A stretch of 64,000 nt of DNA, from assembly GCF_010367455.1 (NCBI RefSeq), contig NZ_WRPR01000005.1:1-64000 (forward strand). The letters are read 5' to 3'. The notes beneath the pieces were generated by a model. The model was not told the DNA's origin, ran no database searches, and saw only the letters and a program-made list of their open reading frames with translations. A program made the position numbers and the translations under genes. Positions 1 through 64,000 of this stretch are shown here, piece by piece (the first letter of the stretch is position 1; every line of letters starts with the position of its first letter). Origin of the DNA: Candidatus Laterigemmans baculatus. GTDB lineage: Bacteria; Planctomycetota; Planctomycetia; Pirellulales; Pirellulaceae.

Positions 1-105
1 CCTTCGGCTTGCCGTTAAACGACTTGGTAGCCAACTGCTGGGCACTGCTGACTTTATGGCAATTCAGCGTAAGAAAGTGGCGCTGTCCAGCTAGGCTCTG
101 TCAGA
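1..105. repeat. Partial copy of a dispersed ~110-bp palindrome-plus-tail element
   Basis: Bases 1-23 match the right arm of the perfect palindrome at 36246-36311. The following ~80 bases match the sequence after that palindrome (36312-36395) in blocks such as GGT, GCAC, GCTGA, GCGT and TGTCCAGCT. The left arm would lie before the window. The element sits beyond the 3' end of rpiB. Seen by direct comparison; its function is unknown, but the palindrome could act as a transcription terminator. Confidence 0.75.
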
Positions 106-146
106 AAACCCCTGACGCCCCCCCCGGGGAGGTTGTCCGAGTCGCT

Positions 147-737
147 TTAGCAGCGTGGGGCGGGGGGTTCGCTGGCCGAGGGGGTACCGGAGCCGGGATG
201 CAGGGCGTCGCCCGACTGGACGCCGTTGCTCGGTTTGCCGGCGGTGGCCGCCTGCGTCTCGGCCGCCGACGGTGCGGCGAAGGTGCCAGCGGCCAAGGCT
301 GCTTCGACGCCGGAGATCTTCTGCACGCGGCGAGCGTGTCGGCCCCCTTCGAATTCGGTCTTGAGCCACAGCAGGACGAGCTCGTCGATCGGCCGCTCGC
401 CGATCATATCCCCGGGGAGGCAGAGGACGTTGACGTCGTTGTGCCGGCGGGACATTTCCACCATCACTTTCTCGTAGCACGGTGCGGCCCGCACGCCGGG
501 AAACTTGTTGGCGGTGATTGCCATTCCGATTCCGGTTCCGCAGATCAGGATCCCGCGATCGGCTTCCCCGCGGCTGACTTTCTGAGCGACCGTGGCGGCG
601 ATGTCGGGGTAATCGCAGGCCTTGGTGCTGAACGCCCCTTCATCGCTGCAAATGTAATCGTGGTTCTCGAGCGTCTGGATCAATCGCTGGCGTATGGAAA
701 CGCCGCGGTGGTCGCTGCCCAGGCTAATTCTCAACAT
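147..737 (-). CDS. rpiB: Ribose-5-phosphate isomerase B
   Basis: Interconverts ribose 5-phosphate and ribulose 5-phosphate in the cytoplasmic pentose phosphate pathway. RpiB/LacAB family features seen are the N-terminal GSDHRG, the active-site ICGTGIG with its cysteine, FPGVRAA, and HNDVNVL. The catalytic domain fills about the first 145 residues, the usual family length. Residues ~146-196 are an Ala/Ser/Pro-rich tail without a recognisable domain. The ATG start is preceded by GGGAGA. It lies 22 bp downstream of the Sua5/phosphatase fusion on the same strand and is probably cotranscribed. Bacillus has the same gene trio (ywlC, ywlE, ywlF) clustered. Confidence 0.93.
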   Translation of the reverse strand: MLRISLGSDHRGVSIRQRLIQTLENHDYICSDEGAFSTKACDYPDIAATVAQKVSRGEADRGILICGTGIGMAITANKFPGVRAAPCYEKVMVEMSRRHNDVNVLCLPGDMIGERPIDELVLLWLKTEFEGGRHARRVQKISGVEAALAAGTFAAPSAAETQAATAGKPSNGVQSGDALHPGSGTPSASEPPAPRC

Positions 738-759
738 CTGTCTGGTTCTCCCGCGCGAT

Positions 760-1926
760 TTAAGAATTGGCGGTCGGTGAGGAGGTCGGTGGGGAAGAGG
801 GGGGATCGTCGTCGATCAGCTGGGGCTGCAAGCGCTCCATCCAGCGTTCCAATTCGGCGTCGATCTGGTCCGCACAGGCTTCGTAAACTTCGGTCGGGCA
901 GCCGACGGGATCGGAGATGTCCCCGCCGTCGATCCGCAGGGTGTACACGCGGTCCGCCGCTTCGGGGTATCGCGCGAGGAGCATCTCGCGGTGGCCGCGG
1001 GTCATCGTCAAGATCACGTCGGCCAGCTGCAGCAGTTGCTCGCTCATCGGCTGGCTGGCGTGACCGGTCAGATCGAGCCCCCGCCGCCCCATCACCTCCA
1101 CCGCCGGCGTGGCGGCGGGATCACCGGCAAAGGCATTCAGCCCGGCGCTGACCACGCCGACCGCATCCTCGCGTCCGGTGAGTTTACGAAATCGCTCGCG
1201 GAGCAGGACTTCGGCCATCGGACTGCGGCAGGTATTTCCGGTACAGACGATCACCAGCAATGGTTTCGTGAATTGTTTGATGGCAGCCGTTTCCACGACA
1301 CCCTCTCGGAGAATTCGGATTCTGTTCCCGTCGACGCGAACGACCGTCGACGGCCCTCCGTAGCGCGTCGGCCCGTCGTCGATCAGCAAGGGGACGCGGT
1401 CGCCAAACAGCTTGCCCATCACCGCCCCGGTCGTCGGGGGGGAGTGCCCCGTCGGAGTGGCGCTGGAGAGGACGATTGGGCCAGCGATAAAGCGGTGCAA
1501 CTGCTCGAAAAGCGGGTGGGCGACGACGCGAAACCCAAGGCAGCCATCGGCCGCAATCACCCGCTCGCGGACTCCCGCTGGCAGCCGCGAGGCAGCCGAA
1601 CTGGGGCTGTCGCAGGGAACGACCAGCGTGACCGGTCCCGGCCAACAGCGGCGGGCCAACCGCTGGGCGAGCGGCGAAGCGGCATCGCCAAAGTAATCCC
1701 AAGCCGCGCTGGCGCTGGAAATCGCCAACGCCATCGGCGCCTCGTCATCCCGCGGCTTCAGCTCGACCAACCGCTGCACTGCCCCTTCGGACAGTCCGCA
1801 GGCCGCTAATCCATACACGGTTTCGGTTGGGACGCCGACGATGCCCCCTTCGGCCAGCACTTGCACCGCCCGGTGAACGATGTCCCGGGGATCCTCGGCT
1901 CGCTGTAAATCAACCACATTCGCCAT
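760..1926 (-). CDS. Sua5/TsaC threonylcarbamoyl-AMP synthase fused to a YwlE-like low-molecular-weight phosphatase
   Basis: The N-terminal half (about residues 10-215) is a YrdC/Sua5 domain, which makes threonylcarbamoyl-AMP for tRNA t6A. It shows GIVGVPTETVYGLA, LKPRDDEAPMAL and STVVRV. The C-terminal half (about 222-370) is a low-molecular-weight phosphatase with P-loop CTGNTCRS (Cys228, Arg234) and an acid loop DISDPVG. The fifth P-loop residue is Thr (Thr232), as in arginine phosphatase YwlE, where tyrosine phosphatases usually have Ile. This suggests protein-arginine phosphatase activity, which is an inference. I chose the ATG at 1926; an upstream in-frame start at 1980 adds 18 residues. 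It is divergent from the 1999 gene with about 70 bp between. Confidence 0.88.
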   Translation of the reverse strand: MANVVDLQRAEDPRDIVHRAVQVLAEGGIVGVPTETVYGLAACGLSEGAVQRLVELKPRDDEAPMALAISSASAAWDYFGDAASPLAQRLARRCWPGPVTLVVPCDSPSSAASRLPAGVRERVIAADGCLGFRVVAHPLFEQLHRFIAGPIVLSSATPTGHSPPTTGAVMGKLFGDRVPLLIDDGPTRYGGPSTVVRVDGNRIRILREGVVETAAIKQFTKPLLVIVCTGNTCRSPMAEVLLRERFRKLTGREDAVGVVSAGLNAFAGDPAATPAVEVMGRRGLDLTGHASQPMSEQLLQLADVILTMTRGHREMLLARYPEAADRVYTLRIDGGDISDPVGCPTEVYEACADQIDAELERWMERLQPQLIDDDPPSSPPTSSPTANS

Positions 1927-1998
1927 CGACGGGGCGGGATCCTCGGGAGCAAGAAACGACGTGCAATCGCTGCGACGCAATCGGTTATTCTAAAGAAC

Positions 1999-3210
1999 GT
2001 GACGAACCCTACACAACCGGCGGCTTTCGGATCCCCAGCCCCGATGCAGCTCCGCAACCCGTCTCTCGGCCCCCGCTTGGCGGCCCCCGTCCGACGCCGC
2101 CTGGCGGCTCGCCTGGCACCGCTGATGTTCGCCGCGGCGCTCGTGTTCCTGGCCGCCCTGGCGACGCTGGTCGGGCTCTGGTCCGACCTCTCGCACGTCT
2201 CCGAGCGGATGCTCACCGAAGCCGCCGCGACGACGCTCGCGGTCCGCCCGTCGCCCGCCCCCACTGACCCCAGTCTCACAGCCCTGACCCCGACCCACGC
2301 CCTCCAGCTCCTGGCGATCACCACGCTGCTGGTCGCTTGGCCACTGTTCTGGCTCGAATTCGCCTTCCACCTCTCGGCCCGTCCCTGGGACCGCAGCGAG
2401 CTTTCGTTTCACCTGTTTGGCTTCGCCTGCTGCCTGTTTCCGCCCCTGCGGATGGGAGCTCGCAACCCGGACCTGGGGCATTGCCTGTGGTTGCCCGGGC
2501 TCGGGTGGCGAAGGGCGAACGACGAGCTCCGCAGCGAGCTGCTGCGGCACTTCAGCGTCCCGATGCTGGCGATCGCCCTGCTGATCCTGCCGGTCCTGGC
2601 GACCGAGCACTTTTTGAAGGATCAAGTGGCCCAGTCGCCGGGGCTGCGGATCGGGCTGCAGATCAGCACCGGGGCGATTTGGCTCGCCTTCGCGGCGGAA
2701 TTCATCGTGATGATCTCGGTCGCCGAGCGGAAGCTGGCCTACTGCAAGGAGCACTGGATCGATCTGGCGATCATCCTCCTACCGCTCGTTTCCTTCCTCC
2801 GCTCGCTGCGAATCCTGCGGGCGACAAAAGTCGCCAAAGTGGCGAAGGTGCAACAGTTGGCCAACATGGCCCGCGTCTACCGGCTGCGGGGGCTGACGAC
2901 GAAAACGCTCCGCGCCCTGTTGCTGCTGGAACTCGTCCACCGCGTCTTAGGCAACTCGCCCGAAAAACGCCTGGCGCGACTTCGCAAACAGCACGTACAG
3001 ATGACCCGCGAGCTCGGCGAGCTGGAGCGTCAGATCGCCGAGTTGCAGCAGATCGCCGAGCTGCAGCAGATCGCTGATTCGCAGCAGAGCGCCGAGTCGC
3101 AGCAGATTGGGGGACGGAAGGAGGCGGCCCCCGCGCGCTCCGCCAGCTCGCTGCACGCAGCCAGCACGCCGGGGAAAGTGCCGCAGGGACCGGGTGCGCC
3201 CGTACAATGA
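1999..3210 (+). CDS. Membrane protein with a voltage-sensor-like domain and C-terminal coiled coil, no pore
   Basis: No certain family assignment. Hydrophobic segments lie near residues 41-60, 101-125, 134-151, 185-203, 218-241 and 252-266. The last is followed by an S4-like helix with basic residues at every third position (R268, R271, R274, K277, K280, K283). This is the pattern of a voltage-sensing S4, and it is preceded by an S3-like HWIDLAII. Acidic E234 and D255 could be countercharges. No selectivity filter or pore pair follows. Residues ~320-370 form a coiled coil built on 18-bp repeats (ELQQIA units). The first half weakly mirrors the second. The start is GTG at 1999; an ATG at 2044 is possible. 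Confidence 0.6.
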   Translation: MTNPTQPAAFGSPAPMQLRNPSLGPRLAAPVRRRLAARLAPLMFAAALVFLAALATLVGLWSDLSHVSERMLTEAAATTLAVRPSPAPTDPSLTALTPTHALQLLAITTLLVAWPLFWLEFAFHLSARPWDRSELSFHLFGFACCLFPPLRMGARNPDLGHCLWLPGLGWRRANDELRSELLRHFSVPMLAIALLILPVLATEHFLKDQVAQSPGLRIGLQISTGAIWLAFAAEFIVMISVAERKLAYCKEHWIDLAIILLPLVSFLRSLRILRATKVAKVAKVQQLANMARVYRLRGLTTKTLRALLLLELVHRVLGNSPEKRLARLRKQHVQMTRELGELERQIAELQQIAELQQIADSQQSAESQQIGGRKEAAPARSASSLHAASTPGKVPQGPGAPVQ

Positions 3211-3255
3211 ATAGCGCCACCCCACAACGTCTCCACTTCCACCCCGGAGCCGACC

Positions 3256-4869
3256 GTGTCCGATGAACCGCGACTTGATCCGTCCCTCGACCTGTCTCAT
3301 GAGCGTTCCGCCGCCGGAACGTTTTCGAATCGACCGCGGAGCGACCGCCGAGGATTCCTCCGCACCGCCGCGACGAGCAGCGCGCTGCTCGGAGCTGGCG
3401 AGCTCGGTTTTCTGCCTCGGCTGCGACCGGTCAGCGCGGCGGAGTCGAAGCTGCCGGCCGATGCGGTCCAGTTCCACGCCGACATCGAGCCGCTGGTCCG
3501 CTTGCTCGAGGAAACGCCGCGGGAGAAAGTCATCGAGGCCTTCGCCGCCGAGATCCAATCGGGGACCAGCTACCAGCGAATCCTTGCGGCCCTGCTCCTG
3601 GCCGGCGTGCGGAACATCCAGCCGCGGCCGTCGGTCGGTTTCAAATTCCACGCCGTGCTGGTCGTCAACAGCGCGCACTTGGCTAGCGTGGCTTCACCGG
3701 ACAGCGACCGTTGGCTGCCGATTTTTTGGGCTCTCGACTACTTCAAATCGGCCCAAGCGACCGACGTCCGCGAAGGCGACTGGACGCTCGCCGCGGTCGA
3801 CGAGTCGAAGGTGCCGCCGACCCATCGCGCCCGCCAAGCCTTCATCGACGCCATGGAGAACTGGGATGTCGAAGCGGCTGACGTCGCGGTCGCGGGGCTC
3901 ACGCGAACCCACGGAGCGAATGAGCTGTTCGAGTTGTTCGCTCACTATGGCAGCCGCGATTTCCGCAGCATTGGCCACAAAGCGATCTTCGTCTCCAACT
4001 CCTTCCGCACCCTGCACAGCATCGGTTGGCGGTACGCCGAGCCGGTGCTCCGCTCGTTGGCCTACGCGCTCCTGAACCATCACGGCGAACCGAATCCGGC
4101 TCAAAGTGATCTCGGTCCCGACCGAGCATGGCGGAGGACCGATCGCTTCGTGACCGAGATGACTCCCGAGTGGATTGGCGGCCGTAGCGACCCGGCGGCG
4201 ACCGCTGATCTGCTGGCCGCTCTGCGGACAGCCTCGCCCGAAGAGGCGGTCGAGCTAACCGCAAAAATGCTCGCCCAAGGGATCAGCACCGAATCGATTT
4301 ATGATGCGCTGTTCCTTTCCTCCGGCGAGACGTTGATGCAGCAACCGGGGATCGTGGCGTTGCACTCGGTCACCTCGACCAACGCGATGCACTACGCGTT
4401 TCAAACGGCGAAGAAAGCCGAGACGCGGCAGCGCGTGCTGCTGCAGAACGCCGCCTTCATCCCCTACTTCCGCGAGGCGATGCGAGGGCGTGGCCAAGTT
4501 CGCGACCTCCGCATCGACGCTGAGGGCGAGACCCGCTCGGACGGTGCACCCAACGAAGCTGGACCCTCGGTCGAGACGATCTTCCAGACCGTCAGCGAGA
4601 ATCGCGGCAAGGCGGCCGAACAGATGCTGGCTTATCTCAACCAGGGAGGCCAAGCCGAAGAGGTGTTGCAGGCGGCGCGGCGATTGGTCTTCCTCAAGGG
4701 GACCGGCTCGCACGACTACAAATTCAGCTCGGCCGTGCTCGAGGATTACCGCGCGGTCTCACCGAAGTTCCGAAACCAGTACCTGGCCTCGGCCGCCTAC
4801 CTGCTCCCCGGAGCGGGCGACCGTGACAACGCCCTAATCGCCCGGACAAGAGCCGCCCTGGAGGCGTGA
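3256..4869 (+). CDS. Tat-exported protein of unknown function
   Basis: 537 residues from a GTG start. A twin-arginine signal (DRRGFLRTAATSS) sits near residues 31-45, so export folded to the periplasm is likely. The mature part is mostly helical and soluble, with no cysteine-rich or cofactor motif. Conserved-looking stretches include KFHAVLVVNSAHLA, HGSR-like HYGSRDFRSIGHKA and LHSVTSTNAMHYAF. Several histidines could be functional, but I recognise no enzyme family. It stands alone, 45 bp after the voltage-sensor-like gene on the same strand. A long repeat-filled gap follows. Confidence 0.75.
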   Translation: MSDEPRLDPSLDLSHERSAAGTFSNRPRSDRRGFLRTAATSSALLGAGELGFLPRLRPVSAAESKLPADAVQFHADIEPLVRLLEETPREKVIEAFAAEIQSGTSYQRILAALLLAGVRNIQPRPSVGFKFHAVLVVNSAHLASVASPDSDRWLPIFWALDYFKSAQATDVREGDWTLAAVDESKVPPTHRARQAFIDAMENWDVEAADVAVAGLTRTHGANELFELFAHYGSRDFRSIGHKAIFVSNSFRTLHSIGWRYAEPVLRSLAYALLNHHGEPNPAQSDLGPDRAWRRTDRFVTEMTPEWIGGRSDPAATADLLAALRTASPEEAVELTAKMLAQGISTESIYDALFLSSGETLMQQPGIVALHSVTSTNAMHYAFQTAKKAETRQRVLLQNAAFIPYFREAMRGRGQVRDLRIDAEGETRSDGAPNEAGPSVETIFQTVSENRGKAAEQMLAYLNQGGQAEEVLQAARRLVFLKGTGSHDYKFSSAVLEDYRAVSPKFRNQYLASAAYLLPGAGDRDNALIARTRAALEA

Positions 4870-5247
4870 GCCTGACGTACGTTTGACTCCGAGCCAGCCA
4901 CGCCCCGAAGGGGGCAATAACAGACCAGCCCAGGGCAGAGCGCCGCGGCGGAGCCGCACAGCGTCGCCCTGGGTCACGCGCACCCCACACACGCCCTAGC
5001 CCCGAAGGGGCGAAACAGACGTCTGCGCGGCGCGTGTTGCGCCCCTTCAGGGCTTACCGTTTATCACGTCGACCCTAACCCAGGGCGTCGCTCCGCGGCT
5101 TCGCCGCTTCACTTTGCCCTGGGCTGTCCTGTGCCAGCCCCTTGGGCTGAAACATACGGGAGTGTCAGGCTGGAAAGCCTGACGTACGTTTGGGTCAGGC
5201 TGGAAAGCCTGACGTACGGGAGTGTCAGGCTGGAAAGCCTGACGTAC
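4870..5247. repeat. Repeat-filled intergenic region with three hairpin copies
   Basis: This gap lies between two convergent genes and shows no ORF with family features. Three copies of a hairpin unit (stem GTCAGGCT/AGCCTGAC, loop GGAA, then GTACG) lie at about 5163-5190, 5193-5220 and 5223-5246. A half copy (GCCTGACGTACGTTT) follows the stop at 4869, and a further full copy lies at 36393-36414. The middle part (about 4895-5150) contains GC-rich imperfect palindromes based on CCCCGAAGGGG and GCCCAGGGCGTCGC. They could terminate both convergent genes. Confidence 0.75.
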
Positions 5248-5955
5248 TTACCGTCGCCGGGGAAAGCGGATGCGGCAGCCGACGGGGACGGTTTCGGTTG
5301 CTTTGGGTTTCGTTCCCGCGAGGGCTGCTTCGATCGCCGCTTCGACGTAGCGATTCGTGACGTTCTTGCCGTCCGGGCTGTCGTCGAGCGAGCCCATGTA
5401 GACGACCCGCCGCTGGTCGTCGAGGACGAAGAACTGGGGCGTCGTCGTCGCTCCGAACGCGCGGGCCGTATCTTGCGACGCATCGTGCAGGTAAGGGAAC
5501 TCAAAACCCTGCTCCTCGGCGCGATCGCGCATCGCCGGGAGCCGATCGTCGGGCTTCGTGTTCGCATTGATCGCCACGATCGCGACCCGCGGATCGGCGA
5601 ATTTCTCGTCGAGCGCCACCAGCCGCTGTTCGACGTCGACGGCATAGGGACAGGTGTTGCAAGTGAAGACCACGACCACCACCTCGGCCTCGGCGACGTC
5701 TTCCCAGCTGTGCTGGCGGCCATCGACGCCAGGCAGATCCTTCCACTGGGGCGCGACGTCCCCGACGCTCAGCACCGCGTTGTATTTGCCGGCTGCCGCG
5801 GGACTGGCCCAGCCGTTGACGAGACCCAGGACCAGCGAGAGCGGCAGCACGACGCCGGCCAGCGAGCACAGCGACCGCCTAGCGGCCGGATGTCGGTGCA
5901 GGGGAGAGGCGTCAGGCACGCAAGACGGAGCAGCCGAAGTCGGTTGAAGTTGCAT
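5248..5955 (-). CDS. Secreted thioredoxin-like (AhpC/TSA, redoxin) protein
   Basis: 235 residues. A hydrophobic N-terminal segment (about 28-50, LAGVVLPLSLVLGLVNG) looks like a signal peptide or anchor. The redoxin fold follows, with a CNTCPY motif at the position of the thioredoxin CxxC. This suits a thiol oxidoreductase of the resA/PrdX-like kind common in planctomycetes. The downstream TTPQFFVLD has the cis-Pro expected of the fold. The substrate is unknown. I chose the ATG at 5955; the longer frame from 6030 adds 25 residues with no family support. The stop directly abuts the last hairpin copy of the neighbouring repeat region. Confidence 0.82.
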   Translation of the reverse strand: MQLQPTSAAPSCVPDASPLHRHPAARRSLCSLAGVVLPLSLVLGLVNGWASPAAAGKYNAVLSVGDVAPQWKDLPGVDGRQHSWEDVAEAEVVVVVFTCNTCPYAVDVEQRLVALDEKFADPRVAIVAINANTKPDDRLPAMRDRAEEQGFEFPYLHDASQDTARAFGATTTPQFFVLDDQRRVVYMGSLDDSPDGKNVTNRYVEAAIEAALAGTKPKATETVPVGCRIRFPRRR

Positions 5956-6131
5956 CGGGCACCAGCGGGGGGGAAGCGACGTGGAGAGGAACCCAGTGGG
6001 ACGCACAGCGGAGGCCCATTGTATCGCCAAACCTGCAGGCGCAAAAAAACCGCCGCCGACCGCAGGCCTCTTGGTGGAGGCTCGGTCGGCGGCGGTCGTA
6101 GATCGGCTTCGAAAAAGGGCTCCCCGGCGGA

Positions 6132-8225
6132 CTACTTGGCGTCGACCAGTTGCTGCTTCTTCTTGGCGATGATTTCTTCCTGAACGTTGCCGGGCGTACG
6201 ACGGTAAGCGAGCAGCTCCATCGTGAAGGTGCCTTGGCCCTGCGTCATGCTCCGCAGGTCGGTGGCGTACCCGAAGGTTTCCGCCAGCGGCACTTCGGCT
6301 TCGATGTAGCTGATGCCATCCCGCGACTCGGTGCTGGTGATCAAACCACGGCGGCTGATCGCGTTACCGACGACCGGACCTTGGAAGTCTTCGGGGCACT
6401 CGATTTCGACCTTCATGACCGGCTCGAGCAGCACGGGCGAGGCCTTCTTGAAGTACTCGCGGAAGCATTCCTGAGCACAGGTGTAGAAGGATTTTTCCGA
6501 GCTGTCGACGTCGTGGTAGGTGCCGTCCTCGAGGATGATCTTCGTACCGACCACCGGGTATTCGGCGAGCGGTCCCTTGGTGAGCGAATCGCGGAAGCCC
6601 TTTTCGACCGCCGGGATGTACTGCTTGGGAATCCGACCACCGACGACCTTGTCTTCGAACTCGAAGCTGCCTTCGGCATCCGATTCGGTCGGCAGAAGCT
6701 TTCCGACGACGTGGCCGTACTGGCCGCTACCACCGGTCTGCTTCTTGTACTTGTGGTTGAATTCGATCGCGGCGGTCGGGGCTTCGCGGTAGCTGACCTT
6801 CGGCGCACCGACTTCGACATCGACCTTGTACTCGCGGCGCATCCGTTCGACGTACACGTCCAGGTGCAACTCGCCCATCCCGCTGATCAGGATCTCGTTC
6901 GTTTCGTCGTCGGTGAAGACGCGGAACGTCGGGTCTTCCTTGCGGAACCGCTGCAGCGCCTTGGCCATCTTGTCGGCATCGGCGCGGCTGGTCGGGGTCA
7001 CCGCGACCTTGATCACCGGGTCGGGAACGAACATCGACTCGAGGGTGCAGAAATCGCGTTCGACCGCATAGGTATCCCCCGAGGCGCTGTCGATGCCCAT
7101 CACGGCGATGATGTCGCCGGCCGAGGCACTGTCGATTTCTTCCCGCTTGTCGCTGTGCATCCGCACGATCCGGCTGAACCGTTCCTTGCGGCCGGTCCGC
7201 TGGTTGACGTACGAAGCGCCCTTTTCGATCGTCCCCTGGTAGATCCGCATGTAGGTCAGCTGACCGAACGGATCGTCGGCGATCTTAAAAGCCATGCCGA
7301 CGAACGGAGCGTCGTCATCGGGTTTGAGCTCGATCCGCTTGCTTTCGTCTTTCGGGTCGCGGCCCTTGATCTCGCGATCGATCGGGCTCGGCAGGTACCG
7401 CGTGACCGCATCGAGCAGCGGCTGGACGCCCTTGTCCTTGTAAGCACTGCCGAGATAGACCGGGGTCGCTCCGGCGAGAACCGCCTCGCGCATGACCTTG
7501 TGGATCATCTCGTTGGAGATCTCTTCTTCGCTGAGCAGCTTCTCCATCATCTCGTCGCTGTACATCGACAGCGACTCGAGCATCGCGGCGCGAGCCTCTT
7601 CGGCCTCGTCCTGCAAGTCGGCGGGGATCTCGTAGCGGTTGACGATTTCACCGCGAGCCCCTTCGAACTTGATCGCGGTCATGTCGATCAAGTCGATCAC
7701 GCCGGCGAACTTGTCTTCGGCTCCGATCGGCAACTGGGCCAGGAACGCATCGGCTCCGAGCTTGTCGCGCAGCTGCTGGACGACGCGGCGGGGGTTCGCT
7801 CCGGTGCGGTCCATCTTGTTGATGAACGCCAAGCGGGGAACCTGATACCGCTTCATCTGGCGGTCGACCGTGATCGATTGGCTCTGCACACCACCGACGC
7901 TGCAGAGCACCAGCACGGCCCCGTCGAGCACGCGGAGCGAACGTTCCACCTCGACCGTAAAGTCGACGTGGCCCGGGGTGTCGATCAAGTTGATCGGATA
8001 GCCCTGCCACTGGACGCTGGTCGCGGCGCTGGTGATCGTGATCCCCCGCTCCTTCTCCAGCTCCATATGGTCCATCGTCGCCCCGGCACCGTCGCCGCGG
8101 ACTTCTTCGATTTTATGAATGCGGCCGGTGTAAAACAGGATCCGCTCGGAGAGCGTCGTTTTGCCCGAGTCGATGTGGGCACTGATCCCGATGTTCCGCA
8201 GCTTCTCCAACTTCATTCGTGTCAC
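6132..8225 (-). CDS. fusA: Translation elongation factor G, spd-EFG1/mitochondrial-EFG1 type
   Basis: GTPase that drives ribosomal translocation. At 697 residues it is full length, with G1 [10 protein letters not shown] (residues 16-25), switch [14 protein letters not shown], and domain IV/V features including GGSGQYGHV. The Ser in the P-loop (AHIDSGKTT in place of AHIDAGKTT) and the [12 protein letters not shown] stretch resemble mitochondrial EF-G1 and the spd-EFG1 class of spirochetes and planctomycetes. In those lineages translocation and ribosome recycling are split between two EF-G paralogues. No second EF-G, rpsL, rpsG or tuf gene is in the window, so it sits outside the classic str operon. 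Confidence 0.96.
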
Positions 8226-8538
8226 CTAAGCCAACTTTGCGGTCGCCGAAGCAACTCCACAGGGAGTGGGTCGATGGCGACTAAGAAAAATGTGTGGATC
8301 GATAGCGGCAAGATCTGCCAGCCTACCAGCCTCGAAATATGCCAGAGCGATGCACCCCGCGAAAGAGCAAATCCCTCTATTTTCCCGTTCCCCCAGGGTT
8401 TATTCAACCGCCACAGAGGGCAATCGATAACCGCGCGAGAGCCTGCAGGAGGACGTACAATGAGCCGCGTCCAAGGAGCCGCGTCGCTGGGCTCCGCCCC
8501 CCGTCTCTCTCCTCCCTGATTCTGACGAACCAAGACCC
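8226..8538. other. Divergent intergenic region
   Basis: This gap separates fusA on the minus strand from the esterase on the plus strand, so it must hold both promoters. I see no convincing sigma-70 box pair, RNA gene or repeat. Short open frames here have no support. Confidence 0.5.
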
Positions 8539-9504
8539 ATGCCAGTTCGCCCGCCACTGCCGACTCCCGCAATTTTCTTGGCCAGCCTGCTGTGCGGCCT
8601 CCTGTGCAGCCTCCCGCTCACCGGCTCCGCCGCCGCCGCCGAACCAGTGCGGATGCCGCTGTGGCCCGACCAGGCGCCAGGCCAGTCGGGGGCTCCGGGC
8701 GCTCGCGGCACCGAGGCGGGCGATCGGCCCGAACTGGTCCTGTATCGCGCGTCTCGATCGAAAGCCGACGGCCTCAGGGCTGCAGCTCCGACCGCTGCGG
8801 TCGTGATCATTCCCGGCGGCGGATATGGACATTTAGCTTCGGACCACGAGGGAACCCAGATCGCCGAGTGGTTCAACTCGATGGGCGTGACGGCCGGAAT
8901 CTGCATGTATCGGCACCGCCGCTCCGGGGCCGGTTACGGCCATCCCACTCCGCTGCTCGACGCCCAACGGGCAGTGCGGACGATGCGAGCCCATGCAGCC
9001 GACTGGGGCATCGATCCCGATCGCGTCGGGATCATCGGGTTCTCCGCCGGCGGCCACCTCGCCTCGAGCGTCTCGACGACCAAGGGGATCGAAAGCGACA
9101 CAGCCGAGGCCCCGATCGATCGCCACAGCAGCCGCCCCGACTTCGCGATCCTCTGCTATCCAGTGATCTCGTTCGGCCAGGACCACACCCACGTGGGCAG
9201 CCAGCGGAATCTGCTCGGTGAAGAGGCCACCGCCGAACAGCTCGCCGAACTCTCGACCGAAAACCGCGTCACCGCCGACACGCCGCCCACGTTTCTCTTC
9301 CACACCACGGCCGACAAAGTCGTGCCGGTCAAGAACAGCCTCGTCTACTACCAAGCCTTGGTCGACCACGGCGTCCCGGCCGAGCTGCACGTCTTTGAGC
9401 ACGGCCAGCACGGAGTCGGGCTAGCCGCCGGAATCGAAGGCACCGGGGCCTGGCCCGAGCTGTGCAAAACGTGGCTCCAAGGACACGGCTTCGTCGCCAA
9501 GTAA
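8539..9504 (+). CDS. Secreted alpha/beta-hydrolase (acetyl-xylan esterase-like, BD-FAE type)
   Basis: 321 residues with an N-terminal signal peptide (about 1-34, ending SAAAA). The alpha/beta-hydrolase signatures are the oxyanion-loop IPGGGYGHL, the nucleophile elbow GFSAGGHLASS (Ser), the acid in TTADKVVP, and the histidine in HGQHGVGLA. Homologues are usually annotated as polysaccharide deacetylating esterases or 'xylanase' in planctomycetes. A role in removing acyl groups from plant or algal glycans in the periplasm is inferred. The catalytic triad looks intact. It stands alone. Confidence 0.87.
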   Translation: MPVRPPLPTPAIFLASLLCGLLCSLPLTGSAAAAEPVRMPLWPDQAPGQSGAPGARGTEAGDRPELVLYRASRSKADGLRAAAPTAAVVIIPGGGYGHLASDHEGTQIAEWFNSMGVTAGICMYRHRRSGAGYGHPTPLLDAQRAVRTMRAHAADWGIDPDRVGIIGFSAGGHLASSVSTTKGIESDTAEAPIDRHSSRPDFAILCYPVISFGQDHTHVGSQRNLLGEEATAEQLAELSTENRVTADTPPTFLFHTTADKVVPVKNSLVYYQALVDHGVPAELHVFEHGQHGVGLAAGIEGTGAWPELCKTWLQGHGFVAK

Positions 9505-9742
9505 CTGGGAACCGGGCGATAGCAGGGAGCCACGGAAGGACACGGAAGAGCACGGAAGGAAGCAGGATGATGAAGTATCTTGCTCGTACTCGTACTCAGC
9601 GAAGCGGTACTCGTACTCAGCGAAGCGGTACTCGTACTCAGCGAAGCGGTACTCGTACTCGTACTCGCGCCCAACGCTGGGGTTTCGAGTACGAGTACGA
9701 ATTGATACTTCCCTGAACCCTGAACCCTGAACCCTTTGCCCG
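9505..9742. repeat. Dispersed CACGGAAG-type repeat and 21-bp tandem repeat
   Basis: Bases ~9527-9563 carry the CACGGAAGGACACGGAAG repeat, also seen at 10492-10519 and in reverse at 10804-10835. Bases ~9586-9665 are a tandem array with a 21-bp unit (ACTCGTACTCAGCGAAGCGGT), about three full copies plus fragments. A run of CCTGAACCCTGAACCCT (about 9714-9733) precedes rsmE. No gene is seen. Confidence 0.85.
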
Positions 9743-10462
9743 ATGACCCGCCGCTACTTTGTTCCCGAACTTTCTCCGACTGGCGGTCCGTTGGGCTTGC
9801 CTGCTGACGAAGCGGCCCATGCGGCGCGGGTCATGCGGGCGACTCCGGGGGACCGCGTCGTGCTGTTCTGTGGTGATGGGCGCGAAGCGGAGGCGGAGAT
9901 CACGTCGGTTGACAAGCGGCATGTGTTCGTGCTGGCCGAGCCGCCGCGGAACGTCGACCGCGAACTCCCCTTCCCGCTCTCGGTCGCCGCGTCGCTCCCC
10001 AAAGCCGACCGCGCTCGGGTGCTGGTCGAAAAGCTGACCGAGCTGGGGGTAACGCAGCTGCAGCCGCTCGTCTGCCAGCGGACGCAGCTCGCTCCCAGTC
10101 CGGCGGCGATCGCCAAGCTCCGCCGGGCCGTGGTCGAAGCCAGTAAACAGTGTGGCCGCAACCGGCTGATGCAGATCGGCGAAGCGACGAGCTTTTCGCA
10201 ATACTTGCACCAGACCGATCCCGACGCAGCCAGCCTGATCGCCCATCCCGATGGCCATTCGCTCGCCGTCACTCTCAAGTCAAGCGGCGGCGACGACGGG
10301 CACTCGCCGGTCCAGATCGCCGTCGGCCCCGAGGGTGGGTTCACCGATGCAGAGGTCGAGCAAGCGGTCGAAACCGGATGGCAGCGAATCACGCTCGGAC
10401 CGCGGATCCTCCGCATCGAGACCGCCGCCACGGCCATCGTCGCCCGCATTGTGCTCGCTTAA
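9743..10462 (+). CDS. rsmE: 16S rRNA m3U1498 methyltransferase RsmE
   Basis: SPOUT-family SAM-dependent enzyme that methylates U1498 of 16S rRNA in the assembled 30S subunit. It has 239 residues, the normal size. An N-terminal PUA-like part (RRYFVPE, AAHAARVMR) is followed by the knotted SPOUT domain with VEKLTELGV, EASKQCGRNRLM, VGPEGGFTDAEV and LGPRILRIETAA, the SAM-binding trefoil loops. It is isolated between repeat-rich gaps and its promoter is not evident. Confidence 0.95.
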   Translation: MTRRYFVPELSPTGGPLGLPADEAAHAARVMRATPGDRVVLFCGDGREAEAEITSVDKRHVFVLAEPPRNVDRELPFPLSVAASLPKADRARVLVEKLTELGVTQLQPLVCQRTQLAPSPAAIAKLRRAVVEASKQCGRNRLMQIGEATSFSQYLHQTDPDAASLIAHPDGHSLAVTLKSSGGDDGHSPVQIAVGPEGGFTDAEVEQAVETGWQRITLGPRILRIETAATAIVARIVLA

Positions 10463-10932
10463 GCCGGGAGGGGGAGACGATTGCAGGGAGCCACGGAAGG
10501 ACACGGAAGAGCACGGAAGGGGAGGCGAGGACGGAGAGGGACCGCGGACGGGGACTTGAGACACTGGAGAACCACGAAGAGCACGAAGGAAAGGTGGGGA
10601 GCTGAACTGCGGATGACGCGGAGCGCGCAGATGGAGTTTTGAAATCTCAGATCTGACGTTTCAAATCTCCGGCACCGTTCCTCTCTCCCCTGTCATCCGC
10701 GTCTCCCCTGTCATCCTCTCTCCCCTGTCATCCACGTCTCCCCTGTCATCCGCGTCTCCCCTGTCATCCGCGTTCTCCGTGCTATCCGCGGTCCTTCTCT
10801 CTCCCTTCCGTGCTCTTCCGTGTCCTTCCGTGGCCCTCTCTCGATTCGGCTTGCTGTGGTGCGGGGCTGTGTGGTACCAGCCCCGGCGGGGTCCGCGGTG
10901 CTCGTCTTTCCCTTTCGACCGGGGTACTCGCC
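10463..10932. repeat. Repeat-rich intergenic region with 18-bp tandem array
   Basis: About 10480-10600 holds CACGGAAG/CACGAAG-type dispersed repeats. About 10681-10775 is a tandem array of five units of CTCCCCTGTCATCCGCGT (17-18 bp, slightly diverged). About 10768-10846 is the reverse form of the dispersed repeat (GTTCTCCGTGCTATCCGCGG, then TTCCGTG blocks), shared nearly exactly with 43498-43560. No gene is supported before the ATG at 10933. Confidence 0.85.
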
Positions 10933-12450
10933 ATGGAAGGCTTATCATTCATCCTCCGTGCCGCACACTGTCGCAGCACCCATCACTTATTTGCAATCGA
11001 TGCCCTGCGGCACGTCCGCTCCGAACCGGGACATCGGCTCGCTCGCCTGCTGCTCCGCTACCACTCGCGTTATCTTTCGGGCGCCTGCGATCCGGACACG
11101 CGATTTCGCGACTTTCAAAATCACGTCGTCCACGTCGCCGACGGCAACTGGGGCGGCGCTCCCCAATCGGCTCAGCAATGGTATGGGCGGCTGCAGCAAC
11201 TGCTTCGCGACCAACGCTACAGCGACGCGGCCCATGCCGCTGGCGTCCTCAGCCACTACTTCACCGATCCGCTGCAGCCGCTGCACACCGGGCAGAGCGA
11301 CCGCGAGGCGATTGTCCATCGGCCGCTGGAGTGGAGCATTTTTCACTCCTACGACACGATTCTCGCCCGTTGGCGCGACGACTCCTTCCGCATCGTGTTT
11401 CGACTCTCGACCCGCAGCGACTGGCTCTCCTCGGCCGTAATCCGCGGTGCCGAGCTGGCGCATCAGTCGTTCGAAACGCTGGTCGAGACCTATGACTTGG
11501 ATGCCGGTCGCGACGATCCCCGCAAGGGGCTCAGCGAAGCGGCTCTCGATACGCTCGCCGAACTCTGCGGCGTCGCCATCGTCGGCTGGGCCCGCGTCCT
11601 CGACCGGGCGGCCACCGAAGCGAGCGATCATCTGCCTGTCCTCTCGCTCGGGGGAAGTACGATGCTGGCGGTGCTGGGAATGCCGTACGGCTGGTTCCTC
11701 CGTCGCCGCCAGAGCGTGTGGGAGCGGGACCAGATTCGCGCAGCGCTCCTGCACTACCACCGCACCGGCGACGTCGGCCCCTTCGCACCGGACGACGTCC
11801 GCCTGCTCCGCAAAGTCCTCGCGGTCCGGGATCGCGAGCGGCGGTTCGCCGAGCTCCGCCTCGAACAGAATCGCAGCGACGATCGGCTGGCGGCTGCCAC
11901 GCGGCTGCGAATCGTCGCCGCCAGTGGCAGCGAGGACTCGCTCGAGGAAGAACCCGAATGCCCCAGCTTGCCGCGACACGACCAGCACGACACCGCAGAA
12001 CGTTACGTCAGCGAAGCCAGCCCGCTCGACGAAGCCGCCGTTGTCGGGCCGCAAACCGCACTCCAGCTCCGCTCCGTCGGAATCGCTACCGTGCGGCAAC
12101 TCCTGGACGTCTCGCCGGAAGAGCTGGTGCGGCGGCTGCAGCAGCGATGGCCAGCGGAAAGTCGCTGGATCAGCGTCGAAGCGATCTCGGGCTGGCAGGC
12201 GCAGACGCGATTGCGGATCGCGATGCCGCAGATCCGCGCCCGCGACGCCCGGCTGCTCGTCGCCGCCGGATACCGCAGCATCGGCACCCTGGCAGCCGCC
12301 AAACCCCAGGAGCTGCACGACAAACTTCACCGACAAGCGCTCACGCCGGAGGGGCGACTGGCGCTCCGCGGCGGATCTCCTCCGCCGCACCACGAACTGC
12401 GAGCCTGGATCCGAGCGGCCGCGTCGGCAAGACGCGCGGCAGCGGCGTGA
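10933..12450 (+). CDS. Zinc-dependent phospholipase C-like protein fused to a DUF4332 helix-hairpin-helix domain
   Basis: 505 residues. The N-terminal ~200 residues resemble the bacterial zinc phospholipase C/S1-P1 nuclease helical fold, with His/Asp ligands spread over HHLFAIDALRH, FQNHVVHVADGNW, AGVLSHYFTDPLQPLHTGQ and VHRPLEWS. Residues ~380-490 fit DUF4332, a helix-hairpin-helix-like domain (VVGPQTALQLRSVGIATVRQLLDVSPEEL), often DNA-binding in other proteins. No signal peptide is evident, so it is probably cytoplasmic. I chose ATG 10933; the frame is open from 10810 but that part lies in repeat sequence. Activity is unproven. Confidence 0.72.
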   Translation: MEGLSFILRAAHCRSTHHLFAIDALRHVRSEPGHRLARLLLRYHSRYLSGACDPDTRFRDFQNHVVHVADGNWGGAPQSAQQWYGRLQQLLRDQRYSDAAHAAGVLSHYFTDPLQPLHTGQSDREAIVHRPLEWSIFHSYDTILARWRDDSFRIVFRLSTRSDWLSSAVIRGAELAHQSFETLVETYDLDAGRDDPRKGLSEAALDTLAELCGVAIVGWARVLDRAATEASDHLPVLSLGGSTMLAVLGMPYGWFLRRRQSVWERDQIRAALLHYHRTGDVGPFAPDDVRLLRKVLAVRDRERRFAELRLEQNRSDDRLAAATRLRIVAASGSEDSLEEEPECPSLPRHDQHDTAERYVSEASPLDEAAVVGPQTALQLRSVGIATVRQLLDVSPEELVRRLQQRWPAESRWISVEAISGWQAQTRLRIAMPQIRARDARLLVAAGYRSIGTLAAAKPQELHDKLHRQALTPEGRLALRGGSPPPHHELRAWIRAAASARRAAAA

Positions 12451-12684
12451 GATCACGGTCCGAGAACCTTGAGCCGACGGCGCTAGCCGCGGGTTCTGCA
12501 GCGGAAATCCCAGGGCTGCGAGGCCCGAGGCTAGCGCCTACGGCTCAATAAGAGGCCCGAGGCCAGCGCCTGCGGCTGAATAAGATCGAACCCTCGGTCT
12601 CAGGCAACCGGCGCCCTCCCCGCTCGTTCCTCGCGACCCTCCCGGGGGGAGGGTGTCGGTTAGGTTTTCCGACAGGACCACCGC
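12451..12684. repeat. Palindromic GGCGCTAGC-family repeat and likely terminator
   Basis: This gap separates convergent genes. Bases 12471-12547 form an inverted-repeat element (left arm GAGCCGACGGCGCTAGCCGC, right arm GGCTAGCGCCTACGGCTC) that is nearly identical to 62478-62554. A half copy follows at about 12556-12583. A CCTCCCGGGGGGAGGG hairpin near 12637-12655 could terminate transcription from either side. Confidence 0.8.
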
Positions 12685-14661
12685 TTACCGCGAGATCTTT
12701 GCCTTGCGGTATTTGTTGGGATTGTCCGCTTTGCCAGTGATCTCGTAGAGGAACCGGCTGGGGGTCGTGGGCCGCAGCTGACCCCATTTGCGGCGTGCCA
12801 AACACATTGAGAGTGTGAGCGTTTCCTGGGCTCGGGTAATCCCTACATAGCACAACCGACGTTCCTCGGCGATCTGCTCATCCTCGCCAGCGACGCTGCG
12901 GTGATGGGGAAGGATTCCCTCTTCCATCCCCACCATATAAACGACCGGAAATTCCAAACCTTTGGCCGCATGCAGGGTGAGCAGCCAGACGGCGTTGCGG
13001 GCGGCCGCCTTATCTTTTTCGCTCCCCATCTCGCGCCCGGCAAGCGCCGTTTCGCTGAGAAAATCGCTGAGCGTCGGCGAGCTCTCGCGATCCTCATAAG
13101 CGGCGACCGCATTGACGACTTCTTGCAACGAATTGGAACGCGCCTCCCGTTCGTCGGGATTCTCATACAGCCGCCGAACCTCATCCATATACTGCGTCCG
13201 CTCGAGCAGCGTCCGCACGCTTTCGGCGAGCGAATGGGTCTTGGCCTTCATCCGCACGTCGGAGATCAGCATCCGCAGCGAGTCGATACCGCGTTTCGCT
13301 GCCGGCGGCAGATCCTCAGTCGCGGCCGCGTCGCTGCATACCGCCCAGGCGCTACGGCCGCTCGCGACCGCGCGGCGGACGATCTCCTGAACCGTCTTGG
13401 CCCCCAACCCTCGCGGCGGCGTGTTGATGATTCGCAGCAGCGAGACCTCATCATCGGGTTGGTCGATCCATTTCAAATACGCCAAGATGTCGCGAATTTC
13501 GCGGCGATCATAAAACGATTGACTACCGAGCAGGACGTAGGGGACTTTGGCTTTGCGAAGCTCCGTTTCAAACAACCGCGGCTGCTCTTTGGTGCGAAAC
13601 AGGATCGCCACTTCCCGCGGTTCATAATGCTTGCGGTCGAGCATCCGAGCGATCTCCCCGGCGATCGTCTCCGCCTCGGTGGTCTCATCCTTCATTTGCA
13701 AGATGCGGGGACGCGTCCCGGCTGGCCGAGCGGGGATCAGCTGTTTGTCGTGGCGCTTGGTATTGTATTTAATCAGCGTGTTGGCCATCGTCAAAATGGC
13801 GCCCACGCTGCGGTAGTTATGTTCGAGGCGGACGACCTTGGCGTCGGGCCAATCTTTGGTGAAGTTCAGAATGTGTGTGACGTCTGCTCCGCGCCACCCA
13901 TAGATCGATTGGTCGTCATCGCCGACGACGCAGAGATTGCGGTGACCGTCGGCCAGGGCTCGAATGATTCGATACTGGCTGCCGTTGGTGTCTTGGTATT
14001 CGTCGACCAGCACGTGGTCAAAGCGTTTGGCTTCGTGCTCGCGGATGTCTTCGTGCTGGGCAAACAGCCGCTCGGTGTTCAGCAGCAAGTCGTCGAAGTC
14101 CATCGCCCCGCAGGCCTTCAAACCTTCCTGGTACCGCCGGTACGCCGCCGCGGCCAAATGCTCCTTGTCGGTCCGGGCCACGGCCAGTGCCTGTTCGGGT
14201 CCGATCGAAGCATTCTTCCAAGTGCCGAGGATCGACAGCAAATCGCCCGGGCGGATCGCCGCCGTGGGGAGCTTCAATTGCCGCAGCACGCCGCGGGCGA
14301 GCGATTCCTGATCGCCGCGGTCGTAGATCGCAAACTGCTCGGGATACTCCAGCCGCCGCGCGTGGCGACGGAGAATGCGGACGCACTGCGAGTGGAACGT
14401 CCCGATCACCGGCCGGGGCTGACCTTTGCGGAACTTTCCCCCTTTGCCGATCAACGAGCCGATCCGCTCCTGCATCTCCCCGGCGGCCTTGTTGGTGAAG
14501 GTCACCGCCAGGATCCGGTCCGGAGCGGTCCCGTGGCGAATCAGATTGGCGATCCGAAACGTGACCACGCGAGTCTTGCCCGAACCGGCTCCGGCCAAAA
14601 CCAGGAGGGGACCGGAAAGCGTTTCGACCGCCGCTTTTTGCGGAGCATTGAGTCCATTCAT
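12685..14661 (-). CDS. UvrD/PcrA/Rep-type superfamily 1A DNA helicase
   Basis: ATP-driven 3'-5' DNA helicase used in repair and replication restart. It has 658 residues with all SF1A motifs in order: QxxAV (LNAPQKAAVE), Walker A GAGSGKTRVVTFRI, DEYQDTN, GDDDQSIYGWRGAD, LEHNYRS, LHAAKGLEFPVVYMVG and YVGITRAQETL. It starts at ATG 14661 (MNGLNAPQK), where family homology begins. The frame stays open upstream to 15033, but through tandem repeat DNA, so the longer form is not credible. It is slightly shorter than E. coli UvrD, closer to Rep. PcrA or Rep cannot be distinguished here. Confidence 0.94.
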   Translation of the reverse strand: MNGLNAPQKAAVETLSGPLLVLAGAGSGKTRVVTFRIANLIRHGTAPDRILAVTFTNKAAGEMQERIGSLIGKGGKFRKGQPRPVIGTFHSQCVRILRRHARRLEYPEQFAIYDRGDQESLARGVLRQLKLPTAAIRPGDLLSILGTWKNASIGPEQALAVARTDKEHLAAAAYRRYQEGLKACGAMDFDDLLLNTERLFAQHEDIREHEAKRFDHVLVDEYQDTNGSQYRIIRALADGHRNLCVVGDDDQSIYGWRGADVTHILNFTKDWPDAKVVRLEHNYRSVGAILTMANTLIKYNTKRHDKQLIPARPAGTRPRILQMKDETTEAETIAGEIARMLDRKHYEPREVAILFRTKEQPRLFETELRKAKVPYVLLGSQSFYDRREIRDILAYLKWIDQPDDEVSLLRIINTPPRGLGAKTVQEIVRRAVASGRSAWAVCSDAAATEDLPPAAKRGIDSLRMLISDVRMKAKTHSLAESVRTLLERTQYMDEVRRLYENPDEREARSNSLQEVVNAVAAYEDRESSPTLSDFLSETALAGREMGSEKDKAAARNAVWLLTLHAAKGLEFPVVYMVGMEEGILPHHRSVAGEDEQIAEERRLCYVGITRAQETLTLSMCLARRKWGQLRPTTPSRFLYEITGKADNPNKYRKAKISR

Positions 14662-14763
14662 CGGTGCGGAGTGCCCGGAAGGGGGCGACCGAAAGGGGAG
14701 AGCCAAGAAGCAGAACAAAATGAGCAGAAAACGGAATCCAGGTCGAGGGGGCAACTCCCGCAG

Positions 14764-14882
14764 GCCGGTAGCCGGTAGCCGGTAGCCGGTAGCCGGTGGC
14801 CGGTGGCCGGTGGCCGGTGGCCGGTGGCCGGTGGCCGGTAGCCGGTAGCCGGTAGCCGGTAGCCGGTGGCCGGTGGCCGGTG
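14764..14882. repeat. 7-bp tandem array, 17 units of two alternating variants
   Basis: Seventeen uninterrupted units of GCCGGTA (A) or GCCGGTG (G), in the order A4 G6 A4 G3. The block order suggests duplication of a ten-unit A4G6 block. It lies about 100 bp upstream of the helicase start. Because 7 is not a multiple of 3, it reads as a 21-bp peptide repeat in every frame, which explains long spurious open frames here. Confidence 0.95.
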
Positions 14883-15039
14883 GTCGGGGACAACCACGAA
14901 TGACACGAATCACACGAATGGATGCGCGGAAGGGGGACGGGCCGCAGATAACGTGGAGAATGCGGATCGCTGCTTCCTTCCGTGCGATTCCGTGTCCTTT
15001 GGTGGCTGCCCCCGACCGTCCACCCGCTGGCACCTTTCC
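14883..15039. repeat. Dispersed CACGAAT/TTCCGTG-type repeat
   Basis: Contains CACGAATGACACGAATCACACGAATG-like units (about 14896-14920) and the reversed block CTTCCGTGCGATTCCGTGTCC (about 14977-15000). Both belong to the family seen at 9527, 10492, 10768 and 43430. No gene is visible between the helicase repeat region and the end of the SDR gene. Confidence 0.75.
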
Positions 15040-15951
15040 TCAAACTTCGCCTCGGGCTCCCAGGCCGTGGGTTCGGCCGCAGGGACCGGCTCCTTTTTCA
15101 CACGCCTCGTAGAGCGCTCCGGCGCGATCTCTCGGCGGCTCGTCATAGTGTTGACGGTCCGCTTGCTTGCTGGCCATCCAGTCGGCGATCGTGGGTGCCA
15201 AGTGAGCCATGTTGGTGTTGATCTTGGCCATCATCCCCACCTTGACCTCCCGCCGCTGGTGGGTCGCCGCGTCGAGGATCGCATCGGCCACCTTCGCCGG
15301 ATCGATTTGGGGCGTGGGCAGGGCCGCTTCGCGATCGGTGTAGTTCTTTGCGTGCTGTGGGTAGGGCGTGTTCACTGCCGTGGGCTCGACCAGCGTCACC
15401 GAGACCGGAGCCTGCCCGAGCTTCAATTCGACCCGCAGTGCGTCGGTGAAGCCTTTGACGGCGTGCTTGGACGCCGAGTACATCCCCTGGAGCGGAATCA
15501 CCGCTTCAGAGACTTCGCTGCCGACGTTGATCAGCGCTCCTCCCCCGGCCTTCAAATAGGGCAGGGCTGCGAGCGATCCGTTGACGACGCCCCAGAAATT
15601 GGTGTCGAACAACCGCCGGCTATCTTCCTCGCTGACCTCCTCCAGCAGCCCATACACCGAGACTCCGGCATCATTGACCCAGGTGTCGATTCGGCCAAAC
15701 CGGCTGATCGCCGCTTCAGCGATCTCCGCGACCTGAGCGCGCACGCCCACGTCGGCTGCAACCGCGACCGCCTCGACCCCCTGCTCGGCGTAGCGGCGAA
15801 CGATGCTGTCGAGCGTCTCTTTGCTGCGGGCGGCCAACACCAGCTTCGCTCCTCGTTCGGCAGCCATGTCGGCAGTGGCCAGCCCGATCCCGCTCGAGGC
15901 CCCCGTGATCACGATCACTTGCTGATCGATCGGTTTCAGTTGAATCGCCAT
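15040..15951 (-). CDS. Short-chain dehydrogenase/reductase
   Basis: NAD(P)-dependent oxidoreductase of the classical SDR family, 303 residues. Seen are the nucleotide-binding TGASSGIG, the NDAG motif, a serine in NVGSEVS, and the catalytic YSASK. The C-terminal tail (~260-303) carries charged residues without a domain and is longer than in many SDRs. The substrate is not predictable. I chose ATG 15951, directly preceded by GGGGAGG, over an upstream TTG at 16008. It is divergent from the RND adaptor gene. Confidence 0.88.
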   Translation of the reverse strand: MAIQLKPIDQQVIVITGASSGIGLATADMAAERGAKLVLAARSKETLDSIVRRYAEQGVEAVAVAADVGVRAQVAEIAEAAISRFGRIDTWVNDAGVSVYGLLEEVSEEDSRRLFDTNFWGVVNGSLAALPYLKAGGGALINVGSEVSEAVIPLQGMYSASKHAVKGFTDALRVELKLGQAPVSVTLVEPTAVNTPYPQHAKNYTDREAALPTPQIDPAKVADAILDAATHQRREVKVGMMAKINTNMAHLAPTIADWMASKQADRQHYDEPPRDRAGALYEACEKGAGPCGRTHGLGARGEV

Positions 15952-16128
15952 AGCCTCCCCCTCCGGAGCGTGTGCGTGAGGTGTGTTTCTCAGCCCTGTT
16001 CCACTCAATTCCGCTTCATGTGGCTCCCGAAAAACTGCACACCTTGTACCAGTCCCAATTGCGCTCGCGTGCTCGTGCGGGGGTGGTTAACCTGAGGAGC
16101 GGGGGGGAAGTGCGGTCGAGCGCCTCCC

Positions 16129-17586
16129 ATGTCCCGTGCCTCGGGCCCCGTGCATCTGACGACTCGAATCCCGCAGCCGAGCAGACCTTTGCCCCACCTC
16201 CTGCAACACCGCCTTCTGCAACACCGCCTGTGCCGACGCCCCCACGCCGGACAGCGCAGCGTTCAAGACAGCAGCCTCCAGCACAGCAGCCTCTCAGGAA
16301 GCCGCACTGGCCACCGCGGTCGCGGCCCCCGTTCTTCGGCTCGCTGGTCCCGAGCCGTTCTCCCGCTGGTGCTCGCTTGCGGGTTGCTGTCCGCCGCCGC
16401 TGGCTCACCGGCCGTGGCTCAGGAAGCGGTCGGCGTCGTGCTGGCTCCGGTTCGCGGGCAGACGGTGACCAGCACGGGCGATTTTGTCGGGACGGTGATG
16501 CCGGTCCGCCGCAGCATCATCGGCAGTGCGGTCGACGGCCGCGTGATCGCCTACAACGTCGACGCGGGACAAGCGGTCAAAACCGACGACACGCTCGCCC
16601 AGCTGCTGACCGGCACGATCGACATCGAACTGGCCGGCGCCCGCGCCGAGGAGCGGCTGCGAGCGGCGGAGCTCGCGGAGCTCGAGAATGGATCGCGTCC
16701 CGAGGAGATCGCCCAGGCCGAAGCTCGCTTGGCGGCAGCCCAAGCCCGCGAGGTCTACACGCGTTCGCGGCTGGAACGCACGCAGCAGTTAGCCCGCAGC
16801 AGCGGTGCGATCTCCGAGGAAGAGCTCGATCTGGCCCGTTCGCAATTCCTGAGCGCCGAACAGGAGCGGATCGAAGCGACCGAATCGCTCGCCTTGCTGC
16901 GGATGGGGCCCCGCCAGGAGCAGATCGAGCAGGCAAAAGCGAGGCTGGCGATCCAAGCCGAAGCGGTCGCGCTGCTCGAAGACCGCAAGAGCAAGTACCG
17001 GCTGCGCTCCCCGTTCGATGGCTACGTCGTCCGCGAGTACACCGAGGAAGGGGCCTGGATTCAGCAGGGAGATCCGGTCGCCGAAGTGATCGACATCGAC
17101 CCGGTCGAGATCGAGGTCTACGTCCCCGAGGGGAGCGTCCGCTTTCTGCAGCCCGGCATGGCGGTCACCATCCGACTCGATGCGATCCCCGACCGCGAGT
17201 TCGAAGGGACCCTCTCGCAAATCATTCCCGAAGCCGACATGCGGGCCCGGACCTTTCCGGTCAAGCTCCGCGTCCCCAACCAGCCCGAGGACCCCCGTTA
17301 TCTGCTGCGTCCCGGAATGCTAGCCCGAGCCACGTTGCCGACGAGCGAGGCGGCGGTCGGACTGCTGGTTCCCAAAGACGCCGTCGTGTTCGGCGGTCCG
17401 AGCCCCGTGGTGTGGAAAGACCAAGGGGGCGTCGCCCAGCCGGTGCCAGTCGAAGTCGGTGCGGCGAGCGGCGGATCGCTGGTCGTCCGCGGTAACCTCG
17501 AAGCCGGCGATCAAGTCGTGATTCGGGGCAACGAGCGGCTGCGGCCGGGCCAGGCGATCCGTTCCACCGCGCCCGCCTCCCCCTAA
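16129..17586 (+). CDS. RND efflux periplasmic adaptor (HlyD/MFP family)
   Basis: Membrane-fusion subunit linking the inner-membrane pump encoded 27 bp downstream to an outer-membrane channel. A hydrophobic signal segment occurs near residues 73-98. It is followed by a biotinyl-lipoyl-like part (VDGRVIAYNVDAGQAVKTDD), a coiled-coil hairpin rich in Glu/Ala/Arg (~145-290), the second lipoyl half (SPFDGYVVREYTEEGAWIQQGD), and beta-barrel and membrane-proximal parts. The first ~70 residues are odd, basic and repeat-like (LQHRLLQHRL), and may not be translated, although no better in-frame start is visible. No TolC-type gene is adjacent. Confidence 0.88.
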   Translation: MSRASGPVHLTTRIPQPSRPLPHLLQHRLLQHRLCRRPHAGQRSVQDSSLQHSSLSGSRTGHRGRGPRSSARWSRAVLPLVLACGLLSAAAGSPAVAQEAVGVVLAPVRGQTVTSTGDFVGTVMPVRRSIIGSAVDGRVIAYNVDAGQAVKTDDTLAQLLTGTIDIELAGARAEERLRAAELAELENGSRPEEIAQAEARLAAAQAREVYTRSRLERTQQLARSSGAISEEELDLARSQFLSAEQERIEATESLALLRMGPRQEQIEQAKARLAIQAEAVALLEDRKSKYRLRSPFDGYVVREYTEEGAWIQQGDPVAEVIDIDPVEIEVYVPEGSVRFLQPGMAVTIRLDAIPDREFEGTLSQIIPEADMRARTFPVKLRVPNQPEDPRYLLRPGMLARATLPTSEAAVGLLVPKDAVVFGGPSPVVWKDQGGVAQPVPVEVGAASGGSLVVRGNLEAGDQVVIRGNERLRPGQAIRSTAPASP

Positions 17587-17613
17587 ACCTCACCTGCTTG
17601 CGGACTCTCTGCC

Positions 17614-20600
17614 ATGCACTTGATCCAAGCCTTCGTCGGCAACCCGATCAAAGTCTCTGTCGGCGCGCTGATGCTGTCGCTGTTCGGCATGATCGCCTTG
17701 GCGCGGATGCCGATGCAGTTGATCCCCGAAGTGCAGACGCCGACGATCACGATCGAGACCCGCTGGCCTGGAGCAAGCCCGCAGGAGGTCGAGCGGGAAA
17801 TCATCCAGGAGCAGGAGGAACAGCTCAAAAGCGTCGAGGGCGTCACGAAGATGACCAGCGAGTCGCAGGATTCGCTGGGGACGATCACGATGGAGTTTTT
17901 CGTCGGGGCGAACATGGAGGAATCGCTGCTGAAGGTGAACAGCCGCCTGCAGCAAGTTTCCGAGTACCCGGTCGAGGCGGACGAACCGGTGCTCTCGACG
18001 AGCAGCTCCTCCGACTCGCCGATCGCGTGGTTCATCCTCAGCCCGATCGCGCCGAGTGAAGCGGAGATCCGCCAGTTCGCGTCCCGACATCCCGCCTTGC
18101 AACCGCAGCTCGAAGCGGCCCTGCAGGGTTCGTCGCCAGGGCTGACCGTGCACCGACTCCGCCGCTTGGCCGAAGCGCATCCAGAGGTGGCCGAGATCCT
18201 GCCGCCGGAGATCGAAGTCCCCAAGCTGCAGCGGTTTGCCGAGGATTTCATCGAGGCCCAGTTCGAGCGGGTGCAGGGGGTTTCCAACGCCAACGTGCTC
18301 GGAGGCCGCGAAGAGGAGCTGCGCGTGATTCTCGATCCGCAGCGGTTGGCGGCTCGCTCGCTGACGGTCGAGGATGTCCGCCGCGTCCTCAGCCAGCAAA
18401 ACAAGGACACTTCCGGCGGCGATTACTGGGAAGGCAAACGCCGCTACGTCGTCCGCACGCTGAACCAGTTTCGCTCGCCCGAGCAGGTCGGCAATCAGCT
18501 GCTGGCGATGCGCGACGGAGCCCCGGTCTACGTCCGCGATGTGGCGGAGGTCGAATTTGGATTCAAAAAGCCGACCGGCGTGGTCCGGCGGTTCGGCGAA
18601 TCGAACATCGCCATCAACGCGATTCGCGAAACCGGAGCGAACGTGCTGGACGTGATGGAGGGACTCCGGCAAACCCGCGAGGAGCTGAATCGCGACATTC
18701 TGGCCGATAAGGGTTTGGAGCTGACCCAGGTCTACGACGAGACCGAGTACATCTATTCATCGATCAACCTCGTCAACCAGAACATCATCATCGGTGGAGC
18801 GCTGACGATGATGGTCCTGATGACCTTCCTCCATCTCGGCTGGAAGACGATCGTCGTCGCTCCGCTGATCGGAGTGACCGCGGTGGCAGCGGCGACCGTC
18901 TCGCCCTGGCTGTTCGTGATCACGCTGGCGATCATCATCGGGGCCGGATTTTGGTTCGCCCGGGGAGCCTTGGTGGTCGGGCTGGCGATTCCCGTCAGCA
19001 TCGTCGGAACGTTCCTCATCCTGAACTTGCTCGGCCGCTCGCTGAACGTGATCAGCTTGGCTGGGATGGCGTTTGCCGTCGGGATGTTGGTCGACAACGC
19101 GGTCGTCGTGCTCGAGAACATCTACCAGCACTACGAGCGCGGCGATACGCCGCTGGCCGCCGCAGTGCGAGGGACTCAAGAAGTCTGGGGGGCGGTGGTC
19201 GCTTCGACGCTCACGACGCTGGCGGTGTTCCTGCCGGTGCTGTTTGTGCAAGACGAAGCGGGCCAATTGTTCCGCGACATCGCGCTGGCGATCAGCGCCG
19301 CGGTCGCCCTGTCGCTGCTCGTCTCGGTGACGCTGATCCCGACCTTCACCGCGCGACTGCTGCACCCTCGCCGCAGTGTCGTCGGTGGCGGGGCGGGGGA
19401 TGGTCGTGGGGCGGGGGGTGACGGTTCGGTTTCCGCCACAGCGACCGCTCCGCCGAGCCGCATCGTCCGCTGGTTGCTGGCCGCGGGCAACCGCTTTAAC
19501 TCGCTCGTCGTGGGGATCAACGCCTGGATCCAGCGGGGTTTGCTTCGGCAGCTGGCGGTCGTCGTTTCGATGTTCCTTGCCGCCGCGACGCTGTCCTATC
19601 TGCTCTGGCCCAAAGTCGAATACCTCCCCTCGGGCAATCGCAATTTGGTCTTCGGGATTCTCCTGCCCCCTCCGGGGTACAACCTTGATGAGCTGATGGA
19701 GATCGGCGAGACGGCCGAGCGAGAGCTGCTTCCGTACTGGGACGTCGATCCGGAGAAAGTCGCGGCGGGAGACCTTGAGTACCCGCTGATCCAGGACTTT
19801 TTCTACGTCGCTCGAGGACGTCAAGTCTTCATGGGAGTACGAGCGGTCTCGCCCACCGAGTCGGCCAAGCTGATCCCGCTGATCCAGTCGATCCGGTCCA
19901 AAGTTCCCGGCACTTTTGTCGTCGCTAAGCAATCGAGCCTGTTCGAGCGAGGGCTGACCGCCGGGCGGACGATCGACATCGAGATCACCGGCCCCGAATT
20001 GCCCAAGCTGGTGGCCCTCGGCGGACGCATCCTGGGACAAGCCACCGAGCTGCTGCCGACGGCCCAATCCCGCCCGGTGCCGAGCCTCGACCTCTCGAGT
20101 CCGGAGGTCCACGTCGAGCCCAAGTTGGTCCAGAGCGAGGCGATGCAGGTCGACGCGACGACGCTCGGGTACGCCGTCAACACGCTGGTCGACGGTGCGT
20201 ACGCGACCGATTACTACATCGGCGGGGACAAGGTCGACCTGACGATTCTCGGTGACGAAGCGGTGATGCAGAGCTCGCAGGACCTCGGGTCGCTGCCGAT
20301 CGCCACGCCGACCGGCCAACTGGTCCCGCTCTCAGCGTTGGCCGAAATCCGCTTGGCCAGCGGCCCCGAACAGATCAACCACCGCGAGCGCCAGCGGGCG
20401 ATCACGATCGAAGTCTCGCCGCCGGCGGAGATGCCGCTCGAGTCGGCGCTCGAGCTGATCAACCGCGAGATCATCGCGCCGCTCCGCGACAGCGGCGAGC
20501 TCGACGGCGGCTATCGGATCGGCGTCAGCGGGACCGCCGACAAACTCCGCGACACCTGGTTGGCGCTCCGCTGGAACGTGATGCTGGCGATGCTGATCAC

Positions 20601-21177
20601 CTACCTGTTGATGGCCGCGCTCTTCGAGTCGTGGGTCTACCCGCTAGTGATTATCCTCAGCGTGCCGCTCGGGGCGGTCGGCGGAATCCTCGGGCTGCGG
20701 CTGCTGGGAGTCTACTTGGAGTGGACCGGCGGGACTCCGCAACCGCTCGACGTCCTCACGATGCTCGGGTTCGTGATCCTGATCGGCACCGTGGTCAACA
20801 ACCCAATCCTGATCGTCCACCAAGCGCTGACCTCGATGCGCGAGGACGCCCTCGACGCCCGCACCGCAGTGCTCGAGAGCGTGCGGACGCGGATCCGGCC
20901 AATCTTCATGACCACCGGAACCACCGTCCTCGGGCTCCTGCCGCTGGTCCTGTTTCCCGGAGCCGGGAGCGAGCTCTACCGCGGCCTGGGGAGCGTCGTC
21001 CTCGGCGGCCTGCTGGTCTCAACCGGGTTCACGCTCGTCTTCGTCCCCACGCTCTTTACGCTCGCCCTGCGAATCTTTGGTGGCTCCCGCCCGCAGCTCA
21101 GCAACGAGACGATCGAGAACCCGCAGACGCCGCCCCAGGAATCGGCTCGCCCGGAGAAAGAACTGGTCCTGTCGTAG
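17614..21177 (+). CDS. RND-family efflux pump (AcrB/HAE-like)
   Basis: Inner-membrane proton-driven transporter of 1187 residues, longer than the ~1040 typical. Extra length includes a charged insert in the first porter domain (~150-210) and a Gly-rich linker near residues 588-615. The N-terminal FVGNPIKVSVGALMLSLFGM and transmembrane helices are evident. TM4 reads VGMLVDNAVVVLENIYQH, with one Asp where AcrB has two. The TM10 region reads GTVVNNPILIVHQ, with no Lys at the AcrB K940 site. Such variants occur in known RND branches, so the coupling residues differ from AcrB. It forms an operon with the adaptor. Substrate is unknown. Confidence 0.92.
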   Translation: MHLIQAFVGNPIKVSVGALMLSLFGMIALARMPMQLIPEVQTPTITIETRWPGASPQEVEREIIQEQEEQLKSVEGVTKMTSESQDSLGTITMEFFVGANMEESLLKVNSRLQQVSEYPVEADEPVLSTSSSSDSPIAWFILSPIAPSEAEIRQFASRHPALQPQLEAALQGSSPGLTVHRLRRLAEAHPEVAEILPPEIEVPKLQRFAEDFIEAQFERVQGVSNANVLGGREEELRVILDPQRLAARSLTVEDVRRVLSQQNKDTSGGDYWEGKRRYVVRTLNQFRSPEQVGNQLLAMRDGAPVYVRDVAEVEFGFKKPTGVVRRFGESNIAINAIRETGANVLDVMEGLRQTREELNRDILADKGLELTQVYDETEYIYSSINLVNQNIIIGGALTMMVLMTFLHLGWKTIVVAPLIGVTAVAAATVSPWLFVITLAIIIGAGFWFARGALVVGLAIPVSIVGTFLILNLLGRSLNVISLAGMAFAVGMLVDNAVVVLENIYQHYERGDTPLAAAVRGTQEVWGAVVASTLTTLAVFLPVLFVQDEAGQLFRDIALAISAAVALSLLVSVTLIPTFTARLLHPRRSVVGGGAGDGRGAGGDGSVSATATAPPSRIVRWLLAAGNRFNSLVVGINAWIQRGLLRQLAVVVSMFLAAATLSYLLWPKVEYLPSGNRNLVFGILLPPPGYNLDELMEIGETAERELLPYWDVDPEKVAAGDLEYPLIQDFFYVARGRQVFMGVRAVSPTESAKLIPLIQSIRSKVPGTFVVAKQSSLFERGLTAGRTIDIEITGPELPKLVALGGRILGQATELLPTAQSRPVPSLDLSSPEVHVEPKLVQSEAMQVDATTLGYAVNTLVDGAYATDYYIGGDKVDLTILGDEAVMQSSQDLGSLPIATPTGQLVPLSALAEIRLASGPEQINHRERQRAITIEVSPPAEMPLESALELINREIIAPLRDSGELDGGYRIGVSGTADKLRDTWLALRWNVMLAMLITYLLMAALFESWVYPLVIILSVPLGAVGGILGLRLLGVYLEWTGGTPQPLDVLTMLGFVILIGTVVNNPILIVHQALTSMREDALDARTAVLESVRTRIRPIFMTTGTTVLGLLPLVLFPGAGSELYRGLGSVVLGGLLVSTGFTLVFVPTLFTLALRIFGGSRPQLSNETIENPQTPPQESARPEKELVLS

Positions 21178-21206
21178 GCCAGTCCTCAGTCCTCAGTACT
21201 CAGTCC

Positions 21207-23318
21207 TCAGTCTGGCAATTGTTCGAGAACGGGGGCCGCCCAGGGTTCGTCTTCGTAGAGCGTGGCCAAGCCCTTGAAGAACCGCTCGCGTTCGCTGCCG
21301 TCGAGATGCTCGCGGCCCCACCGCAGCCAGGCCGCCAGCTGCTCGGTGCGGGGATCGGTCCAGGCTTCGCTGCTGGCGTCCAGACGCTCGACTTCGCGGC
21401 GGGTCAGCTCGCTCAGCCTGATCAGCGAATTGTCTCCCGGGCCGTCGCCTTCGAGCGCCGCCGGGTGCCCGAACACATCCAGCCACGTCCGCAGCCGGTC
21501 GGCCGCCGCGTGGGGAAACTGGTCGCGACCCTCGATCGCTTTGAGCCAAGATTGCTGGGCCGGGTCGAGCATCTCGACCCCCCCGAAACGCAGAGCGCGG
21601 CCGCGGAGCTTGCGGGCCATCTGCTCAACCTCGCTCAGATCCTGCGTCTCGCGGAGGGTTTCCGCCGAGGGATCGTGGGGATAGAGCCGCAAAAAGTCCT
21701 CCCGAGCGAGTCGCGCGGCTTGAGGATCGCCCGCCGATTCGGCCGCGGCGATCGCCGCCAACAGATCCTCGCGATCGGGTTTGCGGAGCATCCACAGCGA
21801 GATCCCCACCATCGTGATCAGCAACAACAGCAGGCCGCCGATCGACGCCCACTGCCAGGGGTCGCGCTGCGGCTCGGCCGAGTCGCCCCAGCGGCGGCGA
21901 GGACCATCCGCCGGCACCGCTTCGAAGCGAGTCTTCGGTGGGGGGACGTCCTGACGCTCTCGCCCCGCTGAATCGGCCCGGCCCCCTGCATCGGCCCAGC
22001 CCGCTGACTCGGCCCGGCCCCCAGCATCGACCCGCCCTGGGGGACTCGGTCGCCCCGGGGGACTGTGGGGTTCGGCGGGACTCACCCGCGGCGTGGAGCT
22101 CGAACGCAGCGGCGCCGCGGGGGAGTGCGAGGGAGAGGGGTAGCCTGCCGCAGGCGACCGCTCAGGGCTCGCCTCTCCGGTCTCGATTCCGCTGCCCGTG
22201 GGAATGTCCGAATCGCTCCCGGAGATCGTCGGCTGATCCGGGCCGCTCGCCACGTAGCCGGGCCGGGTGAGTGCCGATTCGCCCCCTTCGTCGCGGGTCG
22301 CGTCGGAATGAATCGGATTGAGTCCCGAGCCTTCCACCGTGGGCCCATCGGATCGCCGGCCTCCATGCGTGGGGCCGTCGAGCGTCCGGTCCGTGTCCGA
22401 GAGATCGTCCGGGTACGGCGCCGCTTCGCCGCTCGAGGGAAGGGCACCACTGACCGTGGGTCGGTCGGGGTCGAGCTGCGTCAGCTCGCCGCGGCGATGC
22501 AATCCGACGCGCATCGAGGCTAATCGTTTGCCGACAGCCAAAGCGGTCGGCGGCCGGTCCTCGGGGGCCTTTTCGAGCAGCTCGTGGACGAGTTCGGCCA
22601 GCTCGTGGGGGACGTCCGGGACGACCAGATCGAGCGGCACGGGGCTCTCATGCTTCAGGCCGTGGATCACCTGCGTCAGATTCCGTCCACCGAATGGAGG
22701 CCTGCCGACCAGACAGGCGTAGAGCAGGCTGCCGAGGGCGTAGAGGTCGGTTCGCGGCGTCACGTTTCCGCCGGCCGCTTGTTCGGGAGCCATGTAATCG
22801 GCCGTCCCGAGCACCGATCCAGCGGCGGTTTGTTCGTTGGCCCCAAAAAGCTTGGCGATCCCAAAATCGGTCAGCTTCAACCGTCCTTCGGGCTCCATCA
22901 GCAGGTTGGCCGGTTTCAAATCGCGGTGGATGACGCCAAAATCATGGGCGTGCTTCAGCGCCGCGCAAACATCGATGCCGATGCCGAGCACCGTGTCCCA
23001 GTCGAGCCGTTTCACTTTCCGCAAGTGCTCCAGCAGACTCGGCCCCTCGACCAACTCCATCGAGTAAAACAGCAGCCCCTGTTCTTCGCCAAAGCCGATC
23101 AGCCGGACGATGTTGGGGTGGTTGAGATTTTTCAGCGTCTCGATTTCCGCGTCGAAGCGGCGGCGGAATCGAGGCTCCTGCGACATCTGCCGGGCCAGGA
23201 CCTTGATCGCTACGCGTTGGCCCGTCTTGACGTGCGCCCCGCGGTAGACGGTACCCATTCCGCCCTGGCCTAATTTTTCAGCGACCCGGTAAGGTCCCAA
23301 GAATTCAAAATCGGTCAT
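21207..23318 (-). CDS. Membrane-anchored Ser/Thr protein kinase (PknB-like)
   Basis: 703 residues. The N-terminal kinase domain (~1-275) is complete: glycine loop GQGGMGTVY, VAIKV lysine, catalytic HRDLKPANLL, DFG and APEQ. A long Pro/Ser/Asp-rich, low-complexity linker (~280-500) includes GGRAESAGWADAGGRADSAG repeats. A single transmembrane helix near residue 515 (GGLLLLLITMVGISLWML) follows, then an outer domain of ~170 residues with no recognised sensor fold. The kinase faces the cytoplasm. The target is unknown. It is convergent with the RND pump. Confidence 0.92.
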   Translation of the reverse strand: MTDFEFLGPYRVAEKLGQGGMGTVYRGAHVKTGQRVAIKVLARQMSQEPRFRRRFDAEIETLKNLNHPNIVRLIGFGEEQGLLFYSMELVEGPSLLEHLRKVKRLDWDTVLGIGIDVCAALKHAHDFGVIHRDLKPANLLMEPEGRLKLTDFGIAKLFGANEQTAAGSVLGTADYMAPEQAAGGNVTPRTDLYALGSLLYACLVGRPPFGGRNLTQVIHGLKHESPVPLDLVVPDVPHELAELVHELLEKAPEDRPPTALAVGKRLASMRVGLHRRGELTQLDPDRPTVSGALPSSGEAAPYPDDLSDTDRTLDGPTHGGRRSDGPTVEGSGLNPIHSDATRDEGGESALTRPGYVASGPDQPTISGSDSDIPTGSGIETGEASPERSPAAGYPSPSHSPAAPLRSSSTPRVSPAEPHSPPGRPSPPGRVDAGGRAESAGWADAGGRADSAGRERQDVPPPKTRFEAVPADGPRRRWGDSAEPQRDPWQWASIGGLLLLLITMVGISLWMLRKPDREDLLAAIAAAESAGDPQAARLAREDFLRLYPHDPSAETLRETQDLSEVEQMARKLRGRALRFGGVEMLDPAQQSWLKAIEGRDQFPHAAADRLRTWLDVFGHPAALEGDGPGDNSLIRLSELTRREVERLDASSEAWTDPRTEQLAAWLRWGREHLDGSERERFFKGLATLYEDEPWAAPVLEQLPD

Positions 23319-23405
23319 GCGGAGAGTCGCTGCGAAAATGGATGAGGCGGTGCGAAGGGGACGGGGAGCTGCGGGTTCGCGATTTATTCTAGACGAGGTT
23401 CAGGG

Positions 23406-25145
23406 ATGAAGGATCGAGGGAAGACTGCCGGTGCGGCCATCGCCGCCCCCCCATGGCTGCTCTCGGCCGCCGGGGCACTGCTCCTATGGCTGGCCCAGCC
23501 GCCAATGGCCTGGAGCCTCGTCGGGTGGATCGCCCTGGTTCCCTGGTCAGTGCTGGTCGCCCGCCCAGAGCCACTTGGTCGCCGCGGCTATCTCGGGTTG
23601 TGGGTCGCCGGTTCGCTGTTCTGGCTGACGACGCTGCAGGGCATTCGCTTGGCCCATCCGGCGCTCTATCCGGGCTGGATCGTGCTAGGAATCTACATGG
23701 GAGCTTATCCGCCCCTGTTCGTGGGACTCGCGCGGGTGATGCGCCACGCGTGGCGGCTTCCGCTCGCCCTGGCCGTGCCGATCGCCTGGACCGGGCTGGA
23801 GCTGATCCGCAGCTACGCATTCACCGGGTTCTCGATCGCGATGCTCGGACACAGCCAAGCGGACGTCGCTCCCATGATGCAGATCGTGGACACATTTGGA
23901 ACCTATGGAGTCAGCTTCGTGCTCGCCTCGGTCGCCGCGGCGCTCGCCCAGCTGCTGCTCGCGGCGACCGCCAGAGCCGCGATGCCCGCTGGCGAAACGC
24001 TTGCTGGCGAAACGCTCGACCGCGAAACGCTTGCCGGGGGAACGCTTACCGGGGGAGCGCTTGCCGGGGGGCTGGTTGCCGGAAGTCTAGTCGCCGCGAC
24101 GCTCGGCTACGGCTACTGGCGGCTGGCCGAGGCCGACCGCTTGGCCGAGCAACCACCGCTGCTCGATGCTCTGTTGATCCAGCGCAACGAGCCGCTGGTG
24201 TATTCAATGGATGCCGAACGGGAAGCGGTCGTGTTCAACGACTACGTCTCTTCGACGCTCGCGGCGATGCGTGAGTATCCCGCAGCCGACGTGGTGGTCT
24301 GGCCCGAGTCGATGTTCACCGGCGGGCTCCCGCTCCGCGTGCTCGGCGAGTCGTGGTCGGTCCCCGAGGAGACGGGGATGTCGGCTTCCGAGTTCGAGGA
24401 TGTGATCGAGCGGCAAGCGGCGATGTTCCGCTCCCGAGCAGCCGACATCCAGCGGATGGCAGCCCTGGCCGCCTCGCGGAACGCCCCGCCGGAGCTGCTC
24501 GTCGGCAGCTCGATCCATCGCTACGGCGAAACTCCGCAGGCGTTTGGCGGAGCGGTCCACATCACCGCAGATCACGAGATCGCCGCCTGGTATGGCAAGA
24601 TGCACCTGGTGATGTTTGGCGAGTACATTCCGTTCGGCACTCACTTCCCGTGGCTCTACGAGATCGGTCCGCTGCGGCAGGGAGCGACTCCCGGCGACGG
24701 ACCGGTGGAGATGACGATCGCCGGCACGAGGGTCGCTCCGAGCGTCTGCTTCGAAACGATGGTCGAGCAGGTGACCGGAAACAGCTTGCGGCAGTTGGCT
24801 CGCCGCGGCGGCGACCCGCAGTTGATCCTCAACATCACCAATGACGCTTGGTTCCATGGCGCGTCGATCCTCGACCACCATCGCCGCTGTTCGCAGTCGA
24901 TCGCCGTGGCCAACCGCCGACCGCTGCTGATGGCCGCCAACCAAGGCCCCACGGTGTGGATCGACGGCAGCGGCCGCAGGATCGAGTCGCTGCCGTTCGA
25001 GGTCGACCGCCCGCTGCTGGCCCAGCCCACCGCCGATGGCCGCTGGAGCGTCTACCGCCAGCTCGGAGACAAACTCGTCTGGCCGCTGGCGATCCTCTGC
25101 GCCGCCGCCGCCGCCAGCGGATGGCGAGGAAGAAAGAGGAGTTAG
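23406..25145 (+). CDS. lnt: Apolipoprotein N-acyltransferase
   Basis: Adds the third acyl chain to lipoproteins at the periplasmic face of the inner membrane. 579 residues. About six to seven transmembrane helices (to ~residue 225) are followed by a nitrilase-like domain with the Glu (VVWPESMFTGG), Lys (WYGKMHLVMFGEYIPFG) and Cys (APSVCFETM) triad. A segment near 23989-24085 encodes 15-bp tandem repeats (AGETL, GGTL, GGAL units) inside a membrane-proximal stretch, which is unusual for Lnt. The last helix near the C-terminus fits the family topology. It is divergent from the kinase gene. Confidence 0.93.
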   Translation: MKDRGKTAGAAIAAPPWLLSAAGALLLWLAQPPMAWSLVGWIALVPWSVLVARPEPLGRRGYLGLWVAGSLFWLTTLQGIRLAHPALYPGWIVLGIYMGAYPPLFVGLARVMRHAWRLPLALAVPIAWTGLELIRSYAFTGFSIAMLGHSQADVAPMMQIVDTFGTYGVSFVLASVAAALAQLLLAATARAAMPAGETLAGETLDRETLAGGTLTGGALAGGLVAGSLVAATLGYGYWRLAEADRLAEQPPLLDALLIQRNEPLVYSMDAEREAVVFNDYVSSTLAAMREYPAADVVVWPESMFTGGLPLRVLGESWSVPEETGMSASEFEDVIERQAAMFRSRAADIQRMAALAASRNAPPELLVGSSIHRYGETPQAFGGAVHITADHEIAAWYGKMHLVMFGEYIPFGTHFPWLYEIGPLRQGATPGDGPVEMTIAGTRVAPSVCFETMVEQVTGNSLRQLARRGGDPQLILNITNDAWFHGASILDHHRRCSQSIAVANRRPLLMAANQGPTVWIDGSGRRIESLPFEVDRPLLAQPTADGRWSVYRQLGDKLVWPLAILCAAAAASGWRGRKRS

Positions 25146-25168
25146 GACTCAAGCTCAGTACTCAGTAC

Positions 25169-27250
25169 TCACCCTCCGGCCGGCTCGTACTCCAGCTGGC
25201 AATCGGGGAGCGATTCTAAAAACACGCGGCCGTAGGTTTTCGTCCGCACCCGCGGGTCGAGGATCACGACGCGGCCGGTGTCGGTGGCGGTCCGGATCAG
25301 CCGCCCGAAACCTTGCCGCAGCTTGATCACCGCTTCGGGCAGCTGGTAATCGCGAAACGGATTGCCTCCCTGCTGGCGGATCGCTTCGAGCCGGGCTTCG
25401 AGCAGCGGATGGTCGGGGACGGAGAAGGGCAGCTTGGTGATGATCACGTTCTGCAGCGTGTCGCCCGGCACGTCGACTCCCTGCCAGAAGCTGTCGGTGC
25501 CGAGCAGCACGCCTCGCGGCGCGCGGCGAAAGGCGTCCAGGATTTGGCTGCGGGATTGATCCCCCCCCTGGCTGTACAGTTCCAATCGCTGGGTGATCAG
25601 CCAAGGAAGGAGCGCTTCGCCGGTCCGCCGCAACAGGTCGTAGCTGGTGAACAGCACGAAGGCGTGGCCATCGGTGGCGGCGACGTGGCGGCGGATCGGT
25701 TCGAGGATCGCGCGATCGTAGGCCGCCCGCTGCGCCGAGGGGTCGGGCAACCCGGTGACGACGACCAGCTTGGCTTGCCGCCGATAATCGAACGGGCTGC
25801 CCACGCGGAGCGAATCGCCGCCGGAGAGACCGATGCGAGAGCGGAAGAAATCAAAATTCTGCTGCCGCCCCACGGCCAGCGTCGCACTGGTCAGGACGAC
25901 CGAGCCGACGCGCTGGAAGAGCTGTTCGCGGAGCGTTGTGCCGACGTCGACCGGAGCGGCCGCCAAACTCACGCGGTCCATGCCACCCCGCCGCGAGTGG
26001 GCCCGCTCCAGCCAGTACACGGCGTCGGAAACTTCCTGGCCATTCCACTGCTCGAGCGCTCCGGCCAAACCGAGCAAGCGATCGTGGGCCGAGGTGAAAT
26101 CCTTGCGGATCGACTCCTCAACCTGATCCTCGGCGAACTTGCGGAGCCCGGCGGCGAGGGCTTTGAGCGGCCCACTGACGCCGTTCTCGACCACTTCCGG
26201 ACGCGGCACACGGCCGTTGCTCTTGCCGCGCTGTTCCCACCAATCGAGCAAGTCGGCGAAGTAATCGGTCGACGCCGCCCGGCAGTGGTCGACGTCGCGC
26301 TGCAGCCGCCGCAGGTCGTGGGCGACGAGCAGCCCTTTCTGCGTGCGGTCGTTGTAGAGCTTGTTGAGGGTGTAATCGATTTGGCTGCTGCTGACCCGAA
26401 TCCCCAGATGGTCGCCGGCGACCGCTTCGACCGTGTGGCATTCGTCGAGGATCGCCGCATCGTACTCGGGCAGCAGACTGATCTCTTGCTGGCGGAGCGC
26501 CAAATCGCTGAAGAAGAGCGCATGGTTGACGACCAGGATCTGCGCCCCGGCGGCTCGCCGCCGCGCCTGAAAATAGAAGCAGTCTTTGTAGTGCGGGCAT
26601 TTCCGCCCGAGGCAATTGCCGGTGTCGCTTTGGACTTCGTCCCAGACCGCCGCATCGGGGACGATCGGCAACGTGCTGCGGCTGCCGTCGGTCGTCGTCT
26701 TGGCCCACTCGTCGATCTTGCGGAGCTGACGATGCTGCTCGTCGTGGGCCAGCAGGCTAGTCGCTTTGGCGATCGCGCCTTTGAGCCTCCGCAGCGAGAT
26801 GTAGTTGGCGCGGCCCTTGACCAAGACCGCGGTGAACTCGCGGGGAATCACGCTGTTGAGGACCGGCAAGTCCTTGGCCATCAGCTGTTCCTGGAGCGAG
26901 ATCGTGTGGGTCGAGATCACGATCCGTCCGTGCCGCGGAGTGCCCCCTTCGGCCGCGGATCGTGGTCGCTCCGCGGGACGCGTCTCGGCGAGCGGCTCGG
27001 GTTCCTCGTCGCGCTGGTCGGCGGTCGCCTCGAGGATCGCGGGCACGAGGTAGGCAAAGCTCTTGCCAGTCCCGGTGCCCGCTTCGGCGATCAAGTGCCT
27101 CCGCCCGGCGAGCGACGCGGCCACGGCGCGAGCCATCTCCAACTGCTGCGGCCGCTCCTCGTATTGGCTCAGCCGCCGCGCGATTCGTCCCTGCGCGCCG
27201 AGGATCGAGTCGACGGTGAGGGGGCCGGAGCTGCCGACAGGTTGCGTCAC
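25169..27250 (-). CDS. DinG/XPD-like superfamily 2 DNA helicase
   Basis: 693 residues with Walker A EAGTGTGKSFAYLVP, STHTISLQEQ, VVNHALFF, a DEAH-type box LDECH, SATL, and C-terminal QGFGRLIR. DinG/XPD enzymes carry a four-Cys Fe-S cluster between Walker A and the DECH box. Here three cysteines are visible (CLGRKCPHYKDC), while the usual first one, after GRxNY, is replaced (GRANYISLRRL). The cluster may be absent or differently ligated. It follows dprA by 66 bp on the same strand. Confidence 0.9.
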   Translation of the reverse strand: MTQPVGSSGPLTVDSILGAQGRIARRLSQYEERPQQLEMARAVAASLAGRRHLIAEAGTGTGKSFAYLVPAILEATADQRDEEPEPLAETRPAERPRSAAEGGTPRHGRIVISTHTISLQEQLMAKDLPVLNSVIPREFTAVLVKGRANYISLRRLKGAIAKATSLLAHDEQHRQLRKIDEWAKTTTDGSRSTLPIVPDAAVWDEVQSDTGNCLGRKCPHYKDCFYFQARRRAAGAQILVVNHALFFSDLALRQQEISLLPEYDAAILDECHTVEAVAGDHLGIRVSSSQIDYTLNKLYNDRTQKGLLVAHDLRRLQRDVDHCRAASTDYFADLLDWWEQRGKSNGRVPRPEVVENGVSGPLKALAAGLRKFAEDQVEESIRKDFTSAHDRLLGLAGALEQWNGQEVSDAVYWLERAHSRRGGMDRVSLAAAPVDVGTTLREQLFQRVGSVVLTSATLAVGRQQNFDFFRSRIGLSGGDSLRVGSPFDYRRQAKLVVVTGLPDPSAQRAAYDRAILEPIRRHVAATDGHAFVLFTSYDLLRRTGEALLPWLITQRLELYSQGGDQSRSQILDAFRRAPRGVLLGTDSFWQGVDVPGDTLQNVIITKLPFSVPDHPLLEARLEAIRQQGGNPFRDYQLPEAVIKLRQGFGRLIRTATDTGRVVILDPRVRTKTYGRVFLESLPDCQLEYEPAGG

Positions 27251-27316
27251 GAATTATCCATTTCAGCAGAGTCGAAAAGGAACGTCTCGCCCCTCGCTTC
27301 TCGCCACTCGTTTCTC

Positions 27317-28447
27317 TTACAGCCGGGCGACGTACTGGCCGCTGAGCCGCCGGATCAGCCGCCGCGTCTCGAGCACACTAATCGTCGACAACACGCGGTG
27401 AATCGGCAACCCGCTTTGCCGAGTCAGGGCATCGATCGAAGTGGCTTGCGTATCGATCGCCTCGAGCACAGTCCGCTCTTGATCGTTGAGCAGCAGTTCG
27501 CCGGGCTGGCGGACTTGATGGCCATCGTCGGTGGGAATCGCTTCAGCGACCGGACCGAGTTCTTCGAGGATGTCGTCGACCGAGGTGACCAACCGGGCCC
27601 CGTCGCGGATCAGCGCATGGCACCCGCGGGAAACTCGGCTGGTGACCGGGCCGGGGAGGGCGAAGACTTCGCGTCCCTGTTCGGCGGCATGCCGAGCGGT
27701 GATCAACGAACCGCTGCGATCGGCCGCTTCGATAACCAGCACACCGAGCGACAGGCCGCTGATTAACCGATTTCGCTGCGGGAACATCGGCCCTTTGGGG
27801 ACCGCCTCCGGAGCGTACTCGCTGAGCACCGCTCCGGCGGCAGCGATCTCGTCGGCCAGCCCTACATGCTCCGGCGGATAGAGTTGGCCGAGTCCTCCGC
27901 CGAGGACCGCGATCGTCCGGCCTCCCGCTTCGAGCGCCCCGCGGTGGGCCGCCCCGTCGATCCCGCGAGCCATCCCGCTGACCACCGTCACCCCCGCTCG
28001 CGCCAGTTCCCGAGCGAACCGCGCCGCCTCGTTTAAACCATACTGAGTCGCGTGCCGCGTTCCCACGATCCCGATCGCCAACCGGTCGCGGAGCTCCAAG
28101 TTGCCGCGGACGAACAGGATCGGCGGGGCGTCGGGGAGCGTCTGAAGCGCCTGGGGGTAATCGGCTTCGGCCGCCGCCACGATCCGCACGGCGTGCGACT
28201 CGCACCAAGCCAGGATCGCGTCGACATCGACGTGCGCGTCGGCGTTGCGCACCGCCGAAATCACCTTCGGTCCCACCCGGGGAACTTCCGAGAGCTGCTC
28301 GCGCGTGGCGGCCAGGACGTCGCCGGCAGTGCCAAACCGCTCGAGCAGGGCGGCCATCGTGCGGGGGCCGATGCCCGGCAGGAGCGCCAACTTCAAGGCA
28401 GCGAGCGTTTCGCAGGAGTAGCGGTGGGGCACGGCCGGTGGCCTCAT
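27317..28447 (-). CDS. dprA: DNA processing protein DprA (Smf)
   Basis: Single-strand DNA-binding protein that loads RecA during transformation. 376 residues. An N-terminal helix-hairpin-helix part (LLPGIGPRTMAALLERFG), a Rossmann-like core with VGTRHATQYG, VVSGMARGIDGAAHRGAL, FPQRNRLISGLS and EAADRSGSLITA, and a C-terminal winged helix. The start at ATG 28447 overlaps the stop of the phosphatase gene by four bases (ATGA), indicating translational coupling. A longer frame to 28603 would run through the phosphatase gene and is rejected. Confidence 0.95.
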   Translation of the reverse strand: MRPPAVPHRYSCETLAALKLALLPGIGPRTMAALLERFGTAGDVLAATREQLSEVPRVGPKVISAVRNADAHVDVDAILAWCESHAVRIVAAAEADYPQALQTLPDAPPILFVRGNLELRDRLAIGIVGTRHATQYGLNEAARFARELARAGVTVVSGMARGIDGAAHRGALEAGGRTIAVLGGGLGQLYPPEHVGLADEIAAAGAVLSEYAPEAVPKGPMFPQRNRLISGLSLGVLVIEAADRSGSLITARHAAEQGREVFALPGPVTSRVSRGCHALIRDGARLVTSVDDILEELGPVAEAIPTDDGHQVRQPGELLLNDQERTVLEAIDTQATSIDALTRQSGLPIHRVLSTISVLETRRLIRRLSGQYVARL

Positions 28448-29022
28448 TCGGGTTCGAGACGCGGGAGGCTCTCCGTCAGACCGGCAACGAATTGCTGAAC
28501 GACCGCCCGCTCGGTCAGCCGCGGATGGACGTGCGGGCGTTTCTCGAGCAGCAACTGCTGAGCGTCCGTGGGACTCAGGTTCCGGTACTTGACCAACCAA
28601 CACATCGCCACCGTCGCACTCCGCGCCCGCCCCGCCTTGCAGTGGATGTAGACCGAGTCCCCCTCCTCGACATGCCGCTGAATGAACTCCACCGCCAACA
28701 GCACGTCGTCCAACCGCGGATGGGTGAAGTCGGTCGTCGGAATTCGCAGCTGCTCGATCCCCACCTTTTCATAGTGCAGCGACGGACCGCGGTACTCCTC
28801 ACACGTATTGACCACCCCGCGGACGCCTTCCAAGTACAACCCGGGCACGTCGCGGGCGAACGGGTAAGCACCCACGATGACCTGCGGATCGATCCGGTCC
28901 CACCACCGCCGCACCCGAAACACGCGGCCGAGCAGGTAGTTCCACCACAGCGTCGGTAACCACACGAGCTGAGCGTACAGGCGCTGTTGCCACGGTCGCA
29001 TCAATCCCACAACCTCTGTCAT
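28444..29022 (-). CDS. PTPMT1-like dual-specificity phosphatase (candidate phosphatidylglycerophosphatase)
   Basis: 192 residues. Phosphatase P-loop HCKAGRARS (Cys128, Arg134) with a candidate general acid Asp99 in TTDFTHP. The N-terminal part WWDRIDPQVIVGAYPFARDV and VVNTCEEYRGP resemble eukaryotic PTPMT1, the mitochondrial phosphatase that dephosphorylates phosphatidylglycerophosphate in cardiolipin synthesis. A hydrophobic stretch near residues 18-32 (QLVWLPTLWWNYLLG) may associate with membrane. The lipid role here is inferred from similarity only. It is coupled to dprA by a 4-bp overlap and lies 53 bp after the unknown gene. Confidence 0.8.
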   Translation of the reverse strand: MTEVVGLMRPWQQRLYAQLVWLPTLWWNYLLGRVFRVRRWWDRIDPQVIVGAYPFARDVPGLYLEGVRGVVNTCEEYRGPSLHYEKVGIEQLRIPTTDFTHPRLDDVLLAVEFIQRHVEEGDSVYIHCKAGRARSATVAMCWLVKYRNLSPTDAQQLLLEKRPHVHPRLTERAVVQQFVAGLTESLPRLEPE

Positions 29023-29075
29023 CCAAGAACCCTCCCCAAGTCCTCTCCATCATACCGACCCCGCAAGCGGGTGGT

Positions 29076-30122
29076 TCACCCGAGCATCTTGTCGAGCGCC
29101 TTGATCGCCACCGGCAGCGGCAATTCTCCCTGCCGCATTTGAGCCCACCAGCGGAGCAGCGATGCGCTCTCCGGCTGACGAGCGACGTGCCAAAGCTCCG
29201 CAGCGGCGGCGATCCGGGCATCCGACGCATCGCACAAGCCGAGCGACTCGCCCGCCGCCAACGTGATCGGCAGCAACGCGAGGGCTGCGGCCCGCGGCAA
29301 CCGCTGCGGCTCGACCCAGCGGTTGCCCGCCCCGTCTTTCGAGCCCGTCCCCTCTTTCGAGCCCGCTCCTTCTTTCGAGCCCGCTCCTTCTTTCTGGCCC
29401 GCTCCTTCCTGAGAGACACCACCCTCTTTCGAGGCACCTCCGGGGCTCGAGGCGGTGCGGGCCAATCCCGCGCGAGCGATCAGCCAAGCCAGCCGCAACG
29501 TCTCGGGGATCGCCGGATCGGGGTGCGTCAGCATCGCCTCGATCCAGACCGCCGCGTTTCCGCCCGCCCCACTCGCCCCACTCGCCCCACTTGTCAGCCT
29601 GGCTCCGCTTCGCGCGGTCGTGCCGAGCAGCCCCCCGTCGCCGCCACGCACCGGCTGCACGAGGTGGATCGTAGTCCGCGGGGGGATGATTTTTTCACTG
29701 GTCCGTCGCCCCAGTTCGCGGAGCACGCCGGGGCCGTGCGCCTCCCACAGCTCGCGCAACGGGCGGGCGCGAAGCGGCAACTGGTCGGCGAGTTTGGGAA
29801 ACTGTTCGCCGAGCGCGAGGCGAGCGTCGGCCAGCCGTCCCACCACGGCTGTCGCCACCGAATCCATTACCAGCTCCGGGCAGCCGGCGGCGAGCAGCGC
29901 GGTTTCCGTGCGCCCCGCGTCGTCCCCATCGCGGGCGGAGAGCAGATGCCGCCAAAACTCAGCGACCTGCGTCTCGGACATCTCGAGCCGCTCGTTGATC
30001 GCCGCGACCGGGCCGCCCAGAGCCGCTTCGATCTTGGCATCGACCACTGCTTCCCCAGCCGCGACCACCGCGGCGGCATGCAGGGCGCTCAACTCCGGAT
30101 CGGTCTTCCACTGAACCTTCAT
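29076..30122 (-). CDS. Unknown helical protein with an internal Gly-Ser-Lys-Glu repeat
   Basis: 348 residues from ATG 30122, which overlaps the aroH stop by four bases (ATGA). No family recognised. The first ~150 residues are helical and charged, then a short hydrophobic Gly/Ala region. Residues ~235-265 are a low-complexity hinge of GAGSKE-type units coded by 18-bp tandem repeats (29337-29413). A helical C-terminus with [24 protein letters not shown] follows. No signal or transmembrane helix. The coupling suggests a constant partner of aroH, but no function can be assigned. Confidence 0.72.
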
Positions 30123-30559
30123 GCGCCCGAGTCGCTGTGCATCTGCGCGGCGATCCACTCCTCCAGCTCATCCAGATCGGCCGCCGGCAGCGACACCAGG
30201 TCGGGTCGCAAGCGAACGGCCCCTCCCATGTAGACGTGGTGGATCTCGGCGGCCGATTTTTGGGTGTTCCAGTGGATCAAGACCCGGATGCAACGCTGGA
30301 GCGAGTTCTCCACCGAGATCTCATAACTGCACAGCAGCGGAACGCCGAGCCAACCGAGCTGGCGGGCGGCCAAAGCGGGGAACTCGGCATCCAAATCCTT
30401 GGTGACCGTGAAGATCACGCTGCACACGTCGTCCCCGTCGATTTCGTTGCGGCGGATCATCAGCGCCAACATCTGCCGCGTGGCCCGCAGGATCGCTTCG
30501 CGCTCGTTCTCGTCGACCGTGGTCGCGCCGCGAACCCCGCGGCAAACAGTTGCAGCCAT
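30119..30559 (-). CDS. aroH: Chorismate mutase, AroH type
   Basis: Converts chorismate to prephenate in phenylalanine and tyrosine synthesis. 146 residues, matching the small trimeric Bacillus AroH fold. Key residues are recognisable: the Arg in [10 protein letters not shown], the Cys/Glu stretch LLCSYEISV, the Arg in CIRVLIHW and the Tyr in [15 protein letters not shown]. The C-terminus is ~20 residues longer than in Bacillus. The ATG at 30559 is preceded by AGGGAG; the frame is open to 30982 but the upstream part has no family match. Confidence 0.92.
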
Positions 30560-30784
30560 GATTACTCCCTGACAAACCGCCCAATATAAGCGAACCATCC
30601 GCCAACCGGCAGGCGGGCCCAAACCGGCAGGCGGGCCAGCCGCTCGGACGACGCTCTGCCAGAATACAAAACCACACCCTCCCCCCGGGAGGGTAATGGT
30701 GTCGCGCGGTTTCCCTTGCCCGGTTCGCCGCCCTTCGGATACCGTTGACGGTTCCTCGTTATCCCTTTGGAGAGCCGATCGACA
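30560..30784. other. Divergent intergenic region upstream of aroH
   Basis: Holds two copies of CCGGCAGGCGGGCC (about 30608-30637) and a CCTCCCCCCGGGAGGG hairpin near 30677-30693. Promoters for the minus-strand aroH run and the small plus-strand gene should lie here. No box pair is clear. Confidence 0.45.
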
Positions 30785-31039
30785 ATGCCCCCCGAGCGCA
30801 GCCGCTATCAAGAGCGGATCATCAAAAACTACTATCGCAACCGCGACGCAATCGCTTACCAGAAGGCGACCGAGCTGGTCACCGAACTGTACTTGAGCGA
30901 AGGCAAGAAGCGGGAGCAGACCTGGAAGCGGCTGGTCGGCCACTTGGAAAAGCTCGAGATGCCGGCACAGCAGATCGAGCACCTGCGGACCCAGGACGAT
31001 CCGGCGCTCGTGGTCGAAGCGCTCAAGAAATTCAGCTGA
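30785..31039 (+). CDS. Small conserved-looking protein of unknown function
   Basis: 84 residues from ATG 30785. Highly charged and helical, with a [22 protein letters not shown] core, [12 protein letters not shown] and a C-terminal [13 protein letters not shown]. No domain of known function, signal or membrane segment. The composition and lack of low-complexity sequence favour a real gene. It may be a planctomycete-specific family. It stands alone between repeat regions. Confidence 0.68.
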
Positions 31040-31162
31040 AGCCGGGGGCTGGTCCGGTTCTCTGATCAGCCGCCGGGCGCTAGCCCACGGTTTGCGAAAA
31101 CGCGGCAGAACCGGACGCTAGCGCGTTGCGGCTGATCCGACCTACAGGCGACTTTGGCCCCT
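31040..31162. repeat. Palindromic GCTAGC-family repeat
   Basis: About 31064-31140 is an inverted repeat with arms ATCAGCCGCCGGGCGCTAGC and GACGCTAGCGCGTTGCGGCTGAT. It belongs to the same family as 12471-12547 and 62478-62554 but is more diverged. It sits between convergent small genes and could terminate both. Confidence 0.75.
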
Positions 31163-31507
31163 TTACGCTCGGCGGGCTGCGTTGGTGGCGTCGGCCGGCG
31201 GCGTGGCGACTTCGGGCGAAGTCGGGATCTCGCGAAATCGATTGCGGTAGAGAAACCGCTTCAGCCAACCGGCCGGACGGAGGTTTGGATCGTCGCTGCT
31301 CAGCTGATGGATCTTGCCCCGGCGGGTCCGCAGCCGCAGTTGGTTCCCTGGGAGGACGGCGTCGACAATCCAAAACTTCTCGACGACGTACGAGTACTTC
31401 TCGCCCTTCTGCGCTGCCATCACATCCTGGGCGCGGGGCCCCGGGGCGGCGCTCCGCTTACTCTTGCGATAGATGACCCAGTCGCCGGGGGAATACGATG
31501 CGGACAT
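31163..31507 (-). CDS. Small protein of unknown function
   Basis: 114 residues from ATG 31507. The N-terminus [14 protein letters not shown] suggests a small beta-barrel (CarD/SH3-like start), and [23 protein letters not shown] looks like a conserved core. No signal, membrane segment or catalytic motif. Divergent from floA with ~250 bp between. I recognise it only as a family common in planctomycetes, without a function. Confidence 0.62.
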
Positions 31508-31754
31508 ACTCTTTCAAGACCTGCCAGAGGCGACGCGTCGCCAAAATACGGGAACCGGAATCAGCCGTGGGGATGGAGCCAACGCCCGGGCGGCGCGGCT
31601 TCTCAGGAGCAGGCTCGAGTGCGAAAAACGTGCCTCGATCGGCCGAATCGCAGGACGGGGATCGCCGCTCCCCCTCGCCACTTCCGAGCCGCGGGAGATT
31701 ATAACAGGTCCGGTCCACTCAGACAGTAATCCTCTAGAGACGCCGAGTTGCGTG

Positions 31755-32801
31755 ATGATGCAGTCTCCATTCTTGCTGATCGGCAGTCCCCTCCCGACGA
31801 TCCTGCTGATGGCCGGCGGTTTGCTGGTGCTGTTCCTGTTGCTGGTCTTGGGCTTCTTTCTGCTCCGCTACGGCAGCCTCTGGTTTCAGGCTTACATGTC
31901 GCGGGCCGATCTCAGTCTGGCCAGCCTGATCCGGATGCACTTTACCAAGGTCAATCCGCGGTTGATCGTGCAGGGCAAGATCATGGCTGCCCAGGCCGGG
32001 ATGGACATCAACCGTCGGACCGGGATCAGCACGCGGCGGATGGAAGCCCACTACCTGGCCGGCGGCAACGTGCTGCACGTGATCAAGGCGATCATCGCGG
32101 CTCAGCGGGCCAACATTCCCCTCGATTTCGACCAAGCCTCGGCGATCGACTTGGCCGGCCGCGATGTGCTCGACGCGGTTCAAACCAGCGTCTATCCCAA
32201 AGTCATCGACTGCCCCGACCCGCGGCGGAGCGGCAAAACGACCCTGAGTGCGATCACCAAGAACGGCATCGAGCTCCGCGTCCGGGCTCGAGTCACGGTG
32301 CGGACGAATCTCGAACAACTGATCGGCGGAGCGACCGAGGAGACGATCGTCGCTCGAGTCGGCGAGTCGATGATCAGCTCGATCGGATCGGCCGACTCGC
32401 ACTTCAACGTGCTCGAGAACCCCGACCTGATCACCCGCGCCGTGCTCGACCGCGGCCTCGACGCTCAGACCGCGTTCGAAATCGTCTCGATCGATATCGC
32501 CGATATCGATGTCGGCGAGAACATCGGGGCTCGCCTGCAAGTCGACCAGGCCGAAGCCGATACCCGCGTCGCCCAGGCCAAAGCCGAGAGCCGGCGGGCC
32601 GAAGCGATCGCCGAGGAGCAACGGATGCGAGCCCGCGTCGCCGACAACCGCTCCCAACTCGTGCTGGCCGAAGCGGCCGTGCCGATGGCCATGGCCGAAG
32701 CCTTCCGCGCCGGCCGCATCAGCGGCTCCAACGGCTCGGCTCGCCTCGAAGCCCCCAGCCGCTCGCAAGACGTGCCCGACGACGATCCGCTCGCCGGCTG
32801 A
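31755..32801 (+). CDS. floA: Flotillin-like protein FloA
   Basis: Membrane-microdomain scaffold of the UPF0365/FloA family. 348 residues. An N-terminal membrane-inserting segment (~8-40, [21 protein letters not shown]), then the SPFH-like core with [38 protein letters not shown] and [27 protein letters not shown]-terminal Ala/Glu-rich coiled coil follows. ATG 31755 gives the family N-terminus; the frame is open from 31473, but that region overlaps the divergent gene. It is followed after 5 bp by a hydrolase. Confidence 0.94.
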
Positions 32802-32806
32802 GCCCC

Positions 32807-33712
32807 ATGGTCCACCGCGAAACACACTGGACGATCGCCCATACCGCGCCGCGACGCAGCCAACGGGTCAGCTTCCCCGGCGGCAACGGCTTTCCGCTGG
32901 CCGGGATCGTCGATGCGCCGGAAGAACCGCACCCCACTGAGCCGCATCCTGCTGAGCCCCATCGCCACTCCCAGCGGCCGCCGGTCGTCCTCTTCTCGCA
33001 CTGCTTTACCTGCAACAAGGACCTCAAAGCGATCGTGCGGATCAGTCGTCAGCTGGCGGCCCGGGGCGTGGTCGTGCTCCGCTACGACATGACGGGACTC
33101 GGCGACAGCGGAGGCACGTTCCGCGAAACCAATTTTGAAACCAACCTTCTGGACCTGCAGGCCGCCGCCCGATTTGCGAGCGAGCAGCTCGGTCCACCAG
33201 CCCTGCTGGTCGGCCACAGCCTCGGCGGAGCAGCGTCGCTGGCCGCCGCGGCTGAGTGGTCCGCCGATCTCGCGCCACTGCGAGGAGTCGCGACGCTGGC
33301 CGCCCCGAGCGACACGCGGCACCTAGCCGACCTGCTGGTGCGGATGGATCGGCGAGTGGAAAGTGAAGGGCAGGGAGAGGTCGTGATCGGTGGGCGATCC
33401 TGGGAGACCAGCCGCCAGATGATCGAGAACTTTCGCCAGTTCGACCTCCCGGGGCGAATCGCTCGACTCAACGTCCCACTGCTGCTGTTCCACTCTCCCA
33501 CCGATGCCACGGTCGGCTACGACCACGCCCTGCGGATCCTCTCGCTGCGGGCCGCCGCTCCAGACGCGCATCGCTCCGCGGAAAACGCTACCCCGCCGCC
33601 GGCGAGCCTGTTAACCCTTCCGGCCACCGACCACCTGCTCGTCTCGCACCCGAGCGATGTGCTGTTCGTGGCCGATGCGATCGCCGTTTGGCTGCAGCGG
33701 CTGCTGGCGTGA
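32807..33712 (+). CDS. Alpha/beta hydrolase
   Basis: 301 residues. Seen are VVLFSHCFTCNKDLKA near the oxyanion region, RYDMTGLGDSGG, nucleophile elbow GHSLGGAAS (Ser), an Asp in HSPTDATVGYDHA and a His in LPATDHLLV. This layout matches the hydrolases often paired or fused with OsmC proteins, though no OsmC domain is present. It is likely cytoplasmic. An N-terminal HPTEPHPAEPHRH stretch is a low-complexity insert. Five bases separate it from floA, and its stop overlaps the next start (GTGA), so it is part of a floA operon. Confidence 0.87.
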   Translation: MVHRETHWTIAHTAPRRSQRVSFPGGNGFPLAGIVDAPEEPHPTEPHPAEPHRHSQRPPVVLFSHCFTCNKDLKAIVRISRQLAARGVVVLRYDMTGLGDSGGTFRETNFETNLLDLQAAARFASEQLGPPALLVGHSLGGAASLAAAAEWSADLAPLRGVATLAAPSDTRHLADLLVRMDRRVESEGQGEVVIGGRSWETSRQMIENFRQFDLPGRIARLNVPLLLFHSPTDATVGYDHALRILSLRAAAPDAHRSAENATPPPASLLTLPATDHLLVSHPSDVLFVADAIAVWLQRLLA

Positions 33713-34533
33713 GCGGGGCCGACCGCGGGGGAACTGCGGCTGTCGGTGCGCCGGTGCCGCTGCTGGGAGTCATCGACCTTCGCTTCGGCCAAGCGGTGCA
33801 CGCGGTCGCCGGTCGCCGCGACGCCTACCAGCCAGTGCGGATCGCCGCTTGCCCGGACGGCGACCCGGTCCGAGTGGCCGAGCACTACCGGGGGCGAGTC
33901 ACGGGCCTGTACGTTGCCGACCTCGACCGGATCCTCGACCGCAGCGCCGCTTCGCAGCCCGCCATCGATCGCCTCCTCGCCCTCGGGATGCCGCTCTGGA
34001 TCGATCGCGGGATCGAGTCGGCTGCGGATTTTCAAGCGGTGGCCGGCTCGAGCCCCCAAACCCCAGCAGCCCCGGCCCCAACCACATGGATCGTGGCCAG
34101 CGAATCGCTGCGGAGCCTCGACGAGCTTCGGCAGATTGACGAGCTCCGGCAGATGGCTGCAGGGCAGGGGAATGCGGCGGCCGCACTTCCGCTGACGGTC
34201 AGCCTCGATCTTCGCGACGGCCGGGTCGTTTCGGCCTCGCGGGAACTTGCCCGCGAGCCGCTGGAGGCTGCTGAACAACTCGCCGCTGCCGGAGCCGAGC
34301 GATTGATCGTGCTCGACGTGGCCCGCGTGGGAACCGGGTCAGGGCCTTCGACCGCTTCACTGTGCCGGCAGATCAAGCGGGCGATTCCCGCCCTGACGCT
34401 CTGCTCCGGGGGAGGGGTGCGAGACGCGGCCGACGCGGCAACGCTCCAAGAAGCAGGCTGCGACGTCGTGCTCGCCGCCTCCTGGCTGCTACAATCCAAT
34501 AAATGTTTGACTTCTTCCCCAAAGCCGCGATAG
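33709..34533 (+). CDS. HisA/HisF-family (TIM-barrel) protein
   Basis: 274 residues from a GTG at 33709 overlapping the hydrolase stop. N-terminal PLLGVIDLRFGQAVHAVAG and LYVADLDRI match the phosphate-binding beta strands of HisA-like half barrels, and the C-terminal LCSGGGVRDAADA supplies the second phosphate site. It resembles the HisA-related proteins that travel with tetrahydromethanopterin C1 genes in planctomycetes and methylotrophs more than true HisA. No other histidine or C1 gene is nearby, so neither role can be confirmed. A variable loop (~105-155) contains RQIDELRQ repeats. Confidence 0.72.
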   Translation: MSGADRGGTAAVGAPVPLLGVIDLRFGQAVHAVAGRRDAYQPVRIAACPDGDPVRVAEHYRGRVTGLYVADLDRILDRSAASQPAIDRLLALGMPLWIDRGIESAADFQAVAGSSPQTPAAPAPTTWIVASESLRSLDELRQIDELRQMAAGQGNAAAALPLTVSLDLRDGRVVSASRELAREPLEAAEQLAAAGAERLIVLDVARVGTGSGPSTASLCRQIKRAIPALTLCSGGGVRDAADAATLQEAGCDVVLAASWLLQSNKCLTSSPKPR

Positions 34534-34629
34534 TGGGGAATGCCTGCCGTTCTCGCCGATGCGCATCAGCGGCAGCCCCCCTCTTCCGACTCATCAAGTT
34601 CCCTTCGACACTCCATCCGGTTCTCACCG

Positions 34630-36219
34630 ATGCCCGTAAAAGTCGAAACCGCTGCCAAAGCCGCTACGATCGATCACCGCCGCTTGGCCGGCAAACGGTT
34701 GTCGATGCTGCTGGCGTTCACCGCCCTCGTGCTGGCCTCGATTCTGGCCAAACAGGCCAGCGGCCAAGAGGGAGATTACCTAACGCTGGCGATGCCGGCG
34801 AAATTCGAGGCGACGAAGCTCAAGCGGATCGAGAGCCAGGTCAACCTCGCCCTTTCCGACTCGAGCCTGACGCCGCAGTCTGATGAATGGAAAGCGACGC
34901 AAGCCTACTACACCCAGTACTTTCTGTACTTGATGGCTCAGCCCGATAGCGGCGCGAAGATGAACGAGGTGACGTACGACGCGCTGCGGAACCTCGAACG
35001 AGCCGCCCAGTCGGCAACGCCCGCTTTCCGAGAAGCCCTGCATGGCTGGATTCGGCAAAGCGCGGAGACGGTGGCTTCTGGAAAACCGCAGGGTAAATAC
35101 TTCCGCCCGGTCGCTCGAATCAATGCCGCGTTGCTGCTGGCGAACCTAAACACTCGCCCGGCTCAGAACGGTCAGCCTCCCGTTCCCGACGTCAGCGTGG
35201 CCGGAACGCTGGTAACCAGGCTGTATCGGGCGGAAGACGCCCCCTCCGGCGTCCGTGTCGTCGCCCTCTCGGGAGTTCGCCGCCAGTCGGTGCTGCTCGG
35301 CCCCGCGCTTCCCGCGAGTGTAAAGAACGAGTACTTGGGAATCGGCCGCAACCTGCTCGAGGGAAAACCGCCGGCGGGGCTAGAGAAAGAGAAGCTCGAC
35401 AGCGGCGCCTACGACTACATGCAGCGGTACGCGGTCGACATCGTGCGGTCGCTCGGCAGCCCCGAGGATCAAAAATGGTTGGCCGAGAAGCTGACGGCGA
35501 TCGTCAGCGACAAGCAGGCTTCGCCGGTGATCGCTCTCTATGCGGCTCGAGTCCTGCCGACGCTGAGCGAGGCCGTCAAGCAAGTGCCGGTCACGCCGAC
35601 GACCGTGGTCAGCTGGGGCGACCGCGCCGCGACCGCGCTGGCCGCCGAAGTCCGCCGGCTCAAATCGCTCGATCGGCCGCAACCGGTCACCCAGCAGCAG
35701 AGCCTCGCTCAAGCCGCCCGCGGCGGCGGAGGAGGTTACGGTGGTATGGACGCAATGATGCCGGGGATGGAAGCGATGGACATGGAGGCCGGCGCGATGT
35801 CACCCGACATGATGATGCCTGACATGATGATGCCCGGGATGGAAGGGATGCCCGGGATGTACGGCCCGATGGCCACGGCCAGGCCCCAGCCGCCGGAAGT
35901 GATCGCCGCGCGGCGACGGATCAATGCGAACTTCGAAGCGCTGCTGCTCGGCTTGGCCGGCTCGCTCGATCCCAACGGCTCCGGTTCGGGATTGGCCGCT
36001 GCCGCTCAGGGGGAAGACAAGAATCAGATCGAAGGGCTGCTCGCCGAACTGCGGACCGCTGCCGAGGAAGTCAACAACCCGGTCTACGACGACCGCAAAA
36101 AGTTCCTCGAGATGCTCGAAGCCAGCTCCAAGACGCTCGACCAATGGGTGAAATCGCGGCGACCCGCCCAACCGGCCCAACCCACCGCACCGGCCCAACC
36201 CGACGTCGCCGTGAACTGA
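34630..36219 (+). CDS. Secreted or anchored protein of unknown function with a Met-rich segment
   Basis: 529 residues from ATG 34630. A signal-like hydrophobic helix near residues 25-40 (MLLAFTALVLASILA) is followed by a largely helical region. Residues ~372-415 (35743-35874) are strikingly Met-rich, with MMPGMEAMDMEAG, PDMMMPDMMMPGME and GMPGMYGPM blocks. A C-terminal helix and a QPAQPTAPAQP tail follow. Met-rich runs can bind Cu(I), or may be unstructured; no other copper gene is here. It follows the HisA-like gene by 96 bp. Confidence 0.75.
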   Translation: MPVKVETAAKAATIDHRRLAGKRLSMLLAFTALVLASILAKQASGQEGDYLTLAMPAKFEATKLKRIESQVNLALSDSSLTPQSDEWKATQAYYTQYFLYLMAQPDSGAKMNEVTYDALRNLERAAQSATPAFREALHGWIRQSAETVASGKPQGKYFRPVARINAALLLANLNTRPAQNGQPPVPDVSVAGTLVTRLYRAEDAPSGVRVVALSGVRRQSVLLGPALPASVKNEYLGIGRNLLEGKPPAGLEKEKLDSGAYDYMQRYAVDIVRSLGSPEDQKWLAEKLTAIVSDKQASPVIALYAARVLPTLSEAVKQVPVTPTTVVSWGDRAATALAAEVRRLKSLDRPQPVTQQQSLAQAARGGGGGYGGMDAMMPGMEAMDMEAGAMSPDMMMPDMMMPGMEGMPGMYGPMATARPQPPEVIAARRRINANFEALLLGLAGSLDPNGSGSGLAAAAQGEDKNQIEGLLAELRTAAEEVNNPVYDDRKKFLEMLEASSKTLDQWVKSRRPAQPAQPTAPAQPDVAVN

Positions 36220-36245
36220 TCCGTACGAGAGCGTCTTTCCAGAAT

Positions 36246-36311
36246 CGTTTAACGGCAAGCCGAAGGCGACTGCTTTTCAAAACACAGTCGCCTTCGGCTT
36301 GCCGTTAAACG
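36246..36311. terminator. Perfect 27-bp palindrome, likely bidirectional terminator
   Basis: Left arm 36246-36272 and right arm 36285-36311 are exact 27-bp inverted complements with a 12-base loop. It lies between convergent genes. The same palindrome occurs at 42269-42335, and its right arm starts the window. Confidence 0.8.
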
Positions 36312-36395
36312 ACTGGGTCCCGACGGCTGTGCACCGCTGATGCGATGATGGTTCTGCGTGAGCAAGCAGCGATGTCCAGCTCGTGCTAGGCTGGA
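36312..36395. repeat. Conserved tail of the dispersed palindrome element
   Basis: This stretch matches bases 24-100 of the window with clear blocks (GCAC, GCTGA, GCGT, TGTCCAGCT). It forms a larger repeated element with the palindrome before it. A copy of the AGGCTGGAAAGCCTGACGTA hairpin begins directly after it. Confidence 0.7.
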
Positions 36396-36410
36396 AAGCC
36401 TGACGTACGT

Positions 36411-37109
36411 TTATCGCAGGTCCAGTCCCGACGCGTCGCTCTCCGCCTCCGGTAATCGGCCCACCTCGGCGACCGCCAGGTGGGTGTTTCCGTAGGTCCG
36501 CACGTCCCAGCCCTCGGCAAACCACTCTCCGCTGGGCAGCTGGTTGGGATCGCTTTTGCGGTCCATCTCGGCGACGATCAAACTCCCTTCGGCGGCATTC
36601 TTGGCCGCCGTCTCCATCAGCCGGTCCAGCTGCTCGCGGTGGCTTTCCCACATCGCATAGGGCGGACAGCAGAAGACGGTGCGGCGTTCGGCCGGGGCGT
36701 GCTCGAGCCGCATCGGCGAGAGCCGAAAGGTGTCGCCGAGTAGGACTTCGACGCGCTCGTTCAGCCGGAGCTTGTCGAGCGACTGCCGGATCGAGCGGAC
36801 GCTATCCCGCGAAGAATCGACGGCGATGGCGTGCCGGGCGCCGCGGCTGATCGCTTCGATCGCCAAAATTCCGGTGCCCGCGAACAGGTCGTATGCGACC
36901 GTGCCTTCGATCCCTTTGCCGAGGATGTTGAACAGGTTTTCGCGCACGTTGTCCTTCATCGGCCGCGTCAGTCGGTCGCCGTTGTACATCACGTTGCGGC
37001 GTCGGAGTTCGCCACCGATGATCCGCAGCGCCTTGGGACCGATCCGCTTCGGCTTGGCGGCCTCCCGCCGCTCGGACGCCTCGGATGACTCTCCGGCTGG
37101 TCGCTTCAC
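36411..37109 (-). CDS. rsmD: 16S rRNA m2G966 methyltransferase RsmD-like
   Basis: SAM-dependent rRNA guanine-N2 methyltransferase. 232 residues with a Lys/Arg-rich N-terminus, LRIIGGELRRRN, RPMKDNVRENLFNILG, the SAM motif DLFAGTGILAIEAISRGA, and a catalytic-type motif CCPPY in place of the usual DPPY. The substitution alters the first residue of the NPPY-class motif; the fold is otherwise typical. The start at ATG 37109 is in line with homology. It is convergent with the Met-rich protein gene and overlaps no other. Confidence 0.88.
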   Translation of the reverse strand: MKRPAGESSEASERREAAKPKRIGPKALRIIGGELRRRNVMYNGDRLTRPMKDNVRENLFNILGKGIEGTVAYDLFAGTGILAIEAISRGARHAIAVDSSRDSVRSIRQSLDKLRLNERVEVLLGDTFRLSPMRLEHAPAERRTVFCCPPYAMWESHREQLDRLMETAAKNAAEGSLIVAEMDRKSDPNQLPSGEWFAEGWDVRTYGNTHLAVAEVGRLPEAESDASGLDLR

Positions 37110-37264
37110 GAGTTGCTCCCCACGTAGGTGACGAAAAGATGAACGGAGCGGCGGGCGTCCGGCAGCCCCGACCCTCGTCGGGGCGAAACCACCGGCTGGG
37201 TCTAAACCAAGGGCCGCTGCAGAGCGTATCCTACTACGATCACGCCCCGAACCCGATAGACCGC

Positions 37265-38587
37265 ATGCGCCACATCAACCTTCAATTGTTCCTGCGAGCC
37301 GCCGCCTCCCGAGTCGCCGGTTCTCTGGCCGTGGGAGCTCTCGCCGCACTCCCGCTGACCCTCTCTCCGGCAGCTTCCGCGAGGGCCCAAGAATCCGCGG
37401 GGGCCCAAGAATCCGCGAGGGCCCCAGAAGCGGGTGCCGAAGCAGCAGCCGAGCCCACGCTCGATGTCGAAGTCGAGCAGGCGGCGTACCGCGACGCGAT
37501 CGGAGCATGGCGGGAGACGATCGGCAAGATGCAGGAGGCCGCCTTGCGGTTTCACAATGGAACTGAAGCCACCGAGGAACAGTATCTCACGCAGTACCGC
37601 GAGCTGAGCGAGCAGGGGCGGGAAGAGTTCGACCGGGCGGTTCGCGCCGCCACGCGGTTGCTGGCCCACGACCCCCGCAGAGATTCGGAGTACGCCGAAT
37701 TCCTCTTCGCCGCGGCCCGCTACCGCTTCGATCGCGACTGGTACGAGCTGACCGGAGAAGCGGCCGAGGCCCTGATCGCTGCCGGCATGACCGAGAGCGC
37801 CGAAGAGCGCCGGCTGCACGAAATCGCGGGAGTCAGCTTCTGGGCGACCAATCGTTTCGAGCGGGCCGCCGAGCATTTGCAGAAAGCGATTGAGATCGGA
37901 TTCATCGATCCCAAACACCGGCAGCTGGTCGACTCGGTGAGCGATTACCAGCAGCGTTGGGAGCGTGAACAGCAGTTTCGCCAGGAAGCTCGTCAGCGGG
38001 ACGATCTCCCGCAGGTGCGGATCACGACGTCGCGTGGCGACATGGTCGTCGAACTGTTCGAAGACCAGGCCCCGAACACCGTGGCCAACTTCATCAGCCT
38101 CGTCGAGCAAGGTTTTTATGAGGGGCTCACCTTTCATCAAGTCATCGCCTCGCAGATCGCCATGTCCGGCGATCCGGCGGGCGACGCTTCCGGCAGCGCC
38201 GGCTATCGGATCGCCGACGAAGGGGAGGACGAAGATGCCCGCGATACCTTCCGCGGCTCGCTCGTGATGGCCAAGATCGCCGACCCCCGCTCCAGGACCG
38301 GCCAAACGCTCCCGAATTCGGCCAGCTCCCAGTTCTTCTTCACCTTCATGCCGCTCCCCTGGGTCAACCGCGAACACACCGTCTTCGGCCGCGTGATCGA
38401 TGGAGCGGGAACGCTCGCGGCGCTCACCCGCGTCGATCCGACGGCGAAGAAAGAAGAGGAGGAACACGAGGCCGTGCCCGACCGGATCCTCCGCATGGAA
38501 GTCCTCCGCAAGCGCCCGCACGACTACCAACCCGAAGTCCTCGAGGGTCCTCCCGCCGCGGCGATCTCGGCCGCCCCGGGCCGCTGA
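37265..38587 (+). CDS. Secreted cyclophilin-type peptidyl-prolyl isomerase with N-terminal helical region
   Basis: 440 residues from ATG 37265. Signal peptide (~1-42), a short Gln-Glu-Ser-Ala tandem repeat (QESAGAQESARAPE), a TPR-like helical region (~60-235), then the cyclophilin domain (~255-405) with GDMVVELFEDQAPNTVANF, FHQVIASQIAMSGDP and SQFFFTFMPLPW. The residue at the catalytic Arg site (FHR in human CypA) is Gln here (FHQ), which may lower isomerase activity. Likely a periplasmic chaperone. The frame is open upstream to 37085 but without family support. Confidence 0.87.
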   Translation: MRHINLQLFLRAAASRVAGSLAVGALAALPLTLSPAASARAQESAGAQESARAPEAGAEAAAEPTLDVEVEQAAYRDAIGAWRETIGKMQEAALRFHNGTEATEEQYLTQYRELSEQGREEFDRAVRAATRLLAHDPRRDSEYAEFLFAAARYRFDRDWYELTGEAAEALIAAGMTESAEERRLHEIAGVSFWATNRFERAAEHLQKAIEIGFIDPKHRQLVDSVSDYQQRWEREQQFRQEARQRDDLPQVRITTSRGDMVVELFEDQAPNTVANFISLVEQGFYEGLTFHQVIASQIAMSGDPAGDASGSAGYRIADEGEDEDARDTFRGSLVMAKIADPRSRTGQTLPNSASSQFFFTFMPLPWVNREHTVFGRVIDGAGTLAALTRVDPTAKKEEEEHEAVPDRILRMEVLRKRPHDYQPEVLEGPPAAAISAAPGR

Positions 38588-38733
38588 GAACGCAAAAGAT
38601 TGAACGCCCTTTGTCCAGCGGTTACGCTGGACTATTGCCCCTAAATCCCTCGCCTCCGGTCTCTCGCCCCCCCAGCAACTCCCCGCTATCACCAACTCCC
38701 CCCACTATCGACTCAATTGCGGAGTTTTTCCCT

Positions 38734-40149
38734 ATGCCCGAATCGAAGCCCAGCCAGAGCGCCGATCGCCAGCCCCCGAGTTGCCAGCCCTTGGGTCGCC
38801 AGCCCGTCGAGCGTCCGTCCGCCGAGGTTCCGACTGCCGGTGGTGCACCGTCGCGGCGCTCGTTCCTGAAAAATGGCGGCATGCTTCTGGCGGGCGGGGC
38901 GGTTGCCGGACAGCTGAGCGTGGCCCGCGGAGCCCACGCCTACGGCAGCGACACGATCAAGATCGGTCTGGTCGGCTGCGGTGGCCGAGGCCGGGGTGCG
39001 GTGATTCAAGCGATGAATTCCCCAGGCGACACGCGCCTGGTGGCCATGGGAGACGTATTTGAAGACCAGATCAGTACCGCCTTCCGCACGATCAAGAGCG
39101 ACCACTCCGACAAAATCAGCGACGATGTCGGCCGCTACGTGGGGCTCGAATCGTACAAGGAAGTCATCAATAGCGATGCCGACCTGATCATCCTGGCGAC
39201 GTCTCCCGGGTTCCGCCCGCTGCACTTCGAAGCGGCGGTCAACGCGGGCAAGCACGTGTTTATGGAAAAGCCGGTTGCCACCGACGCCCCAGGCGTCCGC
39301 CGCGTCTTGGCCGCGAACGAAATCGCTAAGAAAAAGGGACTGGCCGTCCAGGTCGGGCTCCAGCGGCATCACGAATTGCGCTACCAGGAGACGATCCAGC
39401 GGCTCCAGGAAGGGGCGATCGGCGATCCCATCATGGCCCGCGTCTACTGGAACGGCGCCGGCGTCTGGATTCGCAACCGCCAGCCGCAACAGACCGAAAC
39501 CGAGTACCAGGTCCGCAACTGGTACTACTTCAACTGGCTCTGCGGGGACCACATCAACGAGCAACACATCCATAACCTGGACGTGATCAACTGGTTGATG
39601 CAGGACTACCCGGTCAAAGCCCAAGGGCAAGGGGGCCGTCAGGTCCGGACCGGTCCCGACACCGGCCAGATCTTCGACCACCACATGGTCGAATACACTT
39701 ACGGCAACGGCACGACCATGCTCAGCCAGTGCCGGCACATCAAAGGTTGCTGGAACGAAGTCAGCGAATACGTCCACGGCACCAAAGGCTGGTGCGACAT
39801 CTCCGCAGCGAAGATCTACGATCCCAACGGCAAGCTGACTTGGCAGAGCACCGCCGAGGAAGTTCGCGGCAAGGGCTGGCAGCAGGAGCACTACGACCTG
39901 TTCGCCGCGCTCCGCAAGGGCGAGATCCCCAACGAAGGCGACTACGGTGCCAAGAGCACGATGACCGCCATCATGGGCCGCATGGCGACCTACGGGGGCA
40001 AAATCGTCAAATGGGACGACGCCCTGAACAGCGACTTGGCGTTGGCCGATTTCGACAGCATCACCTCGTTCGACTCGGTCCCCCCGGTGACGCCCGACGA
40101 GGACGGACAGTATCCAATCCCGGTCCCGGGTGAAACGAAAGTCGTCTAA
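38734..40149 (+). CDS. Tat-exported Gfo/Idh/MocA-family oxidoreductase
   Basis: 471 residues from ATG 38734. An unusual Ser/Gln/Pro-rich leader (~1-40) with QPxxxQP repeats precedes a Tat signal (SRRSFLKNGGMLLAGGAVAG). The Rossmann part has IGLVGCGGRGRGA, LIILATSPGFRPLHFEAAVNAGKHVFMEKP (here the EKP motif), and a substrate domain with HINEQHIHNLDVINW. These secreted sugar oxidoreductases are expanded in planctomycetes and act on glycan-derived sugars. The substrate is unknown. It is 158 bp upstream of the Pup-like gene. Confidence 0.9.
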   Translation: MPESKPSQSADRQPPSCQPLGRQPVERPSAEVPTAGGAPSRRSFLKNGGMLLAGGAVAGQLSVARGAHAYGSDTIKIGLVGCGGRGRGAVIQAMNSPGDTRLVAMGDVFEDQISTAFRTIKSDHSDKISDDVGRYVGLESYKEVINSDADLIILATSPGFRPLHFEAAVNAGKHVFMEKPVATDAPGVRRVLAANEIAKKKGLAVQVGLQRHHELRYQETIQRLQEGAIGDPIMARVYWNGAGVWIRNRQPQQTETEYQVRNWYYFNWLCGDHINEQHIHNLDVINWLMQDYPVKAQGQGGRQVRTGPDTGQIFDHHMVEYTYGNGTTMLSQCRHIKGCWNEVSEYVHGTKGWCDISAAKIYDPNGKLTWQSTAEEVRGKGWQQEHYDLFAALRKGEIPNEGDYGAKSTMTAIMGRMATYGGKIVKWDDALNSDLALADFDSITSFDSVPPVTPDEDGQYPIPVPGETKVV

Positions 40150-40193
40150 GGCTGGAGCCGCGGAGTCTACGGGCATCGCATTTGCGGCTTTCC

Positions 40194-40227
40194 CGCCGGT
40201 AGAATAGAGACGCCGGTAAACTAGAGA
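40194..40227 (+). promoter_or_regulatory. Two 17-bp tandem direct repeats upstream of the Pup-like gene
   Basis: Two adjacent units starting CGCCGGTA and ending TAGAGA (15 of 17 positions equal). A TAGAAT that resembles a -10 box lies within the first (40200-40205). They are ~80 bp before the ATG at 40308 and could be an operator or promoter. No matching -35 at 16-18 bp. Confidence 0.4.
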
Positions 40228-40229
40228 CG

Positions 40230-40257
40230 GGCGATTCACGCCCCCCCGTGAATCGCC
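40230..40257. promoter_or_regulatory. Perfect 11-bp hairpin before the Pup-like gene
   Basis: Arms GGCGATTCACG (40230-40240) and CGTGAATCGCC (40247-40257) with a loop of six C. It ends 50 bp before the ATG at 40308. It may terminate the upstream oxidoreductase message or act as a leader structure; there is no U-run after it, so a regulatory stem is as likely. Confidence 0.55.
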
Positions 40258-40307
40258 TTCCGCTTATCCGGCTCGTCAGCGGCGAGCCATGCATGGAGCT
40301 GCCTTCG

Positions 40308-40502
40308 ATGACCGCACAATCGATTGCCGGAGTTCGTCCCCAAGGTCCCCCCGCCGAGCTGCCCCAGGGCGAACGAGCGGCGCGGACGTTTGCCGATCAG
40401 CCTCAGCAGCTGCATCGGCTCGCCTCCGAGATTCTCAGCGATGCGACGCACCGCCCGCTGGAGCTGCTCGAGCGGTTTGATACGCAGCAGCAGGGCGAGT
40501 GA
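40308..40502 (+). CDS. Pup/UBact-like small protein, candidate tag for the adjacent ligase
   Basis: 64 residues from ATG 40308, preceded by GGAG at 40296-40299. The N-terminal ~30 residues are rich in Pro, Gly and Gln (PQGPPAELPQGE), so probably disordered. The C-terminal half is helical (QLHRLASEILSD, RPLELLERFDTQQQGE). It ends in Gly-Glu, as mature Pup (GG-Glu) and UBact do. Length equals that of many Pups. The stop overlaps the GTG start of the PafA/Dop homologue (GTGA), implying coupling. No significant sequence identity to Pup is visible apart from composition and the C-terminus, so the tag role is inferred. An in-frame ATG at 40293 would add five residues. Confidence 0.62.
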   Translation: MTAQSIAGVRPQGPPAELPQGERAARTFADQPQQLHRLASEILSDATHRPLELLERFDTQQQGE

Positions 40503-42223
40503 GAGCGAAGCCGGCCCCGATACTCGAGCGTCTGATCGGGCTGGAAACCGAGTACGCCACGCTGCTGCAGTTGCCGCCCGACCAGCAAGTGCCTCCTTCG
40601 CGGCAAGCGGTGTATGCGGCCGTTTGCGAGCAGATCGCCGCTCGGATTCCCATCGCTCGCGGACGTTACGACTCCGACACGATCTTTCTCGCCAACGGCG
40701 GCGCCTTTTCCATCGAAAGCTCGCCCAACCGGCTCGACCGGCCCGGCGGGTTGATCGAGGGTGCAACGGCCGAATCGTGCTCGCCGGCGCGGGTCGTGGA
40801 AGCCCAGCGAGCCCAGGACCGGATGATCGCCGAAGCGGCGGCCGCCTCCGCGATCCCCGGTGAGCTGCGGATCGTTAAGAACAGCTGCGACGCGTACGGC
40901 CACATCTATGGGTGCCAAGAGAACTACGCGGCACCGGTCGCCACCGGGCTGCGGCTGGCCCTCTACTGGATGCTGCTGGTGATGATGATGCCCGCAGCGG
41001 TCCTGTACTGGTTCGCGTGCATCATGATCCTCGGAAGCGAGCTGGCGGTGCTGTTCGCAATTCGCTCGCTCGGCCGGCTGCTCGGCTTCGCCGCAACGAA
41101 TCAGGGTTCGGCGGGCGATAGCGTGGCGGGCGACGCAGCCGATGCGAATCAGTTGCCGCTCTCGCTTCTGCGAGTCACTGCGGTGATCCTGCGGGTGATC
41201 AGCCTCCCGGCAGCCGGCATGCTCTACCTGATCGCCCGCTTCGTGGCCTTTCGCGAACAGCGCAAATTCCTGACCGCCTTCCTGGTCTCTCGCGTGGTGC
41301 TCACTGGAGCCGGGCACGTCGATCGCCGCAATCGCTTTCGGCTCTCCAGCAAAGCGCTGGCGATCGACACGGTCACCGGCTTTGGAGGCTATCTCGGCGA
41401 GCGTCCGATCTACGTGTTTCACCACTGGCTCCAGCAGCTCTGCGGTCGGTCGCTGCTCTCGATTCGTTCGCTCGGTGAGATGTTTCGTCAACGCCAGCGG
41501 CTGCAGATCGGTCTCAGCGATTCGAACATCTCCGACACGGCCGAGTACCTCAAGGTCGGCGCGACCGCCCTGGTTTTGGACCTGATCGAAGCTGGAGGCG
41601 GCCGCGATCTGCCTCGCTTGCAGCGTCCCATCCAAGCGCTGCACCGGATCACCTGCGACTGGAACCTCGTCTCCCGCGTCTTGACCAACCGCGGCGAGCT
41701 GTCGGCTCTCGACATCCAGCGGGCCTACCTGCAGGCCTGCATGCGATTCGTCGAGGCCGCTGGCGACGCCGCCCCACGAGAGGCCCATCGGATCCTCGAG
41801 CGGTGGGAAGCGACGCTCGCAGCCCTAGCCGCCTTTCGCTCCTCGGAGATCGACCCGCTGCCAGCCCTCGGCCACGTCGACTGGCTGACTAAGAAGTGGA
41901 TGCTCGACCGCCTCGATTGCGAAGGCGTGGAGCAGGCCGCCGCCGCCGAGCGGTGGATGGCCCGCAAAAAGATCGATATCCGCTACCACGAGCTGTCCGA
42001 TGACAGCTACTTCGCCCGGCTGCGCGCGGTCGCCCCGCAGCTGAGTTCGGTCGACCCGGCGGGCATCGATCTGGCCCTGCGGATGCCTCCGCTGAATTCG
42101 CCCGCTCTGCGGCGGGGACAATTGATCCGCGAATTCTCCGGTGGCACCGAGCCGGTTGCCGTCGATTGGTCGCACCTCGTAATCGGCTCGGGCCGGACGC
42201 GGCGGATCGTCGCCTTCGATTAG
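40499..42223 (+). CDS. PafA/Dop-family Pup ligase/deamidase homologue with membrane insertion
   Basis: 574 residues; PafA and Dop have ~480-500. Family signatures in order: GLETEYA (14-20), FLANGGAFSIESSP (63-76), EGATAESCSP (87-96), KNSCDAYGHIYGCQENY (127-143), FLVSRVVLTGAG (261-272), SDSNISDTAEYLKVG (340-354), DIQRAYL, VDWLTKKWMLDR, IRYHELSDD and VDWSHLV. The catalytic Asp of PafA (LYLDVG) aligns with Glu73. Between GCQENY and the LVSRVVLTGAG strand, where PafA has ~10 residues, there are ~105, including hydrophobic stretches 151-188 and 222-250. Such an even pair would tether a cytoplasmic enzyme to the membrane. The GTG start overlaps the Pup-like stop. Ligase versus deamidase cannot be told from sequence. 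Confidence 0.85.
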   Translation: MRAKPAPILERLIGLETEYATLLQLPPDQQVPPSRQAVYAAVCEQIAARIPIARGRYDSDTIFLANGGAFSIESSPNRLDRPGGLIEGATAESCSPARVVEAQRAQDRMIAEAAAASAIPGELRIVKNSCDAYGHIYGCQENYAAPVATGLRLALYWMLLVMMMPAAVLYWFACIMILGSELAVLFAIRSLGRLLGFAATNQGSAGDSVAGDAADANQLPLSLLRVTAVILRVISLPAAGMLYLIARFVAFREQRKFLTAFLVSRVVLTGAGHVDRRNRFRLSSKALAIDTVTGFGGYLGERPIYVFHHWLQQLCGRSLLSIRSLGEMFRQRQRLQIGLSDSNISDTAEYLKVGATALVLDLIEAGGGRDLPRLQRPIQALHRITCDWNLVSRVLTNRGELSALDIQRAYLQACMRFVEAAGDAAPREAHRILERWEATLAALAAFRSSEIDPLPALGHVDWLTKKWMLDRLDCEGVEQAAAAERWMARKKIDIRYHELSDDSYFARLRAVAPQLSSVDPAGIDLALRMPPLNSPALRRGQLIREFSGGTEPVAVDWSHLVIGSGRTRRIVAFD

Positions 42224-42268
42224 CCCCCGCGCGAACGCCGAGCGGGAAGGCGTCAGCTGCCACCCAAT

Positions 42269-42335
42269 CGTTTCACGGCAAGCCGAAGGCGACTGTTCTC
42301 CGGAAACACCGACGCCTTCGGCTCGCCGTTAAACG
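42269..42335. terminator. Palindrome of the 36246-36311 family
   Basis: Left arm 42269-42295 and right arm 42310-42335 have few mismatches and share the GGCAAGCCGAAGGCGACTG core with 36246-36272. It lies just after the ligase gene and is a probable terminator. The conserved tail seen at 36312 is missing. Confidence 0.75.
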
Positions 42336-42509
42336 AATGTTCAAGACACCGGAACACCCCTCCTACGGAAGAACGTTACCACCTACACGAGGAACATTGT
42401 TTGCACTCACGCTCTGCCCCTAAGAAAGCGCGCCTCAAGGGAGCGCATTGCGTGGGCCTTCCTCTGCGAATGGGGGGCTTGAGCGGGGGTCGAGTATGGG
42501 AGGAATTCG

Positions 42510-43346
42510 ATGACCGCAGGGAACCATCCCGCCGCAGGCTCCATCCGCGCCGCAGCTTCCAAGGCCGCCGGCGACGTCGCTCCCACCGTGCTCAAGCGAG
42601 GGGGCAGCGCACTCCAGCTACTGCTCGAAGCCCGCTGCTTCGCCCGCGAACTCGATCGCAGCTTCTGGGATTTTGCTCTCGAAGCCGAGGCCCTGCGGAG
42701 GGGAGGGCTGGTCTGCAACGATCTCCGCTGGCTCGTCTGCAAAGGATTCCTCGAACATGCCACCGAGGTCGCCAGTGACTTTGGCGAGGAACGACGCTTT
42801 CAAAAAGGATGTGCACTGACGTTCACCGAGACCTCCTGCTTCGTGCTCACCGACGACGGCGTCGCATTCGTCCAGCAGTTTCACGAGCCCAATGGAGGCG
42901 CTTCCGGCTCCCCTCCAGCCCCAGTCTCCTTCGCCCGCACAACGCTTGCCCCGCCTCCCCATCCACCCGCGGCATCCAACGGAAACGGTTTGCGGCTCAC
43001 CGATCTAGCTGACGCGCCGAGCGAAACCAGCGGGATGCGGACCGCACCTCCCTGCTGGGATCGCGATCGTCAAGAACTGCGGATGGGAACCCTGGTCGTG
43101 AAACAGTTCAAAGTGCCCGCTCCCAATCAGGAGATGGTGATCGCCGTCTTTCAGGAGGAAGGTTGGCCGCCGCGGATCGATGACCCCCTGCCTCCACGGA
43201 CCGACCTCGACCCCAAACGCCGCTTGCACGATACGATCAACTCCTTGAACCGAAACCAAAAAACGCCCCTGATCCGCTTCCTCGGCGACGGGTCCGGCCA
43301 GGGAGTTCGCTGGGAGCCGACCATCCCCCAATCCGCAGCCGATTAA
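42510..43346 (+). CDS. Conserved unknown protein, possible DNA-binding
   Basis: 278 residues from ATG 42510, preceded by GGGAGG at a good spacing. The first ~130 residues (RSFWDFALEAEALRRGGLVCNDLRWLVCKGFLEHA) resemble a winged-helix-like fold. A Pro-rich linker follows. The C-terminus (NQEMVIAVFQEEGWPPRIDDPLP, KRRLHDTINSLNRNQ, FLGDGSGQGVRWE) looks conserved and helix-turn-helix-like. I know similar planctomycete proteins only as hypothetical, so any regulatory role is inferred. No signal or membrane segment. It follows the palindrome by ~175 bp. Confidence 0.7.
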   Translation: MTAGNHPAAGSIRAAASKAAGDVAPTVLKRGGSALQLLLEARCFARELDRSFWDFALEAEALRRGGLVCNDLRWLVCKGFLEHATEVASDFGEERRFQKGCALTFTETSCFVLTDDGVAFVQQFHEPNGGASGSPPAPVSFARTTLAPPPHPPAASNGNGLRLTDLADAPSETSGMRTAPPCWDRDRQELRMGTLVVKQFKVPAPNQEMVIAVFQEEGWPPRIDDPLPPRTDLDPKRRLHDTINSLNRNQKTPLIRFLGDGSGQGVRWEPTIPQSAAD

Positions 43347-43686
43347 TCGTCACCCATAACTGACATCGGTACACGAGTATATGCGCGAGAACGGATGCCG
43401 GCGGATTGCCGAAAGACGGGGGAAACCACGCAGCACAGGCGGGGAGCTGAACCACGGATAACACGAATAATTGGCTTGCGGATTCCCCTTTCAGCGGCGT
43501 TCTCCGTGCTATCCGCGGTCCCTCTCCGTTCCGTGCTTTTTCGTGGCATTCCGTGGCCACCATTCGTGATGATTCGTGGTTGTTTCCCCGTCCAGGTGCA
43601 CACATCGATTCCGTTTCAGAGTGCGAAGGTTGCTGGGCGGGCGCGACCGACTTGTGCCATTCCGGAGCGCTGGCCAGCTCGCCTGC
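43347..43686. repeat. Dispersed TTCCGTG/CACGAAT repeat region
   Basis: Contains GGCGGGGAGCTGAACCACGG (about 43439-43458) and GCGTTCTCCGTGCTATCCGC (43497-43516), followed by CCGTTCCGTGC and TTCGTGGCATTCCGTGG. These are near-identical to 10590-10610 and 10768-10846. No gene with family support. It separates the conserved unknown gene from the 3' end of the exopolysaccharide run. Confidence 0.8.
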
Positions 43687-44724
43687 TCACCGCAGAGCCA
43701 GTCGCGTCCGCAGGAGCGAAGCCGTCGTCGCAATTCCGACGTGATAGCGCCGCAGCCGAAACGGTTCATCGGTATCGAGTCGATTGAGGCCCGGACGGGT
43801 CGTCAGCCCGACCCGAAATCCCGCAGCTCGAACGACGCGAACGGCCTCCGAGTCGACCGCACCGGCGGGGTAGGCGAATACCGGGAGACACGAGCCGAGT
43901 TCACGTTCCAAGTCCGCTTTGGCACCATACACCTCCTCCTCCAGCCGCTCTCGGCCGATGCGATTGAGCAACGGATGAGTCCGCGTATGGGCTCCGATGG
44001 CGACTCCTTCGGCGTGCAATCGCCGCAGCGCATCCCAGCCCAGCGTCGCTGGCTCGTTCGCCCCCTGACGGCTTCTCGGTGGACTGCCTGGGGCGGCTGC
44101 TGAGGCTCGAAGAAGTTGCTCGCAGATCCGGTCCACGCAGGCCATCGCTTCGTCATGGGGCAACGATTTGACGAATGCCCGAAGCCGCTGCGAAGCTCGC
44201 TGGCGACGGCGGGGTGTACTTAGCACCATCCGGCCACACGGCTCAGCGATCACGGTTCCGAAGTCCGCCTCACGGATCGCCCGCGCCAGGCGATCCCACC
44301 AGAAGCCGGCTTCTTGGCGGTCGGGATAGGCGGTCGGCACGAACAGGACCACCGGCAACTGCCGCTCCTGCAGCATCGGCCACGCGAGCTCCTGGAAGTC
44401 GGCGTACGCGTCGTCGAAGGTGATCAACACCGCTCGCGGGGGCAGCAGACGCCGATCGCCAGCCGCCGCGAGCACTTCCTCGATCGAAACCACGCAGTAG
44501 TGCTCCGCCAACACGTCCAGTTGCTCTGCGAACGCGTCGGGAGTGGCGCTAAAGAGTTTGGGATCGCCCGCGTCGTCCCGCTCGGGGCTGCCGATCCGAT
44601 GGTAGGTGAGCACTCGCAACTCGAACGCCGGGAGCGTCTCGCGTCGCTCCAATCTTCCCACGCAATGCCTCGCCAGCGAGCTGCCAGCGATTCTGGCACA
44701 GGCGAGCTTTGCAACCTGCCTCAT
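43687..44724 (-). CDS. Polysaccharide deacetylase (NodB family)
   Basis: 345 residues. NodB fold with LITFDDAYADF (metal Asp pair), GAHTRTHPLLNR (metal His), and PAGAVDSEAVRVVRAAGFRVGLTT. De-N-acetylates or de-O-acetylates glycans. No signal peptide is visible, but a basic N-terminus is present. The start at ATG 44724 overlaps the ATP-grasp stop (ATGA). It is the last gene of the minus-strand exopolysaccharide run, suggesting polymer modification. Confidence 0.88.
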   Translation of the reverse strand: MRQVAKLACARIAGSSLARHCVGRLERRETLPAFELRVLTYHRIGSPERDDAGDPKLFSATPDAFAEQLDVLAEHYCVVSIEEVLAAAGDRRLLPPRAVLITFDDAYADFQELAWPMLQERQLPVVLFVPTAYPDRQEAGFWWDRLARAIREADFGTVIAEPCGRMVLSTPRRRQRASQRLRAFVKSLPHDEAMACVDRICEQLLRASAAAPGSPPRSRQGANEPATLGWDALRRLHAEGVAIGAHTRTHPLLNRIGRERLEEEVYGAKADLERELGSCLPVFAYPAGAVDSEAVRVVRAAGFRVGLTTRPGLNRLDTDEPFRLRRYHVGIATTASLLRTRLALR

Positions 44725-46049
44725 CGCTCGCCTCTTGCCCCGGCGGCGATGATCGGGACCTCCGCCGGCTCGGATTGCGGGGGCAACCCTCTCGCGCCCC
44801 GCGGCGGCACCTCCCCCCTCAGCTTGGGGCGGTTCTCGGAGCGGCTGCGGCGCAGACTCTTTCCCACCAGGCTCCACCAGTCGGCACAAAATGGGAGCGG
44901 ATCGGTCCAAGAGAAGACGGCGGTGGCCTTCCTGCCGGCGAGCGATCGCAACCATTCGCTCAACCCAAGTTCCCCCTGCCGCCAATAATAAAAAGCCGAG
45001 CGCAGGTCCTGCCGCCAGTAGATCCACTTGGCATTTCCATCCGTCTGCTCTCGGGCCGCCGGCAACGGAAGCCCCACCAGATCGCAGTACATCGTGTACA
45101 ACAATTCCACGCCCCCTGCTTCCGCGATCGCCGATCGACCGGTCGGGCGACCGATGTTCGGCTCAATGATCCACTGCTGACCACTGCGGGGATCTCGCTT
45201 CATCTCCAGGTAGCCGAGCCCGCGGTAGTCGACGGCGCGAAAGAGCCGCGTCGCTACCTCCCGAAGCTCATCGTTTCGACACGCCTCCCCCAGACAGCTC
45301 GTGCCGGTGCGAGGGGGCCATTGCCGGAGCTTGCGAGCCGTAAAGACCGCTTGCGGTTGCCCCTGCCGGTCGAAGTAACAATTGCACGAATAGAGATCGG
45401 CATCACTCCCTTCAATCCATTCTTGGACCATCAAGATCTCGGCCCAAGCGGAACATCGATCGTACAGTTCGAGCAGCTCCGAGCGGCATGCAACCCGAAA
45501 AGCTTTGACTTTCGTCGCCTCTTCCCAGCGCGGCGTTTTCCGCGGAGGTTTGAGGATGCAGGGAAAGCCCATCTCGGAGGCAGCCTGCTCTGCGTCTTTG
45601 CGAGAGGCGAGAAAAAGGGTTCGTGGAATCGGCAGATCATGAGCCATCGCGAACTCGCAAAAGGCCTTTTTGTCGAGCATCATTTCCACGACGCTCGCAG
45701 AGGGAAGGGCGATGCGAAAGTGTTTCTGCAGCCGCTCGCGCGACCGGGAGATCCACAGCACGCTGCTGTCGGTACAGGGAACGAGCACCGCTCGCCCTCT
45801 TCCGGCAGCTTCCAACTCATGACCAATTTGTTCAAGCGCATCGACCAGCCGTTCGCTATGGGTGGAGGCGAAAAGCTTTCGCTCACAGAGCCGCGTGCGA
45901 CACGCAAAATGGCGAGCGACTTCTGCGACTCCGATGACCGGCACCCCGCGATGTGCGAGAACCCGCGTCGTCTGCAAACCCGTGATGCAATCGAGCCCGA
46001 CGACCACCGCGGGGACCGCTTCCGCAGACTCTCGATGCGACGTGTGCAT
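44721..46049 (-). CDS. ATP-grasp domain enzyme
   Basis: 442 residues. An N-terminal Rossmann-like part (AVVVGLDCITGLQTTRVLAHRGVPVIGV) and ATP-grasp features: KAFCEFAMAHDLPIP, FPCILKPP, MVQEWIEGSDADLY, and metal-binding IIEPNIGRPTG (Glu/Asn). ATP-grasp enzymes form amide, ester or thioester bonds by acyl-phosphate chemistry. Members of this kind are common in exopolysaccharide loci and their substrate is mostly unknown. It lies 12 bp after PEP mutase on the same strand and couples to the deacetylase. Confidence 0.82.
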   Translation of the reverse strand: MHTSHRESAEAVPAVVVGLDCITGLQTTRVLAHRGVPVIGVAEVARHFACRTRLCERKLFASTHSERLVDALEQIGHELEAAGRGRAVLVPCTDSSVLWISRSRERLQKHFRIALPSASVVEMMLDKKAFCEFAMAHDLPIPRTLFLASRKDAEQAASEMGFPCILKPPRKTPRWEEATKVKAFRVACRSELLELYDRCSAWAEILMVQEWIEGSDADLYSCNCYFDRQGQPQAVFTARKLRQWPPRTGTSCLGEACRNDELREVATRLFRAVDYRGLGYLEMKRDPRSGQQWIIEPNIGRPTGRSAIAEAGGVELLYTMYCDLVGLPLPAAREQTDGNAKWIYWRQDLRSAFYYWRQGELGLSEWLRSLAGRKATAVFSWTDPLPFCADWWSLVGKSLRRSRSENRPKLRGEVPPRGARGLPPQSEPAEVPIIAAGARGER

Positions 46050-46061
46050 AGCTGCTCCAAT

Positions 46062-46961
46062 CTACATCTGCGTCGGGCTCAGGCTGGCCGACTGAGGGAG
46101 ATAGATCTTCTCGGCCATCGAAAGTTCGCCGGCATTCTGGAGTCGAAACACCTCCTGGACCGCAGCGATCTGCTGTTCCACATTCACCAACGAGCGCTCG
46201 CGATAGATTTGCGCCGCCGAGCGTTGCATTGCCGTAATGCAAGACCGCATCATATGATTCGCCCAAATCACCACACTGATTCCTACTTCTTCAAACACCG
46301 AAGTCGGCGTGGCGTAATACATCGTGGGCACAATCACCACGGGGCAGGTATCCCGCCAGCGATGCATGAATTCCAACACTTCATCGGCGGTCGAAATTTT
46401 GCTATGGATCAAGAGTGCATCAGCCCCCGCGGCATGATAGGCCTCGGCCCGCCGCAGCGTTTCCTCCATTCCCCACCCAGCGATCAATGCCTCGGTGCGG
46501 GCGACGACGACAAAATCTCCATCCTCTTGCGAGTCCTTCGCCGCCTTGATCTTGCCGACGAACTCGTCCACTTCCGCCAGAGGTTGCTGTTCACCATTGA
46601 TAAAGGAGTTGGTTTTCGGAAACAGTTTGTCCTCGATGCACATCCCGGCGACACCGCGTTGCTCCAGCTTGTGCACAAGTCGGCGGACATTATTGAAGTT
46701 GCCGTAGCCGGTGTCGGCGTCGAGTAGGATTGGTATCTTGATCGCGTCGCTCATAAATTCGACCACCTCGAGTACCTGAGTCCAGCTGGCCTCGTTGCTA
46801 TCGCGAACGCCGAGTGCCGCGGACATCGACAGCCCGCTCGCCCAGACGCCAGCGAACCCCGCCTCCTCGGCGATCCGGGCACTGAGGCCGTTATGGGATT
46901 CCATCAGAAACTCGGTGTTCCCCGAGCGGAGCAATCGCTGGAGCTGCGTCGACTTCTTCAT
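46062..46961 (-). CDS. aepX: Phosphoenolpyruvate mutase
   Basis: Rearranges PEP to phosphonopyruvate, making the C-P bond of natural phosphonates. 299 residues, isocitrate lyase/PEP mutase fold. The diagnostic [10 protein letters not shown] loop separates PEP mutase from isocitrate lyase-type relatives. Also seen are [33 protein letters not shown] and [14 protein letters not shown]. All ligands for Mg and PEP appear intact. There is no adjacent phosphonopyruvate decarboxylase. It follows the 2-hydroxyacid dehydrogenase in the minus-strand run. Confidence 0.93.
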
Positions 46962-47022
46962 GGCACCTGATCCCCTACCTACGAAACAAAACCATCACGC
47001 AATTCTTCCGAAGCATCCTGCG

Positions 47023-47979
47023 TCATTTGGCTGGCGCGGCGACCGCATCATCGAGGCGGGGCTCCTCCGATCGAGCTCGAATGATCTGTACGATCCGGCG
47101 GCCAATCTCTTTTTGGGTGTCGCGAGTCGAAGCTCCGATGTGGGGTGTCAGCAAAACCTGTGGCAGGCTCGCCAAACCCGAGATCGCTCCCTCTCCCTCC
47201 CGCTCGTGCACATCCAACCCGGCACCTCGGAGGTGGCCGCTCTGGAGCACCTCGAGCAGCGCTCGTTCATCCACCACGCCCCCGCGTGCCAGGTTCACCA
47301 AAAAGGCCCCTCGCTTCATCCGTCGCAAGGCAGCGGAATCCAGCAGGTTCCGTGTCGATTCGAGTAGCGGAACATGGATGCTGAGGAAATCCGCCTCTTC
47401 CAGAACCTTGTCAAAATTGGCCAGGCGGATGCCTCGCTGGGCAAGGCGATTTGCAACTGCCGGGGAGGGCTCGTCGACACATCCCTGCACTTCCATCCCC
47501 CAGGCCGCGCCCATCTCTCCGACACAAGCTCCGATGTTTCCACAGCCGATGATACCGAGCACCTTATCGCGGAGCAGAAACCCTTCCAGCTCGCTCTTCG
47601 CCCAACGTCCCTTCCGGAGCAGCGCGTCGGCCTGGGGGATCTGCCGAGCCAAGGAAAGCATCAACGCAAAGGCGAGTTCGGCAACCGCCCGCGCGCCCGG
47701 CTCCGGAATCCGCACAAACTCGATTGCTTGTCGGTGGACATAATCCAGGTCGACGTTGTCACACCCGGAGCCCGCTCGAATGAGCAATCGCAAGCGGTTC
47801 GATCGCCGCATCACATCAGCGGTGATTTGCACACCGCTGCGGAAGATAATCGCATCGCAGCCAGTACCCATTTCCGCCAACCGCTCCGGAGCGCACCCCC
47901 GCGCGTCGACGATCTCGTGATCCCGCTGGAGCTTCTCGAGCGCCTCTCCATCGACACTGCTCGCGATCAACAATCTCAT
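47023..47979 (-). CDS. D-isomer-specific 2-hydroxyacid dehydrogenase (SerA-like)
   Basis: 318 residues, NAD-dependent. Rossmann motif LGIIGCGNIGACVGEMG, catalytic Arg in LIRAGSGCDNVDLD, Glu near LVNLARGGVVDERALLE, and His in LLTPHIGAST. It lacks the ACT domain of full SerA. It can be read as phosphoglycerate dehydrogenase, but its place before PEP mutase makes phosphonopyruvate reduction to phosphonolactate an alternative, by analogy with known natural phosphonate routes. Its start overlaps the stop of the TMK-like gene by four bases (ATGA). Confidence 0.87.
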   Translation of the reverse strand: MRLLIASSVDGEALEKLQRDHEIVDARGCAPERLAEMGTGCDAIIFRSGVQITADVMRRSNRLRLLIRAGSGCDNVDLDYVHRQAIEFVRIPEPGARAVAELAFALMLSLARQIPQADALLRKGRWAKSELEGFLLRDKVLGIIGCGNIGACVGEMGAAWGMEVQGCVDEPSPAVANRLAQRGIRLANFDKVLEEADFLSIHVPLLESTRNLLDSAALRRMKRGAFLVNLARGGVVDERALLEVLQSGHLRGAGLDVHEREGEGAISGLASLPQVLLTPHIGASTRDTQKEIGRRIVQIIRARSEEPRLDDAVAAPAK

Positions 47980-48683
47980 GTTCCGGATCCTCCAGCCAAG
48001 GACGGTCTGCCAACCTGGTAGCCTTCGATGATGCTCCGCGCTTGCTGAACGACCATTTCCAGCGGGAGAGCCGCATCGATCACGAAAAAATGCTTGAACT
48101 GCGATTTCAATTGGCGGTACTCGAGGCAGCGCCGCTCCAGCTCGTCCACGGTTCCCTCACCTTTGCGACCGAGCATCTGCTCGGGTGATGCCTCGAGCAC
48201 GATCAGCAGATCGGGTCGGCGGTAAAGCGTTTTTAGAAGCCAACCATGCATTCGCTGGACAACCCCCCGGTCATCCTCCGGCGGCGCCACATCGTAGGCG
48301 TAGTAGTCGCAGAAAAAATCTCGATCACATAACACCAACCGGCCCCGCATCCGCCAGTACCAACAAACCGATTGGCGGAAAATCTCCTCACCCATCAAGT
48401 TCAAAAGCCGCAAATCTGATTTGCCGTTGCGGATCAAACCTTTGATTCTATTTTTCGTTTGAGGATCTTTGCGTCGCACCCCTCGGCTCATATCTGGCCG
48501 CTTACCCCGCCACCGCTTCATCTCCAGCCACAGACGTGTCGTCGGCAGCAGCACATTGCTACACTCGAGATTGATCCCCATATAGACGTACTGGGCTGGA
48601 GTCTGCAGGGCGACCACCAGCTCGCGGCAGACGGTGGTTTTTCCCGCTCCATCCGGCCCCACCATTGCTACGGTGAATCCCAT
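47976..48683 (-). CDS. Thymidylate-kinase-like P-loop protein
   Basis: 235 residues. Walker A VGPDGAGKTTVCRELV at the N-terminus, a DRDFFCDYYAYDV motif like the DRY/DR of thymidylate kinases, and LIVLEASPEQMLGRKGEGTVDELE resembling the lid. Members in exopolysaccharide loci are often called thymidylate kinase-like, with unclear substrate. It is coupled to the dehydrogenase by an ATGA overlap. Possible phosphorylation of a phosphonate or sugar intermediate is speculation. Confidence 0.78.
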   Translation of the reverse strand: MGFTVAMVGPDGAGKTTVCRELVVALQTPAQYVYMGINLECSNVLLPTTRLWLEMKRWRGKRPDMSRGVRRKDPQTKNRIKGLIRNGKSDLRLLNLMGEEIFRQSVCWYWRMRGRLVLCDRDFFCDYYAYDVAPPEDDRGVVQRMHGWLLKTLYRRPDLLIVLEASPEQMLGRKGEGTVDELERRCLEYRQLKSQFKHFFVIDAALPLEMVVQQARSIIEGYQVGRPSLAGGSGT

Positions 48684-48698
48684 GTTTATCTCCCTCTC

Positions 48699-49841
48699 CT
48701 ACAACGAGCCGGCGGCGGCGAGCGGCTTGCTGGCGACGACTCTCTCCACTCCCACCACTCCTTCATCCATGACTCTGCGCAGCGTTCGAGGGCAAACCGG
48801 GTAGGGATGCAGGACCAGCGAGGCGGGAAGGTGAGATAGCGCTTGGTTCAAACGCACGCCCACGATTTCCGGCAACCGTTCGAGCAGCGGGCTGATGCGG
48901 TCCGGGAACGCGAACCGGTAGCTGCGGTAGCAGGCCAGGACGCCTGAGAACTCCTCGAGCATCGAAAACCGCATCTGCGCAGCCACACGCTCGGCGGCGA
49001 TCGGTCGCACCGTGTAGTCGGGCGCCCCATGGCTCACCACAAAGAACAGATGCTCGGCGGCTCCCCGGGCGCAACGCGCCTCGCCGAACAGTCGCTCCGG
49101 AGATACCTGCACATACCGCTGGCGGTGGATCAAATCGCTGACGCGTCGCAGCAGGCTCGACCGCCGAGCCACCGCTCCCGCGACCGACTCGGCCCAACGC
49201 AGCCCAACGAGCCGCAATCGTTCGCGACTGCGGAGGCGGCCCCAGATCTGAGGCAGCGAGGACAGGTGCCAATCCCAGAGGCGGATCGGCTCCGGAATCC
49301 CCACCATCTCGCTTCCATCGGCGGTGAGATAGATCCACTCATCGCCGATATACAATGCCCCTTGCTCCGCGTATCCCAGCAGCGATTCGGTTTTGCCACC
49401 CTTCGCCCAGCCCGTAATCAAGAGGTCACGACCTCGAGCGCGAACCGCCGAGGCATGGAGGGGAAGGTATCCTTTGGCGAGCGCTCTCAGGTTGATCAGA
49501 TCGAGAAGGTAAGGAACCGCTGGCACCGCGGAACCACAAACAATCTCCAGCGGCTCGCCGACTGCCTCCATCGGAATCCGCACCAGCACTCGCGACTTCT
49601 GTTTGCCGCGGAGGACGTAGAACGCGCTCTCGTCGTAAGCAAACTCGCCATCACCCAGGTACCGCAGTGTCGACCGACTGGGCAGCTGCTCGCCGAACCG
49701 GATATGGATGTCCGCCTCTCCGCCCACCGGCACCCGCAGTCTCCCCAGCTGCCGACCCACCGCCGCCTCATCGCGCGCGGAAGCCCGGTGCAATCGCACC
49801 CGGACAATATCATCCAGCTGAAAATCGATTGAATCGCCCAT
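48699..49841 (-). CDS. HprK-like P-loop kinase
   Basis: 380 residues from ATG 49841. The central ITGWAKGGKTESLLGYAEQG is a Walker A of the HPr kinase type, with LPLHASAVRARG before it and GDEWIYLTADG after it. No HPr or PTS gene is nearby. Similar proteins occur in exosortase and exopolysaccharide loci. A longer frame to 50093 lacks support. It is 15 bp upstream of the TMK-like gene. Confidence 0.72.
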   Translation of the reverse strand: MGDSIDFQLDDIVRVRLHRASARDEAAVGRQLGRLRVPVGGEADIHIRFGEQLPSRSTLRYLGDGEFAYDESAFYVLRGKQKSRVLVRIPMEAVGEPLEIVCGSAVPAVPYLLDLINLRALAKGYLPLHASAVRARGRDLLITGWAKGGKTESLLGYAEQGALYIGDEWIYLTADGSEMVGIPEPIRLWDWHLSSLPQIWGRLRSRERLRLVGLRWAESVAGAVARRSSLLRRVSDLIHRQRYVQVSPERLFGEARCARGAAEHLFFVVSHGAPDYTVRPIAAERVAAQMRFSMLEEFSGVLACYRSYRFAFPDRISPLLERLPEIVGVRLNQALSHLPASLVLHPYPVCPRTLRRVMDEGVVGVERVVASKPLAAAGSL

Positions 49842-50020
49842 GCGTCTTATCCTTGCTTTCTCATCGGCATGACGACGTCGCGGCATCGAGGTGATGAAGC
49901 ACCGCCTTTCCGAAAGCCACACCAGCGGTCTCGGTCCGCTGCTGAGCGACGTCGCGAGTTGCCTCCGGATCGGGCCGGCTCGCTTCGCCCGGACCGTCCT
50001 CAATGCCGACCGAGGCGGCA

Positions 50021-51076
50021 TCACCTCTTGTCGAGTACATAAGCCCAACCTGTATTTTTTCCGTGTCCCCACACGTCGTGGCCTTCGGACCACTGCGTTT
50101 CGTATGCCTCATCTAGAAACGGCAGCATCCATCGATCATCTCCCTTCGCTGCCCATACCCCACCGAGCCTTTCTTGCAATGCATAGGCCGCGCGGTAGAG
50201 GGCTCGATCTCCGATATGCCAGATCGGCATGTCCTGCCGCTCCAGGATGCGAGCGGCCATGATTTGGCCTTGCAACACTTCCCAGGCGTAGCCGGTGTAG
50301 ACCGGCTGGGGACGGAAGCTGTCGCCGCGCCGCATGTCATCGGGCACCAGTCCGTCCACCGATACTTCACCGATCTGAGCGCCCGCGGGATTGATAAATC
50401 TCAGATCCGTCGGATCCGGATGCCAGGACAAATCGTCGCCGAAGCGATAGCCGGGATTCGGACCTACGATTCCCCGAACCCAGTAATCGCGAAGCGCCGC
50501 AAGTCGGACTCGGTCACCCAGATAGACGTCGATGGCACACAGCGTCCCAAAGGCATGCGAACCCCAGTTGTTCGGTCGACGGTGGAACATCGTCCGCAGC
50601 GTTCGCCCATCGCCCCCTTCCCAAACGTCGGCAATCTGCCGTAGCCATGCCTCGAATTCAGTTGTCCGGTACTGCACCAAATCAGCGGCCATGACGTACG
50701 CACCCGTCTCCCGGGCCCACGCGAGCGTTCTCCCCGCTGGACGGCCCCGGGCGATTAGCGCTTCGAGCGACTCGACGACTTTAGCGCGGAACCGCGTGTC
50801 GCCAGTCCGCGCAAAGACGATCGCCGCCGCCAGGACGCGCGTATTCGTGCGATCGTCCTTGTCCGACACATCGGGCCGAGACGTGTCCTGATTCGCTGCT
50901 TCGAAAACCGCCTCCCAGGCCGGCCCCTGTATCGGCTTCGCCCGGAGTTCTTCGGGGCTGGTCCAGATACCGATCGTCTGCGGCGGCGCGGAGGCAGCGA
51001 CGGCCGCACTGGCAAGCAATCCGCACCAGGCGAGCAAGGCGGTGAACCATCGAACATTCCAGCCTAAACACGGCAT
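50021..51076 (-). CDS. Secreted polysaccharide lyase-like protein
   Basis: 351 residues with a signal peptide (~10-28, ALLAWCGLLASAAVAAS). The mature part resembles the alpha/alpha-barrel alginate lyase group: NTRVLAAAIVFARTGDT, and HRRPNNWGSHAFGT with Asn, Trp and His as in the active-site NNWGSH-like motif. Also WHPDPTD, HGKNTGWAYVL. It could trim or release the polymer made by this locus. A sulfotransferase gene overlaps its start by 13 bp. Confidence 0.68.
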   Translation of the reverse strand: MPCLGWNVRWFTALLAWCGLLASAAVAASAPPQTIGIWTSPEELRAKPIQGPAWEAVFEAANQDTSRPDVSDKDDRTNTRVLAAAIVFARTGDTRFRAKVVESLEALIARGRPAGRTLAWARETGAYVMAADLVQYRTTEFEAWLRQIADVWEGGDGRTLRTMFHRRPNNWGSHAFGTLCAIDVYLGDRVRLAALRDYWVRGIVGPNPGYRFGDDLSWHPDPTDLRFINPAGAQIGEVSVDGLVPDDMRRGDSFRPQPVYTGYAWEVLQGQIMAARILERQDMPIWHIGDRALYRAAYALQERLGGVWAAKGDDRWMLPFLDEAYETQWSEGHDVWGHGKNTGWAYVLDKR

Positions 51077-51930
51077 GAGATTGAGTCCTTCTCATAATTC
51101 CACGTGCGGGCGCACTGCGTGCCGAGCAGATGATCCAGCCGGGCAACCTCGGGCGCAAAAAGCTCACGAAGCCGCTGACGGGTTTCGGGCCGCATCTTGG
51201 GCTTCGTCTCCGGGGTGTACTGCCGGTACAGCAGATTGCGGATCCATGCCGAAGTCTTCACACGACCGACAATCTTTTTCACTCCGGCACGCTTGGCGAG
51301 CTTCGAAACCCGCTTGGCCATCTGCGCCATTCGTTTGGAACGCGGCACCCCCGCCGGCATCAGTTTGTTGTTCTGCAGTCCAGCAGCGATTGGACGCGGC
51401 TGGACCTCCAAGAACGCGTAGATCTTCTGAGAAAACTCTACCGGCTGAGTTGCCAAATCATCGAACAGGGCGACGTGGATCTGCTCGCGGGGGAAATGGT
51501 TCAGGTACCGCTGCAGCTGCGTGCCATAGCGTCCAATGTCGATCAACTCGGGAACCCGCTCGAGCTCGTCTTCGAAGCTGCCCGCGAAGCGTCCGTTCTT
51601 GACCCCATCGAGATAATCGGAGAAGGCTCGCTCGACTGGATCGCGGACGCAGGCGATCAGCTTTACCTCCGGCAGGTCTTGTGCGATCCGCCGACATGCC
51701 GGGCTCGATGCCATATAGGTGTGCGAGATTTCACCGACAGCGAGGTGCTGGCGCGAGGGTGCAAACTGGGACTGGTACCAGTCCCAGCCGCGATCGTAGT
51801 GAGCACAAAAGTAGTACGTTCCCTTTCCCGGCGCCGTGTAGATTTCGGGATGGTCCTGGAGCAGCTTGAAGATCCAAGTCGACCCCGCTTTGCTGGTGCC
51901 GATGTAGAGGAAGTTAGGACACATGATCAT
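51064..51930 (-). CDS. Sulfotransferase
   Basis: 288 residues. PAPS-binding loops are recognisable: 5'-phosphosulfate loop IGTSKAGSTWIFKLLQDHP and 3'-phosphate loop CVRDPVERAFSDYL. It transfers sulfate from PAPS to a glycan or other acceptor. It overlaps the lyase-like gene and starts inside the stop of the APH-like kinase gene (ATGA). Sulfated exopolysaccharide is plausible. Confidence 0.87.
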   Translation of the reverse strand: MIMCPNFLYIGTSKAGSTWIFKLLQDHPEIYTAPGKGTYYFCAHYDRGWDWYQSQFAPSRQHLAVGEISHTYMASSPACRRIAQDLPEVKLIACVRDPVERAFSDYLDGVKNGRFAGSFEDELERVPELIDIGRYGTQLQRYLNHFPREQIHVALFDDLATQPVEFSQKIYAFLEVQPRPIAAGLQNNKLMPAGVPRSKRMAQMAKRVSKLAKRAGVKKIVGRVKTSAWIRNLLYRQYTPETKPKMRPETRQRLRELFAPEVARLDHLLGTQCARTWNYEKDSISCRV

Positions 51931-53258
51931 TGCACGGCCTCACGTGCTGGCAGGTAGGCAGCCGACAGAGAGGGAGCTGACGAAGCGGTCCGCGTTTCCG
52001 CCAGCAGATGGGTAATCCGGTCATGCAAAAATCTTTTGGACCATACCGCTCGCCCCCCTTTCGCAAGGCGTTTCCAGCCACGAGCTTCGTGGAAGCGGTA
52101 GGTCATCGCGGCCCAGCGTTCCATCAGCGTCAGGCACTCGAACAGCCGAATCCGATCGAGCGGGATGCGATCGCCTTCGAAGTAACCGGAAAGAAACTGC
52201 CGCTCGAAATGGGCCGCCAATTGGGGTCGGCATAGCAACCCATGGCTCAGCACTTGAGGGGCTGAAGCCTTGAGTGCCGTCAGGAACTGGCTGAGATCTT
52301 CATAGATGGGCGCTCGCCATCGGGCCAGCGTATCGATCACGCGAATCCGGCCGGTAGGGCCGGCGAGCACGTTCCGCGGCGCATAATCCCCGTGCCCTAA
52401 ACCCAGTGGGAACCGTGGCGGCAAGATGGCGGTCGCCCTCGCCGTCAATTCCAATCCCAGCCGGGCAAGCGAACCGTCTCGAGTCGCTCGCGCGAGAAAC
52501 TCGCAGAGCCGGGCCAGCGGATCGAGGAACTCCTCGCGAGATCCGCCTCGTGGCTGTGTGTGCTCGAGAGCGGGAAGCTCGTGATAGCGGCGGAGCCAAG
52601 CACCGGCATTGCGGAGGGCTTGATCGAGCGGTCCTCCCGGAGCGTGGCGCGACGGGCGGAGCGATGCCCAGAATAGCCAGCGGCCTAAGCTCTTCTCACT
52701 GACCTTCTCCAGCACCAACGATTGCTGATCGGGTAACAATTCGAGCACTCGCACCGCTCCGAACCGAGGATCATCGAGCCCAGCAACGTGCTGCTCGATC
52801 GCCGACATCGCTCGAAACTCGAAGCGGCTCTTCCATTCCGGCTGGGCCTTGGGAAACAGACGGGGCCGATCGTCCGCCACCGGTTCCGCAGCCGAGCGCT
52901 TCTGCGTCGAGGGTTTCTGCGCCGAGGGTTGTTTGACCAGAATCCGGTGCTCGGCTTCCCCAACTCCCACGGCAAATTCGAGCAGCGTTGAATTGATCCG
53001 CCGGCTCGTCCGCCGCAGTTCGACGCGAACCGCCGCGCCGGTCGTACCAGGACCCTGCGCGCCAGGACTTTGCGCGCCAGGACTTTGCGCGCCAGGACTT
53101 TGCGCGCCAGGACTTTGCGCGCCAGGACTTTGCGCGCCAGGACTTTGCGCGCCAAGACTTTGGGAAACAGGACTTTGGGGGCCAGGACTTTGGGGGCCCG
53201 CGAAGTACGCTCGCGCATGGTGCCGCAGGTAATCGGTCAAATCGAGGGAAGAGTCCAT
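51927..53258 (-). CDS. APH/LPS-kinase-like phosphotransferase with an N-terminal tandem repeat
   Basis: 443 residues from ATG 53258. The kinase-like motif LGHGDYAPRNVLAG (HGDxxxxN) and VIDTLARWRAPIYED (metal Asp) fit the aminoglycoside phosphotransferase family, which includes lipopolysaccharide heptose kinases. Residues ~20-65 are a tandem array of GAQSP-type pentapeptides coded by a 15-bp repeat (about 53048-53205). The repeat is probably a flexible spacer. Phosphorylation of a cell-surface sugar is inferred. Start chosen at the ATG; the long frame to 53339 overlaps the flippase gene. Confidence 0.76.
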   Translation of the reverse strand: MDSSLDLTDYLRHHARAYFAGPQSPGPQSPVSQSLGAQSPGAQSPGAQSPGAQSPGAQSPGAQSPGAQGPGTTGAAVRVELRRTSRRINSTLLEFAVGVGEAEHRILVKQPSAQKPSTQKRSAAEPVADDRPRLFPKAQPEWKSRFEFRAMSAIEQHVAGLDDPRFGAVRVLELLPDQQSLVLEKVSEKSLGRWLFWASLRPSRHAPGGPLDQALRNAGAWLRRYHELPALEHTQPRGGSREEFLDPLARLCEFLARATRDGSLARLGLELTARATAILPPRFPLGLGHGDYAPRNVLAGPTGRIRVIDTLARWRAPIYEDLSQFLTALKASAPQVLSHGLLCRPQLAAHFERQFLSGYFEGDRIPLDRIRLFECLTLMERWAAMTYRFHEARGWKRLAKGGRAVWSKRFLHDRITHLLAETRTASSAPSLSAAYLPAREAVQ

Positions 53259-53265
53259 GGGAAGC

Positions 53266-54816
53266 TCAACTCTGTCGCAGTCGGAGGCGATACGGGACTC
53301 GCAGAAATCGCTGCAGCTCTGGGAAGGTTGACTCCACATCCAGGTGCCGCAGATTCAGCCAGCTGACAATGGCAACGGTGCTGATCCCTAGCCCGATCGC
53401 GACGGGCATCGACGGACGCAGCAGGGACTGAGCTAGCAACAGCAATAAGGCGCCGCTGACAAGGGTCGCGGCCGATTGTGCAAACCGAGCATCCATGGCG
53501 GCCACATGGCCACCGCGGACCAGCACCACCTGGTGCAGGAGATTCTGGAGCAACAGCGTCCCACACGTGGCCCATGCTCCACCCACAGCACCATAGCGCG
53601 GAATCAAGATGCAATTGGCAGCGATCGCTAAGGTGGCAGCCGCCACGTCGATGATCACGATCGATCGGACGCGGTTGTAAACCCGCAGCGTCAAGGTATT
53701 GAAACCAAAAACGACATGCGCGTAGCAACCCAGGGAGAGGATCGCCAGGATGCTCGCGCTCCCCGCGTATCGATCGCCAAACAGCAGAGTCGTGGTCGGA
53801 TAGGCCAAAGAAAACGTGGCGATAAACAGGGGAAACGTCAGCACCGCCAACCAAGTGGCGTTCTGCCAGTAGAGGTCGCTAATGCTGCGGTGATCATCTC
53901 GGGCGAACAGGCGCGCCGCCGTCGGAACATACAATGTTTTGAAACTATCAAAAACAATCATGTTCAAGCGAGCCACGGGAAAAACAGCCCGAAACGCTGC
54001 GACCGCTGCGCTGCCTACGAAAAACTCCAGCAGAAAAACAACCACCGCTGCCCGCGACATAAAGACCAAGTCCGAACTCAGCAGCGGGAGGCTGAACCCA
54101 TACACATCGCGAATGGGCAATTGGCACTGGCCCCAGGCAAAATGTTCCGCCAATCCCCGGCTCCGCAGCACTTGAAGCAACACCACCAGGGAGATCATCA
54201 ACCCCACGATTCCTGCACCTAAATAGGCAAATGCCAGCACCTGCACGTTGTTGCTGAACAGCATCACGGCGCAGACCGCAGCCAACTTCAGTAGGGGGCC
54301 GAGGAGATGCCGACGAAAGAAGACCGCTCGCGCTCCTGCAAAAACCGCCAGCATCTTTTCGATGACGCTCTCGAGCGCCTGCAAGGGAGCAAGCACCACC
54401 AAGATCAGCAGCACCGCGAGCGAGAGCGGACTGCTGACAAGCTCCGCTCGGATGAATCCCTGCAGGGCAAAAAGACTTACGACGACCGCGGCTCCGAAGA
54501 GCGCGATGGAACCAAATCCGAGGAGGATGCCACCAAACAGCAGTCGATAATCTTTTTGCTCCTGATAGATGGGTAAATACCGGCTGAGCCCCTTCCCCAA
54601 CCCCAGCTCGATCAACGTCGAAAGCAATGCGACGGTGGCCAGCGCATAGGCAAAAGCCCCAAAATCCCCAACCGTCAGCATTCGCACGATCAATACTTGG
54701 ACCACGAAGTTGATCACGACTGACAGTCCACGTCCCAACAGGAGTAAGCTCGATCCCCGCACGTGTTTCCGTGTGCTCTTCAGGGGCGCGGGAGTGGATT
54801 CAGTCGAGCGGGGCAT
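53266..54816 (-). CDS. Polysaccharide flippase, Wzx/MATE-like
   Basis: 516 residues with about 12-14 hydrophobic helices, basic loops between them and a charged C-terminal tail. N-terminal HVRGSSLLLLGRGLSVVINF resembles the polysaccharide_synt (PST) family, which flips undecaprenyl-linked repeat units across the inner membrane. ATG 54816. The APH-like gene follows after 7 bp and the Wzy-like gene precedes it by 23 bp. Confidence 0.9.
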   Translation of the reverse strand: MPRSTESTPAPLKSTRKHVRGSSLLLLGRGLSVVINFVVQVLIVRMLTVGDFGAFAYALATVALLSTLIELGLGKGLSRYLPIYQEQKDYRLLFGGILLGFGSIALFGAAVVVSLFALQGFIRAELVSSPLSLAVLLILVVLAPLQALESVIEKMLAVFAGARAVFFRRHLLGPLLKLAAVCAVMLFSNNVQVLAFAYLGAGIVGLMISLVVLLQVLRSRGLAEHFAWGQCQLPIRDVYGFSLPLLSSDLVFMSRAAVVVFLLEFFVGSAAVAAFRAVFPVARLNMIVFDSFKTLYVPTAARLFARDDHRSISDLYWQNATWLAVLTFPLFIATFSLAYPTTTLLFGDRYAGSASILAILSLGCYAHVVFGFNTLTLRVYNRVRSIVIIDVAAATLAIAANCILIPRYGAVGGAWATCGTLLLQNLLHQVVLVRGGHVAAMDARFAQSAATLVSGALLLLLAQSLLRPSMPVAIGLGISTVAIVSWLNLRHLDVESTFPELQRFLRVPYRLRLRQS

Positions 54817-54839
54817 TCCGAGCGGATCCTTGCGGGGCG

Positions 54840-56447
54840 TCAGACGGCGTGGGGGTTGGGAACACAGGAGCTGGCCAGCGAGGCTCGGGGAGCTCTTGGC
54901 GGGGCGAGCGGGTGGCGGAGCGCGAACTGGCGGCCCAGGTAGCTTGTCGCATCGCTGATCGCGAGGATCAGCCAAAAGTAGCGGGCATAAGAAAAATGCA
55001 GAAAGAGCGAGGTCGCCACGTAGCTGGCCAGCGCCAACAGAAAGCCGGTGGCCCAGTTTGCCAGCTGCGGATCGTGGACTTGCCAGATCCGGCGGGTCTG
55101 CACCAAGCCGCGAAAGGCGGCGCCGAGCATGGCGAGAAAACATACTAAGCCTGGCAAACCATGTTCGGCAGCGAGCTGGAGGTAGAGGCAATGGGCTTCG
55201 CGCGTTCCCTCCAGGGCTCGCAGCCCACCATCATTGCCGTAGGCTCGCGAGTAATGGTTGAACATCCCCGGCCCGACCCCGGTCAACGGGTAATCGGCGG
55301 CGACTCTTGCCGCGGCAAACATGACTGTCAGCCGCCCCCGGGTCGCACCGTCCAACTCACCCTCGGCGGTGTGCCCCGAGACGGCCACGTCGACCAAGGA
55401 TTGGATCGATGCCAGGCGGATGAGGTATTGGGGCGAGGCCACAAGCAACAGCAGTGTGGCGAGCACCAGCACGAGGAGATGACGGATCCGCAACTGGCCC
55501 ATCATCGTCATCAGCACCAGCATCAGGGCAAAGGCCACCGCCGTGCCGCGAGAAAATGCCAAGACGCAGCCAGCGGCGCTCAGCAACGTCGCCACCGCGG
55601 CCCAGGCCTGCCGCTTTCTCGAAGTCTCACTGAGACAATAAAAGTAACCGAGCGGCACCAGCATCAGCATGATTTGGGCGTACCGGTTCTGCTCGCCCAC
55701 CGGCCCACACAGCCGAGCTTGGCGGTGCTCGACCCCGTCTTCGGCGACCGCAAACCCCAGCCCAGGAACCTGAGCAAAACCTCCGTAGTGATTGTCGAAC
55801 GTCCGCGTGGCCTGCTGGTATACCGACAAGCCTCCCATGAAGCCGCCCGCCAGGAGCAGCGCCCCGATGGCCCAGCGGAGCGTCGTTCGGCTGCGGATCA
55901 CGTTCGTGATGACCACGTACAGCGCCAGCCCCTCGAGCACCATCGTCTGCACGTTCTTCCAGGCCTCCTCGGGATACCGCGCGACCAGCACCCCCAACGT
56001 CTGGACCAGCATGAACAGCAGAACCCAAGGGAGCGTGCTGGTGAGGATGAGCGGCCGGCCGTCGAGCAAGATGTAGCGGAGCAGCGGGATCGCGAGCACC
56101 GCCGGGAGCAGCGCCGCGGCGGGACCGGGAACGCCATGGAACCGCACGGCCACCACGGCGGCGTTGCTGTAGAGAATGAAGATCACCTGAGGGATCAGCC
56201 CCTCGGACCAAACCACCGTCAGCAGGACGGCCGGCACGGCCGCTCCCGCCAGCAGCGCCAGCAGCGGCTGGTCCAGGGCGATCGCCGCCACCGCCACCAT
56301 CGCCACCGAACCGAGCGCCAGCCAACCGCCGGCAGGCCCGGCCAACAGCCACGGGATCTGGCTGGCGGGTGGGGCTAACGGGCTAGCGCCAGCTAGTCCG
56401 GCAGCACCGCCGCGCCCGGTCTTGCAGGGTGGGGGCGGGGTGCTCAT
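54840..56447 (-). CDS. O-antigen polymerase/ligase-like membrane protein (Wzy/WaaL)
   Basis: 535 residues with ~11 hydrophobic segments. A long periplasmic loop contains LTGVGPGMFNHYSRAYGNDGG and EGTREAHCLYLQLAAEHGLPGL, with the Arg and His pattern expected of the Wzy_C/O-antigen ligase domain. The N-terminal Pro-rich tail is low complexity. It polymerises or ligates glycan repeats. Its start overlaps the GT2 stop by four bases (ATGA). Confidence 0.88.
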   Translation of the reverse strand: MSTPPPPCKTGRGGAAGLAGASPLAPPASQIPWLLAGPAGGWLALGSVAMVAVAAIALDQPLLALLAGAAVPAVLLTVVWSEGLIPQVIFILYSNAAVVAVRFHGVPGPAAALLPAVLAIPLLRYILLDGRPLILTSTLPWVLLFMLVQTLGVLVARYPEEAWKNVQTMVLEGLALYVVITNVIRSRTTLRWAIGALLLAGGFMGGLSVYQQATRTFDNHYGGFAQVPGLGFAVAEDGVEHRQARLCGPVGEQNRYAQIMLMLVPLGYFYCLSETSRKRQAWAAVATLLSAAGCVLAFSRGTAVAFALMLVLMTMMGQLRIRHLLVLVLATLLLLVASPQYLIRLASIQSLVDVAVSGHTAEGELDGATRGRLTVMFAAARVAADYPLTGVGPGMFNHYSRAYGNDGGLRALEGTREAHCLYLQLAAEHGLPGLVCFLAMLGAAFRGLVQTRRIWQVHDPQLANWATGFLLALASYVATSLFLHFSYARYFWLILAISDATSYLGRQFALRHPLAPPRAPRASLASSCVPNPHAV

Positions 56448-57655
56448 GGAGCCTCCGACCGGCTCGTGGCGACGGATGCGGGTCGCTGCGGTTCCCAAAG
56501 CACGACCGATTGGCCGCGGGCGAGCCGCCACCAGGCGATCAGGCAGGCGAGGTTGACCATGCAGAAGTAGGCGGGGACGGTCAGCAGTTTCCCGGCCCGC
56601 CGCCGGCCGACGGCGGCCACGGCGCCGGCTACGGCCAAGAGGTAGAACAGCGTCTGAAGGACCGCCGCAGCCTGATACCACGGTCCTTGCTCCCAGAGCA
56701 GCAGGCTGCCGCACCAAAGTCCCAGCAGCGGGACGAACATCACCCGTCGCAGCAGCTTGTGCGAGAACAACTGCAGCGAGTAGAAACCGTACCGCCAGGG
56801 GTTCAGCAGCGAACGCCTCCGCAGCAGACTGCGGAGACCGCGGGTGATGACGCGAACTTTGCGAGCGAACTCCGACTGCTGCGACTCGGCCACGGGCTCC
56901 CAAGCCACGGCCTCCTCGGCGAATACCAGCCGATAGCCCTGCTCGATGACGCCCGTCGAAGTGACGAAATCATCGGTGACTCCCTCCGGAATCTCCTCGA
57001 ACAGCTTCCGCCGAATCGCGTAGATCGCCCCGGTCGCCGAGACCGCATGCCCGCCGCGACTCTCAGCCCGCTTCAACCAGCGGTCCAGACTCCAGTAGCT
57101 CCGCTCCCCACATCCGTCGGCGTCCCCGCGCGACGGCAGGTACCGCTGGTCCCCGGCCACTCCGCCGACCCCGGGATCGGCAAAGGGAGCCACCAGCTGC
57201 CGCAGCGCGCGGGCTTCCAGCATGCTGTTGGCATCGGAGAACACCAGCACCTCGCCGCGGGCGACCGCCACGGCCGCGTTGAGCGTCCGCGCCTTTCCGA
57301 GGCGAGGCAGTGCCAGCAGTTGGACGCCGCGCCCAGCATAGCTCTCGGCGATCGCTTCGGTGCGGTCGGTGGAACCGTCCGAGGCGATCCACACCTCCAA
57401 CCGCTCGCGCGGATAGTCGAGCCCAAGCACGTTCTCGAGCTTCGCCCCGAGGCTCTCCGCTTCGTTGTGAGCGGCGATGATCAAGCTGACGCTGGGGATC
57501 GAATCCGCAGGGTCTGCATTTCCGCAAGCGAGCGGGTCTTTGGCAGCGATGGGACGCGGCAGGAGCCACCCCCGCAGCAAGACCAGCAACGGAAAACCGG
57601 CGTAGGTGTAGGCGATCGCTGCGGCCGCGATCCAAAATGTCCATTCGGCTGTCAT
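56444..57655 (-). CDS. Family 2 glycosyltransferase, membrane-anchored
   Basis: 403 residues. N-terminal hydrophobic anchor (~6-28), GT-A fold with VSLIIAAHNEAESL, ASDGSTDRTEAIA and metal-site SDANS, then ATGAIYAIRRKLFEEIPEGVTDDF (here TDDF). C-terminal hydrophobic helices (~320-385). Adds a nucleotide-sugar residue to the lipid-linked repeat. The ATG at 57655 overlaps the GT4 stop (ATGA). A GTG at 57670 is also in frame. Confidence 0.9.
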   Translation of the reverse strand: MTAEWTFWIAAAAIAYTYAGFPLLVLLRGWLLPRPIAAKDPLACGNADPADSIPSVSLIIAAHNEAESLGAKLENVLGLDYPRERLEVWIASDGSTDRTEAIAESYAGRGVQLLALPRLGKARTLNAAVAVARGEVLVFSDANSMLEARALRQLVAPFADPGVGGVAGDQRYLPSRGDADGCGERSYWSLDRWLKRAESRGGHAVSATGAIYAIRRKLFEEIPEGVTDDFVTSTGVIEQGYRLVFAEEAVAWEPVAESQQSEFARKVRVITRGLRSLLRRRSLLNPWRYGFYSLQLFSHKLLRRVMFVPLLGLWCGSLLLWEQGPWYQAAAVLQTLFYLLAVAGAVAAVGRRRAGKLLTVPAYFCMVNLACLIAWWRLARGQSVVLWEPQRPASVATSRSEAP

Positions 57656-59127
57656 CGCGGGATCCTCCACGCCGCCGATACCCTCGACCCCTGCGACTCC
57701 TCGAGTCCCTGCAACTCCTCGAGTCCCTGCGACTCCTCGGGCCCCTGCGACTCCTCGGGCCCCTGCGACTCGAGTTCCTGCAGATTGCGAATCGCAGCGA
57801 TCAACTGGGCGGCGCAGCGGTGCTGATCAAACTCGGCTTCCACGAAGCGGCGGGCGGCGGCGGCCAGACGATGCCGCTTATCGGTGTCGGAGGCGAGTTC
57901 AGCGATTGCCGCAGCGATCGCCGCAACTTCGCCGGGGGGAACCAACAGACCGGTGACCCGGTGCTGAACCAGTTCAGGAATTCCGGAAAGCGAGCTGGCG
58001 ACGACCGCGATTCCCGCGCTCATCGCTTCCATCAAGGCCACCGGGATTCCCTCGCGGCGCCCATCCGGAGTCGGCACGCTGGGGGCCACGACGATGTCGG
58101 TCCGCCGCAGGAGTTCCACCAGCCTCTGGCGGGTACACCGGCCATGGAACAAGACGACCGGGTGCACCTCGCACTCGAGCGCCTCGGCGCGGAGCATCGC
58201 TTCATCCGGACCGTCTCCGATCAGATGCAGTCGAAACCGAAGCCCCTGTGCCCGCAGGATGCCGCACGCGCGGATCAGATGCACCTGTCCTTTGACTTCG
58301 TGCAACGTCCCGATGCAGGCGAGCTGCAACGTCGGCGGTGGGGCGGCAGATTTCGCCTGCCGCTCGCCTGCAGGCTCCTGGCCCTCGGAAGCGGGCGACG
58401 AATGGGGATGAAAGATTTGGGTGTCGGTACCGCAGTGGATCACCCGCACCTTACTTTCAGATTCGGCACCACACCGCTCCAAGATCAGGCAGCGGTTGTA
58501 TTCCGAAATGGCCACGACCAAGGCCGCCTCGGCGACTTTTTCCCGCAACATGTGTTGGTCGCGGTGCAGATCCGATCCGTGAGCGGTAAAGCTATAGGGG
58601 ATGCCCGTCAAGCGATGGATCACCCAAGCGGCGGCAGCGGGATGGCTTGCGAAGTGGGAGTGGACGTGCTGGACTCCTCGCCGCTCGAGATCCCGGGCGA
58701 AGGCGACCGCTTTGGGAAACGATGCCAGAAAACCCAGAAGATACCGACGACTCCCCCAGTTCGCGCGAAGCCCCTCCCCGAGCGCTTGGAGATAAGCCCT
58801 CGGCCGTCGCAGCAAGGTCGTGAGATTCGTCGCCGCAACGCGGGGATGAAGCAAATTTGCAAAATGCGCCCGCTCGAGATACCGTCGCGCCTCCTCATGC
58901 ATCACCCGAGTCCGCTCGCGGCGGAGTGGATACAGCTCCAACTGTACCCCAAGGGACTCCACAGCCTGCATCTCGAAGAGCACGAATGTTTCCGTCAGCT
59001 TGGGAAACCTCGAAGTCAGATAGGCGATCCGCAGGTCCCGCGGACGAGGCCTCTGCCGATCGCGGCTCTCCTGAGAGCGGACCCGATTCGCTGGCGAATG
59101 AGAAAGGGCAGAGCTCGCATCAGACAT
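57652..59127 (-). CDS. Family 4 glycosyltransferase
   Basis: 491 residues. GT-B fold with LRIAYLTSRFPKLTETFV, HVHSHFASHPAAAAW and SFTAHGSDLHRD in the N-domain, and IGTLHEVKGQVHLIRAC, VAPSVPTPDGRREGIPVALMEAM (nucleotide-sugar Glu motif) in the C-domain. The last ~35 residues are degenerate Ser-Gln-Gly-Pro-Glu-Glu tandem repeats from an 18-bp unit (about 57672-57775), unlike typical GT4 ends. It overlaps the GGDEF-like gene by 8 bp. Confidence 0.92.
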   Translation of the reverse strand: MSDASSALSHSPANRVRSQESRDRQRPRPRDLRIAYLTSRFPKLTETFVLFEMQAVESLGVQLELYPLRRERTRVMHEEARRYLERAHFANLLHPRVAATNLTTLLRRPRAYLQALGEGLRANWGSRRYLLGFLASFPKAVAFARDLERRGVQHVHSHFASHPAAAAWVIHRLTGIPYSFTAHGSDLHRDQHMLREKVAEAALVVAISEYNRCLILERCGAESESKVRVIHCGTDTQIFHPHSSPASEGQEPAGERQAKSAAPPPTLQLACIGTLHEVKGQVHLIRACGILRAQGLRFRLHLIGDGPDEAMLRAEALECEVHPVVLFHGRCTRQRLVELLRRTDIVVAPSVPTPDGRREGIPVALMEAMSAGIAVVASSLSGIPELVQHRVTGLLVPPGEVAAIAAAIAELASDTDKRHRLAAAARRFVEAEFDQHRCAAQLIAAIRNLQELESQGPEESQGPEESQGLEELQGLEESQGSRVSAAWRIPR

Positions 59128-60043
59128 CGGAGGCGACCTGGCAAGGATCTTTATAAGGCCGCCGGACCGTTTCGCTGTCCTGCCAATCTTGGAGCGCGTC
59201 CTGGTTCGGCGACGAGAGCTCGCTGTCTCCCGAACTCGCCCGCATTTGCGACTCGGCGCGTTCCATCAGCTTGACGAACGTGATCTCCTCTTCCGGAAAC
59301 AGCGAGGTGCCGATCGCGAGATCCAGCCCCAATCGCTCGCGGGCTGCCGCCTTGAGGCGATCGGCGAGCGCACGAGCCGATTCGCGTCCCGCCTCGGGAA
59401 CAACGGTGAGAAAATGCTTGCCCTGATGGGTGATGATCTCACAACTGTTCAGTTCCCTCGTGAGCAGCTCGGCGATCTTCGCGTGGGCGTAATTGCGAAT
59501 ACAATCGCGCTGCATCGATGCGGTGAGCTGATCGAGACTCCTGTCGAGCGAATCGGCATCGGCCGAAATCGCCAGCAGCGCCAGCGGACGCCCATGCACG
59601 CGGGCGCGGCGGATCTCGCGATAGATCTCTGCCTGGCCCTGTTCGAAAGGACGCGTGTTGTCATGCAGATGCGTCAGGAGGGTGGCGATCGCCGCCAAGC
59701 GAAGCTCATCGAGGCTTCGGCCAAACTGCTGAGCCAATACGACGGTCAGCGCCGTGGCGGCGAGTTCGGTCACCGTGATCGGGAGGGCGACGCCGGTGAT
59801 CGGGTAGCCGAGCTGAAACTTCAGGCCCACGACCAGGGGCGTGACCGCGGCGACCACCCCGACTGCCGGCAGCCTCTGCAGCGGCGGAAACACTACCACG
59901 GCAGCCGCCAGCAGTGCCGCCAACACATACACGAAGGAAGCGATATTGATCGGCGCGTGCAAGCGTTCGATGTTATACAACACGAACAACCAGCAGAAAA
60001 ACAGCGCGAACCACATTCGCAGTTTTCTCATCATCGTCAGCAT
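59120..60043 (-). CDS. Membrane protein with a degenerate GGDEF domain
   Basis: 307 residues from ATG 60043. Three or so N-terminal hydrophobic helices (~5-105), then a GGDEF-fold domain: LTHLHDNTRPFEQGQAEI, RNYAHAKIAELLTREL and IGTSLFPEEEITFVKLMERAESQM. The signature site is HQGKHFLTVVPE in place of GGDEF, so diguanylate cyclase activity is unlikely. It may sense c-di-GMP or GTP, or be structural. It overlaps the sugar transferase gene (stop 60037), so its translation is probably coupled. Confidence 0.78.
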   Translation of the reverse strand: MLTMMRKLRMWFALFFCWLFVLYNIERLHAPINIASFVYVLAALLAAAVVVFPPLQRLPAVGVVAAVTPLVVGLKFQLGYPITGVALPITVTELAATALTVVLAQQFGRSLDELRLAAIATLLTHLHDNTRPFEQGQAEIYREIRRARVHGRPLALLAISADADSLDRSLDQLTASMQRDCIRNYAHAKIAELLTRELNSCEIITHQGKHFLTVVPEAGRESARALADRLKAAARERLGLDLAIGTSLFPEEEITFVKLMERAESQMRASSGDSELSSPNQDALQDWQDSETVRRPYKDPCQVASDV

Positions 60044-60678
60044 GCCCCTCGGCATTTGAACACGACCACCAAGGTCTGTACGAGGATCCACAGATCCATC
60101 GCGATGCTTTGTTGTTCGATGTACTGAATGTCCAGCTTCAGCCGCTCATCAAAGTCGATGTCGCTGCGGCCACTGACCTGCCACAGGCCGGTGATTCCCG
60201 GCGTCACCTCCAACCGTTCGGTGTGCCATAACTGGTAGGTACTGGCATCGAAGGACGTGGGACGGGGCCCCACCAGTGACATGTCTCCTTTGAGCACATT
60301 GAATAACTGCGGCAGCTCATCCAAACTCGTTTTCCGCAGAACTCTTCCGACCCGCGTGACACGTGGGTCGTCGCCGATCTTGAAATCCGGCCAAGTCAAT
60401 TCATTCAGATGGATGTACTGGCTCTTCAATTCTTCCGCGTTGGTTAACATCGTCCGGAACTTATACATCCGGAATCGCCTTCCCCCTTGGCCGGTCCGCC
60501 ACTGGGGAAAAATCACTCGTCCGGGATCGTCCAGCCAGACCAGCGCCGCGCACACCGCCATCAGCGGTAAGGCCAACGGGAGAATCAGCAAACAGATGCC
60601 GAGATCCAAGGCTCGCTTGGTGAGCAAATAGCCGGTGCGGACCGGGCGGACCTGGACGGGATTGAGAGTCAATTGCAT
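60037..60678 (-). CDS. Bacterial sugar transferase (initiating phosphoglycosyl transferase)
   Basis: 213 residues, the size of the monotopic PglC/WcaJ catalytic domain without N-terminal helices. One membrane segment (~20-48) followed by FPQWRTGQGGRRFRMYKFRTM, LRKTSLDELPQLFNVLKGDMSLVGPRP, and TPGITGLWQVSGRSDIDF. It transfers a sugar-phosphate to undecaprenyl phosphate to start the repeat unit. It follows the Wzz-like gene by 6 bp. Confidence 0.94.
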   Translation of the reverse strand: MQLTLNPVQVRPVRTGYLLTKRALDLGICLLILPLALPLMAVCAALVWLDDPGRVIFPQWRTGQGGRRFRMYKFRTMLTNAEELKSQYIHLNELTWPDFKIGDDPRVTRVGRVLRKTSLDELPQLFNVLKGDMSLVGPRPTSFDASTYQLWHTERLEVTPGITGLWQVSGRSDIDFDERLKLDIQYIEQQSIAMDLWILVQTLVVVFKCRGAC

Positions 60679-60684
60679 GGCGGT

Positions 60685-62259
60685 TCAGGGGTGGGTCGGG
60701 TGTGCCGGTGCCAGGGCTCCGGGGAAGGTCGGCCGGCGGTATTCGGCAAACAGGATCAGCCCGCCGGCGAGAGCCAGCCCGACGGCCGTGCAGACGAGAC
60801 CGAGGATCAAGGGGGAGGGCCAGAGCGGAGAGGAGGGAGCCGTGGGAGCTTCGAGGACCGTGACTTTGACTCCCGAACGACCTTCGGAGACCGCTTGGCT
60901 CGCCAACTCGGTTTGCCGCAGCTGGGTCAGCAGCGAGTCGTGGAGCAGATGGACCCGGGCGATTTGGTCGCGAGCCTGTTGCTCTTGCAGCAAGTAGGCG
61001 TCGATCTCCTTGGCCTTGGACTGCTCGACGGCGTACAGCTCCGAGAGCCGTTGTTCGCTGGCTTGGACCGCGGTCAGCTGCCGCTGGAGAATTTCTGGTG
61101 CCGCCTCGAGCGAATCGTGCAAGGCCGCGTTGAGCGCGCGGACCTGTTCGCGAACCGCCCGCAGCTCGGCGTGCTTGTGACCGAACCGCTCGGCGAGCTC
61201 CTGTTCCCGCAGCTCGGCCTCCGAGAGCTGCGCTTGCAGGGCGTGCAGCTCGGTGCTGTCGATCTGAGTCATCTGCGTGAGCATCGTGGCCGTGATCAAC
61301 CGTTCGCTCGCCGTGCTCCGCGGCGGCGGGACCGGCAGCGCGTAGCTGGCCAGCGCGTGGGGGGCCAGTGCGTGGGGGGCCAGCGCGTCGGGCGCCAGCG
61401 CGTGGGGGGCCAGTTCCGCCGGCGTCTCGCGGCGGGCGAGCGACTCGCGGCGGGCGAGCTCCCAGCTCTGCGTCGCCTCGAGCTGGTTTTCGAGCTCGAC
61501 GCGGTGGTTTCGCATGTCGGTGAGTTTCTGGCCGAGCTGCTGGACCAGCATCAGTTGGACGTCTGCACCGTTTTTGCCGTTGCCCGTCACCGGACTCGCC
61601 TTGCGGAGCTCGCGGTAGCTGGACTCGAGATTTTGGAGCTCGCCCCGCAACTCCTTCTCGCTCGCGGCGAGCAACCGGAGCGTCTCGAGCGAGCTGTCCT
61701 GCTCGGACTGCTGCAGGTATCGCCGATAGCTGCCGATCACTCCCTCGACCGCTGCCAAGGCATGCGGGATGTCGTGGCTGCGGTACGCGACGCTGATCAC
61801 ATGGGTGCCCATCACCGGATGGACGTCGAGGGCGGCCAGCAGGGCGCGGGTGGGCGAGGCGTCCGGGGCGAGCGGCGTCGGCCACCGAACCGCTTCGGCT
61901 GCCGGAGCGACGACCGCCGAGCTTCCGATGATCTCGGCTTGCGTCGCCAGAAACTCCTTCTCCCGCTGCTCGGGAGCCGCGGCCATCGGCAACCCTTGCG
62001 TCTCCACGAGCAACCGGGCGCTGACCTGATAGAGCCGTTCGGCGCGAACAAAGTAGGCGGCCCCGAGCGACAGCGAGACCGCTAGGCTGGCTGCGATCCA
62101 TCCTTTCCGCCGCCAAGCGATGGTCGCCAGCTCGCGAATCCCCAGCCCAGACTCGCTGAGCCCAACCTCGCTGAGCCCCGACTCCCGGGGCTCCAGTTCC
62201 TTCGGGGAGGCTGCGTTCGGAGCCTCGGGGACCGCGGCGGGGGGCGGATCGGGAAGCAT
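60685..62259 (-). CDS. Chain-length determinant/GNVR-type exopolysaccharide co-polymerase
   Basis: 524 residues. N-terminal acidic stretch, then a membrane helix (~50-72, RKGWIAASLAVSLSLGAAYF), a long coiled coil (~200-470) and a second helix near 487-510. The periplasmic domain fits Wzz/GumC-type co-polymerases that set chain length. Residues ~290-320 contain APHAL-type pentapeptide repeats from a 15-bp unit (about 61337-61420). No cytoplasmic tyrosine kinase domain. It is the first gene of the run read from the Pho-box-like region. Confidence 0.85.
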   Translation of the reverse strand: MLPDPPPAAVPEAPNAASPKELEPRESGLSEVGLSESGLGIRELATIAWRRKGWIAASLAVSLSLGAAYFVRAERLYQVSARLLVETQGLPMAAAPEQREKEFLATQAEIIGSSAVVAPAAEAVRWPTPLAPDASPTRALLAALDVHPVMGTHVISVAYRSHDIPHALAAVEGVIGSYRRYLQQSEQDSSLETLRLLAASEKELRGELQNLESSYRELRKASPVTGNGKNGADVQLMLVQQLGQKLTDMRNHRVELENQLEATQSWELARRESLARRETPAELAPHALAPDALAPHALAPHALASYALPVPPPRSTASERLITATMLTQMTQIDSTELHALQAQLSEAELREQELAERFGHKHAELRAVREQVRALNAALHDSLEAAPEILQRQLTAVQASEQRLSELYAVEQSKAKEIDAYLLQEQQARDQIARVHLLHDSLLTQLRQTELASQAVSEGRSGVKVTVLEAPTAPSSPLWPSPLILGLVCTAVGLALAGGLILFAEYRRPTFPGALAPAHPTHP

Positions 62260-62737
62260 GGCATCGCTCGCAGGAAGACGCGGAGGAAGTCCACTCCGAG
62301 CATCTTTGCACCGGCCGCTCGATTCACAACCAACGCTTTAGTGAAGATCAGGTGAAGGCCGAGTGAAGGATTGGTGAAGCCGCAGCCCCACTCACCAAGC
62401 TGCCGCCAACCTGCCACCAGGCTGCCGCTAGGGCGGAGCACCGCCGCTTGGTAGGACTGGGGCTATCAAAAAATCCTGAGCCGACGGCGCTAGCCGCGGG
62501 TGCTGTAGCGAAAATCCCGGAGCTGCGAGGCCCGAGGCTAGCACCTACGGCTCAAAAGATGGAAAACCCTGAGCCGACGGCGCTCGGCCGCAGGTGGGTT
62601 CCATCAGCCGCCACGCTGCGAGCGTCCGGTTCCGACTGTGTTTTCGGGAACCGGGGGCTAGCGCCCGGCGGCTGAGGAAAGATCCGGGCTAGCGCCCAGC
62701 GGCAGCGCCCGGCCTGCTTTTCTCCGGAGATTGTCCG
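62260..62737. other. Promoter region and repeats upstream of the exopolysaccharide run
   Basis: Holds the four-iteron array (62341-62379), the palindromic GGCGCTAGC repeat 62478-62554 (nearly identical to 12471-12547), and half copies at about 62571-62600 and 62656-62708. The minus-strand exopolysaccharide operon and the plus-strand protease-like gene are both read away from here. No other gene is seen. Confidence 0.7.
62341..62379 (-). promoter_or_regulatory. Four 11-bp-spaced GTGAAG/CTTCAC iterons (Pho-box-like)
   Basis: GTGAAG begins at 62341, 62352, 62363 and 62374, exactly 11 bp apart, all in the same orientation. On the minus strand they read CTTCAC in phase. 11-bp direct repeats are the typical binding layout of OmpR/PhoB-family regulators, and the sequence resembles the PhoP box (GTTCACC) known in Actinobacteria. 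The array begins 82 bp before the start at 62259. The regulator is unknown. Confidence 0.6.
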
Positions 62738-63685
62738 ATGCTCACGATCCGCGCGTCCGGCTGGCATCCCGATCTCCCGGATCGGCGGGACTACACCTGG
62801 GCCCACGAGCGGGTCGCGGCGCAGCTGCGCATCCTCCCGCCGCTGGCCCTGAACCCTTCCCGCGTCGACTGGAGAAGCTTCTGTTCATCCTGCCCGCAGC
62901 AGGGCGACGGGGAGCAGGCCGACGGGGAGCAGGGCGAGCGCGATGACCGCGGGGCAGGAGACCGCGGGAAGGGGGCCCGCAGGGGGGGAGACCGCGGAAG
63001 CATCCACTGCTGCTTGGAACTGCTCGAGCAAACGCTCTATCGGTTGCAGGGGAAGCGGCCCGTTTTCTCGCGGCGGTTCGTGCATTACAACGCGTGGCGA
63101 ACGGCCCGCGCCGAAGGCGGGCCACCGCTCGCGATCCGCACGGTCTGGAAATCGATTCGGCGGATCGGGGTCGTCGTCGATGCGTTCTGCCGCGCGGAGG
63201 TGCAAGAGCCGCCGTCGCTCCGCCACAGCCGCTCCGCCCCGGATGCTTTTTCGTACTCCGCGGCCTGCCGCTTTCCCCAGCTCCACTACGTCCGGCTCGA
63301 CCGCTGCGGGCAGCCGGGCAGCGAGACCCTCGCCTCCCTCCGCTCCTGCTTGGCGGCCGGTTTCCTATGCGTCTTCGGGATTCCGCTCAGCCGCTCCGCG
63401 GGGGAGGAAGGGGAGATTGCGTTTCCGACCGTGTTCGACGACCTGCAGGGCGGGCAAGCCTTGCTGGCGGTCGGCTACGACGACCACCGCCGCCTCCGCT
63501 CCGATCGCGGCTGTCTGCTCGTGCGGGGAAGCTGGGGACGCGAGTGGGGCGAGGAAGGGTATGGATGGCTGCCGTACAGCTACCTGCAAGAGAAGCTGGC
63601 GATGGACTTCTGGACCATCTTCACTCCGGAGTGGCTCGCCTCCGGAGAGTACCAGTCCCCGCTCGGGCCCCTTCCTGAGCCGTAG
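62738..63685 (+). CDS. Papain-like (C1) fold protein with lost catalytic triad
   Basis: 315 residues. The layout follows bacterial C1 peptidase-like proteins: PDLPDRRDYTW, VDWRSFCSSCPQQG, GYDDHRRLRSDRG and SWGREWGEEGYGWLPYSYL. The residue where the catalytic Cys should be (QGxxGSC) is Ile89 (RGSI), the His site is Gln240 (GGQALLAVGYDD), and the Asn site is Gly264 (VRGSWG). It is therefore probably inactive as a protease. Residues ~55-88 are an inserted charged repeat (GDGEQADGEQGERDD, GAGDRG). No signal peptide. Its stop is followed by palindromic repeats. Confidence 0.75.
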   Translation: MLTIRASGWHPDLPDRRDYTWAHERVAAQLRILPPLALNPSRVDWRSFCSSCPQQGDGEQADGEQGERDDRGAGDRGKGARRGGDRGSIHCCLELLEQTLYRLQGKRPVFSRRFVHYNAWRTARAEGGPPLAIRTVWKSIRRIGVVVDAFCRAEVQEPPSLRHSRSAPDAFSYSAACRFPQLHYVRLDRCGQPGSETLASLRSCLAAGFLCVFGIPLSRSAGEEGEIAFPTVFDDLQGGQALLAVGYDDHRRLRSDRGCLLVRGSWGREWGEEGYGWLPYSYLQEKLAMDFWTIFTPEWLASGEYQSPLGPLPEP

Positions 63686-63795
63686 GCGCTAGCCTCGGGC
63701 CGTCGGGCGGCGTCACGGAACCCGCGGCTAGCGCCGTCGGCTCAGGGTTGCGGAACCCGCGGCTAGCGCCGTCGGCTAAGGGTTTCACCGCGGGG
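63686..63795. repeat. Palindromic GCTAGCGCC-family repeat cluster
   Basis: Contains GAGCCGTAGGCGCTAGCCTC just after 63678, and two head-to-tail copies of GGAACCCGCGGCTAGCGCCG near 63717-63780. It is the same family as 12471 and 62478. It lies between convergent genes and may terminate both. Confidence 0.8.
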
Positions 63796-64000
63796 CTAAT
63801 TCCGCGGGCCTGCCCAGCGGGCGTAGGGGATGATCAGCAGATCGTCGACCAAGCGATCGAAGAGTCTGCGGAAATACCAGGCTGAGTCGGGATTGAGGTA
63901 GATGATGTCGCCGGGTTCGACCAGCACCGTCTCGCGCGGATCGTAGCGGGCAGCGATCAGGTCGACGAGGATCAGCATCGGTCGTCCATCGGGCATGGTC
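63796..64000 (-). CDS. Partial polysaccharide export protein (Wza/SLBB-like), C-terminal end
   Basis: Only the C-terminal ~68 codons are in the window; the gene runs off the right end. Visible are DLIAARYDPRETVLVEPGDIIYLNPDS, the repeated VxPGD signature of SLBB/Poly_export proteins, and a C-terminal RLVDDLLIIPYARW tail. It probably forms the outer-membrane channel of the exopolysaccharide system. Identification rests on a short segment. Confidence 0.65.
   Translation of the reverse strand, partial: TMPDGRPMLILVDLIAARYDPRETVLVEPGDIIYLNPDSAWYFRRLFDRLVDDLLIIPYARWAGPRN

Follow-up and report, generated by a model that had tools for sequence, protein, structure and literature searches.

We find that a small gene encoding a Pup-like protein that ends in Gly-Glu and the gene for a PafA/Dop-family enzyme with a hydrophobic insert occur together across membrane-type loci, and that the enzyme keeps the conserved chemistry motifs and the modelled fold of its family. 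No proteasome-family gene was found in the genome that carries the pair. From these features we infer conjugation, topology, substrates and fate, and consider it probable that the two genes form a membrane-anchored, pupylation-like system whose tagged proteins meet a fate other than the proteasome. The original prediction, drawn from the window (the whole 64,000-nucleotide stretch of DNA analysed here), had proposed a Pup-like conjugation pair without a proteasome. This proposal is supported: the small gene is conserved, and for 60 of the 61 membrane-type loci it was found either beside the ligase or elsewhere in the genome. The key feature that it overlooked is the hydrophobic insert of the ligase. 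The features of the locus are collected in Table 1.

Table 1. Features of the tag-ligase locus, with positions in the window.
Feature	Positions	Strand	Evidence
Tag gene, Pup-type, 64 aa	40308..40502	+	ORF translation, alignment, AlphaFold2 model
Membrane-type Pup ligase (PafA/Dop family), 574 aa	40499..42223	+	Pfam, alignment, model, structure comparison
Glu73 codon, aligned with active-site Asp of PafA/Dop	40715..40717	+	Alignment
Hydrophobic insert of ligase, modelled helices 150-194 and 221-248	40946..41242	+	Alignment, AlphaFold2, hydrophobicity windows
Strong palindrome (REP-like or terminator) just after ligase gene	42268..42336	+	DNA fold z -6.3

The noted overlap of a 64-residue, Gly-Glu-ending protein with a PafA/Dop homologue is confirmed by the reading frames: the two genes share the GTGA at 40499-40502, the ligase ORF begins with the GTG at 40499, and its product matches the Pfam Pup_ligase family (PF03136) at E 1.8e-73 over model positions 1-440 of 441. 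The translated tag runs from MTAQSIAG to FDTQQQGE. Its ATG at 40308 is preceded by a GGAG stretch; an ATG five codons earlier and a GTG at 40248, both in frame, leave the start uncertain. An AlphaFold2 model (mean pLDDT 74) agrees with the anticipated disordered N-terminus and helical C-terminus, with helices at residues 28-48 and 50-56 in blocks of pLDDT 82-92. The tag thus has the Pup traits of small size, disordered N-terminus, helical C-terminal part and G[EQ] end. No Pup-named family model in Pfam or NCBIfam matched any of 24 tags at E up to 1, and this tag family, which has no Pfam or NCBIfam model, could receive one.

An alignment of these 24 tags, whose rows were picked as ORFs ending GE, shows Asp45, Gly63 and Glu64 to be invariant and Tyr53 nearly so; within rows chosen in this way, the expected conservation of the C-terminus is seen as an invariant Gly-Glu. 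Among the tags assigned to the 56 aligned ligases, where linked tags were likewise chosen for ending GE, position -20 is Asp in 55 of 56 and position -12 is Tyr or Phe in 55 of 56 (Tyr in 52). The tag of the window is the exception at -12, with Leu where those 52 carry Tyr. The expectation of purifying selection on the small gene stood in part. Across ten close pairs, dN/dS of the tag is below 1 in six and slightly above 1 in two (L102/L107 and L093/L110), and two pairs are identical. The tag is probably under purifying selection, a signal that from sequence comparison is neither uniform nor strong for so small a gene.

The association of tag and ligase was followed through 61 membrane-type loci, 60 fetched from relatives plus the locus of the window. 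A tag ORF, chosen for ending GE, lies within 260 nt upstream of the ligase in 41 of them. One of the other 20 is cut by a contig end (L065), and in the remaining 19 a profile search placed a tag gene elsewhere in the genome, so that a tag, linked or unlinked, was found everywhere except at the contig-end locus. An interim label of "tagless ligases" for the 20 loci was overturned in 19 by this whole-genome search. The prediction that the small gene is always next to the ligase is borne out at the 41 linked loci and, taken literally, fails at the 19 uncut loci, where the tag is unlinked; by the letter of the original test this would refute the proposal, were it not that each of these genomes has its tag gene at another place. 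Best E-values of the unlinked tags range from 1.5e-7 to 0.11, and three matches are weak (G737, 0.029; G671, 0.08; G755, 0.11); in G671 an unrelated chance match scores about equally, at 0.09. The three weak tags have flanking genes in common with the stronger tags of G564 and G540. All 19 unlinked tags end in DGE, preceded by RSN in 16 and by KSN, RCN or RCD in the others.

Chance placement of such an ORF is rare. Of 59 ligases (two of the 61, near a sequence end, being excluded), 40 have an ORF of at least 35 aa that ends in GE and stops at most 260 nt upstream; of 306 other long ORFs at these loci, one has, with distances taken from the GxExE motif for ligases and from the first Met for other ORFs. 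The only search blind to the GE end used a profile without the last two tag columns. Run on 80 named loci, many of them from genomes that also served to train it, it picked up a tag ORF at 55, and every one of these ends in GE and lies just before the ligase. The 80 are the best of 148 relatives found with the ligase alignment; a contig search with the single sequence found none. The original claim that the tag already ends in Glu, so that no deamidase is needed, agrees with these 55 tags. They include one from Paraliomyxa miuraensis (L240), a myxobacterial relative, and one from a Thermoanaerobaculia MAG (L243). Among the 25 loci without a profile match, 16 are titled Rhodopirellula, Rubripirellula or Stieleria, and several begin at a contig end; in L244, a MAG titled Proteobacteria, the blind profile found no tag within the 6-kb flanks. 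Since the tag is adjacent in Rhodopirellula europaea 6C (L190) and none lies in the flanks of R. baltica strain BR-MGV (L170), adjacent and non-adjacent arrangements both occur. Twelve relatives in our tree have a long insert. Eight of these have an upstream ORF ending GE, or AE in L015, where the long-type tag ends in GAE; a tag was found by profile in L023, and the short flanks of L014, L016 and L020 held no convincing tag.

Sequence identity among the tags tracks that among the ligases (Mantel r 0.74, exceeded in 0 of 5000 permutations), a correlation that descent alone can give. Genomes with two membrane ligases are more telling on pairing: G544, G584 and G737 each have two tags, the second tag of G737 being a weak match. 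We found no third conserved gene; no neighbour within about 5 kb is common to more than 8 of the 61 loci, antisense overlaps of the ligase aside. Larger neighbour clusters were rejected as conserved genes, being antisense ORFs that overlap the ligase itself. Beside the unlinked tags of one genus, a large protein with a hydrophobic N-terminus and a second protein are common to seven loci; in another genus, a Ser/Thr kinase and further genes are common to five. Because the neighbours differ by genus, we draw no tag function from them. The large protein lies at 6202-8643 in L157, where it has no Pfam match, and at 6103-8472 in L146. The palindrome that follows the ligase gene in the window belongs to the surroundings and is not part of the tagging system. 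It recurs at 36254-36303 of the window, and two further contigs of the genome carry a 20-base core of it, one exact copy each.

The enzyme falls within the PafA/Dop family and far below the cut-offs of the NCBIfam equivalogs for PafA (150.5 of 551.3 bits) and Dop (135.6 of 492.3 bits). It is the sole PF03136 gene found in a 5.76-Mb genome that is 96% complete, where an actinobacterial-type system would have two paralogues, PafA and Dop. Its AlphaFold2 model, built on the 56-row alignment (pLDDT 92, pTM 0.92), has the glutamine-synthetase-like fold of solved Dop and PafA. The best solved match is Dop 4b0r (Z 41.7, 2.5 A, 415 residues), and PafA with Pup (4bjr_B) follows at Z 36.1 (3.0 A, 422 residues). 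The best match outside the family reaches Z 20.5, with YbdK at Z 20.4; the Foldseek ranking agrees with that by Z-score, and the 50 matches listed contain only Dop/PafA and glutamine-synthetase-fold enzymes. Eight residues (G14, E16, E18, E87, E92, R265, R334 and D341) are invariant in the alignment, and Q/H140 and K/R285 are kept in 56 of 56. The motifs retained are GxExE with the acidic residues after it, [QH]x[NS], an Arg/Lys and, in strand 6, the Asp; their roles are taken from Iyer et al. 2008 (PMC2588565). At the active-site Asp place, all 56 aligned membrane-type ligases and each of the 40 in the tree carry Glu, vs Asp in five of five Dop and four of five PafA controls. This Asp, which follows an NG motif, is catalytic in PafA/Dop, and Glu73 of the ligase stands in its position, a replacement that counts against our reading.

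The N-terminal region of the enzyme, as estimated from pairwise alignments, is intermediate in length between those of PafA and Dop, and so sequence alone does not settle whether it is a ligase or a hydrolase. A Dop-like hydrolase, or another tag-processing enzyme, would fit the slightly closer match of the model to Dop than to PafA, and a passage of Hecht et al. 2020 (PMC7947786) describes planctomycete homologues that partly align with the Dop-loop. No other family member turned up in the genome, however, so such a hydrolase would be without any conjugate to act on, and a tag that ends in Glu in every blind case offers no Gln to deamidate. We regard this alternative as very unlikely and prefer a ligase.

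The hydrophobic insert follows GCQENY (residues 138-143), a motif of core strand 4. The loop between its two modelled helices is poorly predicted, with residues 203-214 under pLDDT 50. At least one strongly hydrophobic 19-residue stretch lies in the insert of 56 of 56 ligases, and at least two that do not overlap in 52; the number of non-overlapping windows is three in the ligase of the window and ranges from one to three across the 56 rows. In seven of the 56 a further hydrophobic stretch lies elsewhere in the protein. The model suggests that the insert is likely to be a membrane anchor that leaves the catalytic domain in the cytoplasm. It is conceivable that the tag is joined to a non-protein membrane amine, such as phosphatidylethanolamine or a polyamine, giving a membrane-anchored tag as a convergent analogue of Atg8 lipidation. 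Besides the insert itself, this would suit the failure to find an ARC-type unfoldase or proteasome that could take tagged proteins, and a fold superfamily that contains small-molecule carboxylate-amine ligases such as YbdK. The nearest structural relatives nevertheless work on Pup and its protein conjugates, the tag has a Pup-like architecture, and there is no sign of a lipid site, all of which make lipid or polyamine attachment a slim prospect beside the attachment to proteins that we favour.

The membrane-type enzymes form a group of their own. In a tree that contained no actinobacterial sequences, 40 of them fall on one side of a branch with support of 100/98, vs the Dop and PafA controls, and within the tree long-insert and short-insert ligases are not cleanly separated. 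PF03136 is present in 38 of 392 genomes phylum-wide and in 64 of 396 from the order, counts that include non-membrane forms. Among the named records that the membrane-type alignment retrieved are ones from Rhodopirellula, Rubripirellula, Stieleria, Roseimaritima, Candidatus Uabimicrobium amorphum, Paraliomyxa miuraensis and a Thermoanaerobaculia MAG.

No proteasome, Mpa/ARC ATPase or second PafA/Dop gene had been seen in the window, and this observation extends to the whole genome by PF00227, PF16450, full-length TIGR03689 and PF03136. PF00227, which includes both HslV and proteasome subunits, has no match there (10 of 14 control genomes were positive). The OB domain of the proteasomal ATPase, PF16450, is also without a match in this genome; it is insensitive when used alone, having matched three of five sister genomes that encode Dop/PafA pairs, and of 20 membrane-ligase genomes one gave a weak match (G361, E 4e-4, a 302-aa frame). 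The full-length ARC/Mpa model TIGR03689 gives nothing beyond two AAA-core matches in the genome of the window (at most 149.6 bits), and likewise nothing beyond AAA-core matches in six other membrane-ligase genomes tested (at most 153.3 bits). In the sister genomes it matches at full length, with 228-313 bits, beside the pair in five of five, vs none of seven membrane-ligase genomes. Across 59 membrane-ligase genomes, PF00227 has one match in 25 and two in none. A scan of seven of these genes identified three as HslV and matched the other four to no NCBIfam model. The four (G638:C280, G697:C6, G505:C28 and G650:C1, of loci L247, L248, L249 and L253) are frames of about 250-330 aa with weak PF00227 matches, and are possibly Anbu-like.

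The sister systems of other planctomycetes deserve a description of their own. Non-membrane Dop/PafA pairs lie at 727-9740 of L258, 3600-8969 of L259, 3688-12999 of L260, 1671-7766 of L261 and 4467-13496 of L262, with a full-length ARC/Mpa-type ATPase beside each of the five. A GGQ-ending tag accompanies the pair in L259 and L261, and also in L004 of G013. A ThiF/E1-like protein is encoded beside the pair in L258, L260 and L262, and a JAB-like protein (a weak Pfam match) in L258, L260, L261 and L262. No PF00227 gene was found in G013, G016 or G050. It would be remarkable if a Pup-type system lay beside E1 and JAB genes of the ubiquitin type in the absence of a proteasome.

In the mechanism that we propose for the membrane-type pair, the ligase would be anchored to the cytoplasmic side of the inner membrane by the helical insert after core strand 4. 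The two C-terminal helices of the tag may dock on the enzyme, which would phosphorylate the C-terminal Glu on its side-chain carboxylate at the expense of ATP. The activated Glu would then be joined to an amine, most likely on lysines of membrane or membrane-near proteins, and the disordered N-terminus of the tag could serve as a handle read by the cell. As neither a proteasome nor an ARC ATPase was found, the tag may act as a regulatory mark or may direct its targets to another protease. If another protease receives the tagged proteins, the membrane AAA+ protease FtsH would be the most plausible. A regulatory mark and delivery to FtsH are the fates that we would rank first.

It is possible that a single bifunctional enzyme puts the tag on and takes it off again, forming a reversible switch on membrane proteins without degradation. 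The presence of one enzyme, with neither ARC-type ATPase nor proteasome found, is compatible with such a switch, and it could coexist with the mechanism above. We nonetheless think it rather improbable. Taken more broadly, the notion that the tag is joined to membrane lipids or other amines, or is a non-degradative mark on membrane proteins, is unlikely on balance and still worth keeping in view. If true, it would represent ubiquitin-like, even Atg8-like, membrane marking of separate origin in bacteria, running in several co-diverged tag-ligase pairs and sometimes with two in one cell. More generally, if the tag is conjugated as we propose, then a ubiquitin-like modification operates at the membrane of bacteria that lack a proteasome, as foreseen in 2008. 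With tag and ligase closely paired in several phyla, an invariant Glu and genomes that carry two pairs, the system can be put to the test directly, in E. coli as well as in planctomycetes that are in culture, for example Rhodopirellula, Stieleria or Roseimaritima.

The pair resembles the actinobacterial Pup-PafA-Dop-Mpa-proteasome system in its fold, in most active-site motifs, and in a small tag with a helical C-terminal part and a terminal Glu. Unlike that system, it has one enzyme in place of two, a hydrophobic insert, Glu for the active-site Asp and a tag encoded with Glu, and no ARC-type ATPase or proteasome was found with it. UBact, of Nitrospirae and other phyla, is a small tag with a G[EQ] end that is encoded beside PafA/Dop genes in operons that carry proteasome and ATPase genes. 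It shares with the tags described here a G[EQ] end outside Actinobacteria; the present tags have no NCBIfam match. Corynebacterium and some other Actinobacteria have Pup conjugation genes without proteasome genes. They are like the genome of the window in this respect, and unlike it in having kept the proteasomal ATPase. A section of one study concerns pupylation in some Actinobacteria such as Corynebacterium (PMC3511204), and in a part of Hecht et al. 2020 (PMC7947786) single-copy planctomycete homologues are taken as outgroup; another passage there describes the labelling of E. coli proteins by PafA together with PupE.

The closest precedent is the 2008 work of Iyer, Burroughs and Aravind, who already foresaw such a gene pair for Rhodopirellula baltica and Plesiocystis pacifica, with the insert, a G[EQ] tag and no proteasome linkage in two genomes, and proposed that it modifies membrane proteins (PMC2588565). 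The idea of the gene pair was thus already described. Our search of open-licence papers found neither experiments nor later work on a membrane-type Pup ligase, and the locus is therefore of a known but unproven kind. In agreement with their description, the PafA homologue here has a hydrophobic insert after core strand 4, the Pup-like protein ends in G[EQ], and proteasome genes are not linked. The two accounts may differ in the number of membrane segments, of which Iyer et al. counted four in the insert, where the ligase of the window has two long modelled helices and three hydrophobic windows. Iyer et al. also state that Pup is always adjacent, where we find an unlinked tag in 19 uncut loci of 61, and report a linked membrane-protein gene for their two genomes, where we see no generally conserved neighbour. 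What the present analysis adds to their proposal is the close pairing of tag and ligase, the unlinked tags, the separate clade with its Glu, the genomes with two pairs and the missing ARC-type ATPase.
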